DNA of 32,324 nt from Actinomycetota bacterium. Lineage in GTDB: Bacteria > Actinomycetota > Geothermincolia > Geothermincolales > RBG-13-55-18. The stretch is from the NCBI GenBank assembly GCA_013178005.1, contig JABLXL010000040.1:1-32324 (forward strand), read 5' to 3'. Below, in pieces: positions 1 through 32,324 of the stretch. The notes below the pieces were generated by a model that saw nothing but the letters and a program-made list of their open reading frames with translations, made no database searches and was not told the origin of the DNA. A program made the position numbers and the translations under genes. Position 1 is the first letter of the stretch. Each line of letters begins with the position of its first letter.

Positions 1-905
1 CTCAGGGTGACGGTCGCGGTGAAAGGGAGTGATTGATCCCGGCAGACATAGGTGACTCCCGTGAGGGCCAGCCGCTGATCGACCCCGGATAAAACCGGGT
101 AGCGATCGGTGAAGGGCAGGCACCGGATATCGCCCTGGGAGTCCCGGAAGGCGAGCACCAGCTCCGAGAGGTCCTCGGTCCAGGTCCCAAGGGGGGACTG
201 GCGCCAGGCAAGGAGCTGGGGCACGGGGTTGACCATGAAGCGGGATCCGAAGCGCCCGAGGATGACCTCGTGCAGGTCCTGCCCCGCGCTGTTGATGAAG
301 CGCACGGGCTTGGCGGACCAGTTGCGGGTCTCGAGCACGTTTATCTCCGTGGCGGTCTTTCCGGCGGCGATAAGCCTGATGTTGCAGATGGTGGCCTCCT
401 TCTTGGAGGCCTTGAAGCGGAGGTCGAGGTTGCCGCCCGGCGCGGAGACGTTCTGCACCGTCACCTGGTAGGCGGTGTTGAGCCCAACCTTGGAGGCGAT
501 GTCCAGGTTGTTGAGTCCCGTGAGCGGCGTGGCGGATCCGTTGGCGTAAACGCTGAAGACGCGCTGCCCCGGGCTGTAGACGGGCTCGAAGAAGCTGAAC
601 TCTATGTTGTAGGAGGTGCGGGAAAGGCCGCTGAGGGCGTAGTGGAAGTCCGTCCCGTAGCGTTCGCGCTGGAACTTGTAGAGCTGCTTGTTGAGGTTGT
701 CCGTCCCCTTGATGGCGTGTCCCGCGTGGTTTACGGCCGAGGAGTGGCCCTGCAGCTCCACGATGATGCGTCCCTCCGTGGGCTCCGCCTGCGCAGCCTC
801 GATCCCGGACGAGGACAGTAGCGAAAAGGCGAGCAGGACCGCTCCGAGCAGGGCGCTCAGCGAAACCAGGCGCTCCTTTATCGAAAGGCTTTTCCCGTTC
901 CTCAT
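1..905 (-). CDS. Secreted malectin-like domain protein (C-terminus beyond left edge)
   Basis: An open minus-strand frame starts at ATG 905-903 and has no stop before base 1, so about 301 N-terminal residues are visible. The first 40 or so residues form a signal peptide (basic MRNGK start, hydrophobic LSALLGAVLLAFSLL, then AAQA). Residues about 45-180 resemble a malectin-like carbohydrate-binding domain: IEFSFFEP, then RVFSVYANG, then the closing strand LDLRFKASKKEATICNIRLI. The family binds sugars, so a cell-surface or extracellular carbohydrate-binding role is inferred. The region after residue 180 has no family I recognise. The start ATG overlaps the stop of the upstream protease by four bases (ATGA), and a GGAGGGG ribosome site lies about 12 bases upstream, so the two are probably translationally coupled. 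The full length and anchor type cannot be seen. Confidence 0.8.
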   Translation of the reverse strand, partial: MRNGKSLSIKERLVSLSALLGAVLLAFSLLSSSGIEAAQAEPTEGRIIVELQGHSSAVNHAGHAIKGTDNLNKQLYKFQRERYGTDFHYALSGLSRTSYNIEFSFFEPVYSPGQRVFSVYANGSATPLTGLNNLDIASKVGLNTAYQVTVQNVSAPGGNLDLRFKASKKEATICNIRLIAAGKTATEINVLETRNWSAKPVRFINSAGQDLHEVILGRFGSRFMVNPVPQLLAWRQSPLGTWTEDLSELVLAFRDSQGDIRCLPFTDRYPVLSGVDQRLALTGVTYVCRDQSLPFTATVTL

Positions 906-3235
906 CTCGCACCACCCCCCTCCACGGGGTCGTAACCCATTCCACAGCTCCCGCCCTTCCATCCCTCCGGGCCGTAGGCGAAATACATGGGCCTCTCCGC
1001 CACCACCGCGCGGTCGGAGGTCACGCGCAGGGAGACGTCCTTGTCGGGGCCCACCGCCAGGTTCACGTTGATGGTCGCCCGCGAGCGCGCCGGCACCACC
1101 CATTCCTCCACCAGGTTGTCCCCCTGGCCCGCCCCCAGCAGGTACTCCACCGTGACCGTGGCGTCCTCGTCGCCCGGGTTGCCCAGGGTGAGCCACTCCT
1201 CGAAGCCGGAGCGGGTGGTGCCCTCGGCGAAATACCAGGTGGTGCCGGGGCTCGGCGCCCCCATGACGTTATGTCCGCCGGGGATGGACCCCCGGTAGTT
1301 GAAATACATGGGCCTCTCCGCCACCACCGCGCGGTCGGAGGTCACGCGCAGGGAGACGTCCTTGTCGGGGCCCACCGCCAGGTTCACGTTGATGGTCGCC
1401 CGCGAGCGCGCCGGCACCACCCATTCCTCCACCAGGTTGTCCCCCTGGCCCGCCCCCAGCAGGTACTCCACCGTGACCGTGGCGTCCTCGTCGCCCGGGT
1501 TGGCCAGGGTGAGCCACTCCTCGAAGCCGGAGCGGGTGGTGCCCTCGGCGAAATACCAGGTGGTGCCGGGATGTCTGGCCCCCAGGGTCGAGGAGCCGCC
1601 CTCGATGGTACCCTGGTATCGGTAATACATGGCTCGTTCCACCACGATGGTCTGCGCGCTGGAAACCTTGGCCGCCACGTCCTTATCCGGCCCCACCTGG
1701 GCGTTCACATTGAGGGAGAACCTGCTTCTAGCGGGCACCACGTGCGTTACTTCCTGGGTCTCGCCGCCGGGCATGATGAAGGTGAAATCCACCGGGGCTT
1801 CCTCGTCCCCGGAGTTGAGGACGCAAAGCCACTCCTCGAAGCCGGAGCGGGTGGTGCCCTCGGCGAAATACCAGGCGCTGATGTCCAGGGCGGACAGCGC
1901 TGCCCCCACGTCCAGCAACCCGTATCCGTGATAGATATCCCAGCCGGACGCACCAAGGTCCTTCGCGCTGGAGGTGAGGATGTCCGATGTCTCGCTCGGC
2001 GTGAGCTTGGGGTCCAGGGAGAGGAGCAGGGCGGCCGCTGCGCTCACCTGGGGCGCCGCCATGCTGGTGCCCTCTCCCCAGGAGAGCGCGAAGCCCGACT
2101 GGGGGTTGCCGGCGGTGCGGTAGGATTCCTGGGGGACCCCGTCGCCGTACCCGTCGCCGTTGTCGTCGCGGGTGAGGTCGCCGCCGGGCGCCACCAGGTC
2201 CAGGCCTTCGCCGTAGTTGGAATAATGGGCGCGCAGGTCGCGGTAGTCGGTGGCCCCCACGGCGACGACGTAGTTGCCCTCGTCGGCCGGGCAGTCCATG
2301 CCGCCGGGGTAACCGGGATCCGAACCCTCGTTGCCGGCCGCCGCCACGCATATGGCGCCGTTTTCGTAGGCATACCTGACCGCGTCCCCCACCGCCTTGC
2401 TGTGCCGCGGCGCCGCCAGGCTCAGGTTTATCACCCGCGCGCCGTTGTCCACCGCGTAGTAGATGCCGGAGGCCACCGTGGAGGCTGTGCCCGACCCGGT
2501 GCCGTCAAGGACCCTGACGGGCATTATGGAGCAGGAATAGGCCATGCCCGCAGCGCGGAAGGCGTTGTCGTAGGAGGAGGCGATTATCGCCGCCACGTGC
2601 GTCCCGTGACCGTACTCGTCGTCTGGAAACTCGTCGTTCGCGACGAAGTCGTAGCCGGGCACGAAGGCGGTGGCGGTGAAGTCTGGAGCGCGCTTGAAGG
2701 AGCCCGAATCGCGGTAAGCGACGCCGGAGTCAACCACTGCCACCACCACCGAGGGAAGCCCCCCGCCGGAGATGTCCCACGCCGCCGGCATGTTTATCTT
2801 CTGGAGGTTCCACTGCAGGGGGTAGTCGGGGTCGTTGGGTTCCTCGGCGGCGTGGAAAGGAAGGTCCGGTTCCGCCCAGGCTATACTGGGTAAATATTCC
2901 AGGACATTCAGGTCTATCTCCCGGGAAGCCCGAAGCAGCAGCGCACCACCTGGCAGAACCCTGACGAAACGCAGGCCCCGGGACAGGGCTTCCCGTGCCG
3001 CCTCCACGGTCCTTCCCTGCTCGGGCCGCAGGATGACCGCGCCTTCCGCCCATCGGCCTTCCCCGTTTCCCGGCGCGGCCTTGACCGAGCCGGAAGAGGC
3101 GCAAACCGTCATAGCCAGCAGCAGGGACAGAAAGATGGCGCGGATCGCCCACCCTCCGCGCCGGGCGTTATGGAAAAACCCGTGCGCGCCGTGGGCGCGC
3201 CCCCCCGCGCCTTGACTCCTCGTCCAACCCCTCAT
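902..3235 (-). CDS. Secreted subtilisin-like S8 serine protease with three C-terminal repeats
   Basis: This encodes a 777-residue exported endopeptidase of the S8 family. I chose ATG 3235-3233 because a GGAGGTGG ribosome site ends 8 bases upstream; the frame is open further upstream to 3499, but that extension has no ribosome site or protein-like character. Residues about 30-55 are a long signal peptide, and about 65-128 look like an I9-type propeptide. The catalytic triad is Asp169 (VVDSG), His213 (GHGTHVA) and Ser391 (GTSMAAP), with oxyanion Asn302 (AAGNEG), so the enzyme looks intact. Three repeats of about 100 residues follow from 455, each starting W-Y-F-A-E-G-T-T-R-S-G-F-E-E-W. They are predicted beta-rich and probably bind the cell surface or substrate. 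No sorting motif or C-terminal membrane segment is seen. It heads an operon with the malectin-like gene. The second and third repeats are almost identical as DNA. Confidence 0.93.
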   Translation of the reverse strand: MRGWTRSQGAGGRAHGAHGFFHNARRGGWAIRAIFLSLLLAMTVCASSGSVKAAPGNGEGRWAEGAVILRPEQGRTVEAAREALSRGLRFVRVLPGGALLLRASREIDLNVLEYLPSIAWAEPDLPFHAAEEPNDPDYPLQWNLQKINMPAAWDISGGGLPSVVVAVVDSGVAYRDSGSFKRAPDFTATAFVPGYDFVANDEFPDDEYGHGTHVAAIIASSYDNAFRAAGMAYSCSIMPVRVLDGTGSGTASTVASGIYYAVDNGARVINLSLAAPRHSKAVGDAVRYAYENGAICVAAAGNEGSDPGYPGGMDCPADEGNYVVAVGATDYRDLRAHYSNYGEGLDLVAPGGDLTRDDNGDGYGDGVPQESYRTAGNPQSGFALSWGEGTSMAAPQVSAAAALLLSLDPKLTPSETSDILTSSAKDLGASGWDIYHGYGLLDVGAALSALDISAWYFAEGTTRSGFEEWLCVLNSGDEEAPVDFTFIMPGGETQEVTHVVPARSRFSLNVNAQVGPDKDVAAKVSSAQTIVVERAMYYRYQGTIEGGSSTLGARHPGTTWYFAEGTTRSGFEEWLTLANPGDEDATVTVEYLLGAGQGDNLVEEWVVPARSRATINVNLAVGPDKDVSLRVTSDRAVVAERPMYFNYRGSIPGGHNVMGAPSPGTTWYFAEGTTRSGFEEWLTLGNPGDEDATVTVEYLLGAGQGDNLVEEWVVPARSRATINVNLAVGPDKDVSLRVTSDRAVVAERPMYFAYGPEGWKGGSCGMGYDPVEGGGAR
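980..1249. repeat. 270-bp direct repeat, copy 1 (inside protease gene)
   Basis: It matches 1301-1570 at an offset of 321 bases (107 codons). The only difference I see is one base that changes Gly to Ala in TLGNPGDE versus TLANPGDE. It encodes the last W-Y-F-A-E-G-T-T repeat of the protease. Confidence 0.93.
1301..1570. repeat. 270-bp direct repeat, copy 2 (inside protease gene)
   Basis: This is the partner of 980-1249 and encodes the middle repeat of the protease. The third repeat (near 1620-1880) has the same protein motif but clearly different DNA, so only this pair is recently duplicated or homogenised. Confidence 0.93.
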
Positions 3236-3347
3236 CGTGGCGACCACCTCCGTTGAAATGGGAACGACCTGCCCGTTTCGCTTCCCGTCTCCCTTTTCCG
3301 AGGTGTTCCCAACCGTCTTCCCACATGTCCCAAAGCGCAACTCAAAG

Positions 3348-3376
3348 TATATACGAAGCCGGAGACGGTTTCGCAA
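3348..3376 (-). promoter_or_regulatory. Candidate promoter for protease/malectin operon
   Basis: On the minus strand, TTGCGA (3371-3376) and TATATA (3348-3353) are separated by 17 bases. It predicts a start near 3341 and a leader of about 105 bases before the protease ATG. The sequence alone suggests a housekeeping-type promoter. Confidence 0.5.
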
Positions 3377-3546
3377 GCGCGCCCCGTCCGTCCTTGATGA
3401 TACCGGGACCGGGTCGTGTTTAATCTTTTTCGTACCATGGAAAAGACGTGCTTCTACCTGGCGAAACTTTGAAACGGAGAATCGAGGACACGACCCCAAT
3501 CTCCCGATCCCGATCCACGCCCGGGCCGGCTCCGGCTCAAGATTCT

Positions 3547-3594
3547 TTGTTCCTATAAAGACTTGTTCCTATGAGAGTTTGTTCCTACAAAGAC
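3547..3594. repeat. Three tandem 16-bp direct repeats
   Basis: Units start at 3547, 3563 and 3579, each beginning TTGTTCCTA followed by a variable TAAAGAC / TGAGAGT / CAAAGAC. The exact 16-base period and conserved 5' half could mark an array of protein-binding sites, or simply slippage. The array lies about 170 bases upstream of the candidate protease promoter. Confidence 0.75.
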
Positions 3595-3723
3595 GGCGCT
3601 TATCTGCCCTGCGAAAGCGGGGAATGGAACAATAAGGAAACGACCTTGATCCAACCGTTCTGCAAAGGGGCAGATCGTATAAAGGTTGCTCTGGATGGGT
3701 CAAGTAAACGGCATAAACAGGGT

Positions 3724-4878
3724 TCAGCGGCGCCTCGCCTCCAGATATTCCCCCAGCCTCCGCACGCCTTCCGCCAGGTTCTCGAGGTTGTTGGCGTAGC
3801 TGAAGCGGATAAACCCCTCCGCGCCGCTGCCGAAGTCGATGCCGGGGGTCACGGCCACGTGCGCCTTCTCCAGCAGCTCCAGGGCGAAAGCGTAGGAGTC
3901 GTCGGCAAATGCACGCGCGTTGGCCAGGATGTAGAAGGCGCCGTGGGGCTCCACCGCCACCCCGAAGCCTATCTCCCGCAGCCTGGGCAGGAGGAAGCGG
4001 CGCCTCTCGTCGTAGGTGCGGACCATCGCCGCCACCTCCTCGCCCGCCTCGGTCAACGCGGCTATCCCGCCGCGCTGCACGAAGGAATTGGCGGAGATGA
4101 ACAGGTTCTGCTGCATCTTCTGGATGGGGCGGACGAACTCCTCGGGCGCGATGAGGTAGCCCAGCCTCCAGCCGGTCATGGCGTAGAGCTTGGAGAAGCC
4201 GTTGATGACGAAGGCACGGTCGGTGAACTCGAGGATGGAATGCTCTTTGCGCTCATAGACCAGCCCGTGGTATATCTCGTCGCTCACCACGTAGAGCCCC
4301 CTCTCCGCCAGGGCGGCTATCTCCTCCATCACCTCTGGCTCGAGCAGGTTCCCCGTGGGGTTGGAGGGGGAGTTGATGATCACCGCCCTGGTGCGGCTCC
4401 CAAGCCTCCTCTCGATGTCCCGGGGGCGGTACTGGAATCCCTCCTCCTCAAAGACCGGCACCTCCACTGGGACCCCGTCCACGAACTCCACTATGTTCGG
4501 ATAGCAGGCGTAGCATGGATTGGACAGGATGACCTCGTCTCCCGGGTCAAGGAGGGCGGCGAAGAGCAGCAGCATGGCGGGCGAGCTCCCGCTGGTCACG
4601 ATGACCCGCTCGGGGTCCACCTCCACGGCGTATTTATCGCGGTAATGGAGGGAGATGGCCTCCCGCAGTTCGTGCAGGCCCAGGCTGTGGGTGTAGTGGG
4701 TCTCTCCCTCCTGCATGGCCCGCCAGGCCGCCTCCTTCACGCAAAGCGGCGTGTCGAAGTCGGGCTCTCCGACCTCCATGTGGATGACGTCGTGGCCCTC
4801 CCTTCCCATCTGGATGGCCTTTTCCAGCACCTCCATGACTATGAAGGGCGGAATGCGTTCTCCACGCTCGGCCGGCAT
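3724..4878 (-). CDS. Class I/II pyridoxal-phosphate aminotransferase
   Basis: A 384-residue cytosolic aminotransferase of fold type I, in the aspartate/aromatic aminotransferase superfamily. It moves an amino group between an amino acid and a 2-oxoacid. Landmarks are the N-terminal VGEPDFDTP, the cofactor-contacting INSPSNPTGN, SDEIYHGL, and the Schiff-base lysine in NGFSKLYAMTGWRLGY; a conserved arginine lies near the end in FIRFSYAN. Length is normal for the family. I chose ATG 4878-4876 because GGAGGT lies 5 bases upstream; the GTG just before it (4881) would be too close to the ribosome site. Substrate specificity cannot be read from the sequence. It appears monocistronic. Confidence 0.92.
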   Translation of the reverse strand: MPAERGERIPPFIVMEVLEKAIQMGREGHDVIHMEVGEPDFDTPLCVKEAAWRAMQEGETHYTHSLGLHELREAISLHYRDKYAVEVDPERVIVTSGSSPAMLLLFAALLDPGDEVILSNPCYACYPNIVEFVDGVPVEVPVFEEEGFQYRPRDIERRLGSRTRAVIINSPSNPTGNLLEPEVMEEIAALAERGLYVVSDEIYHGLVYERKEHSILEFTDRAFVINGFSKLYAMTGWRLGYLIAPEEFVRPIQKMQQNLFISANSFVQRGGIAALTEAGEEVAAMVRTYDERRRFLLPRLREIGFGVAVEPHGAFYILANARAFADDSYAFALELLEKAHVAVTPGIDFGSGAEGFIRFSYANNLENLAEGVRRLGEYLEARRR

Positions 4879-5393
4879 CACCCACCTCCTCGTCGCTGCC
4901 TCGCATGCGGGACCGATTGCCGCTTGCCGGAGGGGCCGCGCGGGCGGTGCGCTGTCATGGAAGGCTTCGTACCGAAATCAAGGACCGTGGCGCGGAAAGC
5001 CCTGTCGCGCCCTAAGCCTTCATGTGACCCCGGCAGGAAGAGCACGAACCCCGCGCCTTGCGGGGAAAGTCTAGCGTCCTCTCCGCCGCCGGATCAGCGC
5101 CATGTCGCGCCCGCTTGCGCCTTGCCGCCCTGCGCGCCATGCCTCCGCGCGCCGCCCCGGGCGAGGGTGAAAATCATTATAAGGAAAAGAAAGGTGCTTG
5201 GCGAGAAACCACGGGCGCGGGCTCCATATCGTCCAGTCAGACGCATTAGGGATCACCCATGGCCTGCCCGCGCCTTGACCGCCTGCTCCTTGCCCCGCTG
5301 TTGCATGGCGAGGTGACCGTAGAAGCGGGAAGGGATATCATTAGCGCGTAGGAGAAGGAAAACGCGCCATACTCGGTTCCGGAAGGAGAGGCC
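4879..5393. other. Intergenic region between divergent aminotransferase and translin-family genes
   Basis: About 515 bases with no convincing gene. A perfect TATAAT lies on the minus strand at 5176-5181 inside a short AT-rich patch (5168-5200). It could be a -10 box for the aminotransferase, but no good -35 partner is at the right distance and the leader would be about 290 bases. A GGAAGGAG ribosome site precedes the plus-strand gene. I see no clear plus-strand promoter. Confidence 0.5.
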
Positions 5394-6038
5394 ATGGATT
5401 GGGAAGCGCTGCGCAGCCGCATCAAGGCCGACTTCGATGCCAAGAACGCCGCCAGGGAAGAGGTGCTCAAGGCCTGCCGGTCGCTGGTGCAGACATCAAG
5501 TTATATAATCCGCTCCGTGCACCGCGGCGAGCGGGACGAGGCCCTTGAGCTCATCGCCCAGGCGGAGGAACTCTCGGCCGGCATCACCCACATGACCCGC
5601 GACCACCCCGAGGTCTACACCGCCGGTTTCGTCCACGACGCCCAGAAGGAATACGCCGAGGCGCGCGCAACCTTCGCCCTCATCAACGGAGAGCCGCTTC
5701 CCGGGCCCGAGGAGTTGGGGGTGGAATATCCCGCCTACCTCAACGGGCTGGGTGAGGCGGTGGGGGAGCTGCGCCGATCCATCCTTGACCTCATCCGCGA
5801 AGGGCACCTGGAGAGGGGAGACGAGCTGCTGGCCTACATGGACGATATTTATTATCTCCTGGTCTCCTTCGATTACCCCGATGCCATCACCGGCGGCCTT
5901 CGGCGCACCACGGACATGGCCAGGGCGATCATGGAACGGACGCGCGGCGACCTCACCACCGCTCTCAGGCAGAGCAAGCTCAAGGAGGCCATCGCCCGGC
6001 TGGAAAGGAAAGTAAGCGGGGCGAACGAGGACATGTAA
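5394..6038 (+). CDS. Translin-family protein
   Basis: A 214-residue, almost wholly alpha-helical protein of the translin family. Eukaryotic translin and archaeal relatives form ring octamers that bind single-stranded nucleic acid, and some partners are RNases. The family signature is in the middle: NGEPLPGPEELGVEYPAYLNGLGEAVGELRR (residues about 98-128, quoted here in part as the diagnostic G-E-P-L-P...E-L-G-V...Y-L-N-G-L-G-E...G-E-L-R-R pattern), followed by YMDDIYYLLVSFDYPDAITGGLRRTTDMAR. The acidic residues used for catalysis in the translin partner TRAX cannot be assigned with confidence. The start ATG has GGAAGGAG about 7 bases upstream. It stands alone between oppositely oriented genes, so context gives no hint of its role. 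Confidence 0.85.
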   Translation: MDWEALRSRIKADFDAKNAAREEVLKACRSLVQTSSYIIRSVHRGERDEALELIAQAEELSAGITHMTRDHPEVYTAGFVHDAQKEYAEARATFALINGEPLPGPEELGVEYPAYLNGLGEAVGELRRSILDLIREGHLERGDELLAYMDDIYYLLVSFDYPDAITGGLRRTTDMARAIMERTRGDLTTALRQSKLKEAIARLERKVSGANEDM

Positions 6039-6278
6039 GCAAATCACGGCGGAACCGGGAAGGCACGGTAACCCTTCTCGCGGCCCTTGCTGATTCGGCG
6101 TTGGGTACCGACGCGACCGCCCGGGTCAACGAAGGGCGTGGTGCTTTTATGCGCCACCTCACGGTGCGGCGGCTTGCGTTCGGCGGCGCCGACAGGCCAT
6201 CCCGGCAGGCGACACCGCCTCCGCCCGAGCCCCTTCCCGTAGATACCTTTACGGGGGCCGACGCTGCGTCCGGCGCCG

Positions 6279-6956
6279 CTACCCGCCCAGCTTCCTCACG
6301 TAGATGGAGTTGGCGAGGTGCCACCCCACGGTGCGGCGGCTCCTGCCCACCTGGGCCTGCAGGGGTCCCTTGAAGGGGTCCTTGGCCTCCACCTTTATCT
6401 TCACCCCCGGCTTGATGCCCAGGGACGCCATGAACTGCAGCAACTCGGGCTCGTCGTCCTTCACGCTGATCACCTCGGCCTTCTCCCCGGGCTCCAGGGA
6501 ATATAGCGTGGTGTCCTCCACCCGCACGTCCTCCGGCTTGGAGGGGATGGGGTAACCGTGGGGGCATACCTTGGGGCGGTTGAGGGCCACGAAGAGGCGC
6601 CGCTCCACTTCCTCGGAGATGTTGTTCTCGAAAAGAAGGGCCTCCTCGTGGGCTTCGTGCCACTCGAAGCCGAGCATGTCGGTGAGGAACCTCTCCACGA
6701 TGCGGTGCCTGCGTATGGCCTTGACCGAGGCCTTCTGCCCCTCGGGGGTCAGGGTGATGCCGTGGTAGGGCACGTAGTTGATCAAGCCCTTCTCCGCCAG
6801 CCGCTTCAGGGTGTCGGTGACCGTGGAGGGCGCCACGTTCATGGCCTCGGCGAGGGCGGAGGTGGAGACGGGGCTGGACACGTTCTCCAGGCGGAAGATG
6901 TGCTTCAGGTATTCGCTGAAGGCGTCTTTTCCCTGCGCTCCCCTGCCGGTTTTCAT
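6279..6956 (-). CDS. DtxR/MntR-family metal-dependent transcriptional regulator with FeoA domain
   Basis: A 225-residue regulator. Residues about 10-70 form a winged helix (STSALAEAMNVAPSTVTDTLKRL recognition region), 75-125 the metal-binding and dimerisation domain, and 150-223 a FeoA/SH3-like domain. CPHGYPIP (131-138) is the usual linker motif. I chose ATG 6956-6954 because GGAGG lies 4 bases upstream and the conserved domain begins just after; the frame is open to 7124 but that extension is not protein-like. Aligned to DtxR by motif, site-1 ligands are kept (His84, Glu88, His103), but the site-2 Cys and His positions are Leu107 and Asn111, with Glu110 kept. Its response metal is therefore uncertain. 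A strong promoter overlapping palindromes lies just upstream, which suggests autoregulation. Confidence 0.9.
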   Translation of the reverse strand: MKTGRGAQGKDAFSEYLKHIFRLENVSSPVSTSALAEAMNVAPSTVTDTLKRLAEKGLINYVPYHGITLTPEGQKASVKAIRRHRIVERFLTDMLGFEWHEAHEEALLFENNISEEVERRLFVALNRPKVCPHGYPIPSKPEDVRVEDTTLYSLEPGEKAEVISVKDDEPELLQFMASLGIKPGVKIKVEAKDPFKGPLQAQVGRSRRTVGWHLANSIYVRKLGG

Positions 6957-6974
6957 CTGACCTCCAAGAAGCCC

Positions 6975-7003
6975 TTGATGTTTTGAATTTTCCAAATTAT
7001 AAT
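6975..7003 (+). promoter_or_regulatory. Candidate plus-strand promoter sharing the same -10 region (toward hppA)
   Basis: On the plus strand, TTGATG (6975-6980) is 17 bases from TATAAT (6998-7003). The -10 box overlaps the minus-strand -10 box because AAATTATAATTT is self-complementary. A transcript from here would reach hppA after a leader of about 180 bases. Confidence 0.5.
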
Positions 7004-7017
7004 TTCGGCGTTCCGAA
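6994..7017. promoter_or_regulatory. Palindromic candidate operator
   Basis: There are two adjacent inverted repeats: AAATTATAATTT (6994-7005), which is a perfect palindrome, and TTCGG-CGTT-CCGAA (7004-7017). They overlap the promoter of the DtxR-family gene and the opposing candidate promoter. The position fits an operator bound by the regulator itself, but the sequence is not a classic DtxR or MntR box. Confidence 0.45.
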
Positions 7018-7024
7018 TTTTCAA
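6996..7024 (-). promoter_or_regulatory. Promoter for DtxR-family gene
   Basis: On the minus strand, TTGAAA (7019-7024) is 17 bases from a perfect TATAAT (6996-7001), giving a predicted start near 6989 and a leader of about 33 bases. It overlaps both palindromes described at 6994-7017. Confidence 0.7.
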
Positions 7025-7192
7025 GCTGGCTCGGGTGAAAACGTGCCGGAGAACCCGGCAGCCGCCCCGGGTGGCGCCTTGGTGAGGGGATGGAATATCC
7101 GGCGGTTATGCGTTGCCGGGACACCGGCGACCGCCTTACACATATTCAGGCCGTATCGGAACATTATACGGACGCACGGGAAGGAGTGAGAT

Positions 7193-9301
<2,109 letters not shown>

Positions 9302-9322
9302 AAAAAGGAAAAACGAGAACGA

Positions 9323-9350
9323 GGAGGCCGGGTTCCGCCCGGCCTCCTTA
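9323..9350 (+). terminator. Hairpin terminator after hppA
   Basis: A perfect 10-base-pair stem (GGAGGCCGGG with CCCGGCCTCC) has a 5-base loop and is followed by TTA, with a T-run at 9361. The A-rich stretch before the stem gives a T-rich tail in the other direction as well. Confidence 0.75.
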
Positions 9351-9554
9351 TCGTGTGCCCTTTTTCTTTCCGGCGATCGTGGACAAACGGGCAAAAGATA
9401 CAGCCGCGTTTCGCAGGATGTTCCCGGGGTTGAGGCTGGCCTCGCGCCGTCCCCCGCATGCCATTTCGTTTAGAAAGGCGGTCATGGGTGGTTTCGCTTA
9501 GGAAGGCACATCCCGGCTTCGGTCAAGCCAAGAAGCGCCACCCTCGGCCGTTCC

Positions 9555-9584
9555 TTGACTGCCATACGTTAAATGTGTTACGGA
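9555..9584 (+). promoter_or_regulatory. topA: Candidate promoter for topA
   Basis: TTGACT (9555-9560) is 18 bases from TACGGA (9579-9584) in a locally AT-richer patch just before topA. The -35 box is good, the -10 box weak. Confidence 0.4.
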
Positions 9585-9618
9585 TATTTGCCGAATGTTT
9601 GCCAGAGGCGGAGATGAC

Positions 9619-11670
9619 ATGGCACTTAAGCTGATCATAACCGAGAAGAACACCACCGCCAGGCGCATATCGTCGATACTGTCGGACGGCAAGGCGCGCG
9701 CCCTGGACCGCTCGCGCAACCCCGTGTACGCCTTCAAGATGAACGGGGACGAGGTGCACTGCATGGGGCTCAAGGGCCACATCCTCAAGGTGGACTTCCC
9801 CGAGCGCTACCAGCAGTGGCAGGTGGTCGAACCTCGCGAGCTCATACATGCCGACATCGTGAAGGTGCCCACCAACAAGGCCCTCATCAAGGCCATGCAG
9901 TCGGAGGCCAGGAAGGCGGACGAGGTGATCATCGCCACCGACTTCGACCGCGAGGGAGAGCTCATCGGAGTGGACGCCATCAACAAGATCAGGGAGGTGC
10001 GCCCGGATATCCCCGTCAAACGCGCCCGCTTCTCCGCCCTCACCCCGCAGGAGATCAAGCGGGTGTTCGCGCGGCTCGAGGACCCCTACTACGATCTCGC
10101 CTCGGCTGGGGAGGCGCGCCAGGACATAGACCTGATATGGGGGGCGAGCCTGACCCGCTTCATCAGCCTGGCCTCCACGCGGCTTGGCAAACATTTCCTC
10201 TCCGTGGGGCGGGTGCAGAGCCCCACCCTGGCGCTTATCGTGGACCGGGAGCGGGAACGCAAGGAATTCGTCCCCACCCCCTTCTGGACCCTGAGGATCG
10301 AGTGCGTCAAGGATGGGGAATCCTTCCAGGCCGCCCACGCCGCTGAGCGGTTCCTTGAGCAGAGGGAGGCCGAGGAAGCCCTCTCCCGCCTGGAGGGCAC
10401 CGCCCGGGTGGTCGAGATCAAGGCCAGCGAGAGGCAGGTCAAGCGGCCCATTCCCTTCAACACCACGGGGCTTCTCACCGCCGCGGCGTCCCTGGGCTTT
10501 TCCGCCGCCAAGGCCATGAGCGTGGCAGAGAACCTCTACATGAACGGTTATATCAGCTACCCGCGCGTGGACAACACCGTGTATCCCCCCTCCCTCGACT
10601 TCAAGGGCATCCTGAGCGAGCTTTCGCGCAGCCCCGAGTTCAGGGAGCTCGCGGGATCGCTCCTCGAGAAGAAGGAATTCAACCCCATGCGGGGCAGGAA
10701 GCAGACCACCGACCACCCTCCCATCCACCCCACCGCGGCGGCGGGGAAAGGAGACCTCTCCCCCCAGGAGTGGAAGATTTACGAGCTGGTGGCGCGCCGC
10801 TTCATGGCCACCCTGGCGGACGAGGCGGTGGTGAGTTCCGTGCGCGCGGACCTTTCCTGCGGCCCGGAGCCCTTCGTCGCGCGCGGCAGCCGCACCGTGG
10901 AGGAGGGCTGGTACCGCTATTATCCCTACGGCCGCAAGAAGGAGGCGATGCTTCCCCACCTGGAGGAGGGGGAGGTACTGCGCCTGGCGGGCCCCCCGGA
11001 GTTGAAGCAGGGCGAGACGCAGCCTCCTCCCCGCTACAGCCAGGGCAAGCTCATAGAGAAGATGGAGGAACTGGGACTGGGAACCAAGTCCACCCGCCAT
11101 TCCATCATCGAGAGCCTCTACCAGAGGGGGTACATCTACGGCGACCCCATCATCCCCACCGAGACGGGAATGGCGGTCACCGAAGCCCTGCGCAAGTTCG
11201 CCGGCGTCATCTCCTCGCCCGAGATGACCGCCGCCCTGGAGCGGGACATGGACGCCATAGCCGAGGGGGTGGAGACCCAGGAAGAGGTGGTGAACAAATC
11301 CCGCGACATCCTGGCCGGGGTCATGCACCTGCTGGAGAACAGCCGCGACGAGGTGGCGTCGGAGATCCGCAACGGCATCAAGGAGGACCGCGTCCTGGGG
11401 ACTTGCCCCTCGTGCGGGTCCAACCTGCGCATAGTAAAGGCCAAAAAGAGCAAAAAGAGGTTCGTGGGCTGCAGCGCCTATCCCGAGTGCACCACCACCT
11501 ATCCCCTGCCCCAGACCGGGACCATCATGCCCACGGGGGAGACCTGTCCGGATTGCGGTTCCCCCAAGGTCCGCGCGGTGAACAAGGGGCGCAGGCCCTG
11601 GATATTCTGCCTCGATCCCTCATGCCCCACCAAGAAGGAGGCGAAGGCCGAAAACAAGGACGCCGAATAG
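9619..11670 (+). CDS. topA: DNA topoisomerase I, archaeal-type (type IA)
   Basis: A 683-residue type IA topoisomerase that relaxes negative supercoils by cutting one strand through a tyrosine. The N-terminal TOPRIM domain has T-D-F-D-R-E-G-E with Asp108, Asp110 and Glu112 as metal ligands. The catalytic tyrosine is Tyr314 in GYISYPRVDNTVYP. That wording, together with IYGDPIIPTETGMAVTEAL, is typical of the archaeal branch of TopA rather than the usual bacterial enzyme. Two C-terminal zinc ribbons follow (CPSC...GC...EC and CPDC...FC...SC), each with four cysteines. I start it at ATG 9619, with GGCGGAG about 5 bases upstream; an ATG at 9595 is the alternative. It is flanked by a terminator upstream and a repeat island downstream. 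Confidence 0.94.
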   Translation: MALKLIITEKNTTARRISSILSDGKARALDRSRNPVYAFKMNGDEVHCMGLKGHILKVDFPERYQQWQVVEPRELIHADIVKVPTNKALIKAMQSEARKADEVIIATDFDREGELIGVDAINKIREVRPDIPVKRARFSALTPQEIKRVFARLEDPYYDLASAGEARQDIDLIWGASLTRFISLASTRLGKHFLSVGRVQSPTLALIVDRERERKEFVPTPFWTLRIECVKDGESFQAAHAAERFLEQREAEEALSRLEGTARVVEIKASERQVKRPIPFNTTGLLTAAASLGFSAAKAMSVAENLYMNGYISYPRVDNTVYPPSLDFKGILSELSRSPEFRELAGSLLEKKEFNPMRGRKQTTDHPPIHPTAAAGKGDLSPQEWKIYELVARRFMATLADEAVVSSVRADLSCGPEPFVARGSRTVEEGWYRYYPYGRKKEAMLPHLEEGEVLRLAGPPELKQGETQPPPRYSQGKLIEKMEELGLGTKSTRHSIIESLYQRGYIYGDPIIPTETGMAVTEALRKFAGVISSPEMTAALERDMDAIAEGVETQEEVVNKSRDILAGVMHLLENSRDEVASEIRNGIKEDRVLGTCPSCGSNLRIVKAKKSKKRFVGCSAYPECTTTYPLPQTGTIMPTGETCPDCGSPKVRAVNKGRRPWIFCLDPSCPTKKEAKAENKDAE

Positions 11671-11677
11671 TAAGCGC

Positions 11678-11880
11678 CCCCTCGCATAACCAACCCCTCG
11701 CATCATGGAAATATCAACATGGTAAGTTTGTTGTCTTAAATGATGAAGACAAGGCCCGCATAGCCAACCCCTCGCATTATCGTAAATCCCAGCCTTTCGC
11801 CATGCAGAAGCGGCAATATGCCTGAAGCGCGTTAAATTATGGATCCCTGCCGCCCATCATTTGCGCGTTCGCGAGGGGTT
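11678..11880. repeat. Small repeat island downstream of topA
   Basis: CCCCTCGCAT occurs three times in direct orientation (11678-11687, 11694-11703, 11768-11777), and its inverse GCGAGGGGTT occurs at 11871-11880. Around two of them a longer imperfect repeat of about 32 bases can be aligned (11684-11715 with 11758-11790, offset 74). Between these sits a hairpin, TTGTCTT / AAGACAA (11731-11752, 8-base loop). The stretch is more AT-rich than its neighbours and carries no gene I can support. It could be a degraded small mobile or extragenic repeat element. Confidence 0.7.
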
Positions 11881-11924
11881 GTAGGAAAATAGCCTAGTCA
11901 TCTTCGGCGGGAGAAGGAGGGCCT

Positions 11925-12869
11925 ATGCGCAAGGTGGCCGTAATCGGAGCGGGCCAGGTAGGGTCCACCACAGCCATGCGCGTGGCGGAGCGGGGGATCG
12001 CGGACGTGTCCCTGATAGACATATACGGGGACCTGGCGCGGGGAAAAGCGCTGGACATCGCGCAGGCGCTGCCCCTCACCGACTCCTCGTCACGCGTGGA
12101 GGGAGGGAGCGACTACGGGCTCGCCGCGGGAAGCGACGTGGTGGTGATCACGGCGGGTTTCCCGCGCGCCCCCGGCATGTCCCGCTCCGACCTGCTGGAG
12201 AAAAACGCCGCGGTGGTGAGGGAGGTGGTGGAGAAGGCGTGCGCGGCCGCCCCCGACGCCGTCCTCATCATGGTCACCAATCCCCTGGACGAGATGACCC
12301 ACCTGGCCTGGAAGGTAACGGGCTGGGAGAGGAGGAGGGTCATGGGCATGGCGGGGTTGCTGGACGGGTCGCGCCTCGCCAGTTTCGCCGCGGCGGAGCT
12401 GGGCGTCCCCCCGGGGCAGGTCCAGCCCGTGGTGCTGGGGAGCCACGGCGACGCCATGCTGCCCCTGGCGCGCCTCACCTCCGTGGCCGGCGTCCCCCTG
12501 GCCGAGATCCTTTCCGAGGGCAAGCTCGAGGAGCTCAACGCCAGGACCAGGGACGGCGGCGCGGAGATCGTGTCGCTGCTCAAGCAGGGAAGCGCCTATT
12601 ACGCCCCCTCGGCCTGCGTGGCGCGCATGGTGAGGGCGGTGCTCATGGATGAGGACATGCTGGTGGTGGCGAGCGTGAGGCTCGAAGGCGAATACGGACT
12701 CGACGACGTCTTCCTGGGCGTTCCGGTGATCCTGGGGTGGGGGGGATGGAAGAGGGTCGTGGAGCTCCCCCTCCATCCCGAGGAGCGGGTGGAGCTGGAG
12801 GCGTGCGCCGCCATGCTGCGGGAAAGGGCGGAGATGGTGGATGAGTGGCTGTCGGGAAATAGCGCCTGA
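11925..12869 (+). CDS. mdh: Malate dehydrogenase (LDH/MDH family)
   Basis: A 314-residue NAD-dependent dehydrogenase that interconverts malate and oxaloacetate in the citric acid cycle. The Rossmann motif GAGQVGST is at 8-15, and Asp32 at the end of the second strand indicates NAD over NADP. The mobile loop reads PRAPGMSRSDLL; Arg81 at the substrate-discriminating position marks malate rather than lactate specificity. Catalytic His174 lies in GSHGDAMLP, with VTNPLD at 117-122 and Arg150 nearby. ATG 11925 follows GGAGGG by about 4 bases. Its 3' end overlaps the fumarase alpha gene by 29 bases, so the two are co-transcribed and act in consecutive steps. Confidence 0.93.
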   Translation: MRKVAVIGAGQVGSTTAMRVAERGIADVSLIDIYGDLARGKALDIAQALPLTDSSSRVEGGSDYGLAAGSDVVVITAGFPRAPGMSRSDLLEKNAAVVREVVEKACAAAPDAVLIMVTNPLDEMTHLAWKVTGWERRRVMGMAGLLDGSRLASFAAAELGVPPGQVQPVVLGSHGDAMLPLARLTSVAGVPLAEILSEGKLEELNARTRDGGAEIVSLLKQGSAYYAPSACVARMVRAVLMDEDMLVVASVRLEGEYGLDDVFLGVPVILGWGGWKRVVELPLHPEERVELEACAAMLRERAEMVDEWLSGNSA

Positions 12870-13701
12870 GGACTTCGCCGCCGCCGTGGAGGAGCTGGCG
12901 GTGCGCGCCAGCCTTGACCTTTCCCCCGACGTCGAGCAAGCCCTCGCCCGGGCGGCGGAAACCGAGTCCGGGCCGCTGGCGCGTTACGCCCTGAAGATGC
13001 TGCTGGAGAACGCGCGCGTGGCGCGGGAGGAGGGTCTTCCCCTCTGCCAGGACACGGGAATGTTCCACCTCTTCGTGGAACTGGGTGAGGGTGTATCGCT
13101 TCCCTGCGGTTACCGCGAGGCGGCCGACGCCGGACTGCGCGCCGCCACGGCGCGCGTGCCGCTGCGCTCTTCCCTGGTGGACGACCCACTGTTCGATCGC
13201 GCCAACCGCGGGGATAACACCCCCATGTTGGTTCACGTCGAGGAAGGAGGGCCGCGAGAAGGAGCGCGCCTCACCCTCATGGCCAAGGGGGGAGGGAGCG
13301 AGAACGCCACCCGCCTTTACATGCTTTTGCCTGGCGAGGGCCCGGACGGGGTGCTGAGGGCGGTGCTCGAGGCGGTGCGGCTGAAGGGCGCCCAGGCCTG
13401 CCCACCCATAGTGGTGGGGGTGGGGGTGGGGTCCGACGCGTCCGGGGCCGTCGAGCTGGCGTTGAAAAGCCTGCTCAGGCCGCTGGGCAGGCGACACCCC
13501 AGGAAGGAACTGGCGGAGCTCGAGGAGAGGACGCTTTCCGCCGTGAATTCCACGGGCATCGGGGCGGCGGGCCTGGGCGGGGATGCCACCGCCCTGGACG
13601 TGCACGTGGAGGAAGCGCCGGCCCATATAGCCTGCCTACCCGTGGGGGTGGTCATCTGCTGCCATTCCTTGCGCCGCAGCTCGGTGGAGATCTCGCTATA
13701 A
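12841..13701 (+). CDS. Class I fumarate hydratase, alpha subunit
   Basis: A 286-residue subunit carrying the [4Fe-4S] cluster of two-subunit, oxygen-sensitive fumarase, which interconverts fumarate and malate. The three cluster cysteines can be assigned to Cys69 (LCQDTGMF), Cys187 (ACPPIVVGVGVG) and Cys265 (HIACLPVG); GGGSEN (151-155) is also conserved. Length is complete for a stand-alone alpha subunit. The start ATG 12841 lies inside the end of mdh. The partner beta subunit is not next door: an MFS transporter gene lies between, and the beta gene begins at 15563. Ttd-type tartrate dehydratase is a less likely relative, because malate dehydrogenase is adjacent. Confidence 0.92.
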   Translation: MSGCREIAPEDFAAAVEELAVRASLDLSPDVEQALARAAETESGPLARYALKMLLENARVAREEGLPLCQDTGMFHLFVELGEGVSLPCGYREAADAGLRAATARVPLRSSLVDDPLFDRANRGDNTPMLVHVEEGGPREGARLTLMAKGGGSENATRLYMLLPGEGPDGVLRAVLEAVRLKGAQACPPIVVGVGVGSDASGAVELALKSLLRPLGRRHPRKELAELEERTLSAVNSTGIGAAGLGGDATALDVHVEEAPAHIACLPVGVVICCHSLRRSSVEISL

Positions 13702-13849
13702 GGCGTCGAAATATTACTCGAATATAAGGGAATCACGCGGCTATAGAGCGGGGCGGAGGAGGGAGGGCGTCGGAAAAGGCGGGAGGGATCGCAGCCGGTC
13801 CCGGCGCGCCTCGGCCTTCTCCCGCGCCGCGGCTTGCGAGGAACAAAAT

Positions 13850-15550
13850 ATGGAGCGAGAAGAGACAAAAGCCGACAGGGAATGCCCCGGCAGGAAAGGC
13901 GCCGTATCGACCTTTCAACGCACCCAGGACAACCTGCAGATAAGGCCATCCGCCTACCGTGACCTGTTGCGCAACCGCGATTTCCTGCGCCTGTGGGCGG
14001 GGCAGATGGTCTCCGCCATCGGAGACTGGGTCATCGTGGCGGTTCTCTTTGCCTTCGTGGACCAGATATCGGGGGGGAAGAGCTATGCCATAAGCATCAT
14101 GATGCTGTGCAAGTTCCTGCCCGCCGTACTGCTGGGCTTCCTCGCGGGTATCATCATCGACCGCCTGGATCGCAAGCGCACCCTCATCATGTGCGACCTG
14201 AGCCGCGCCGTGCTGGTGCTCATCCTCCCCTTCGCCACCAACCTGCCCGCCATCTGCGTGCTGGTCTTCGTCATCGAGACCTTCACCATCGTCTACGGTC
14301 CCGCCAAGGACGCCTCCATCCCCGACCTGGTGGAGGCGGAGCAGCTCACCAACGCCAACTCCCTGAACATGCTCACCCTTTACGCCTCCATGGCCTTCGG
14401 CACCGCCATAGCGGGGAGCATTATCGGGCTCTTCGCCTGGCTTGCAAGGGTAAACCCGGAATTCATGGGCAAATACGTGGACCCCAACAAGGCGGCCTTC
14501 GTGATAGATTCCCTCACCTTCATCATCTCCGCCTGGCTCATCTACCATATCGGCTTCAAGCGCCTCACCGGCGAGGAGAGGGTGCGCATGACCGCCGGCC
14601 AGGTGAAGAACGACTTCCGGGAGGGCTTCGACTACCTGCGCCACAACCCTCTTACCCGCATCGTGCTCATCCTCACCCTCACTTGTTTCCTGGGGGGAGG
14701 GACCATTTACGTGCTCACCGTGGGTTTCGTGAAGTACGTGCTGGGAGGCAGCAACTCCCGTTTCATGTATATCCTCACCACGCTGCTGTTCGGGATGATG
14801 GGCGGGTCCATCCTGGCCGGGGCGCTCAAGGACCTGGTGCGCAAGGAGAGGCTCCTGGGCCTGTCCATCTCCGGTTTCGGGCTCGGGGTGGTGGTGTTCT
14901 CTCTGCTCACCGTGACCTGGTTGTCTTTCATCGTGGTCTTCCTTGGCGGCATGTTCATGGGATACGCCATCGTGGGCATGGTCACCCTGCTGCATGAGAC
15001 CCTGGAGGAGGAGTTCCGGGGCCGGGCCTTCGCCACCATACAGGTGATCATGCGCGCCTCCATCTTTCTCTCCATCATGCTCGCCGGCCCCCTCGCCGAC
15101 CTCATCACGGGCCTGGGGCGGAAGCTGGGATTGAGCCCGGTATCGCTGGGGATATTAAGGATCGGAGGCTCCTATCAAGGTCCCATCGATGGAAAGGAGG
15201 CCAACTTCCAGTACCTGCTCAACGGGCCCCAGATCATCCTCTTCGTGGGCGGGATCGTCATCCTCGGCGCGGGGCTTTTCGGCCACCGCTCTTTCCACCG
15301 CTATTTCGGGTGGGACCTGCACGACAAGATCTTCCGGCGCCCGTACAAGGCAGGAGCTGCGCCGTGCGAGGAACCGGCGGCCGCCGGCACGGTCCAGGCC
15401 GGAAGCGGTGGCGGGGAGGATGCGGTCAATGAGATGGACGGCGAGAAGGGACGCCTCGTCGGGACGACGGCACGGGAACGGCCCGCCGGGGCGGAGAATG
15501 AAGACCCGGCCGCGGAGGCCGAAGAGGATGTGAGGGAGCCTGATCGCTAG
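13850..15550 (+). CDS. MFS transporter (exporter-like)
   Basis: A 566-residue polytopic membrane protein of the major facilitator superfamily, closest in look to the MFS_3/EntS-like drug or siderophore exporters. Near the N-terminus is RNRDFLRLWAGQMVSAIGDW, and the loop between helices 2 and 3 reads GIIIDRLDRKRTLI, the family's G-x-x-x-D-R-x-x-R-R-type motif. A second half follows after about residue 260. The last 75 residues are a hydrophilic, acidic, low-complexity tail, absent from typical members. The substrate is unknown. ATG 13850 has a modest GAGGA site. The gene sits between the fumarase alpha and beta genes in the same direction, with fumB 12 bases after its stop, so it is probably in the same transcript. 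Confidence 0.85.
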   Translation: MEREETKADRECPGRKGAVSTFQRTQDNLQIRPSAYRDLLRNRDFLRLWAGQMVSAIGDWVIVAVLFAFVDQISGGKSYAISIMMLCKFLPAVLLGFLAGIIIDRLDRKRTLIMCDLSRAVLVLILPFATNLPAICVLVFVIETFTIVYGPAKDASIPDLVEAEQLTNANSLNMLTLYASMAFGTAIAGSIIGLFAWLARVNPEFMGKYVDPNKAAFVIDSLTFIISAWLIYHIGFKRLTGEERVRMTAGQVKNDFREGFDYLRHNPLTRIVLILTLTCFLGGGTIYVLTVGFVKYVLGGSNSRFMYILTTLLFGMMGGSILAGALKDLVRKERLLGLSISGFGLGVVVFSLLTVTWLSFIVVFLGGMFMGYAIVGMVTLLHETLEEEFRGRAFATIQVIMRASIFLSIMLAGPLADLITGLGRKLGLSPVSLGILRIGGSYQGPIDGKEANFQYLLNGPQIILFVGGIVILGAGLFGHRSFHRYFGWDLHDKIFRRPYKAGAAPCEEPAAAGTVQAGSGGGEDAVNEMDGEKGRLVGTTARERPAGAENEDPAAEAEEDVREPDR

Positions 15551-15562
15551 GAGGTGTTGGCG

Positions 15563-16159
15563 ATGGAGGCAGCGAAAGGCCGCGGGAATGGGCGGGGCGA
15601 GATAAGGGTAAAGCTGCCGATATCTCGGGAGGAGCGGGAGTCGCTCCGGGCGGGGGACCTGCTCCTCTTGAGCGGAAGGATGGTGACCGCGCGCGACCAG
15701 GCTCACCGCAGGCTGGTGGAGTTGCTGGAGCGCGGCGAGCGCCTTCCCTTCCGCCTTGAGGGCGAGACCATTTATTACGCCGGCCCCAGCCCCGCTCCGG
15801 AGGGAAAGCCCTCGGGCTCGGTGGGCCCCACCACGGCCTCACGCATGGATCCCTTCACCCCTCGCCTGGCCGCGGAGGGAGTGGCCGCTTTCATCGGCAA
15901 GGGGCCGCGCTCCGCCGCGGTGCGGCGGGCTCTGCGAGAACACGGGTCACTTTACCTGGTGGGGGTGGGAGGGGCGGCGGCCTTGCTGGGGTCCAGGGTG
16001 CGCGGAATACGGGCGGTCGCATTTCCGGAGCTGGGGCCGGAGGCCGTATACGAGCTGGAGGTGGAGGATTTCCCGGTGATCGTGGGCTATGACCTCGCCG
16101 GAGGGGACGTTTTCTCCCACCTGGAGAGGGAGAGGGATGACCCCGACCCGCCCGTATAA
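15563..16159 (+). CDS. Class I fumarate hydratase, beta subunit
   Basis: A 198-residue protein matching the C-terminal domain of class I fumarases. The family pattern is clear: AGDLLLLSGRMVTARDQAHRR, then YYAGPSPAPEGKPSGSVGPTTASRMD (positions about 70-95), then FIGKGPRS and GGAAALLGSRVRG. With the alpha subunit at 12841 it would make one complete enzyme. I chose ATG 15563, 6 bases after GGAGGTG; a GTG at 15554 would overlap that ribosome site. The two subunit genes are separated by the MFS gene, unusual for a pair normally adjacent. Its end is followed by 74 bases before tmk. Confidence 0.92.
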   Translation: MEAAKGRGNGRGEIRVKLPISREERESLRAGDLLLLSGRMVTARDQAHRRLVELLERGERLPFRLEGETIYYAGPSPAPEGKPSGSVGPTTASRMDPFTPRLAAEGVAAFIGKGPRSAAVRRALREHGSLYLVGVGGAAALLGSRVRGIRAVAFPELGPEAVYELEVEDFPVIVGYDLAGGDVFSHLERERDDPDPPV

Positions 16160-16233
16160 CCCGACGGCTGCATGGTGTAAGATAAGAGTTTAAGTGGAAT
16201 ACCGCCGGGCGGCATGAGAGGGAAGAGGAGACG

Positions 16234-16893
16234 ATGCACGAAAGGACGGAGGCGGCGAAAGGAGCGGGCAGGAGGAGCCTGTTCATCACCTTCGAAGGTG
16301 TGGAGGGATCCGGGAAGACCACCCAGATGAACATGCTGCACGCCCACCTTCTGCGCATGAAGGTCGACGTGGTGGCCACGCACGAGCCGGGGGGCACGCG
16401 CATAGGCGAGGAGATCCGGAGGATCATCCTCGACCCTGCCTTCAAGGAGATGCACCCCATGACGGAGACGATCCTCTATGCCGCGGACCGCGCCCAGCAC
16501 TTCTACGAGGTGATCAAGCCGGCCCTGGACCAGGGGAAGGTGGTGCTCTGCGACCGCTACATCGATTCCACCCTCGCATACCAGGGGGTGGCGAGGAGGA
16601 TCGGCATGGAGGGCGTGCAGAACCTCAACGAGTGGGTCACCGACGACCATTACCCCGACGTCACCTTCCTCCTGGAGATACCGTTTCGCGTGGGGCTGAA
16701 GAGGCTCATGGAGCGCAAGCGGGTGCTGGACCGCATCGAGAGCGAGGCCCAGGCCTTTCACGAGCAGGTGCAGGAGGCATACAAGACCCTGGCCAAGTTC
16801 TACCCCCACCGCATCGTGGTCCTGAACGGCGTGGACAAGCCGGAGAACATCCACCACCGGGTTATGCAGGTGGTGACCCCGTTGCTGTCCTGA
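16234..16893 (+). CDS. tmk: Thymidylate kinase
   Basis: A 219-residue kinase that phosphorylates dTMP to dTDP. The P-loop EGVEGSGKTT has Lys28, EPGGTRIGEEIR follows, and the dTMP-binding DRYIDSTLAYQG and LID region KRVLDRIESE are present. Length is slightly above normal because of a basic N-terminal extension of about 14 residues. GAGGAG precedes ATG 16234. It starts a run tmk - holB - ricT that matches the order seen in Gram-positive bacteria (B. subtilis has two small extra genes between). holB begins 214 bases later. Confidence 0.95.
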   Translation: MHERTEAAKGAGRRSLFITFEGVEGSGKTTQMNMLHAHLLRMKVDVVATHEPGGTRIGEEIRRIILDPAFKEMHPMTETILYAADRAQHFYEVIKPALDQGKVVLCDRYIDSTLAYQGVARRIGMEGVQNLNEWVTDDHYPDVTFLLEIPFRVGLKRLMERKRVLDRIESEAQAFHEQVQEAYKTLAKFYPHRIVVLNGVDKPENIHHRVMQVVTPLLS

Positions 16894-17107
16894 GCCCCGG
16901 CCCGCCTTCTCTCCCCGGACAAGCGCGACCGGCGACGGGGCGAGGCTCTATGCCCGGAGCGCCCGGACGCTTTTTCCGGCGAGGTGGATCGGGATGTGGC
17001 CCTCGCCGGCGGCGCGGGAAAAGCCCGAGTTCGGGGTCGGACGTCCAGAGCCGCGAGGCGGGATCGGCGGGAGCGCCCAGCAGGGAACGCTACCCCGGGA
17101 GGTAGAG

Positions 17108-18250
17108 GTGGATCTTTTATCCTGCTCAGGATGGGACGAGGTTTTCGGACAGGAAAGGGCCCTGGCTTACCTCCGCGGCATCCTGGAGCGCGACGAGGTG
17201 CCGCACGCCTTGCTTTTCACCGGTCCCCGAGGGGTGGGAAAGCGCACCTCGGCGCTGCTTTTCTCTGCCGCGCTGCTCTGTTCCTCGGGGTCGCCGGACG
17301 GGTGCGAGTCCTGCCGCAAGGTGGCCAGGGGCGTGCATCCCGACCTCCACCTGGTGGAGCCGGAGGGCCTTCAGATCCGCATCGAGCAGGTGCGGGAACT
17401 GGAGAGGCAACTGAGCTTGAAGCCCCAGGAGTCGCGGCGCAAGGTGGCGGTGATAGACGAGGCCGAGAGCATGAACGAAAGCGCCGCCAACGCCTTCCTC
17501 AAGACCCTCGAGGAGCCGCCACGGGACACCTGCATCATCCTGGTGGCCGCGGGAGCGGACGACCTGCTTCCGACCGTGGCGTCGCGCTGCCACGAGGTGC
17601 GCTTCTCTCCCCTGGGGAAGCGGGACGTGGAGGAATACCTGCAGCGGAAACTGGGGATGGACTCCGCGGACGCGGAGCGGCTGGCGCGGCTGAGCGGCGG
17701 CATCTTCGGAAGAGCCCTGTTATGGGCGCGCGCGCCGGAACTGGCGTCGTTCCGGGATCGCGGCGTGGAGGCGGCGGCAGCGGCGGGGAGATCCCCACTG
17801 CTCGCCTTGCTGGAGCTGGCCGCGGAGGTTCAAAAAGACGCCGCCGGCGTGGAGCTTACCGCTCGCGATGAGGGGCAGGAGGCATACCGCAGGGCCCTGG
17901 ACCGGCGCGGGGCGGAGAGGCTGGAGAAGAAGTGGCAGGAGGTCCTGAAAAGGGAGAGCGTCCGCATGAGCCGCCAGGCGTTGTTCGATTTCCTCGATGG
18001 AATGGCCTCCTTTTACCGGGATATAATGCTGGTTGGCGTGGCCGGCACGGCGGAGGCGCTTCCCGGCGAAGGGCTCCTGGTGAACCTCGAGCGCAGGGAG
18101 GACTTGGAGAGCGAGGCCCTGCGGACGGGACCGGAGGAAGCGTCTCGGCGGCTGCGCGCGCTGCGCGGAGCGAAGAAGGCCCTGGCGGCCAACGTGGATC
18201 AGGGGCTGGTGATGGACTGGTTGATGCTGGAAATAAAGGGCGCGCGCTGA
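17108..18250 (+). CDS. holB: DNA polymerase III delta-prime subunit
   Basis: A 380-residue clamp-loader subunit. I chose GTG 17108, with GGGAGG 5 bases upstream; the frame is open upstream to 16994, but that part is not protein-like. The fold is an AAA+ ATPase: GPRGVGKRT (39-47) as P-loop, VIDEAE as Walker B, and the SRC motif in VASRCHEV as sensor/arginine-finger site. The zinc module is incomplete: Cys58, Cys66 and Cys69 are present, but the fourth position of the family pattern is Val72. Whether zinc is still bound is unknown. It sits between tmk and the PSP1 gene, 25 bases before the latter. Confidence 0.9.
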   Translation: MDLLSCSGWDEVFGQERALAYLRGILERDEVPHALLFTGPRGVGKRTSALLFSAALLCSSGSPDGCESCRKVARGVHPDLHLVEPEGLQIRIEQVRELERQLSLKPQESRRKVAVIDEAESMNESAANAFLKTLEEPPRDTCIILVAAGADDLLPTVASRCHEVRFSPLGKRDVEEYLQRKLGMDSADAERLARLSGGIFGRALLWARAPELASFRDRGVEAAAAAGRSPLLALLELAAEVQKDAAGVELTARDEGQEAYRRALDRRGAERLEKKWQEVLKRESVRMSRQALFDFLDGMASFYRDIMLVGVAGTAEALPGEGLLVNLERREDLESEALRTGPEEASRRLRALRGAKKALAANVDQGLVMDWLMLEIKGAR

Positions 18251-18275
18251 GCGCGGGCGTCCGGGAGGAGAGGAA

Positions 18276-19148
18276 ATGGCAGTGGTGGTTGGAGTGTCCG
18301 TCAAGAAGGGGGCGAAGCCGTCCTATTTCGACCCCGACCGGCTCTCCCTGCGCGTGGGTGACGAGGTGATTGTGCCCACCGCCAAGGGCGTGGAGTTCGG
18401 AAGGGTGGTATCCCCGCCCATGGAGATACCCGACGAGGCGTTGCGCGGCGAGCTCAGGAAGGTAATCAGGAGGGCCACGGACCGGGACCGCCAGCAGGCG
18501 CAGCGCAACGAGCTCCGGCGCGAGAGAGCGCTGCGAAAATGCCAGGAGCTCATCGCCAAGCACGAGCTGGCCATGAAGCTCATCGACATGGACTATGCTT
18601 TCGACGGGTCGTCCATCACCTTCTACTTCACGGCCGATGGCAGGGTGGATTTCCGCAACCTGGTGCGCGACCTTGCGTCCGCCCTCAAGACGCGCATCGA
18701 GTTGCGCCAGATCGGGGTGCGCGACGAGGCCAGGATGGTAGGAGGCCTGGGCCCTTGCGGGCTGACCCTGTGCTGCGCTTCCTTCCTGGAAGAGTTCCAC
18801 CCCATCTCCATCCGCATGGCCAAAGAACAGCACCTGCCCCTCAACCCTGCCAAGATATCCGGGGTATGCGGGCGGCTGATGTGCTGCTTGCGCTACGAGC
18901 AGGACTCATACCGCCGCTTCCTGCTCTGGGTACCCGATATCGGAGAGAGGGTGGAGACGGAACAGGGCGCGGGCAGGGTCATAGCCCACGACGTCATGCA
19001 CGAAAAGGTGACGGTGGAGCTGGAGAGCGGGGAGAAGATCGTGCTGCCCGCCTCGTGGTTCGGCCCCGAGCCCCGGGAGTTGGAGATGGAACCGGAGGAA
19101 GTCGAGGACGAGGTGGTGGAGGACGCGGACCTGGAGCTCGAGGAATAG
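18276..19148 (+). CDS. ricT: PSP1-domain protein, RicT/YaaT family
   Basis: A 290-residue protein of the PSP1 family. In B. subtilis RicT (YaaT) with RicA and RicF forms an iron-sulfur Y-complex that promotes RNase Y processing and affects sporulation, biofilm and competence. The N-terminal part (VVVGVSVKKGAK...GDEVIVPTAKGVEFGRVV) and the cysteine-rich core (LGPCGLTLCCASF, then GVCGRLMCCLRYE) are clear; these cysteines match the cluster-bearing region. The C-terminus is a very acidic tail. ATG 18276 follows GGAGGAGAGG. Placement directly after holB copies the Gram-positive arrangement. RicA and RicF homologues are not in this window. Confidence 0.92.
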   Translation: MAVVVGVSVKKGAKPSYFDPDRLSLRVGDEVIVPTAKGVEFGRVVSPPMEIPDEALRGELRKVIRRATDRDRQQAQRNELRRERALRKCQELIAKHELAMKLIDMDYAFDGSSITFYFTADGRVDFRNLVRDLASALKTRIELRQIGVRDEARMVGGLGPCGLTLCCASFLEEFHPISIRMAKEQHLPLNPAKISGVCGRLMCCLRYEQDSYRRFLLWVPDIGERVETEQGAGRVIAHDVMHEKVTVELESGEKIVLPASWFGPEPRELEMEPEEVEDEVVEDADLELEE

Positions 19149-19319
19149 GGCCGGCCGCGACTACGTTGCGCTCCCGCCTGAAGCGGTTCTATAAGAGCGA
19201 TGCTTCATCGTCCGCGGGCGCTTCCCGGGTTGACAAAGGTAGGGAGGCCACCCCGTCATCCCGACTTGACGAGCTCGATCAGGATGAGGAAAGGAGCGGC
19301 CCGCTGGGGCGCGCCGTCA

Positions 19320-19349
19320 TCGACAGTTTCCCCGGCCTTGTGCTATATA
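19320..19349 (+). promoter_or_regulatory. Candidate promoter for pyruvate:ferredoxin oxidoreductase operon
   Basis: TCGACA (19320-19325) is 18 bases from TATATA (19344-19349) in an AT-richer patch, giving a start near 19356 and a leader of about 55 bases before the gamma subunit ATG. A perfect TTGACA also lies at 19230-19235 but has no good -10 box downstream. Confidence 0.4.
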
Positions 19350-19410
19350 TTGATACTGTTCATCGAGGCAGGAAAAGGCGCCTCAAGCAAGGTAAGCGGA
19401 CAGGAAGGTC

Positions 19411-20013
19411 ATGGTAGAGATACGCTTTCACAGCCTGGGAGGACAGGGCGCGGTGACCCTCATAAACATGCTTGCCCGGGCGGGGGACCTGGTGGGCAGG
19501 TACGTGCAGGCGTTCCCCTTCTTCGGGGCGGAGCGCAGGGGCGCACCCGTGAAGTGCTTCTTGCGCATGGACGAAAAACCCATCGACCTGCGCAGCCAGA
19601 TCTACCGGCCCGATTTCCTGGTGGTCATGAGCCCGGCGGTGCTCGAGGCCGCCGTGGAGGAGGGCACCAAAGAGAGCACGGTCCTCCTGGTGAACATGAG
19701 GGAGGACGAGGCGAGGAAGAAGCTGGCCGGCCTGCCCTTCGCGTCGTTCGCCGTGGATGGTACCTCCATCGCCATCGACCTGGGCATGGAGGTGGAGGGC
19801 ATGCCGGTCACCAACATCGCCTTCCTGGGAGCGGTGTCCTACGTCACCGAGCTTGTGCCCCTGGAGGCGGTGACGGAGGTGATCAAGGAGAGCAGCCCCC
19901 CGGCGCGGATGGAGGCGAACATGGAGGCGGCCCGGCGAGGGTTCACCTCCGTGGTGGAGATAAACAAGCCCGAGGCGGCGTCAAGAAGGTCCGCCAGGGG
20001 GGCCGCTCGCTGA
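19411..20013 (+). CDS. porG: Pyruvate/2-oxoacid:ferredoxin oxidoreductase, gamma subunit
   Basis: A 200-residue gamma subunit of a four-subunit 2-oxoacid:ferredoxin oxidoreductase, which couples oxidative decarboxylation of a 2-oxoacid to CoA-thioester formation and ferredoxin reduction, or runs in reverse. The signatures HSLGGQGAVTLINMLA near the start and FPFFGAERRGAPV (residues about 35-47) are typical. GGAAGG precedes ATG 19411. It is the first gene of the gamma-delta-alpha-beta operon. The beta subunit wording points to pyruvate rather than 2-oxoglutarate. Confidence 0.92.
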   Translation: MVEIRFHSLGGQGAVTLINMLARAGDLVGRYVQAFPFFGAERRGAPVKCFLRMDEKPIDLRSQIYRPDFLVVMSPAVLEAAVEEGTKESTVLLVNMREDEARKKLAGLPFASFAVDGTSIAIDLGMEVEGMPVTNIAFLGAVSYVTELVPLEAVTEVIKESSPPARMEANMEAARRGFTSVVEINKPEAASRRSARGAAR

Positions 20014-20051
20014 AGGGGCCAGGCGCGACGGTGGGAGGAAGAGGAATTCCG

Positions 20052-20336
20052 ATGCCCAAGAGGAAGAGAAAGGCAGCCGAGGAAATAGGTTTCGTGACCA
20101 CCCTCTCGGTTCCCTCCGAGGGAAGCGTCGGCCTGACCGGGTCCTGGCGCATTTTCGTCCCCGTCCTGGACGCCGAGAGGTGCAATAAATGCCTGCTCTG
20201 CTGGATATATTGCCCGGAGGCATGCATCGGCAAGGATATCCGCATCGACTACGATTACTGCAAGGGCTGCGGCATCTGCGCGGAGGAGTGTCCGCGCGGA
20301 GCCATCACCATGGTCAAAGAGGAAAAGAAGCAATGA
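20052..20336 (+). CDS. porD: Pyruvate:ferredoxin oxidoreductase, delta subunit (2x[4Fe-4S] ferredoxin)
   Basis: A 94-residue electron-transfer subunit. The eight cluster ligands are in two motifs: C-N-K-C-L-L-C-W-I-Y-C-P and C-K-G-C-G-I-C-A-E-E-C-P. The N-terminus is basic, as in other delta subunits. It starts at ATG 20052, preceded by AGAGGA. Its stop overlaps the start of the alpha gene (ATGA at 20333-20336), which suggests coupled translation and fixed subunit ratio. Confidence 0.93.
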   Translation: MPKRKRKAAEEIGFVTTLSVPSEGSVGLTGSWRIFVPVLDAERCNKCLLCWIYCPEACIGKDIRIDYDYCKGCGICAEECPRGAITMVKEEKKQ

Positions 20337-21553
20337 GACTGGTGGAGACGGGCAATCACGTAGCCGCCTGGGGGGCGCGCCTGGCCAGGGTGGAGGTGGT
20401 CTCCGCCTATCCCATAACCCCACAGACCCAGGTCATCGAGGAGATCTCTCGCTTCATCGACGAGGGTGAGATGGATTGCGAGTACATACCCGTGGAGAGC
20501 GAGCACAGCGCCATGGCGGCCATGATCGCCTCCGCAGCCATGGGGGTGCGCTCGTTTTCCGCCACCTCTGCCCACGGCCTAGCCTATATGCACGAGCTTT
20601 TGCATTGGGCGGCGGGGATACGCCTGCCCATGGTGATGGTGAACGTCAACCGCGCCCTGGGTCCAGGCTGGAACATCTGGTGCGACCACCAGGACACCCT
20701 CGCCGCCAGGGACACGGGCTGGATTCAGATCCACTGCGCCTCGCACCAGGAGATCCTGGACTCCATTATCCAGGCCTACCGCATCTCGGAGGACCCGAAG
20801 GTGAACCTTCCGGTGATGGTGTGCTACGACGCCATCTTCCTCTCCCACAATTACATGCAGGTGGAGGTTCCGGATCAGGAGACGGTGGACCGTTTCCTTC
20901 CTCCTTTCCGGTCCCTGTGGAGTCTGGACCTGGAGCACCCCCTCACCCACGGCTCGGTGATCTACCCCGACGATTACGAGGAGGTGCGTTATTCCATGTT
21001 CCAGGGGCTGGAGAACGCGCGCGAGGTCATCAAGACAGCGGCGGAGGAGTACCGCGAGAAGGTGGGGGGATACCACGGCGACCTGGTGGACGCTTACCGC
21101 ATGGAGGACGCGGATCACGCCCTGGTGGCCATGGGCAGCGTGGCCTCCGAGGCCAGGGTGGCGGTGGATATGTTGCGCGAGAGAGGCTACGCCTTCGGGC
21201 TGGTGCGCGTGCGCTCCTACCGTCCCTTCCCCGCGGAGGAGCTGGCGGCGTTCCTCGCCCCCCTGCGCACGGCGATGGTCATAGACCGCAGCATCTCCTT
21301 CGGCATGGAGGGGCCCCTCTTCTCGGAGGTGAAGGCGGCGCTCTACGGCCGCGGCGGGGTCTCGGTCTATGACATCGTGACCGGCCTGGGCGGCAGGGAC
21401 ATCACCTATGAGCTCATCGCGGAGAACGCCGTGGCCGCGGCGGAGGGCGGTTTGGAGCCCAGGACCACCTGGCCCTCGGTGCGCATCAACGAACACCACC
21501 TGCTGAGCAAGCGCGGCGTGGAGGGGCTGCGGGGGAAAGGAGGCGCATCATGA
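20333..21553 (+). CDS. porA: Pyruvate:ferredoxin oxidoreductase, alpha subunit
   Basis: A 406-residue alpha subunit. The signature YPITPQTQVIEEI lies near residue 23, followed by a large core, and VESEHSAMAAMIASAAMGVRSFSATSAHG is the family's conserved second block. I chose ATG 20333, overlapping the delta stop, because conserved sequence starts immediately. The frame is open further upstream to 20189, but that is a shadow of the delta gene. The stop overlaps the start of the beta gene by four bases. Confidence 0.94.
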   Translation: MRLVETGNHVAAWGARLARVEVVSAYPITPQTQVIEEISRFIDEGEMDCEYIPVESEHSAMAAMIASAAMGVRSFSATSAHGLAYMHELLHWAAGIRLPMVMVNVNRALGPGWNIWCDHQDTLAARDTGWIQIHCASHQEILDSIIQAYRISEDPKVNLPVMVCYDAIFLSHNYMQVEVPDQETVDRFLPPFRSLWSLDLEHPLTHGSVIYPDDYEEVRYSMFQGLENAREVIKTAAEEYREKVGGYHGDLVDAYRMEDADHALVAMGSVASEARVAVDMLRERGYAFGLVRVRSYRPFPAEELAAFLAPLRTAMVIDRSISFGMEGPLFSEVKAALYGRGGVSVYDIVTGLGGRDITYELIAENAVAAAEGGLEPRTTWPSVRINEHHLLSKRGVEGLRGKGGAS

Positions 21554-22512
21554 GATTGAAGGACTTCCCGGAGGAGGAACTCTTCCTGCAGGGCAGCGCC
21601 GCCTGCCAGGGCTGTCCCGGAAGCGCAGCCATCCGCGTGGCCTTCAAGGCTCTGGGCCGCAACACCATCCTGTCGGTGATAGCCTCCTGCACCTCGGTCT
21701 TCCAGAGTCCCTTCCCGGTCAGCGCCCTGGATCTGCCGACCCTGAACATGGCCTTCGCCACCGGGGGCGCCACCGCGTCCGGCCTCTCGGCCGCCGCGGA
21801 CCGGCTGGTGGCCAAGGGAGTCCTCAAGGAGAAGCCCACCATCCTGGTATGGGCGGGAGACGGGGGCACCTACGACATAGGCATACAGGCCCTCTCGGGG
21901 GCGGCGGAACGCAACACCGATTTCATCTACGTGTGCTACAACAACGAGGCCTATTCCAACACCGGCACGCAGCGCAGCGGGGCCACTCCCTACGCGGCCT
22001 GGACGACCAACACCACCAGGGGCAAGGGGGAATGGCGCAAGGACGTGGCGCAGATCATGGTGGCGCACGGCATCCCCTACGTGGCAACTGCTTCCCTGGC
22101 TTACCCCACGGACATGTTCCGCAAGTTCGCGCGGGCGAAGGAGATCAAGGGAACGCGCTACATCGAGATCCAGGCCCCCTGCCCGCCCGGCTGGAAGTTC
22201 CCCTCCAGCCACACTATCAAGGTGGCGCGCCTGGCGGTGCAGAGCGGCATGTGGATGCTCTACGAGCACGAGAACGGCAAGACCACCTACACCGCGGGCA
22301 CGCAACGCATCATCCAGGGGCAGTCGAAGTTGGTGCCCGTGGAGGAGTACCTTCGTGCGCAGGGGCGTTTCGGGCACCTGTTCCACCCCGAGCGGGACGA
22401 GAAGCGCATCGGTGAGATCCAGGAGCGCATCAACCACGTCTTCGAGACCCTGCAGTTCACCCACAAGATGAAGGAACACATCATGGACATAGAGCTCGCC
22501 CCGCCCCGCTAG
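21550..22512 (+). CDS. porB: Pyruvate:ferredoxin oxidoreductase, beta subunit
   Basis: A 320-residue thiamine diphosphate-binding subunit. GDGGTYDIG begins the cofactor motif, ending at CYNNEAYSNTG. The stretch NTGTQRSGATPYAAWTT is typical of pyruvate-specific beta subunits, as opposed to 2-oxoglutarate or branched-chain ones. N-terminal cysteines (CQGCPG, then SCTSVF) are candidate ligands for the cluster between beta and delta. It is the last gene of the operon. A GGAGGCGC ribosome site lies just upstream of ATG 21550, inside the alpha gene. Confidence 0.95.
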   Translation: MRLKDFPEEELFLQGSAACQGCPGSAAIRVAFKALGRNTILSVIASCTSVFQSPFPVSALDLPTLNMAFATGGATASGLSAAADRLVAKGVLKEKPTILVWAGDGGTYDIGIQALSGAAERNTDFIYVCYNNEAYSNTGTQRSGATPYAAWTTNTTRGKGEWRKDVAQIMVAHGIPYVATASLAYPTDMFRKFARAKEIKGTRYIEIQAPCPPGWKFPSSHTIKVARLAVQSGMWMLYEHENGKTTYTAGTQRIIQGQSKLVPVEEYLRAQGRFGHLFHPERDEKRIGEIQERINHVFETLQFTHKMKEHIMDIELAPPR

Positions 22513-22937
22513 TCGGCAGGGATGCGAGCTCGCGACCGATAACCCACCACCAAAAGAGGCGCTTATGAGCACGATCCCGCGAGTCCACGCCGGCCGACGA
22601 CATCTCCTATTTCTGACGCATGCGAGATGGAGGAGGCATATCTTCGCGTGGCCTTCGCCGATCCCTCTCGCCGATGGCGCCGCCGAAGAGCGGCGAGGGT
22701 CTTGAGCACGACTGCGGCCACGTGAATGTGGCTGCCGTCGTCTGTAGCCATGGCCATTTGGCGGGGGAACGTCGAGCCCACGCCCATCTCGAGTAGATGA
22801 CGAAAAAGGATGAAGGCTGCATTAAAGGCGGTAGACTTGTCTCCCGGGAAACGGAGACATCCCTGTCCCCCCACAATGCTATTATGAAAGGGGGTATGGC
22901 CGACGCCGATGAGCATCCCGTCCGATGAGGGGGAAAA
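22513..22937. other. Intergenic region before the HEPN/MNT pair
   Basis: About 425 bases. A palindrome, TGTCTCC-CGGGAAAC-GGAGACA (22838-22859), lies about 80 bases upstream of the HEPN start, near an imperfect -10 (TATTAT at 22880-22885). It could be an operator or a hairpin. A minus-strand frame (listed separately) covers most of the stretch but has weak support. Confidence 0.5.
22563..22916 (-). CDS. Doubtful small ORF of unknown function
   Basis: A frame of 117 codons runs from ATG 22916 to TAA 22563 on the minus strand. Codon composition is moderately GC-rich at the third position, and the predicted protein has a middle section (HLLEMGVGSTFPRQMAMATDD) that does not look random, followed by a basic arginine-rich stretch. 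I do not recognise a family, there is no convincing ribosome site, and the frame would be antisense to nothing I can assign. It may be a gene remnant or non-coding. Confidence 0.2.
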   Translation of the reverse strand: MLIGVGHTPFHNSIVGGQGCLRFPGDKSTAFNAAFILFRHLLEMGVGSTFPRQMAMATDDGSHIHVAAVVLKTLAALRRRHRREGSAKATRRYASSISHASEIGDVVGRRGLAGSCS

Positions 22938-23327
22938 GTGAACAGGTACAAAGACTGGTTGGACCAGGCGGAGAGGGACCTGGAGAAGGCAAGGTTGGAC
23001 AAGGAGCATGCCTATCACGAGTGGGTGTGCTTTACCTGTCAGCAGGCGGCCGAAAAAGCGGTAAAAGCATTGTGCATGAAAGTGAACCTGGGGGTTTGGG
23101 GGCACTCGATAACCGCCATACTCAGGTCTTTGTCGGAGGTAATGGATGTCCCCGAAGACATCATCTCCTTTGGACAGGCACTGGACGCTTTTTATATACC
23201 GACCCGCTATCCGAACGGTTTCGATATGGGAAAACCTGCCGATTATTACAACGAGAAGATGTCGGTGGAGGCGTTGTATGCGGCTGATACGATCATCGGG
23301 TTCTGTAAGGATCATATCGTTGGATAG
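22938..23327 (+). CDS. HEPN-domain protein, probable toxin of HEPN/MNT pair
   Basis: A 129-residue all-helical HEPN-domain protein. In HEPN/MNT toxin-antitoxin pairs, the HEPN member (HepT-like) is an RNase-type toxin. The family block WVCFTCQQAAEKAVKALCM is at residues about 29-47. The classic RNase Rx4-6H motif is not obvious: there is YIPTRYPNGFD (residues about 86-96), which is shared by many HEPN members paired with nucleotidyltransferases. The start is GTG 22938, with GAGGGGG 4-5 bases upstream. The stop overlaps the next gene by eight bases. Confidence 0.87.
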   Translation: MNRYKDWLDQAERDLEKARLDKEHAYHEWVCFTCQQAAEKAVKALCMKVNLGVWGHSITAILRSLSEVMDVPEDIISFGQALDAFYIPTRYPNGFDMGKPADYYNEKMSVEALYAADTIIGFCKDHIVG

Positions 23328-23640
23328 GCCGGAGCTGCTTGAAAAACTGCAACAAATCGCGGGGACGATAACCGAGCGGCACAAAGAGGTTTCCGCGATC
23401 CACCTGTTCGGCTCCGTGGCCAGGGGAGACCACACCGGCCTCAGCGACGTCGATATCCTCATCGTTCTCCGCCAAAGCGACCAGTCTCCGGTGGAGCGGA
23501 TAAGATCGTTTTTCCCTTATTTCGACCTCCCGGTAGGAGTGGATCTCGTCGTATATACCGAGGAAGAACTGAAGCGCATGGAGGAGCTGTCCAATCCCTT
23601 TCTCGAGCGTGTTAACCGGGAAGGAATGCGCCTCGCATAG
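23320..23640 (+). CDS. MNT-domain nucleotidyltransferase, probable antitoxin
   Basis: A 106-residue minimal nucleotidyltransferase of the polymerase-beta fold. The motif GSVARGDHTGLSDVDILI contains the GSxARG and SDxD active-site parts. In characterised pairs, the MNT member (MntA) blocks the HEPN toxin by adding AMP to it. The most likely start is TTG 23320, inside the end of the HEPN gene; AAGGA lies about 9 bases upstream. It is followed by a terminator hairpin. Confidence 0.87.
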   Translation: MDRPELLEKLQQIAGTITERHKEVSAIHLFGSVARGDHTGLSDVDILIVLRQSDQSPVERIRSFFPYFDLPVGVDLVVYTEEELKRMEELSNPFLERVNREGMRLA

Positions 23641-23664
23641 CGGGATCAATCGGCGGAAGTGACC

Positions 23665-23683
23665 AAAGGCGGCGCGCCTTTTT
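23665..23683 (+). terminator. Rho-independent terminator after HEPN/MNT
   Basis: A seven-base-pair stem AAAGGCG / CGCCTTT with a GCG loop runs into TTTTT, ending 43 bases after the MNT stop. Confidence 0.75.
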
Positions 23684-23906
23684 CTATCAGGCCAGGTCAC
23701 CACTCGCTGGGTATGGGCATACCGCTTGGCCTGGAGATATACGCGGAGCGGGCCCCCGTTGGGTCAATTAAAAAACCTGCACGAAATACCATGCATTGAC
23801 TCGTTAGAAAATCAATTCGAAACAGGTGCCATGTTGCCCCGCTTCTTCATCAGGATCAATGGAACCGCAACCACCGTTTGGGTCTTCAACCGGCGGCCAC
23901 AAACGC

Positions 23907-23912
23907 TATAAT
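23907..23912 (+). promoter_or_regulatory. -10 element of tRNA-Thr promoter
   Basis: A perfect TATAAT lies 19 bases before the tRNA 5' end. The -35 is weak (TCTTCA at 23883-23888, 18-base spacing). The preceding 200 bases (23684-23880) are AT-richer than average and show no supported gene. Confidence 0.55.
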
Positions 23913-23931
23913 AATTAGGGTCGATAGCGAT

Positions 23932-24007
23932 GCCGACGTAGCTCAGCAGGTAGAGCAGCTCACTCGTAATGAGCAGGTCAGGAGTTCGAGTCTCCTCGTC
24001 GGCTCCA
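23932..24007 (+). tRNA. tRNA-Thr (anticodon CGT)
   Basis: A full 76-base cloverleaf. The acceptor stem GCCGACG / CGTCGGC is perfect, the D-stem is GCTC / GAGC, the anticodon stem GCTCA / TGAGC, and the T-stem AGGAG / CTCCT with loop TTCGAGT. The anticodon CGT (23965-23967) reads ACG threonine codons. CCA is encoded. A T-run follows directly and may end transcription. Confidence 0.97.
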
Positions 24008-24067
24008 TTTTTTTAGTGCTTTTTCCGGGTCAGTCGCGGGAGGAAGGCGTAGCGCGAAGGAGCCAGG

Positions 24068-25237
24068 ATGCGGTACCGCAGGTTCGGTGACGAGGGCTGG
24101 GAGGCCTCCATACTGGGTTTCGGGTGCATGAGGCTGCCCACCAGCGACGGCGTTCCCATCAGCGCCAGCATCGTGGAGGACGAGGCGGTGGAGATGATAC
24201 GCCGCGCGGTGGACTGTGGGGTCAACTACTTCGATACCGCCTATACCTACCACGAGGGAAAAAGCGAAGCGCTTCTGGGAAAAGCACTGCGGGGCGGTTA
24301 CCGCGAAAGGGTGCGCGTGGCCACCAAGTCGCCGGTGTGGCTCATCGAGAGGGCGGACGATTTCGACCGCTTCCTGGAGGAGCAGCTCGAGAGGATGCAA
24401 TCGGGGGCTATCGACTATTACCTCTTTCACGGCCTGAACGCGGGCCGCTGGAGGAGGATCCTGGAGCTCGGCCTGCTGCGCAGGGCGGAGGCGGCGGTGG
24501 ACGACGGCAGGATAAGGCACATCGGTTTCTCTTTCCACGACGTCCACGCCTCCTTCCGGGAGATCATCGACGGATATGACGGGTGGGCCATGTGCCAGAT
24601 CCAGTACAACTACATGGACGTGGAAAACCAGGCGGGGAGGCGGGGGCTGGAGCACGCCGCCTCGAAGGGCGTCCCCGTGGTGGTCATGGAGCCCCTGCTG
24701 GGGGGAAATTTGGCGCGACCCCCGCGGGAGGTAAGGGAGTTGTTCGACGCCCGCGGAGGGGGGCGCACCCCCGCCGAATGGGCTCTGCAGTGGCTGTGGG
24801 ACCAGCCCGAGGTCACGGTGGTGCTGAGCGGGATGAGCGACATGCGGCAACTGGAGGAGAACATCGCGTCGGCGGAGGCCGCGGAGGAGCGACCCCTGGG
24901 AAAGGAGGGTTTGGAGCTCATAGCGGAGGCGCGAGCCAGGTTCGAGGCCAAGGCCGCGGTTTCCTGCACGCGCTGCGGGTATTGCCTTCCCTGCCCGCAG
25001 GGGGTGAACATACCCGAGATGTTCGGCCTTTACGACCACGGCGCCATGTACGATGATCTGCTCACCTCGCGCTTCCGCTACTTCCGCTTCTTCGCCGAGG
25101 CGGAGCGGGCGTCATCCTGCTCCGGATGCGGGGAGTGCGAGGACAGGTGCCCCCAGTCCCTGAAGATCAGTGAGCTCATGCCGCTGGTGCACGCCGTGCT
25201 GGGGGAGGGAAAGCCCTATCCCGCGAAGGGACGCTGA
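24068..25237 (+). CDS. Aldo/keto reductase with C-terminal 4Fe-4S domain
   Basis: A 389-residue oxidoreductase. The N-terminal TIM barrel keeps the catalytic tetrad Asp56, Tyr61, Lys87 and His121 (FDTAYTY, VATKSP, YYLFHG). After about residue 295 come two cysteine motifs, C-T-R-C-G-Y-C-L-P-C-P and C-S-G-C-G-E-C-E-D-R-C-P, typical of the ferredoxin-like tail in this subfamily. The physiological substrate is unknown. AGGAGCCAGG precedes ATG 24068. It follows tRNA-Thr in the same direction and is convergent with the V4R-like gene. Confidence 0.92.
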   Translation: MRYRRFGDEGWEASILGFGCMRLPTSDGVPISASIVEDEAVEMIRRAVDCGVNYFDTAYTYHEGKSEALLGKALRGGYRERVRVATKSPVWLIERADDFDRFLEEQLERMQSGAIDYYLFHGLNAGRWRRILELGLLRRAEAAVDDGRIRHIGFSFHDVHASFREIIDGYDGWAMCQIQYNYMDVENQAGRRGLEHAASKGVPVVVMEPLLGGNLARPPREVRELFDARGGGRTPAEWALQWLWDQPEVTVVLSGMSDMRQLEENIASAEAAEERPLGKEGLELIAEARARFEAKAAVSCTRCGYCLPCPQGVNIPEMFGLYDHGAMYDDLLTSRFRYFRFFAEAERASSCSGCGECEDRCPQSLKISELMPLVHAVLGEGKPYPAKGR

Positions 25238-25244
25238 CCGACCT

Positions 25245-25367
25245 TTCTCCGCCATCCACCCTCAGCGTGAAAGGGTGAAGGCCAGCGTGGAGCGGTCCGA
25301 TAACTCCCAGCTCACCTCCGGCCTGCCGCCTTCCGCCAGCTCGTAGAGGGCGGCGAGATGCCCCGCC
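25245..25367. repeat. 123-bp direct repeat, downstream copy
   Basis: Identical to 25371-25493, with an offset of 126 bases (42 codons). It duplicates the last 35 codons and stop of the neighbouring minus-strand gene plus the sequence just after it. This copy lies beyond the gene's stop and encodes an orphan tail. Confidence 0.93.
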
Positions 25368-25370
25368 CGC

Positions 25371-25493
25371 TTCTCCGCCATCCACCCTCAGCGTGAAAGG
25401 GTGAAGGCCAGCGTGGAGCGGTCCGATAACTCCCAGCTCACCTCCGGCCTGCCGCCTTCCGCCAGCTCGTAGAGGGCGGCGAGATGCCCCGCC
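25371..25493. repeat. 123-bp direct repeat, gene-end copy
   Basis: This is the partner of 25245-25367 and includes the genuine C-terminal coding end and stop (25388-25390) of the minus-strand gene. Confidence 0.93.
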
Positions 25494-26452
25494 AGAACGT
25501 ACTCGTTGAAGGGGTTCTCCACCGCGACGATAATCTTTTCCCCCTCCCGGGCGCGGACTTCCGCATTGCCCTGCCCGTACAGCGCCAGGTTTTCGAGCGT
25601 GTCTTCCCAGAGGCCGTGGCCCCCGGATGCGCCTCCAGGGGCATGTGCGGCGATGTGCGAGAGGGAGTATGAACGCTGGGCGTCCACGATCACCGGGATG
25701 ATCTCGTCCCCCAGCTCCTCGATCAGCTCTCGCAGGACCACGTTGGTGGTGTAGATCTCGAGGAAAACCACGCGGATACCCCGCCTGGTGTCCGTTATCG
25801 TTCCCCGGTCCGGATCCCATTTCAGGGCGCCGAGCTTCCTGGGGACCCCGCATCCGGGGCACCGCTCGAAGGCCCGGCCGCCTCCTTTCAGGGGGGGCAC
25901 GGAATACGCCAGCCGCTCCGATATCTCGGGGTGCTCGCCCGTGGGCTCAACCACCAGCACGTCGTCTGCGCCCCTTTTCTCCCAGTGGTGTTCGTACGGC
26001 GTTTCAGCCAGGCTCTCCAGGGCCCCGGTCACGATAGCCGCCATGAGGTCACGGTTGAAGGGATTGCGGATCAGGGCCGAGGAGGGCCCCCCCGGATCGT
26101 ATCGGACCGTCCTGGAATAGGCCTGGCCGCACCAGGAGGCCAGGCGGTTGAAATAGGCGATGGCCCCGCGGTTCAGCCCGGGGAGATGGCGGATGGCCCA
26201 GCGGGCCCGTTTGAGGTTGGCGTCGATGACGTCCTTGGAGGCGCGCCGCTGGGCTTCGAAGACGACGTGGCCGATGGGGGCTCCAATAGAATCCTCGATG
26301 GCGCGGAAGATCTCGCTTAAAAAGTCCGCTTCGATGATAAGGGTGCGATAGTCTTTGCGGAACCGGCTGGTGATGGTGCCGTTATCGTGCCACTCCAGGG
26401 ACTTGGCCAGCCAGTAGGCGAAACCGCATTCCTTGCAGCGACGGATCTTCAT
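25388..26452 (-). CDS. Uncharacterised two-domain protein with paired CxxC motifs, V4R-like
   Basis: A 354-residue cytosolic protein made of two related halves. Each starts with C-x-x-C-G (Cys6/Cys9 and Cys198/Cys201), then a strand-rich stretch (LEWHDNGTITSRFRKDYRTLIIEADF against LKWDPDRGTITDTRRGIRVVFLEIY, compared over about 25 positions), a helix ending in E/D-A-Q-R, and later R/E-N-P-F-N (129-133 and 312-316) followed by A-G-x-x-x-x-L. The CxxC pairs could bind a metal, and the N-P-F-N...G...L part recalls V4R ligand-binding domains, but I cannot name the family. ATG 26452 has GGGAGGG about 8 bases upstream. It is divergent from a hybrid histidine kinase, so a sensory partnership is possible. 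The 3' end has been duplicated in tandem. Confidence 0.75.
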   Translation of the reverse strand: MKIRRCKECGFAYWLAKSLEWHDNGTITSRFRKDYRTLIIEADFLSEIFRAIEDSIGAPIGHVVFEAQRRASKDVIDANLKRARWAIRHLPGLNRGAIAYFNRLASWCGQAYSRTVRYDPGGPSSALIRNPFNRDLMAAIVTGALESLAETPYEHHWEKRGADDVLVVEPTGEHPEISERLAYSVPPLKGGGRAFERCPGCGVPRKLGALKWDPDRGTITDTRRGIRVVFLEIYTTNVVLRELIEELGDEIIPVIVDAQRSYSLSHIAAHAPGGASGGHGLWEDTLENLALYGQGNAEVRAREGEKIIVAVENPFNEYVLAGHLAALYELAEGGRPEVSWELSDRSTLAFTLSR

Positions 26453-26867
26453 CCCTATCACCCTCCCTTCCGGTGCTCTCTTTCCACGACAATGCCGCAA
26501 AGCGGCGCGGTTCTTCCTCCAACTCTTCTATCGGCCAGGGCTCCCGAACGCATAACCGATTCGCCTCGCGCGCCGGCGCGATCGCGTGCCGCGTGGCCTC
26601 GAGACGGCGACGCTAATATATCACTGCGAATTGGGTGAAGCGGCAAGGACTGGGATGGAGAAACACTCAGAAGGCTTTTGGGAAGGCATTGCATCGCCGA
26701 TGCCACCGTCATTAAAGAAAATCCACCTCGTGCCGACGCATTTTATAACGCCGCGCCGTTGCTGTAGGCGAGGACAAACAAGCGGCGCGGGCCGAACGGG
26801 CTTCGGAGAGGCTGTCGGGCTTCCCGGCGGCCGGAGTCGCTTTCCCGGCCTGGAGAGAGGCATATAC
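26453..26867. other. Divergent intergenic region between V4R-like gene and hybrid kinase
   Basis: About 415 bases, AT-richer than its surroundings. A plus-strand TATAAC (26744-26749) and a minus-strand TGATAT/TATATT patch near 26610-26625 are possible -10 elements. I find no convincing -35 partners. The kinase frame is open through part of this stretch, but its upstream part is not protein-like and has no good start. Confidence 0.45.
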
Positions 26868-28490
26868 ATGACAAGGGGAGAAGAGAGAAAGAAGGCGGAC
26901 ATCCTGGTGGTGGACGACGAGCCGGACGTGGCCAGGATCATAGCGCTGAACCTTCAGTTCGAGGGATTCGACGTGCGCATAGCCCACAACGGTAGGGAGG
27001 CCCTGGAGGAGGTCTCTCGGCGCCCCCCCGACTGCATACTGCTGGATATCATGATGCCGGTGATGGACGGTTGGGATGTCCTCAAAGCCCTTAAATCGGA
27101 CCGGGCTACTTCTGACATTCCTGTGGTGGTGGTGACTGCCCGGCACTCCGACGTCGACCGCATCAGGGGGTACAGCGGTGGGGCCGTGGAATATATTACC
27201 AAGCCCTTCGATCCCGAGACCCTCAAGGACTACGTGGCCAGGGTCCTGGAGCCGCGGCACAGCAAAGTGGAGGAGGAGATCAGGCGCGACCGCATCAAGG
27301 GCCTGCAGGTATCCACCCTTTACCGCATCACCGAGACCCTCATCTCCACCCTGGAGATCGACGACATCCTGGGCTTTATTACCGGGGAGCTTTTAAAACT
27401 CTTCGACCTCGACCTGTGTTGCATAGGGCTGTTCGAGGGAGAGAATGGATCGCTGCGCATCGCCTCCGCGTGCTCGGCCCCCGGCTTGGAGGGCGAGGGG
27501 CCAGCCAAGCTCGACCTGGAGCCGCGGCGCCTGGAGGAGCTGGTGAGAGAGGAGAGGGGCGACGCCGCGAGCCCTCGGCGCGTCGAACCCGGAGACCTCT
27601 TGACTGAGGGTGAGGCGGGGTTGCTGGATAAACTCGAGGCGCTTTTCCTGTTGCCATTGAAGGTCAAGGGGAGGATCACGGGGGCTTTTCTTTTAGGCCG
27701 CTCTGAAGACCTGCTTTTCAGCGAGGAGGAGGCGGAGCTCCTGGCGGCCATCGGCAACCAGGCCGCCATGGCCATAGAGAACGCGCGCCTCTACGACGAC
27801 CTGCGCTACGACGAGGAGGTGCAGCGGCAGTTGCTGCAGAAAGTCATCACCGCCCAGGAGGACGAGCGCCGCCGGGTGGCGGTGGAGCTCCACGACGGCG
27901 TCATCCAGAACTTGGTAAGCGCCCTCTACCGCCTGCGGCTGTGCGCGGTGCGCATGGGGGAAGCGGACCCCGAAGCGGCATCGGCCTTGCAGGAGGCCGA
28001 AAGGATCATGGACGGCAGCATCTCCGAGATGCGTAGGATCGTGGCGGGATTGCGCCCCTCGGTCCTGGACGACCTGGGCTTGGAGGTAGCGCTGGAGAAA
28101 CACGTGGCGCAGTTGCAGGAGAAGGCCGGCTGTCATATCATCCTCGAGACGGCGCAAGGAGGGCTGCCTCCCCTGACCCTGGAAGCGGAGACGGCCCTTT
28201 ATCGCATCGCGCAAGAAGCGGTAAACAACGTGCTCAAACACTCCCGCTGTAACCAGGCCAAGGTATCGCTCCGTGTCGAAGGGGATACGATAGTGCTGGA
28301 GATCACGGACGACGGGGTGGGTTTCGACGCCTCCGGGGCGCAGCGGCGCTTCACGGCCGGGTTCGGGCTGGTGGGGATGAGGGAGCGCGCCGAGTCCCTG
28401 GGGGGCTCGCTGGAGATAAGGTCGGGCAGGGGCAAGGGGACCTCGGTGGTCACGAGGTTGCCCTTGCGAGGGATAGCCGGGGAGGTATGA
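26868..28490 (+). CDS. Receiver-GAF sensor histidine kinase (NarX/DesK-type kinase core)
   Basis: A 540-residue soluble signalling protein with no membrane segment. Residues 8-128 are a receiver domain (Asp16/Asp17, phospho-acceptor Asp60 in CILLDIMMP, Lys112). A GAF domain follows at about 155-315. The HisKA_3 dimer helix carries phospho-acceptor His342 (VAVELHDGVIQNL), and an HATPase_c domain lies at about 435-535 (N-box QEAVNNVLKHS, G1 DDGVGF, G2 GFGLVGMRERA). Architecture is input receiver, sensor, kinase. I chose ATG 26868, with GGAGAGAGG about 8 bases upstream. The matching LuxR-type regulator begins 1 base after its stop. Confidence 0.92.
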   Translation: MTRGEERKKADILVVDDEPDVARIIALNLQFEGFDVRIAHNGREALEEVSRRPPDCILLDIMMPVMDGWDVLKALKSDRATSDIPVVVVTARHSDVDRIRGYSGGAVEYITKPFDPETLKDYVARVLEPRHSKVEEEIRRDRIKGLQVSTLYRITETLISTLEIDDILGFITGELLKLFDLDLCCIGLFEGENGSLRIASACSAPGLEGEGPAKLDLEPRRLEELVREERGDAASPRRVEPGDLLTEGEAGLLDKLEALFLLPLKVKGRITGAFLLGRSEDLLFSEEEAELLAAIGNQAAMAIENARLYDDLRYDEEVQRQLLQKVITAQEDERRRVAVELHDGVIQNLVSALYRLRLCAVRMGEADPEAASALQEAERIMDGSISEMRRIVAGLRPSVLDDLGLEVALEKHVAQLQEKAGCHIILETAQGGLPPLTLEAETALYRIAQEAVNNVLKHSRCNQAKVSLRVEGDTIVLEITDDGVGFDASGAQRRFTAGFGLVGMRERAESLGGSLEIRSGRGKGTSVVTRLPLRGIAGEV

Positions 28491-28491
28491 G

Positions 28492-29139
28492 TTGGGCAAC
28501 AGGACCATCAAGGTGCTGGTGGTGGACGACCACCGCCTGGTGCGGGAGGGCCTGGTCAATCTCCTGCGCGTAAACCCGGAGATAGAGATCGTGGGCGAGG
28601 CGGAGGACGGCGACGACGCGGTGGCTAAGGCCAGATCCCTTCGGCCCGACGTGGTGTTGATGGACGTGAGCATGCCGGGCATGAACGGGATCACCGCGAC
28701 CAGGCTGGTGAAGAAGGAGTGCCCGGAGGCGGCGGTGATCATGCTCACCATGCTGGATCAGGAGGCCTACGTCTACGAGGCGGTGAAGGCCGGAGCCACG
28801 GGGTACCTGCTCAAGAACGCCGGCCTGGACGAGCTGGTAAAGTCCATCAAAGAGGTTCATAAAGGGGGCGCCAGCCTTCATCCCGATGCCCAGGCCAAAC
28901 TGCTCAAGGAATACGTGTCCCTTGCCCGCCGCAACCGCGAGACTTACGGCCTCAGCAACCGCGAGCTGGAGGTGCTCCAGCTTCTGGCCGACGGCAAGTC
29001 CAACCGCGAGATAGCAGAGGAGCTCTTCATCAGCTCCCAGACGGTGAAGACCCACATCGCGCACATCTTCGAGAAGCTGGGTGTGAGCGACCGCACCGAG
29101 GCGGTGGCGGCCGCCCTTCGGCGCGGCTTGGTGACCTGA
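28492..29139 (+). CDS. NarL/LuxR-family response regulator
   Basis: A 215-residue response regulator. The receiver has Asp12/Asp13, phospho-acceptor Asp58 (VVLMDVSMP) and Lys108. The C-terminal LuxR-type helix-turn-helix (LSNRELEVLQLLADGKSNREIA onward) spans about 150-210. It is the natural partner of the upstream HisKA_3 kinase. The start is TTG 28492, with GGAGG 7 bases upstream inside the kinase gene; the ATG at 28487 is in another frame. Targets are unknown, but the divergent V4R-like gene is a candidate. Confidence 0.93.
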   Translation: MGNRTIKVLVVDDHRLVREGLVNLLRVNPEIEIVGEAEDGDDAVAKARSLRPDVVLMDVSMPGMNGITATRLVKKECPEAAVIMLTMLDQEAYVYEAVKAGATGYLLKNAGLDELVKSIKEVHKGGASLHPDAQAKLLKEYVSLARRNRETYGLSNRELEVLQLLADGKSNREIAEELFISSQTVKTHIAHIFEKLGVSDRTEAVAAALRRGLVT

Positions 29140-29183
29140 CTCCCTTCACAGCCTCACGCGGCCGTGACGGTTGCGCCCGGGCG

Positions 29184-30062
29184 TCAGCGGAAAAGCCCTG
29201 GCCTTTTTCCCCCCGACTCCCTGCCCCTTGACGGATCGGGCTGGTAGCGCCGGACGTTATATTTTTCACGCGGACGCGATCCCGCCTCGGGCTCCAGGGG
29301 CGCCTCCTCGACCGCTTCTTCGAGCCTTTCCTCCTCCTTCAGCACGTAGGTGGCCATGAGCTTGATGGGGGTGTCCTTGAGGAAGCGGCACATGGCGCTC
29401 CACCCGCTCTCGCACTTCCCCGTCTCCTCGTAGAGCTCGGCCAGGAGATCCGAAAACAGGATCAGGAGCTGCCTTCCCTTGAACTCCGCTTCGTAAAAAT
29501 CCTTGTCCTCGGGGGTGAACTGGTCGAAGGGCTTGTCAAGGAGGGAGAGGATGGCGGCGGGCACCTTGATGCCGCGCTCCTCCAGCTTGCGCTCGAGCTT
29601 CTTGGTGAAGTAGCTCTTACACGGTGCTTCGGACGCGGGAGCGGGCCTCTCTCGGGAGGGCCAAGACGGCGCGTCCGTGGGCGATTTGGGAGGAGGGACC
29701 CTCGCGGGGCCGCCGTCTCCGGCTTCGGTTGCCGCGGATCCCTCGCCTTCCGCATGGATAACGAAGGCGGCGCAGACCTTGATGGGGCTGTCCTTGAGCA
29801 GGTGGTACATGCCGCGCCAACTGTGGCGGGAGCTCTCGGGAGAGGCCTCGTAGGCACGCTGCAGCAGCCGGGCGAAGAGGGGCATGAGGCCCTTGGCTTT
29901 GATCCGGCCTTCGTATAGCGCGCGGTCCTCGGCGGTGAAGGAGGAAAAGGGCTTATCGAGCAGGTCGAGGAGGAACGAGGGCAGCTCAATGCCCTCCCCC
30001 TCCAGCATGCGCGCCAGTTGGAGGACGAAGTAGCTGCGCCTGGTCTCAGCTTCGACGGCCAT
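29184..30062 (-). CDS. Uncharacterised protein with two copies of an approx. 92-residue helical repeat
   Basis: A protein of 292 residues with no signal peptide or membrane segment. Residues 10-102 and 150-241 are related: both have S-Y-F, then L-x-R-x-L-E, G-I, then L-L-D-K-P-F, then F-T-x-E-D (FTAEDRALYE and FTPEDKDFYE), then an LF...LL helix and a final W...M...L-K-D-S/T-P-I-K. The linker (103-149) is Pro/Ser/Ala-rich and disordered. The C-terminal 50 residues are acidic then basic. I recognise no family. ATG 30062 is chosen; GTG 30074 is an alternative four codons upstream, and neither has a strong ribosome site. The gene is convergent with the response regulator. Confidence 0.7.
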   Translation of the reverse strand: MAVEAETRRSYFVLQLARMLEGEGIELPSFLLDLLDKPFSSFTAEDRALYEGRIKAKGLMPLFARLLQRAYEASPESSRHSWRGMYHLLKDSPIKVCAAFVIHAEGEGSAATEAGDGGPARVPPPKSPTDAPSWPSRERPAPASEAPCKSYFTKKLERKLEERGIKVPAAILSLLDKPFDQFTPEDKDFYEAEFKGRQLLILFSDLLAELYEETGKCESGWSAMCRFLKDTPIKLMATYVLKEEERLEEAVEEAPLEPEAGSRPREKYNVRRYQPDPSRGRESGGKRPGLFR

Positions 30063-30603
30063 AACGGGTCTCACCCCAAGGGAGAACTCCCCTTATACGA
30101 CCGCCCCACCCGGGGAGACGTCCGGGCCGTTCAGGCGCCGGGATCTTCCCAAGTTATTGTTTCGGAGTCCACGCGGAAGGGGTTTAGCCCGCGCGTCGTC
30201 GTGCTATGGCAGGAAGGCTACGGGGGAGGAGGGGAACGTTGCCGGCGGGCGGCTCGCGGGGTCGGCCTGTCGTTCGGGAGGGGGCACGAATCAGAAGGCC
30301 GCTGGGCGGGCTGATCGTAAATGAGCAGGCCTGAGCCGGAGTCGTCAGGAAACTCAGCCAGGTCGTTTTTCCTCAAGATGGGCGGGCCCATCCTCAACGC
30401 ACAGGCCTGAGCCGGAGGGCAAGGGGCGGGTCGGCGGGAACCGGCTGGCAAGGCGGCCGCTCGCCATTCCACGAGCGCCGCTTACCTCCGCGATGTGTCC
30501 GCTCGCGGAATAATGAAGCGCAAGTTGACGCGGATCATCGATTTATTAACCGGATGCGACGGATGCTTGCAAGAAAGGAAAACTCTCGATAAAGGAGGCG
30601 AAG
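30063..30603. other. Intergenic region before WxL-like gene
   Basis: About 540 bases. The 16-base sequence CAGGCCTGAGCCGGAG occurs at 30326-30341 and 30402-30417. Between them is a hairpin, GATGGG-CGGG-CCCATC, near 30378-30393. A TTGACG (30525-30530) lies 74 bases upstream of the WxL-like start, but no -10 box is at a normal distance. I see no supported gene. Confidence 0.55.
30326..30417. repeat. Paired 16-bp direct repeats flanking a hairpin
   Basis: CAGGCCTGAGCCGGAG at 30326-30341 and 30402-30417, 76 bases apart, with a six-base-pair GATGGG / CCCATC hairpin between. It could be a regulatory RNA or protein-binding site in the leader of the downstream gene, or a repeat remnant. Confidence 0.6.
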
Positions 30604-31128
30604 ATGAAAGGAAAGACGAGAGCAGCGGTCCTGATGGGGGCGTTGGCGGCCTTGCTCGTGGTGGCGGTGGGGGGGTTCGCCCTGGCGGCGAATCCCGAAC
30701 AGGTCACCGTCACCGCGCCGGTAGCCCAGACCATACGCCTCTCCGTGTCCAAGAACGCGGTGAACTTCGGCGGGGGCAGCCTCGATCCAGAGACCGGCTC
30801 CTACTCCGACGGCCTTACGGCCACGGTGCGCTCCAACGTCGACTGGAGGCTGCAGGTGGAGAAGAACCGGGATCTCACCGGTACCGACCCGGCCAACGTC
30901 ATCCCCTCCAGCCAGCTCACCTTCACCTCGTCTTCCGCCAGTGGGCGGGTGACGGCGGTGCGGAACAGCGCCACCGAGTTCGGGGCGACGGGCTCGCCCA
31001 CCATGGTGGCTGAGGGAATCAAGGGGAACAACATCGACGTCAGCGTGAACTACGGCCTCACGGTGACCTGGGACGAGTCCCCCGACACTTACTCGGCGAC
31101 CCATACCTATACCGTCATAGCTCGGTAA
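30604..31128 (+). CDS. Exported WxL-like beta-sandwich surface protein
   Basis: A 174-residue exported protein. Residues 1-29 are a signal peptide (basic MKGKTR, hydrophobic core, ALA-A cleavage). The mature part is strand-rich, Ser/Thr/Gly-rich and ends in VTWDESPDTYSATHTYTVIAR, resembling the C-terminal strand pattern of WxL-type wall-binding domains. The W-x-L motif itself is not clear, so the assignment is structural resemblance only. AAAGGAGG precedes ATG 30604. The next gene encodes a DUF916-like protein, the usual partner of WxL proteins, which strengthens the call. Confidence 0.7.
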   Translation: MKGKTRAAVLMGALAALLVVAVGGFALAANPEQVTVTAPVAQTIRLSVSKNAVNFGGGSLDPETGSYSDGLTATVRSNVDWRLQVEKNRDLTGTDPANVIPSSQLTFTSSSASGRVTAVRNSATEFGATGSPTMVAEGIKGNNIDVSVNYGLTVTWDESPDTYSATHTYTVIAR

Positions 31129-31143
31129 GACTTGCCGGCGGGA

Positions 31144-31173
31144 AAGGGGGCCCGGGGCGACCCGGGCCCCCTT
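31144..31173 (+). terminator. Strong hairpin terminator after WxL-like gene
   Basis: AAGGGGGCCCGGG pairs with CCCGGGCCCCCTT (13 base pairs) around a GCGA tetraloop. No T-run follows, a form common in high-GC bacteria. Confidence 0.75.
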
Positions 31174-31199
31174 CACGTGCGCTGTGGGAACCGTGCGGA

Positions 31200-31205
31200 T
31201 ATAAT
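31200..31205 (+). promoter_or_regulatory. -10 box of a probable leaderless promoter
   Basis: TATAAT ends 6 bases before the ATG at 31212, so transcription would start at or next to the initiator codon. No ribosome site lies between. The -35 region is weak. Confidence 0.6.
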
Positions 31206-31211
31206 CACATC

Positions 31212-32255
31212 ATGAGAAGAGCCATGGTTTGCTCAATGGTCCTGCTGGCAGCCGCGCTTTCTACCCTGACGTGGGCGCCGCCGGCGCGGGCCCAGGGATT
31301 CGACCTCACGGTCATCCCCGCCAAGATGGAGCTGGAGGTCCCGGCGGGAGAGACGGCCCGGTTCTCCATAGAGCTGCGCAACAGCGGAGCCGACCCACTG
31401 CGCCTGCGCATCTACGCCATGGATTTCTCGGTGACCCCCGACAACACCTTCATCTTCGAGGAACCGGGGCACTACCCCTATTCCTGCGCTCCCTGGATCG
31501 AGGTGGAGGGAGAGGATGCCCTCGAGCTCCCGGCGGGCGCGTCCGCGAGCCCCTCCTTCCTCATGAGGGTGCCGCAGGATGCCGAGCCGGGGGGGCACTT
31601 CGCCGTGCTTTTCTTCCAGGACGCCTCCACTCCCCAGCCGGGACAGGGGGCGGAGCTCACCCCCCGCATAGGCTGCCAGGTGCTGCTCACCGTCCCCGGG
31701 GAGATCGTGCGGGAGGGGAGGATCGAGGGCTTCGAGGTGGAGAGCGATTACTGGTCCTTGTGGGGCCCGCCCGCCGAGGGCCAGGCGAGGTGGCCGGCGC
31801 GGAACATCAGGTACCGGCTGGCGGTGGAGAACACCGGCAACGTCCACATCACCGTGTTCGCCGCCATCCGCTACCGCGCTTCCTTCGGGCGAGGGGCGGG
31901 GGAGGTCGAGCTCGGCTCCATGACCGTGCTCCCCGGGACGGTGCGCTACTTCGAGGGATCGCTGCCCTCTCCTCCCTGCCTGGGCAGGTTCAGGGCCGAG
32001 GCGGTGATCATGTACGGACCCGACCAGTTCACCTTCGAGGTGGAGGAGAGGGCGGAAGCCGGCTTCACGGTTATCCCCCTGCTCTGGCTGCTGTTTGTGG
32101 CGCTGCTGGCGGTCGCGGCCTGGCTGGGCCTGCGGGCTTTGAGGCGGAGGGCGAAGGGGAAAGGCGGCCCCCGCAGGCGCCTTCGGGTGAGCATCAAGCT
32201 CGAAAAAGAGGGGGAAGAGGGCGAAGGCCGGGAGCCTAGCGGGCCAGCACGGTGA
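31212..32255 (+). CDS. DUF916-like (WxL-interacting) membrane-anchored surface protein
   Basis: A 347-residue exported protein. A signal peptide (1-27, ending in ARAQ) is followed by two Ig-like beta-sandwich domains. The first has IELRNSGADPLRLRIYAMDF and PGGHFAVLFF, resembling DUF916 of WxL-interacting proteins. A single membrane helix (IPLLWLLFVALLAVAAWLGL) near residue 290 is followed by a short basic cytoplasmic tail. Such proteins bind WxL partners to the envelope. The ATG is only 6 bases from a TATAAT and lacks a ribosome site, so the transcript is probably leaderless. The 3' end overlaps a minus-strand gene. Confidence 0.85.
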   Translation: MRRAMVCSMVLLAAALSTLTWAPPARAQGFDLTVIPAKMELEVPAGETARFSIELRNSGADPLRLRIYAMDFSVTPDNTFIFEEPGHYPYSCAPWIEVEGEDALELPAGASASPSFLMRVPQDAEPGGHFAVLFFQDASTPQPGQGAELTPRIGCQVLLTVPGEIVREGRIEGFEVESDYWSLWGPPAEGQARWPARNIRYRLAVENTGNVHITVFAAIRYRASFGRGAGEVELGSMTVLPGTVRYFEGSLPSPPCLGRFRAEAVIMYGPDQFTFEVEERAEAGFTVIPLLWLLFVALLAVAAWLGLRALRRRAKGKGGPRRRLRVSIKLEKEGEEGEGREPSGPAR

Positions 32256-32324
32256 GGAAGTCGGCGTCCGCGAAGGCGGCGACGTCGGGGTTGAGCACCA
32301 TGCATAGGCTCGAAAAAGAGGGGG
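32198..32324. repeat. 17-bp direct repeat reaching the right edge
   Basis: GCTCGAAAAAGAGGGG is at 32198-32213 (one more G follows) and again at 32308-32323, continuing to the last base. The first copy lies in the tail of the DUF916-like gene. A repeat that ends exactly at the window edge can mark an assembly break. Confidence 0.75.
32236..32324 (-). CDS. C-terminal end of an unidentified protein (N-terminus beyond right edge)
   Basis: The minus strand has an open frame from 32324 down to TAG at 32236-32238. Its last residues read as a plausible protein end: MVLNPDVAAFADADFLTVLAR. It overlaps the last 20 bases of the convergent DUF916-like gene. Family cannot be recognised from so little. The outermost bases also form a repeat with 32198-32214, so the edge itself may be unreliable. 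Confidence 0.4.
   Translation of the reverse strand, partial: PSFSSLCMVLNPDVAAFADADFLTVLAR

Follow-up and report, generated by a model that had tools for sequence, protein, structure and literature searches.

A gene for a membrane ion-pumping pyrophosphatase (hppA, plus strand) and a gene for a DtxR-like regulator (dtxR, minus strand) diverge from an intergenic region of 236 bp in a draft genome of 3.61 Mb, whose nearest named match is Candidatus Solincola daggyaiensis (Geothermincolia, Actinomycetota). The locus raises the question whether both genes are read from one shared promoter element, and which signal the regulator would pass on to the pump gene. The window, i.e. the whole stretch of DNA that was analysed, comprises 32,324 nucleotides and represents one contig.

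The hppA product contains a full-length pyrophosphatase domain (PF03030, H_PPase, residues 13-696, 1.1e-261) and exceeds the cut-off of NF001960 with 934 bits against 546. At gathering scores, a tRNA at 23932-24004 is the only RNA family in the whole window. The next gene beyond dtxR (5394-6038, plus) matches a PRK14562-type NCBIfam model, 'haloacid dehalogenase superfamily protein', with 265 bits, below the cut-off of 291, and gives a weak Pfam Translin match (0.0041); its product is possibly translin-like. A 581-aa frame at 3571-5316 (plus) gave no hit to Pfam or NCBIfam under the thresholds applied.

Anatomy and conservation of the intergenic element

The features of the locus are compiled in Table 1. 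The central 12-mer AAATTATAATTT is identical to its own reverse complement and carries TATAAT on both strands, as stated in the first-pass annotation. A whole-genome count yielded a single copy in 3.61 Mb. The -35-like boxes that had been proposed at a distance of 17 bases were recovered by a promoter scan: TTGATG-17-TATAAT on the plus strand matches at 10/12 positions and TTGAAA-17-TATAAT on the minus strand at 11/12. Between 6200 and 9700 these two are the only promoter-like sites by the scan criteria; shuffled sequences gave a mean of 0.5 (sd 0.6). The -10 is shared, the minus-strand hexamer (6996-7001) overlapping that of the plus strand (6998-7003), and the predicted starts at 6989 and 7010 would be 21 bp apart. 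A second palindrome, TTCGG-CGTT-CCGAA, was located beside the core, where it had been described. Its weaker mirror image to the left of the core had been missed, as had the extent of the dyad, which reaches about 52 bp and includes both -35 boxes. The observation as a whole is confirmed and is stronger than first stated.

Table 1. Coordinates of the shared promoter element and its two genes in the window.
Feature	Position	Strand	Basis and details
Near-palindromic bidirectional promoter/operator element, ~52 bp	6974..7025		Conservation, dyad
Self-complementary core AAATTATAATTT, TATAAT on both strands	6994..7005		Sequence; single genomic copy
Plus-strand -35 box TTGATG	6975..6980	+	Promoter scan
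Plus-strand -10 box TATAAT	6998..7003	+	Promoter scan; predicted start ~7010 (G)
Minus-strand -35 box TTGAAA (7024 to 7019)	7019..7024	-	Promoter scan
Minus-strand -10 box TATAAT (7001 to 6996)	6996..7001	-	Promoter scan; predicted start ~6989 (A on minus)
Right palindrome TTCGG-CGTT-CCGAA, proposed DtxR-type operator	7004..7017		Centre 7010.5; 5/5 pairs
Left palindrome TTTGA-ATTT-TCCAA, weaker, proposed second operator	6982..6995		Centre 6988.5; 4/5 pairs
dtxR-like gene	6279..6956	-	225 aa; DtxR HTH, metal-binding/dimerisation and FeoA domains
dtxR ribosome-binding site GGAGGT	6960..6965	-	By eye
hppA ribosome-binding site AAGGAG	7181..7186	+	By eye; relatives similar
hppA, membrane ion-pumping pyrophosphatase, 702 aa	7193..9301	+	PF03030, NF001960

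The comparison covered 15 distinct intergenic regions between a dtxR and an hppA gene in opposed orientation, each from a different genome. The exact 12-mer occurs in 13 of the 15; genome G015 carries AAATTACAATTT and G027 has neither. These two genomes, in which the regulator stands opposite hppA without the exact element, count against the reading favoured below. All 13 loci with the 12-mer share the -10 between the strands and have both promoters at 10/12 or better with 17-bp spacers. Their minus-strand -35 is invariably TTGAAA (13/13). On the plus strand, nine loci have TTGAAA as -35 box, the three genomes of the own genus TTGATG and G016 TTGATA. By the scan criteria, 11/13 intergenic regions contain no promoter-like site on the plus strand outside the element.

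Among seven genus-level representatives, identity amounts to 0.92 and 0.91 in the left and right -35 arms and to 0.72 and 0.78 in the spacers, compared with 0.28-0.37 in the flanks; the value of 1.00 for the core has to be read with the selection of these rows on the core. In the majority sequence, the dyad symmetry spans about 52 bp. Outside the core, the dyad was compared with shuffled flanks in three of the 13 rows, yielding p values of 0.004 (window), 0.00015 (L005) and 0.0016 (L012). Genomes G005 and G011 have kept the element, though their hppA is only 67-68% identical to that of the window. Loci L005 and L022 combine such a divergent hppA (67-68%) with a longer leader of about 500 bp, the element itself being otherwise conserved; this looks like a replacement of the pump gene beside it. 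By alignment, the element is strongly conserved in related uncultured bacteria. These comparisons give good support to the earlier proposal of opposed promoters that use one -10, together with putative operators able to block both.

The regulator and its metal site

The dtxR product contains the DtxR helix-turn-helix (PF01325, 1.5e-16), metal-binding/dimerisation (PF02742, 3e-25) and FeoA (4.4e-20) domains. It misses the cut-offs of the NCBIfam MntR/DtxR equivalogs with 150.5 bits of 350 and 97.3 of 290. A canonical paralog linked to feoB misses the same cut-offs (123 of 350, 108.3 of 290), and the test is not discriminating.

In alignments with the structurally solved relatives 5zr4, 8pvt and 3hrs and with paralogs, the motif A-E/C-x-x-E-H reads A-Leu107-L-F-Glu110-Asn111. 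The Cys/Glu, Glu and His of the primary metal site thus correspond to Leu107, Glu110 and Asn111. Neither Cys nor Glu is found in the first column in any of the 15 class orthologs and 11 tandem sequences, i.e. in 26/26 hppA-linked sequences. The primary-site His is replaced by N, T, S or G in 12 family-f1 sequences (12/15 class orthologs); G015, G016, G027 and the tandem set still have it. His84, Glu88 and His103, which are taken here to form the ancillary site, as Glu110 is taken to belong to the primary one, are kept in the 15 class orthologs; the last position is Asp in 10/11 tandem sequences. As the ancillary positions are kept, metal could still be sensed.

The hppA-linked DtxR sequences form one side of a branch with a support of 99/98 in a tree of 17 rows, from which a partial row of G010 was left out. 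A draw of 149 genomes of the phylum gave 20 matches at E<=1e-45, a cut that limits the sample to close relatives. The signature RHRIVER was found in 17/20, all with hppA in the fetched locus, six divergent and eleven in tandem with dtxR first. The other three have the canonical EACKFEH and no hppA in the fetched locus. In one tandem locus (L193; G154:C89), dtxR and hppA are separated by a gene (410-1474, minus) whose product has a Na/Pi-cotransporter domain (PF02690, 1.4e-09), which may point to a link with phosphate.

The first-pass annotation had linked metal status to the expression of hppA, and as stated this is not borne out. A classic metal regulation, with the DtxR protein as a sensor of Fe or Mn that ties hppA to metal status, would agree with the DtxR-family domains including FeoA, the ancillary-site residues and the retained Glu110. 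It is opposed by Leu107 in place of Cys/Glu, a loss common to all 26 hppA-linked sequences examined, and by Asn111 in place of His. Moreover, the own genome encodes a second DtxR with the canonical ACKLEH directly upstream of feoB (FeoB by Pfam). The metal-status reading appears doubtful on these residues, and classic Fe or Mn control of hppA is considered unlikely.

Candidate operators, direction of transcription and a possible second target

The centres of the two palindromes are 22 bp apart. The classical DtxR site, TTAGG-N4-CCTAA, has the same 5-4-5 layout. The right palindrome is conserved as TTTCG-N5-CCGAA; the left one scores below it. Short palindrome patterns were not enriched genome-wide over reversed controls (6 vs 4 and 21 vs 19), and the evidence for operators therefore consists of conservation and position, not of motif frequency. 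A model built from the 13 hppA elements (R1) found the dtxR/hppA site alone in the own genome at E<=10, with 150 of 415 first-look candidates scored. No obvious copy of the element was seen by eye upstream of dtxR in three of the 11 tandem dtxR-hppA genomes.

Two genomes of genus g3, G004 and G008, possess hppA without dtxR in the fetched upstream DNA (1.5 kb or more). Whole-genome searches for a dtxR ortholog returned only a fragment of 40% identity in G004 and nothing in G008; a wider absence is unsure because the genomes are 78% and 62% complete. The right palindrome has 1/5 pairs in G008, where it is lost, and 3/5 in G004. The only partial change in G004 speaks against the favoured reading, as does the weakness of the left palindrome. 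A further point against it comes from Streptococcus mutans: in the part of PMC12096823 that was available, gel shifts showed no SloR binding to a palindrome predicted immediately downstream of the mntH -10.

The palindromes might also serve another regulator, e.g. the feoB-linked DtxR paralog, with the neighbouring dtxR-like gene as a passenger. Half-sites before the V-ATPase genes of the own genus (TTAGCGCGGCCTAA) and a site in G016 (TTAGGTTAATCTAA) resemble by eye the TTAG..CTAA found before that paralog. The hppA site, however, reads TTCGG-N4-CCGAA, where the adjacent regulator is missing it has changed (G004) or disappeared (G008), and across families the regulator stays beside hppA in two arrangements. 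A passenger role of the dtxR-like gene is regarded as distinctly improbable.

The direction of the plus promoter is indicated by the same two genomes of genus g3. At the equivalent position, G004 has TTGAAT-17-TATGAT (4/6 + 5/6 = 9/12) and G008 TTGTGT-17-TATAAT (3/6 + 6/6 = 9/12). The minus-strand -35 is lost (1/6 in G004, 2/6 in G008), and a minus -10 of 5/6 remains. Since a weaker plus promoter persists without dtxR and with the minus -35 lost, the plus promoter very probably serves hppA. The plus-strand start predicted earlier near 7010 gains support from these promoters; its exact position is an estimate. The match of only 3/6 in the -35 of G008 and the weaker TTGATG of the own genus weigh against the favoured reading. 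In class-level hppA upstreams, TATAAT was seen by eye within about 100 bp of the gene in 6/7. That the minus (dtxR) promoter alone is real, the plus TATAAT being a by-product of -10 symmetry and hppA being transcribed from elsewhere, would suit the weaker TTGATG, an extra TTGAAA-17-CATAAT nearer hppA in G012 and G014, and the common occurrence of divergent by-product starts in bacteria (PMC10268837, in the part available), but has very little probability given that the left -35 is as conserved as the right, that no other promoter-like site before hppA is common to the 13 loci, that G004 and G008 retain the plus promoter without an adjacent dtxR, and that TATAAT stands close to hppA in most of the class-level upstreams.

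A second target may be the genes of a V-type ATPase. Model R1 was searched over 29 genomes, in most of which 150 first-look candidates were scored. Strong matches were the training sites, by construction, and a 31-bit site upstream of hppA in G004. At E<=1, the dtxR-bearing genomes of the family yielded six distinct non-hppA sites, five before V-ATPase genes and one (G002) elsewhere. The five are intergenic, between trkA-type genes and V-type ATPase genes (subunit I, and subunit K where seen); an ntpH-like frame, named by eye, is the first of the V-ATPase genes. When R1 was applied without filters to 17 V-ATPase loci, seven ortholog-bearing genomes (G005, G006, G009-G013) showed this site at E below 0.05 and G007 at 0.6; there was no match in the own genus (G000-G002). 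Further weak R1 matches occurred in G016, G017, G019, G021 and G026.

An operator-pair matrix, built from right arms only and applied to pairs 21-22 bp apart with p values from 300 shuffles, detected a pair before the V-ATPase genes at p<=0.003 in 8/13 ortholog-bearing genomes (G005, G006, G007, G009, G010, G011, G012, G013). In the own genus (G000, G001, G002) p was about 0.04; in the ortholog-bearing G015 and G016 the pair was not significant. Of the four genomes lacking the ortholog, three (G004, G008, G017) gave no significant pair; G003 reached p 0.013, which weighs against the favoured reading. A reciprocal model (R2) from five V-ATPase upstreams (G000, G001, G002, G007, G012), searched over 17 genomes, recovered the hppA elements of G007 (16.1 bits, E 0.034) and G005 (13.0 bits, E 0.32). 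It also matched a place before mrp genes in G006 (13.1 bits) and two places in G016, including G016:C28.

In the own genome, the V-ATPase upstream shows TTGAAA-17-TAAAAT, followed by TTAGCGCGGCCTAA and TTTTTCAGGCTCCGAAAAA. The TTAG..CTAA half-sites of the own genus could equally suit the feoB-linked paralog; like the missing R1 match and the p of about 0.04, this weighs against the favoured reading in the own genus. These data make control of the V-ATPase genes by the regulator likely in genera g4-g6 and no more than possible in the own genus, and the similar paired operators in eight relatives suggest a control of two ion pumps.

The own genome has TrkH- and TrkA-type potassium-uptake genes before the V-ATPase genes, and a conserved promoter/operator stretch lies between trkA and the latter (L174 4001-4072, G000:C24). 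In G016, a stretch between two TrkA-N genes (L169 about 1501-1540, G016:C48:14111-14150), with the TTAGGTTAATCTAA palindrome nearby, is located about 4 kb upstream of V-ATPase subunit I. The TrkH, TrkA, MrpE and Na/Pi-type identities were confirmed by Pfam. The Mrp antiporter was rejected as a target because the mrp upstreams of 12 genomes showed, by eye, a shared promoter only and no conserved paired operator.

Proposed mechanism and known systems

The whole explanation proposed here, a bidirectional promoter with a shared -10, two DtxR-type operators and a regulator that represses both genes in response to a signal other than Fe/Mn occupancy of the primary metal site, is considered probable. 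The element would act as a bidirectional promoter with a single self-complementary -10, on which RNA polymerase could load in either orientation, never in both together. The dtxR mRNA would run leftwards from about 6989 and the hppA mRNA rightwards from about 7010. DtxR-type palindromes flank the shared -10 at about 22 bp from each other, each placed between the core and one -35, and dimers of the DtxR-like protein most likely occupy both. To judge from this anatomy, the bound regulator would shut off its own gene and hppA together, combining autoregulation with control of hppA. Because its branch has lost the Cys/Glu ligand, the usual signal, occupancy of the primary site by Fe or Mn, is probably not what the regulator senses. 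The ancillary site, which has been kept, may be used instead, or the protein may respond to something connected with energy, phosphate or ion state. The V-type ATPase genes are probably a further target of it in related genera, and possibly in the genome studied here.

A broader proposal is tentative and somewhat less likely to hold than to fail: an Actinomycetota branch of DtxR proteins gave up the canonical metal site and became a dedicated regulator of the membrane pyrophosphatase. Energy, phosphate/pyrophosphate or ion state would be its non-canonical signal, and in Geothermincolia it would coordinate pyrophosphatase and V-type ATPase via a symmetrical bidirectional promoter/operator. If true, a metal-sensor family would have taken on a new role, and symmetry would appear selected, not incidental, in a bidirectional promoter that spans genera. 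As the cis-element is conserved and its regulator linked, a single 52-bp fragment and a single 225-aa protein would be enough to test the question. In the part of the literature covered, no DtxR, MntR or iron-dependent repressor was reported for a membrane pyrophosphatase or hppA.

Bidirectional promoters with a near-symmetrical -10 read both ways are known; in the sections available of PMC12825309 and PMC10268837, their divergent starts are 7-25 bp apart, most commonly 18 bp, and further elements set the level of each direction. The element described here has the same symmetrical -10, with a predicted start distance of 21 bp. It differs from the promoters of those sections in that most relatives have two strong -35 boxes, the symmetry extends over about 52 bp, and the whole is conserved across genera with paired candidate operators. 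In E. coli, acrR/acrA and soxR/soxS are pairs of regulator and target that diverge from a common -10, and the regulator acts on both genes (PMC12825309, in the part available). The divergence from one -10 is the same at dtxR/hppA, where the action of the regulator is a prediction. The regulators of those pairs, as described there, are of TetR and MerR types with efflux or stress targets, whereas a DtxR-type protein is paired here with an ion-pumping pyrophosphatase. With DtxR, MntR, SloR and ScaR it shares the HTH, metal-binding/dimerisation and C-terminal FeoA-type domains, and palindromic operators over promoter elements are found with SloR (available part of PMC12096823) as, in candidate form, at this locus. 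Unlike these proteins, it has the primary-site Cys/Glu replaced, in 12/15 class orthologs the His as well, and is linked to hppA instead of metal transport.
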